In this document: one piece after another, positions 1 to 8,501 of the stretch | How the letters are laid out: every line of letters starts with the position of its first letter | How positions within the stretch are numbered: position 1 is the first letter of the stretch | From: Fimbriimonadaceae bacterium | Lineage (GTDB): Bacteria > Armatimonadota > Fimbriimonadia > Fimbriimonadales > Fimbriimonadaceae | Reading direction: 5' to 3' | DNA: 8,501 nucleotides | Assembly: GCA_019694835.1 (NCBI GenBank) | Contig: JAIBBE010000046.1 | Location: 1-8,501 of the forward strand | Notes under the pieces: model-generated | Told to the model about the DNA's origin: nothing | What the model saw: only the letters and a program-made list of their open reading frames with translations | Database searches by the model: none | Made by a program: the position numbers and the translations under genes

Positions 1-239
1 CGTTCGGCGCAGCAGTTGATGGCGCAGCCGATCACCTGTTCAAGGTTACGAACCCGCGCCGCGTCATGGCGTTCATCTACAACAACACCGAGCTTCGAGT
101 GAAGAACGTTACTTCACCGTCGAGCGGCGGAATTGGAACGACCGTCTACACGCTGGACCCCGAGTTCGCAGCTACGAGCACACCGGGCGGCCCAGTCTGG
201 CCCGCACCGTTTGATGCCTTCGCGCCGCTACCGCGGTAA
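1..239 (+). CDS. C-terminal part of an unrecognised protein, paralogous to the gene at 8139-8501
   Basis: An open frame enters from the left edge (first full codon at position 3) and ends at TAA 237-239, giving 78 residues. I do not recognise the family. Visible blocks are NPRRVMAFIYNNTELRVKN, TSPSSGGIG, TLDPEF and a proline-rich end PAPFDAFAPLPR. The same blocks occur in the same order in the minus-strand gene at 8139-8501: NPRRAM, TELRVKN, TSPNSGGIG, TLDP, PAPFDAFPPLPR. The two are therefore paralogues sharing at least this C-terminal domain. That conservation, the clean stop and the terminator just downstream make it a real gene. No membrane segment or catalytic motif is visible in this fragment. 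The function is unknown and the start lies outside the window. Confidence 0.8.
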   Translation, partial: FGAAVDGAADHLFKVTNPRRVMAFIYNNTELRVKNVTSPSSGGIGTTVYTLDPEFAATSTPGGPVWPAPFDAFAPLPR

Positions 240-258
240 CGAAGTCCTCAAGTAGGAG

Positions 259-282
259 CCCCGACCCCGAAAGGGGTTGGGG
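259..282 (+). terminator. First of two tandem GAAA-loop hairpins after the left-edge gene
   Basis: A 10-bp stem pairs 259-268 (CCCCGACCCC) with 273-282 (GGGGTTGGGG), including one G-T wobble, and is closed by a GAAA tetraloop at 269-272. It starts 20 bases after the stop codon at 237-239. Only a short TTT follows, so on its own it is a weaker terminator than the next hairpin. It probably acts as the first part of a double terminator or protects the 3' end of the message; that role is inferred. Confidence 0.55.
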
Positions 283-288
283 TTTCGG

Positions 289-323
289 GACCCCTATCGA
301 AAGATAGGGGTCTCTTTCTTTCT
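289..323 (+). terminator. Rho-independent terminator of the left-edge gene
   Basis: A perfect 10-bp stem pairs 289-298 (GACCCCTATC) with 303-312 (GATAGGGGTC), again with a GAAA loop at 299-302. A pyrimidine tract rich in T follows immediately (311-323). This is a textbook intrinsic terminator reading on the plus strand. It separates the left-edge gene from the MATE/aromatic operon. The reverse orientation has no T tract, so it does not look bidirectional. Confidence 0.85.
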
Positions 324-401
324 CCGCCGCAGTAAGATCGAGATGGATTTTGCTGATTCGTTCCTCGAAAGTTGCGTAGTCAAAGAAGCTCCCCTTTTCC
401 C

Positions 402-1805
402 ATGGCAGCCATCGCTGAATCCTCGCCCGCACCCGGGCATATGGCAGAGAATGCCGCCCGAGTCGTGTGGGCTCTGGCGTGGCCCGCGGTTGCCCTGAAT
501 TCGCTCCAGGTCATCAACACCCTGCTCGATCGCGGCTTCATCGGCCACTTGCAGGCCGCTGCGCTCACCGCTCACGGCGCATCGACGAACGTGATGTTCC
601 TCATGTTCAGCCTCGCGATGGCGCTAGGGACGAGCGCGACTGCTATCGTCAGTCGAGCCTTTGGAGCTGAAAACCACCCAGAGGTTCGACAGGCGAGCAA
701 ACAGTCGCTGGGCCTGGCCCTCATCGGTGGCTTCCTGTTGGCGGCTCTCTGTTTCGGCATCGCGCCTCTCTTTGCCAGCGCGCTTCTGCCCGCAAAGGAC
801 ACCGCCGCCCAATCCGAAATGGTCGGCTTCATTCGTGCTTACTGCTTGGGGCTACCGGCGATCTACTTGATCCAAGTCCTAGCTGGCTCGCTCCGAGGAG
901 TCGGCGATACGCGCAGCCCCATGATGATTTCCGGATTCCAAATTGGACTCCATATCATCCTGAACTACCTGCTCATTTTTCCTCCCCATGAATTCTTGGG
1001 CCTCAAACTCCCAGGAGCCGGATGGGGGTTGGTGGGTGCCGCGTCTGCCCTTAGTCTAAGCGCCTGGGTCAGCGCCATTGCCTACGTGCTCTATGCCTCA
1101 CGAACGCCGCTGGGCGAGCAGTGGCGGATCAGGCTGCCAAGGTTGGACTGGGTGAACCGTATTCTCAAGATCGCGATCCCCGCGGCGGTCATGTCGGTCC
1201 TCCGGGTTGGTTCGTTGGCGGCCTTTACGCTGGTGTTGGCAAGCCTTCCCGGTGATCAAGGCTCGATTGCCATTGCCGCGATGGGTACTGGGTTCGCGAT
1301 CGAATCGGTGATGTTCATGCCTGCGTTCGGGCTCTCGATGGCAGCCGCATCGCTCGTGGGCCAAAGCCTGGGCATGAAGCGGCCGGACCGTGCCGAACGA
1401 CTCGCCTGGACAGCCGGGAACTACGGCGCGGTCGTAACCGCAGCGCTCGCAATTCCGGTCTTCATTGCAGCACCGGCAATCGCAAACCTCCTTCTCGGGA
1501 GCAAAGTGGCCATCGCCTCGGAAGCAGCAAACCTAATCCGGGTTCTCTGCGCCACCGAGATCCTCTTCTGCTACGCCATGACGATGGTAGGGGCGATGCA
1601 GGGGGCGGGCGATACCGTGCGCCCAATGTGGCTCACGATCATCTGCATGTGGGGTCTGCGGGTTCCTTTGGCCTGGATGCTCGCCCTACCCCTCGCGATG
1701 GGTTCGATGGGGGCCTGGATCGCCATGAGCTTTACGCAAGCCGTTCAGGGGCTGCTGTCGATCTGGATGTTCAAGCAAGGCAAATGGAAAGACAAGAAGG
1801 TCTAG
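402..1805 (+). CDS. MATE-family multidrug/metabolite exporter
   Basis: An inner-membrane antiporter of the MATE (NorM/DinF) family of about 467 residues. Members extrude organic cations or metabolites in exchange for Na+ or H+. The two homologous six-helix halves are visible through their repeated signature: GSLRGVGDTRSPM (about residues 162-174) and GAMQGAGDTVRPMW (about 397-410). Other family features are DRGFIGHLQAAAL in the first helix region and the pair ALGTSATAIVSRAFGA / AAASLVGQSLGM. The protein is hydrophobic throughout, consistent with 12 helices, and ends in a Lys-rich cytoplasmic tail. The start is uncertain. ATG 402 is chosen; TTG 372 and ATG 441 are in frame, and none has a good Shine-Dalgarno. 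The 3' end overlaps tyrA by 22 bp, so the pump is probably co-transcribed with aromatic biosynthesis genes. Its substrate cannot be read from the sequence. Confidence 0.92.
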   Translation: MAAIAESSPAPGHMAENAARVVWALAWPAVALNSLQVINTLLDRGFIGHLQAAALTAHGASTNVMFLMFSLAMALGTSATAIVSRAFGAENHPEVRQASKQSLGLALIGGFLLAALCFGIAPLFASALLPAKDTAAQSEMVGFIRAYCLGLPAIYLIQVLAGSLRGVGDTRSPMMISGFQIGLHIILNYLLIFPPHEFLGLKLPGAGWGLVGAASALSLSAWVSAIAYVLYASRTPLGEQWRIRLPRLDWVNRILKIAIPAAVMSVLRVGSLAAFTLVLASLPGDQGSIAIAAMGTGFAIESVMFMPAFGLSMAAASLVGQSLGMKRPDRAERLAWTAGNYGAVVTAALAIPVFIAAPAIANLLLGSKVAIASEAANLIRVLCATEILFCYAMTMVGAMQGAGDTVRPMWLTIICMWGLRVPLAWMLALPLAMGSMGAWIAMSFTQAVQGLLSIWMFKQGKWKDKKV

Positions 1806-2602
1806 TCGCCGTCGTTGGGCTTGGCCAAATTGGCGGCTCCATCGCGCGCCGTCTCTCCGCAGTCGGCCACGAAGTCATCGGAGTTGATCCAAATGCCCAG
1901 GTACTTGCCCAGGCTCAAGAAGTCGGAGCCATCAAGGTCGGATTTGGCCACGTCGAACAGATACGATCGTCGGTCGAAGCGATCTTCTTGGCCAGTTGGC
2001 CGAATTCAATTCTGGACCTCCTTGCTCACCCGGCCCGGCTCCCAACGACGAAGCTGATCACGGACTGCGCGAGTATCAAGGCTCCCTGCGAAGCCGCCTG
2101 CGATCCTGGCATCAGCGCCTTCTACGTTGGGGGCCATCCGATGGCCGGGAACGAAGGCGTTGGTTTCGCGTCATCGCGTCCCGATCTCTTCCAGGGACGT
2201 GCTTGGGCGCTCTGTCCACTCACGACCTCGCCTTCGGAGGCCGTCGACCTTGCGGTCCACTACGTCGAGGCCCTCGGTGCCAAGCCCGTGGTGATGTCGT
2301 CTGAGGCCCATGATCGAGAGGTAGCCCTGCTAAGCCATCTCCCCAATCTGCTTGCGAATCTGCTCGCCATCCTCGGCGAGGACATCGAGCACCCCGAACT
2401 CGCGGCTGGCACGTGGAACGGGGTGACGCGTGTTGCAGGCTCGATTCCCGACCTTTGGACCGAGATATTGCGGCAAAACCAAGAGAACCTGGGGATGAGA
2501 ATCGACGACCTCATCGCGCTTCTCCAACAAGCCCGGAGCAAGAGTGAATTCGAATCGCTCTGGCAGAGAGCGGCGGAAATCAAGAACAATCAGCGCTGGT
2601 GA
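1784..2602 (+). CDS. tyrA: Prephenate dehydrogenase (monofunctional TyrA)
   Basis: Catalyses the NAD(P)-dependent oxidative decarboxylation of prephenate to 4-hydroxyphenylpyruvate in tyrosine synthesis (or of arogenate, if the enzyme prefers that substrate), in the cytoplasm. The protein has 272 residues. The Rossmann motif GLGQIGGS is at residues 12-19, and Asp35 (VIGVDP) at the end of the second strand favours NAD over NADP. DCASIK at 94-99, GGHPMAGNEG at 116-125, HDREVALLSHLPNLLA at 176-191 and TRVAGSIPDLW at 215-225 match the family's catalytic and substrate-binding blocks. No chorismate mutase or ACT domain is present, so tyrosine feedback through ACT is absent. ATG 1784 is chosen because the Rossmann fold begins right after it and AAGG lies a few bases upstream. 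The frame is open back to 1628, but that stretch only shadows the MATE gene. The gene overlaps the MATE gene by 22 bp and aroA by 4 bp. Confidence 0.93.
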   Translation: MERQEGLVAVVGLGQIGGSIARRLSAVGHEVIGVDPNAQVLAQAQEVGAIKVGFGHVEQIRSSVEAIFLASWPNSILDLLAHPARLPTTKLITDCASIKAPCEAACDPGISAFYVGGHPMAGNEGVGFASSRPDLFQGRAWALCPLTTSPSEAVDLAVHYVEALGAKPVVMSSEAHDREVALLSHLPNLLANLLAILGEDIEHPELAAGTWNGVTRVAGSIPDLWTEILRQNQENLGMRIDDLIALLQQARSKSEFESLWQRAAEIKNNQRW

Positions 2603-3888
2603 GCACGCTAACCATCCACCCGGTCGAGTCGCTTCGCGGCGAGATTCGACCACCGTCGGACAAGTCTCTGACCCACCGTTCCTACATGCTCGCTGCAATC
2701 GCTCAGGGCAAATCCGTCGTTCGAAATCCCCTTCGCGGAGAGGACTGTGAAGCGACCCTCGATTGCCTCATTCAGATGGGGCTAGGAGCAAATTGGATCA
2801 GCAGGGAAGAGGTGAGCCTTACGCCTGCCGAGGAATGGTCGCAACCGATTCACGACCTTGATTGCGGCAACAGCGGGACAACCATGCGGCTGCTCAGCGG
2901 ACTGATCGCCTCGCGGCCGCTTGACGTGAAGCTCACCGGAGACGCCTCGCTGAGCCGCCGACCCATGAAGCGAGTCGCTGAGCCATTGCGGCTCATGGGC
3001 GCGACCGTTGAGGGCGACACGCCGCCGCTCCACATCATGGGTACGCAGCTGAAGGGGATTGACTACCGAACTCCCGTCCCGAGTGCCCAGATCAAGTCTT
3101 GCGTGCTCCTGGCCGGTTTGAGGGCGGAAGGCGAGACGGCCGTCACCGAGACTGAACTCAGCCGCGACCACACCGAGCGGATGCTACGGGCGTGCGGCGT
3201 ACGGGTGGATACCTCGATGACCGAGCATGGATGGCGGGCTGCGCTGCAGGGGGGCCAAGTGCTCAGTCCGCTCCAGATGTCAGTCCCAGGAGATATCTCG
3301 TCGGCTGCGTTTATGATGATCGCGGCGGCCCTGGTGCCCGGTTCGGAAGCGTTCCTCCGCCAAGTGGGAGTCAACCCAAGTCGAACGGGAATTCTCGATG
3401 TCCTCGATGAGTGTGGAGTTCGGTACGAGCGGCAGAACGAGGTTGAGGAAACTGGCGAGCCGTCCTGCGACCTCGTGGTCTGGAATACGCCAGACCTGAG
3501 TCCGTTCAAGGTCGCCGGACCTCTCGTCCCGCGCCTCATCGATGAAATCCCGGTACTTGCCGTCCTGGCAACCCAATGTCACGGCGTCAGTCAAATCCGC
3601 GACGCTGCTGAACTTCGAGTTAAGGAGAGCGACCGTATCGAACGCGTCGCTTCCGGATTGAGGCAGATGGGCGCGCAGGTCGAAACCTTTGATGATGGGA
3701 TGGCGATTTCAGGGCCGTGCCGGCTCAGCGGCGCCTGCATCGATGCCGAAGGCGATCATCGTCTCGCGATGGCCTTCGCCGTTGCTGGCCTCATTTCGAA
3801 CGGTCCCGTCGTGATCGACGGAGCTGAGGCCATCCAAACGAGCTATCCTGCCTTCGAATCCGACCTAATGCGTCTCGCCCCCACCTAA
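2599..3888 (+). CDS. aroA: 3-phosphoshikimate 1-carboxyvinyltransferase (EPSP synthase)
   Basis: Transfers the enolpyruvyl group of PEP to shikimate-3-phosphate, the sixth step of the shikimate pathway. The length of 429 residues is normal for the family. Visible motifs: PPSDKSLTHR with Lys22; GNSGTTMR (90-97) in the PEP/glyphosate site; GDASLSRRPMKRV (115-126); SAQIKS (152-157); VPGDISSAAF; NPSRTG; LIDEIPVLA with catalytic Asp315; ELRVKESDRIE with Glu343; GDHRLAMAF with Asp386 and Arg388. RPMKRV, SAQIKS and GDISSAAF resemble the Gram-positive/class II type more than the E. coli type. The site Gly93 is retained, but Leu98 stands where E. coli has Pro101. The start is GTG 2599, in a GTGA overlap with the tyrA stop, implying translational coupling. 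Confidence 0.95.
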   Translation: MSTLTIHPVESLRGEIRPPSDKSLTHRSYMLAAIAQGKSVVRNPLRGEDCEATLDCLIQMGLGANWISREEVSLTPAEEWSQPIHDLDCGNSGTTMRLLSGLIASRPLDVKLTGDASLSRRPMKRVAEPLRLMGATVEGDTPPLHIMGTQLKGIDYRTPVPSAQIKSCVLLAGLRAEGETAVTETELSRDHTERMLRACGVRVDTSMTEHGWRAALQGGQVLSPLQMSVPGDISSAAFMMIAAALVPGSEAFLRQVGVNPSRTGILDVLDECGVRYERQNEVEETGEPSCDLVVWNTPDLSPFKVAGPLVPRLIDEIPVLAVLATQCHGVSQIRDAAELRVKESDRIERVASGLRQMGAQVETFDDGMAISGPCRLSGACIDAEGDHRLAMAFAVAGLISNGPVVIDGAEAIQTSYPAFESDLMRLAPT

Positions 3889-3894
3889 CGAGCC

Positions 3895-4344
3895 ATGATT
3901 TTTCGATCTAATGAGCCCTACGAGTCCAGCCGAATCCATGCGGCTGCTGTCTATTGCTCGGACGGCCGACTTGGGAATCACTTCGATGATTTCATTCAGC
4001 AGTGCCTCGGCTTGCCTCGATATGACCGCGTCGCCTTGCCGGGTGGACCAGCCTCACTGCTCACCTACCCGCAGGTTCGATTGGAACGACAAGGGATCTT
4101 GGAAGAGTTGGCCTTCTTGGCCGAGGCCCATGGACTCACCCGAATCGTGCTTATTGCGCACTCGGGATGCGCCTTCTACCGGGCGCGACTCGGCTTGACC
4201 GAGCCCGGGATGGAGTTCGTTCAGCGCACTGACATTGGACGTGCGGTCGCCTTAGTCCATGCTACGACCGGCGTTCAGCAGATTGAGGCCTACTTTGCCC
4301 GCAGTGAGCCAGACGCCGTCACCTTTGAGCGTATCCCGGTATAG
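3895..4344 (+). CDS. Compact beta-carbonic-anhydrase-like protein
   Basis: A 149-residue soluble protein related to beta-carbonic anhydrases, zinc enzymes interconverting CO2 and bicarbonate. The zinc/catalytic pattern is present: CSDGR (Cys21, Asp23, Arg25) matches the C-x-D-x-R motif, and HSGC (His89, Cys92) matches H-x-x-C. It is shorter than typical beta-carbonic anhydrases (about 170-220 residues). It lacks the usual N-terminal helical arm and has LPGGPASLL where classical enzymes carry an arginine-asparagine-glycine stretch. Activity is therefore plausible but not assured; a zinc-binding or regulatory protein of the same fold is the alternative. It starts at ATG 3895, 6 bp after the aroA stop, without a strong ribosome site, so it probably depends on upstream translation. 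It is the last gene of the operon. Only 4 bp separate its stop from the convergent LamG gene, and no terminator is visible there. Confidence 0.75.
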   Translation: MIFRSNEPYESSRIHAAAVYCSDGRLGNHFDDFIQQCLGLPRYDRVALPGGPASLLTYPQVRLERQGILEELAFLAEAHGLTRIVLIAHSGCAFYRARLGLTEPGMEFVQRTDIGRAVALVHATTGVQQIEAYFARSEPDAVTFERIPV

Positions 4345-4348
4345 CAGC

Positions 4349-5047
4349 CTACTTGGGTGGGTCGACTTGGCCACCGAGGCCAATGTCGACCGGCGTGAAG
4401 ATGCCTCGGTAGACCCGCAGGTCTGCGATACGGCCATTGAAAGGCTGATTGTGAACGCCTTTCTCGTTTTGGACGTTGCCGACCGAAACTCCCGGGGCCT
4501 GGCCCTGATCGAGGTTGGCAAAAGGCCGAATCGAGGTCGTGGTGAACGCCATGAGGGTGCCATCGACATAAAGTTGGAGGCGACCGGTGGCGGTGTCGAA
4601 GTTGCCCAAGACGTGATGCCACGAGTTCAAGGGAATCTCGGCGGTGGTATGAATCCCTCGATCCTCGTCGTTCTGCACGCTGAAGTTGACGGTTCCATTT
4701 CCGTGGATGACGAGGGTAAACGGGTCGTGCCCACATCGGTCATCGCCACGGAAGAGGATCTGCGCGCCGGGACCATCGGTAACGTACTGCCGCAAGTTGA
4801 GCCAGGTGGAGACCGTAAAGGACTCGGTTAGGCGCAAAGCGGGGACATCGCCGAGCAGGATGCCCGATCGTGGTCCGGAGAAGTCGAAGGCCGCCCCATC
4901 ACGGGTTTTGATGACGGTGGTCCCGGGCGAGAAGATCGGTTTCACGACCACACCCTCAATCGTGATTCGTCCATCACTTCGTAGCCAAAGCACCGGCTCT
5001 GGCAACTGGGCCATCCCGGCAAACGCGATCAAGGGCAATAGGTTCAT
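4349..5047 (-). CDS. Secreted LamG/concanavalin A-like domain protein
   Basis: A 232-residue protein with a short N-terminal hydrophobic stretch (MNLLPLIAFAGMA, then QLPEP). It looks like a signal peptide cut near residues 13-14, though its positive charge is weak. The remainder is one LamG/concanavalin A-type beta-sandwich. LTESFTVSTWLNLRQY (about 73-88), NSWHHVLGNFDTATGRLQLYVDGTL (141-165; W-H-H and YVDG are family hallmarks) and FNGRIADLRVYRGIF (203-217) occur in the expected order. Such domains bind carbohydrates or extracellular ligands; no catalytic domain accompanies it. ATG 5047 is chosen because the signal peptide starts there and GGAGGAG lies just upstream. The frame is open to 5224, but that extension runs through the palindromic repeat. 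The gene is transcribed convergently to the aromatic operon and appears monocistronic. Ligand and role are unknown. Confidence 0.8.
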   Translation of the reverse strand: MNLLPLIAFAGMAQLPEPVLWLRSDGRITIEGVVVKPIFSPGTTVIKTRDGAAFDFSGPRSGILLGDVPALRLTESFTVSTWLNLRQYVTDGPGAQILFRGDDRCGHDPFTLVIHGNGTVNFSVQNDEDRGIHTTAEIPLNSWHHVLGNFDTATGRLQLYVDGTLMAFTTTSIRPFANLDQGQAPGVSVGNVQNEKGVHNQPFNGRIADLRVYRGIFTPVDIGLGGQVDPPK

Positions 5048-5058
5048 CTCACTCCTCC
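5048..5058 (-). promoter_or_regulatory. Ribosome binding site of the LamG gene
   Basis: On the minus strand GGAGGAG (complement of 5052-5058) precedes ATG 5047, with a 6-base gap from the GGAGG core. It fixes the start at 5047 rather than at ATG 5224 inside the repeat element. Confidence 0.8.
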
Positions 5059-5095
5059 GGTAGTCAGACGGCTCAATAGACTCGGTGGTTACTCT

Positions 5096-5289
5096 CCCCC
5101 GTGGCGCGGCCGTCCCGCCCGCGCTGAACAAGAATACCAAGGTTGCATCGGCTTCTCGGGATGCCCCAGCGTACCTGATAGGGTTCGACGGACTCGAGCC
5201 GGCGGGACCACTAGCATCCCCCAACTTGGAACTTGTTCACCTCCTTCGAGGCTTCCCCAGCGCGGCCGTGACGGCCGCGCCACAGGGGG
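5096..5289. repeat. Nested imperfect inverted repeat between the LamG gene and thrS
   Basis: This 240-bp gap between genes is mostly one large palindromic structure. Outer arms: CCCCC 5096-5100 with GGGGG 5285-5289. Next, a 26-base block at 5101-5126 (starting GTGGCGCGGCCGTC) recurs inverted at 5258-5283 with 24 of 26 matches. Further in, GAACAAG 5126-5132 pairs with CTTGTTC 5232-5238, CCAAGGTTG 5137-5145 faces CAACTTGG 5222-5229, and GGGATGC 5158-5164 pairs with GCATCCC 5214-5220. The apex GGTTCGA 5182-5188 pairs with TCGAGCC 5194-5200. The right arm has about 20 extra bases, including a perfect Shine-Dalgarno-like AAGGAGGTGA on the minus strand. It may be a non-autonomous mobile element or a structured RNA. 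A 42-codon frame inside it (5217-5089, minus) has no convincing support. Confidence 0.7.
5258..5283 (-). terminator. GC-rich hairpin directly after thrS
   Basis: The 9-bp arm GCGCGGCCG (5260-5268) pairs perfectly with 5272-5280 around a TGA loop, and flanking CCCC/GGGG can extend it. On the minus strand it begins about 6 bases after the thrS stop. No T tract follows, so it is not a canonical intrinsic terminator. It may still stop or stabilise the thrS transcript. The same block is repeated inverted at 5101-5126, so it may belong primarily to the repeat element. Confidence 0.4.
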
Positions 5290-7137
5290 TTAGCCGAGCT
5301 TGCCGACGAAGTCGGCAAAGCTCATCGCACCAAGGTCGCCGTCTTCGCGCGACCGCACTCCGACCGTGCCCGCCTCCATATCCCGGTCTCCCACAATCAG
5401 CATGAAGGGGACTTTCATCTTCTGGTTCTCGCGGATCTTCTTGCCGAGCGTTTCGCGGCGGCGGTCGATCTCGACTCGATATCGGGCACCGATCGGGGCG
5501 ATACCAAACGAATCGGGATCGGCCGCGCCCTCATATTCGGCGATGTTCAGACCCGGAGTCGGGAAGCCCTGCAACGCACGGGCCAACGCCTCGGCGTAGC
5601 CAACGTGCCGATCCGAAATCGGTAGCACGGCGACTTGCACGGGCGCAAGCCAGAGCGGGAAGGCACCGGCGTAGTGCTCCGTGAGCAGGCCGACCATGCG
5701 GTCCATCGAGCCAAACGGGGCGCGGTGGATCATGATCGGGCGGTGGGGCTTGCCGTCCTCGGCGATGTACTCGAGGTCGAAGCGCTCGGGCAGGTTGTAG
5801 TCGACCTGCACCGTCCCCATCTGCCAGTCGCGTCCGATGGCGTCCTTGATCAGCAGGTCGAGCTTCGGGCCGTAAAACGCGGCGTCTCCGGGCGAAATCT
5901 CGTATTCGAGGCCCATCTTGTCGCACGCGGCCTGGATCGCCTTCGTCGCGGCGTCCCAATTCTCGTCGTCGCCGACATACTTGTCGCTGGCCGGGTCCTT
6001 CGTTCCGAGGCGGGCGCGGTAGTCGCTGAGGCCAAGCTTCTTGAGCACGACTTGCATCAACTCCACGACGCCAATGAACTCGTCGAGGAGCTGATCGGGG
6101 CGCACAAAGAGGTGCGCATCGTCCTGCGTGAATCCACGGCAGCGCATGATGCCGTGGACTTCGCCGCTCTGCTCGTAGCGATGGACCGTCCCGAACTCAG
6201 CGAGCCGGACGGGCAGGTCGCGATAGCTCCGCATGTGCGAGGCATAGATCTCGATGTGGAACGGGCAGTTCATCGGCTTGAGGATGTACGTCTCGCGATC
6301 TTCATCCTCCATGAACGGGAAAAGCTTGTCCTTGAACGTGATGATGTGCCCGGACTTCTCGAAGAGCTTGATGCTGGCGAGTTGGGGCGTGACGACAGGT
6401 TGGTAGCCTCGCTTAACCTGCTCGTCGCGCAGGAAGTCCATCATCGTCTCGCGCAGGACCGCGCCCTTAGGCAGCCACAGCGCGAGGCCGGGGCCGACCT
6501 TGGGCGACCACATGAACAGCCCGAGTTCGCGCCCAAGCACACGGTGGTCGCGCTTCTTGGCTTCTTCCAGGAAGTGCAGGTACTGCTCAAGCTCGTCCTT
6601 CTTCTCGAAAGCCGTGCCGTAGATGCGCGTGAGTTGCTTGTTCTTCACGTCGCCGCGCCAATAGGCACCAGCAAGCGACATCAGCTTGAAGTGCTTGATC
6701 TCGCCCGTGTTCTCCACGTGAGGTCCGCGGCACAGGTCGATGAACCGGTGCGAGCCGTTCTTCTGGTCGTAGAAACTGACTTCCTCACCCTCGGGGACGG
6801 CGTCGAGAAGTTGGAGCTTATACAGCGCCGTGTCTTCGCCCTGCCCGAGCGTGCACTCTTCGAGAATGATCTTGCGAGCCTCGTCGCGGTTGGCGGCGAC
6901 CTTTCGCTCGATGGGCATTTTTAGCCCCGAAAGCTCGCGCATCTTCTCTTCGATGCGCACCAGATCATCGTCCCCAATCTTCTCATCGAGATCGATATCG
7001 TAGTAGAAGCCATTCTCGACGGGGGGGCCGATGGCCAACTTGACGCCAGGATAGAGTTCGGTGAGCGCCTGAGCCATCAGGTGGGCGGCGGAGTGCCGAA
7101 GACGATAAAGATAGCTCTGTTCGTAAGACTCGCTCAT
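5290..7137 (-). CDS. thrS: Threonyl-tRNA synthetase, form without TGS domain
   Basis: Charges tRNA-Thr with threonine and edits mischarged serine. The 615 residues start directly in the editing region: HSAAH (His15, His19) and CRGPH (Cys136, His140) form the editing site. The class II core carries the zinc/threonine ligands Cys291 (MNCPFH), His342 (DDAHLF) and His471 (MIHRAPFGSM). The C-terminal anticodon-binding domain begins near WLAPVQVAVLP (about 506). The usual N-terminal TGS domain of about 60 residues is missing. It is not hidden upstream: the frame meets a stop at 7231-7233 and has no alternative ATG or GTG start. Within the anticodon domain about 20 residues (roughly 531-550, NIAEYEG...GIAPIG) are inserted before RYRVEIDRRRETLGKKIRE compared with E. 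coli ThrRS. A GGGAGGAG site fixes the start at 7137. The leader is short and has no T-box. The editing and catalytic residues are intact, so the enzyme should be functional. Confidence 0.97.
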   Translation of the reverse strand: MSESYEQSYLYRLRHSAAHLMAQALTELYPGVKLAIGPPVENGFYYDIDLDEKIGDDDLVRIEEKMRELSGLKMPIERKVAANRDEARKIILEECTLGQGEDTALYKLQLLDAVPEGEEVSFYDQKNGSHRFIDLCRGPHVENTGEIKHFKLMSLAGAYWRGDVKNKQLTRIYGTAFEKKDELEQYLHFLEEAKKRDHRVLGRELGLFMWSPKVGPGLALWLPKGAVLRETMMDFLRDEQVKRGYQPVVTPQLASIKLFEKSGHIITFKDKLFPFMEDEDRETYILKPMNCPFHIEIYASHMRSYRDLPVRLAEFGTVHRYEQSGEVHGIMRCRGFTQDDAHLFVRPDQLLDEFIGVVELMQVVLKKLGLSDYRARLGTKDPASDKYVGDDENWDAATKAIQAACDKMGLEYEISPGDAAFYGPKLDLLIKDAIGRDWQMGTVQVDYNLPERFDLEYIAEDGKPHRPIMIHRAPFGSMDRMVGLLTEHYAGAFPLWLAPVQVAVLPISDRHVGYAEALARALQGFPTPGLNIAEYEGAADPDSFGIAPIGARYRVEIDRRRETLGKKIRENQKMKVPFMLIVGDRDMEAGTVGVRSREDGDLGAMSFADFVGKLG

Positions 7138-7150
7138 GATTTCTCCTCCC
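7138..7150 (-). promoter_or_regulatory. Strong ribosome binding site of thrS
   Basis: On the minus strand GGGAGGAG (complement of 7143-7150) lies 5 bases before ATG 7137. It decides the start and supports the absence of an N-terminal TGS domain. Confidence 0.85.
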
Positions 7151-7182
7151 TGACCAAGGGACTGGGTTGTATGTGAGCGAAA

Positions 7183-7211
7183 AGTATACCCGGTTGCGGT
7201 CGATGAACCGG
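7183..7211 (-). promoter_or_regulatory. Candidate thrS promoter
   Basis: On the minus strand TATACT (complement of 7183-7188) is one base from the consensus -10 box and would give a leader of about 40 bases. The -35 position (near 7206-7211) reads CCGGTT, a poor match, so the promoter is weak or relies on an activator. The palindromic element at 7247-7442 begins just upstream of it. Confidence 0.45.
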
Positions 7212-7246
7212 AACTTTGTCGTAGAATAGTCTAGTCGCTGATCTGC

Positions 7247-7442
7247 TAGCCCGCGCCCCTCCCTGTCCCTCCCCCGATTCGGGAGAGGGGACTCTCGCGA
7301 TAACGACACCTTGGGGCAAAGCCCTTCCGACACTGCCAGCGTCCAAGCCCTCCGATTTCTTCAAGCTATCGAACCCGCTGATCGATCTCAATCAAGTCCC
7401 CTCTCCCGGCACGGGGGAGGGACAGGGAGGGGGCGCGGGCTA
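7247..7442. repeat. Palindromic MITE-like element, copy A
   Basis: This 196-bp element has terminal inverted repeats of 47-48 bases: 7247-7293 begins TAGCCCGCGCCCC, and 7395-7442 is its reverse complement except for one extra C and the loop bases. Each arm contains TCCCTGTCCCTCCCCC followed by CGGGAGAGGGGACT, so each arm can itself fold into a small hairpin. The inner part shares ACGACACC, TGGGGC and GATCGATC (7380-7387) with copy B, in the same order and direction, which shows a common origin. It is bounded by TA on both sides. It has no coding capacity of its own and sits about 60 bases upstream of the thrS -10 box. Confidence 0.85.
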
Positions 7443-7501
7443 TCACTTCATCGAAGCTCACCATGTCGTCGCCCAAACCCTAAATCAGGTAAATCAAAAG
7501 C

Positions 7502-7897
7502 ATGCTCCGCAACCCGAACCGCGAGGCGACCGAGAAGGCGCGCAAGCTCCGAAAGGGCTTGAGCGAGTCGGAACGCATTCTTTGGAAGCGATTGCGAGGC
7601 CACGGCGTCGGCTTCCATTGCCGGCGCCAAGTGCCGGTAGGCACTTACGTGTTGGACTTCTACGTTGATGAAGCCAAACTCGCCATTGAAGTCGATGGCG
7701 ACCTTCATTGCGAACCCGAGAGAAGAGCGCGGGACGCGGTTCGAGACGCCTATCTCGCCAGTCGCGGTGTCGAGACACTCAGGGTGCCCACGTCCGAGCT
7801 TTACGAGTCGCTCGATGCGGTCGTCGAGGTCATCTATCGCCGATGCTGCGAACGGGTCAGGTCGCGATCCCTTTCCCGGACCGGAAAGTCCGCGTGA
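7502..7897 (+). CDS. DUF559 (Vsr-like, PD-(D/E)XK) endonuclease domain protein
   Basis: A 131-residue protein made almost entirely of the DUF559 domain, related in fold to the very-short-patch-repair (Vsr) and PD-(D/E)XK nucleases. The family pattern runs: ARKLRKGLSESERILWKRLRG (13-33) with the conserved Glu-containing helix, FHCRRQVPVGTYVLDFYVDEAKLAIEVDGDLH (38-69) with the likely metal ligands Asp52, Glu63 and Asp65, and RDAYLASRGVETLRV (81-95). The C-terminal tail is Arg/Ser-rich (RSRSLSRTGKSA). Family members are predicted DNA endonucleases; a defined target is not known to me. ATG 7502 precedes the domain, but the ribosome site is weak. A palindromic element lies on each side, and the next gene downstream is convergent. 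It stands alone, with no methyltransferase partner such as a Dcm that would suggest true Vsr function. Confidence 0.85.
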   Translation: MLRNPNREATEKARKLRKGLSESERILWKRLRGHGVGFHCRRQVPVGTYVLDFYVDEAKLAIEVDGDLHCEPERRARDAVRDAYLASRGVETLRVPTSELYESLDAVVEVIYRRCCERVRSRSLSRTGKSA

Positions 7898-7917
7898 TGC
7901 GGCGTCGTGATGTGAGT

Positions 7918-8141
7918 TAGCTCTGGTTGAACGCGAGCGCCCCCTCCCTGTCCCTCCCCCGTACCGGGAGAGGGGACTCATGCGAACACGACACCCTGGG
8001 GCCAAGTCATCTGATCATTGGAGGTCTCCGAACCTACCCATCCACCGCAGAACTACCGAACCCACGGATCGATCCCAATCAACTCCCCTCTCCCGGGACG
8101 GGGGAGGGACAGGGAGGGGCGCTCGCGTTCAACCAGAGCTA
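7918..8141. repeat. Palindromic MITE-like element, copy B
   Basis: This 224-bp element has terminal inverted repeats of about 60 bases: 7918-7978 begins TAGCTCTGGTTGAACGCGAG, and 8082-8141 is its reverse complement apart from one C and a few loop and inner-edge bases. The inner TCCCTGTCCCTCCCCC / CGGGAGAGGGGA blocks, ACGACACC, TGGGGC and GATCGATC (8067-8074) are shared with copy A. The outer ends are different from copy A, yet match each other. The middle (about 8005-8055) is diverged between copies. Its right end coincides with the TAG stop codon of the gene at 8139-8501, and its left end is 20 bp after the DUF559 stop. Confidence 0.85.
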
Positions 8142-8501
8142 CCGGGGTAGGGGTGGGAACGCGTCGAACGGAGCCGGGAATGTCGGCTGGCTCGGCCACG
8201 TCGTATTCGCCATCATCGGGTCCAGCGTCGTGATCAGGCTGCCGATACCACCAGAGTTCGGCGACGTGATGTTCTTCACGCGCAGTTCGGTCTCGGTGTT
8301 GAGGAAGCACATTGCCCGCCGTGGGTTGCGGACGGTGAACTCAGCACCGGTCGTGCCATCAATTGCGGCACAGCACGGATTGTTCGCATTCAGCTGCTGC
8401 GTGATGAAGGCACCAAGTGCTGCCTGAGTTCGCTCGTCGCGGAGGAGCTCAACCTGATCGGTAAAGCCGCCGTCGAAGCTGCGTGCGAACGCAATGTAGT
8501 A
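8139..8501 (-). CDS. C-terminal part of an unrecognised protein, paralogous to the left-edge gene
   Basis: A minus-strand frame enters from the right edge and ends at TAG 8141-8139, giving 120 residues. I do not recognise the family. Visible segments: YYIAFARSFDGGFTDQVELL, then ERTQAALGAFITQQLNANNPCCAAIDG, NPRRAMCF, TELRVKNITSPNSGGIG, TLDP and PAPFDAFPPLPR. The last five blocks align without ambiguity to the C-terminus of the gene at 1-239, and the stops fall at the same place. The AAIDG segment corresponds to AAVDG there. The N-terminus lies outside the window, so a signal peptide cannot be judged. The stop codon is shared with the end of palindromic element B, which presumably inserted just behind the gene without harming it. 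Confidence 0.8.
   Translation of the reverse strand, partial: YYIAFARSFDGGFTDQVELLRDERTQAALGAFITQQLNANNPCCAAIDGTTGAEFTVRNPRRAMCFLNTETELRVKNITSPNSGGIGSLITTLDPMMANTTWPSQPTFPAPFDAFPPLPR

Follow-up and report, generated by a model that had tools for sequence, protein, structure and literature searches.

The DUF559 nuclease gene of the window, by which we mean the whole stretch of 8,501 nucleotides analysed here, from a Fimbriimonadaceae contig, stands between two homologous palindromic elements, E1 and E2, and we consider it well supported that DUF559 genes and such repeats together form one mobile unit. The pairing of gene and repeats, the layout of the repeat arms, the presence of three kinds of alleles and the occurrence of units at unrelated loci were all observed in other genomes. 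As a whole, the unit probably represents a mobile assembly of repeat pair, nuclease and repeat pair, similar to a REPtron and encoding an enzyme of the Vsr/EDxHD homing fold, and the nuclease is likely to act on the repeats. The recovery of the same pairing in distant bacteria suggests that DUF559 is the missing partner that helps these repeats to spread.

A DUF559 Gene Bracketed by Two Palindromic Elements

E1 and E2 are homologous over about 190 bp in direct orientation, with 80% identity (153 of 191 aligned bases), and as direct repeats they give the locus the architecture repeat pair-gene-repeat pair (Table 1). The preliminary description had already recognised two related inverted-repeat elements bracketing a Vsr-like gene tightly, and the gaps indeed amount to 56 bp between E1 and the gene and 20 bp between the gene and E2. 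The arms of E1 (38 nt) are 92% complementary and those of E2 (36 nt) 97%, while the 26-nt outer stem of E2 is a perfect inverted repeat. Both elements contain the layout X-spacer-X-loop-X' (8-nt blocks, at most one mismatch), and the GTAG tetranucleotide is absent from all four arms. When folded as single-stranded DNA and compared with dinucleotide shuffles, E1 and E2 obtained z-scores of -8.6 and -13.8, none of the 200 shuffles matching either of them. The flank-to-flank similarity scores of the window (79 direct, 39.5 inverted) were reached by 0.14% of random intervals (n = 1480) for the direct score and by none for the inverted one. No Rfam match was detected within positions 7100-8300 at E <= 1, and a DNA similarity search of plasmids and phages with the unit gave no match.

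Table 1. Coordinates of the DUF559 unit and of the adjoining host genes in the window.
Feature	Position	Strand	Remarks
thrS	5290-7137	-	host gene adjoining the unit
E1	7247-7445	.	upstream palindromic element, its inverted arms paired as in a REPIN
E1 left arm	7256-7293	+	X-TGT-X-loop-X': CCCTCCC-TGT-CCCTCCCCC-GATTC-GGGAGAGGG
E1 right arm	7395-7432	-	inverted copy
DUF559 nuclease gene	7502-7897	+	131 aa; PF04480 E 8.4e-25
E2	7918-8141	.	downstream palindromic element, repeating E1 in direct orientation
E2 outer stem, left half	7918-7943	+	common with E1 at inner end only
E2 left arm	7941-7976	+	X-TGT-X-loop-X' layout
E2 right arm	8084-8119	-	inverted copy
E2 outer stem, right half	8116-8141	-	
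Host ORF	8139-8501	-	no Pfam match; convergent with the unit, stop codon at E2 end

The outer stems of E1 (7235-7259 / 7430-7454) and those of E2 differ in sequence and are each self-complementary, as if the two elements sat inside different palindromes or had copied their flanks in inverted form. Seen by eye, the Methylocystis copies of the repeat described below are devoid of self-complementary outer stems of this kind.

The alignment of 25 DUF559 proteins revealed the invariant residues D52, E63, D65, H69 and D78. The catalytic domain has a Vsr-type nuclease fold and also fits that of the EDxHD homing endonucleases (PDB profile matches at E values of 0.06 and above were discarded as chance). 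NCBIfam and PADLOC returned partial or sub-cut-off matches only for the window protein, and a protein search of genome_contigs for DUF559 relatives produced 41 pattern stretches, of which none was confirmed. Neither a transposase domain, in agreement with the earlier claim that the unit encodes none, nor a cytosine methyltransferase was found in the Pfam scan, which covered nine ORFs of the window. The gene is a free-standing ORF between two repeats, with no intron or intein carrier (no Rfam match within 7100-8300). Tails resembling translated arms were present in 10 of the 25 DUF559 proteins (the window protein, itself devoid of such a tail, being one of the 25) versus none of the 120 thrS homologues listed, the search expression having been composed after inspection of the DUF559 tails.

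Elsewhere in the window, the terminal ORFs at 3-239 (+) and 8139-8501 (-) seem by eye to be paralogous (VTNPRRVMAF / VRNPRRAMCF), neither having a Pfam match, and a further inverted repeat (5096-5126 / 5258-5288; 31 nt, 90% complementary) lies just past the 3' end of thrS. This thrS makes a Fimbriimonadaceae host probable: among its 120 homologues listed, the two closest being 91% and 82% identical, all that carry an organism name come from Fimbriimonadaceae, Fimbriimonas or Armatimonadetes, apart from a single one labelled 'bacterium'.

Repeats Accompany DUF559 Genes in Several Phyla

The pattern of the window arms was found in at least 120 stretches of genome_contigs, mostly from Methylocystis; Rhodoplanes, Pseudolabrys, Acetobacteraceae, Xanthobacteraceae, Geomonas and a Myxococcales MAG were the other carriers among the matches listed. 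A DUF559 frame was present at 10 of 120 repeat loci, again among the matches listed, and the matched arm overlapped this frame or lay at most 14 bp away in eight of the ten, and more than 2 kb away in two. In seven genomes of about 4 Mb each (G001-G007), a looser arm pattern was matched between 11 and 119 times per genome.

The preliminary description called for a comparison of DUF559 genes with other genes for nearby repeats, and this check, run in other genomes, found the DUF559 genes near repeats more often than control genes. Genomes not selected for repeats were drawn evenly by phylum, giving 200, 97 and 148 genomes that we take to be Pseudomonadota, Myxococcota and Desulfobacterota, respectively. 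Among the best-scoring DUF559 loci, which are those that we sampled, similar sequence occurred on both flanks at 15/28 in Pseudomonadota and 18/29 in Desulfobacterota. The Myxococcota loci were split post hoc on their scores, with shared flanks at 8/10 of the stronger matches (L208-217, Pfam E <= 1.3e-18) and at 0/20 of the weak ones (L218-237, E >= 4.6e-10), which are mostly long (283-493 aa, except L220 with 116 aa). PIN genes of the same 200 Pseudomonadota genomes, used as control, had shared flanks at 0/27 loci (Fisher p 4.6e-6 versus 15/28 for DUF559) and Y1 transposase genes at 3/19. Counting against the unit, shifted windows within the Pseudomonadota DUF559 loci reached the limit in 25 of 280 cases; these windows overlap and may catch the same repeats. 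The score limit of 18 was fixed after a random-interval control (99th percentiles 16.0 and 15.5) and then retained. Loci that were too short were omitted (3/30 for PIN, 11/30 for Y1 and 1/8 for Y1 in the repeat-selected set), as was L179, which has no DUF559 frame. Some of the scored frames are long, up to 709 aa from stop to stop, and we therefore do not call the genes standalone.

In 15 genomes selected for the repeat, 13 of which encode DUF559, shared flanks were recovered at 25 of 30 DUF559 loci, the five negatives including two long proteins (L141 and L142), and 20/20 additional DUF559 loci from the genus Methylocystis had them as well. Further results count against the reading of gene and repeats as a unit: shared flanks were not detectable at 13/28 Pseudomonadota and 11/29 Desulfobacterota DUF559 loci, and they were present at 4/7 evaluable Y1 loci of the repeat-selected genomes. 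The four Y1 loci in question are L151, L153, L155 and L158.

The repeats themselves differ between genomes, and their arms have in common the layout X-short spacer-X-loop-X', block X being frequently CCCTCNCCC or CCCCC. This layout was present at 15/28 DUF559 loci in Pseudomonadota, 3/10 in Myxococcota and 22/29 in Desulfobacterota, as well as at 16/30 loci of the repeat-selected set and 13/20 of the additional Methylocystis set, compared with 1/27 PIN, 2/20 weak DUF559 and 1/19 Y1 control loci; the matches at L205 (upstream), L210 and L409 look like chance.

At the level of whole genomes, the pattern CNCCCYAACCCTCNCCC occurred in at least two copies in 24 of the 200 Pseudomonadota genomes, with a maximum of 147, and gave nine matches among those listed when read backwards. 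DUF559 (best E <= 1e-10) was encoded by 18/24 of the genomes bearing CNCCCYAACCCTCNCCC versus 29/176 of the others (p 1.2e-8). The Y1 transposase, the known mobiliser of REPs, was not linked to the pattern (E <= 1e-3; 15/24 versus 104/176, p 0.83). The 200 genomes are unevenly related, and the statistics of both comparisons ignore kinship, no tree being involved. Six genomes (G078, G100, G152, G186, G218 and G244) contain CNCCCYAACCCTCNCCC with no DUF559 at E <= 1e-10, which speaks against the unit. Three of them, G078, G152 and G244, likewise lack any Y1 match.

Filled, Repeat-Only and No-Repeat Sites in Methylocystis

The 3' side of cysS could be matched in 38 of 39 Methylocystis genomes; 30 loci were compared and 14 inspected in detail. 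DUF559 was oriented as cysS in 10 of the 30 loci, reversed in three, fragmentary in one and absent from 16. Among the inspected loci, L306 has a short gap with no repeats, L305, L307, L323 and the more divergent L302 carry the repeat pair alone, and L298 and L312 have repeat-DUF559-repeat, L312 continuing into a partial second DUF559. Comparing the whole unit with empty sites, as suggested from the window, thus yielded no-repeat, repeat-only and filled sites. A repeat-only site may also be the scar of a DUF559 loss and not a target. The reversed DUF559 was accompanied by a different repeat family in both inspected loci (L301 and L325). Target-site duplications were not discernible by eye at the cysS site, and L303 and L317 are cut by contig ends. 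Tandem arrays of repeat pairs lie beside cysS in L325 and L303, with about four pairs, by eye, ahead of DUF559 in L325.

Upstream of guaA, a site matched in 35/39 genomes, the 30 loci compared comprised 11 with a full DUF559, three with a broken or partial one and 16 with none, 12 of these 16 being inspected. Broken or partial DUF559 genes were seen at the guaA and cysS sites in L334, L347, L350 and L308, and such copies suggest gain and decay. A different repeat, of the CATGGCCGGGCTTGTCCCGGCCAT type, occupies the cysS or guaA gaps of other Methylocystis (L310, L314, L328, L332, L333, L336, L342 and L348).

Two unrelated host loci, L126 and L159, have 633 bp in common with 87% identity (91% for the proteins), a stretch that extends from the left pair of repeats to within the right arm. 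Over 660 pairs of non-orthologous Methylocystis loci, DUF559 identity correlated with repeat similarity (rho 0.18), a value as high being reached in 1 of 5000 permutations and in 0 of 5000 when same-genome pairs were removed; 137 of 3240 pairs had been dropped as belonging to the same locus, and the pairs are non-independent, which the permutation test remedies only in part. The repeat was shared by 81% of the pairs whose proteins were at least 60% identical (n = 26), by 50% of those at 55-60% (n = 14), and by 2.7-10.9% in the lower classes. In terms of sequence, DUF559 relatedness predicts repeat similarity. Locus L123, in which the DUF559 is 89% identical and the left repeats are absent, is at odds with the unit.

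Alternative Explanations

Several alternatives to a mobile unit of nuclease and repeats have to be weighed. According to the first, which we consider rather unlikely, another enzyme moves the repeats and DUF559 is cargo, for which the flanking repeats serve as arms in recombination. The 6/24 repeat-bearing genomes without DUF559 and the excess of repeat copies over DUF559 genes at the 120 loci listed are what one would expect of such a passenger. This would however leave aside the link to a single enzyme family across several phyla with divergent repeats, the covariation of repeat type with DUF559 relatedness, and the missing genome-level link with Y1.

It is also unlikely that DUF559 serves the host as a Vsr-like repair nuclease directed at structures or mismatches, with nearby repeats that arise from DUF559 or regulate it and no joint mobility. 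A site that has both filled and empty alleles bears a mark of mobility, as do similar units found at unrelated loci, and the number of DUF559 matches, 1 to 7 per genome in 29 of 39 Methylocystis genomes, likewise argues against such a role, whereas the Vsr fold would fit it. So would the Caulobacter DUF559 protein VsrA, which the available text of PMC12907096 argues to act in mismatch repair and describes as required by cells without the ScmA methylase for their DNA damage response. Unlike Vsr and VsrA, the window gene is bordered by repeats, with no cytosine methyltransferase among the nine ORFs scanned.

Chance insertion on both sides, the null model of the preliminary description, or a safe haven offered by intergenic gaps to repeats and DUF559 genes alike, is disfavoured as very improbable: unrelated repeats do lie in the same gaps of Methylocystis (L310, L314; L328, L332, L333, L336), but PIN controls had shared flanks at 0/27 loci and the layout at 1/27, and the arms frequently abut or overlap the ends of the DUF559 gene. 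That a Y1 HUH transposase encoded elsewhere in the genome mobilises the repeats as REPs has hardly any probability either, since the palindromic arms in inverted pairs, as in REPINs, and the shared flanks at 4/7 Y1 loci of repeat-selected genomes are outweighed by the absence of a Y1 match in 11/15 of these genomes, the lack of association across the 200 genomes, the arm layout at 1/19 Y1 loci and the four window arms devoid of GTAG.

A Probable REPtron-Like Unit With a Homing Fold

The unit of DUF559 and repeats resembles a REPtron (REP/REPIN with TnpA-REP/RAYT) in its small gene bordered by palindromic repeats, in its dispersed gene-less inverted pairs and in having several families of repeats, each associated with a separate gene lineage. 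It differs from a REPtron in that a PD-(D/E)XK DUF559 nuclease, and not an HUH Y1 enzyme, is encoded between the repeats of the window, in the duplicated half-stem of the arm, and in the presence of Y1 being unrelated to the repeats. The available text of two papers defines REPs by a GTAG at the foot of the palindrome (PMC3733652, PMC8266576). We thus call the unit REPtron-like and not a REPtron, because it lacks both a Y1 transposase and the GTAG foot. The enzyme has a homing-endonuclease fold, with a putative cleavage of empty sites. The EDxHD enzyme I-Bth0305I is, as described in the accessible part of PMC3943268, a multi-domain protein with a target of nearly 60 bp, on which it forms a dimer, whereas here a bare catalytic domain stands beside multicopy repeats. 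The open-licence PMC literature that we searched, insofar as its text was available, contained no link between DUF559 and repeats.

We propose that the nuclease would recognise the folded arm, that is a hairpin with an adjacent second copy of one half-stem, a structure that could in principle shift or form a triplex. It may then cut either the folded arm itself or a site that the arm marks, and host recombination would copy the unit between repeats, which could explain why the repeat pair is directly duplicated on both sides of the gene. Gene-less repeat pairs would correspond to the dispersed, non-autonomous form of the unit. A small nuclease-repeat system, similar in logic to RAYT/REP pairs or to a homing endonuclease, had been envisaged from the window; both the pairing and this logical analogy hold, given the flank enrichment, the genome-level link and the existence of no-repeat, repeat-only and filled sites, while the cutting or processing of the repeats that it also envisaged is a step that we infer.

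Intrastrand-Triplex Repeats and YcjD of Escherichia coli

Intrastrand triplex motifs (BoxC, PIT, TM_ECO) have been recognised since the 1990s and, according to the available text of PMC4666352, amount to 3610 copies across 262 proteobacterial genomes, with no assigned function; 23 published copies are carried by E. coli K-12. They resemble the repeats described here in being intergenic, in occurring as inverted pairs and in their organisation stem-loop-stem-3 nt-stem with CCCTCNCCC-type blocks. The exact TM_ECO pattern is different from that of the window arms, which by eye have CCCTCCC before TGT and not CCCTCNCCC. Judged by their layout, our repeats belong with BoxC, PIT and TM_ECO, triplex formation itself being putative. 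The nuclease partner that we propose has no counterpart in the accessible part of PMC4666352, which reports no mobility gene beside a triplex motif and whose main text is devoid of the words endonuclease, nuclease, Vsr, DUF and ycjD.

Triplex copy no. 9 of E. coli K-12 (1,351,204-1,351,239) is located between fabI and ycjD, and YcjD of this strain is a DUF559 protein (PF04480 E 1.4e-49). On inspection by eye, ycjD ends within a second half-copy, ACCCTCTCCCTGAaagagcgaggggg, which contains its last codons and its stop. Against the unit, the repeats of ycjD are on its 3' side only, and the two-flank test failed (scores 8.5 and 9.0). Among 5426 E. coli genomes, ycjD was present at a coverage of at least 80% in 3364 and the TM_ECO-like 36-mer in 5364, at 1 to 32 places each. 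PF04480 gave no match in the E. coli genome that was one of 14 control genomes. As a candidate for an empty ycjD site, we considered UTI89, an O157:H7 strain and CMZE087, in which a TetR/efflux gene group follows fabI; these genes stand in place of ycjD, so there is no clean empty site and the candidate was rejected.

We tentatively suggest a new class of elements, in which a bare Vsr-fold nuclease would home into a triplex- or hairpin-forming repeat and spread both gene-bearing and gene-less pairs with no transposase; this might account for the triplex repeats in several phyla, including BoxC, with YcjD as the possible E. coli enzyme. Such a class, if real, would provide a transposase-free route for the spreading of repeats, and it could help to explain the genome instability reported at triplex motifs in the available text of PMC4666352. 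DUF559 is a domain of unknown function in Pfam, and its proposed link with triplex repeats makes both questions, that of the domain and that of the repeats, testable in E. coli K-12 with YcjD and the 23 repeats. In another E. coli strain, ETEC6 (NZ_CP041627; H6, H165), ycjD is split by an IS1 element.
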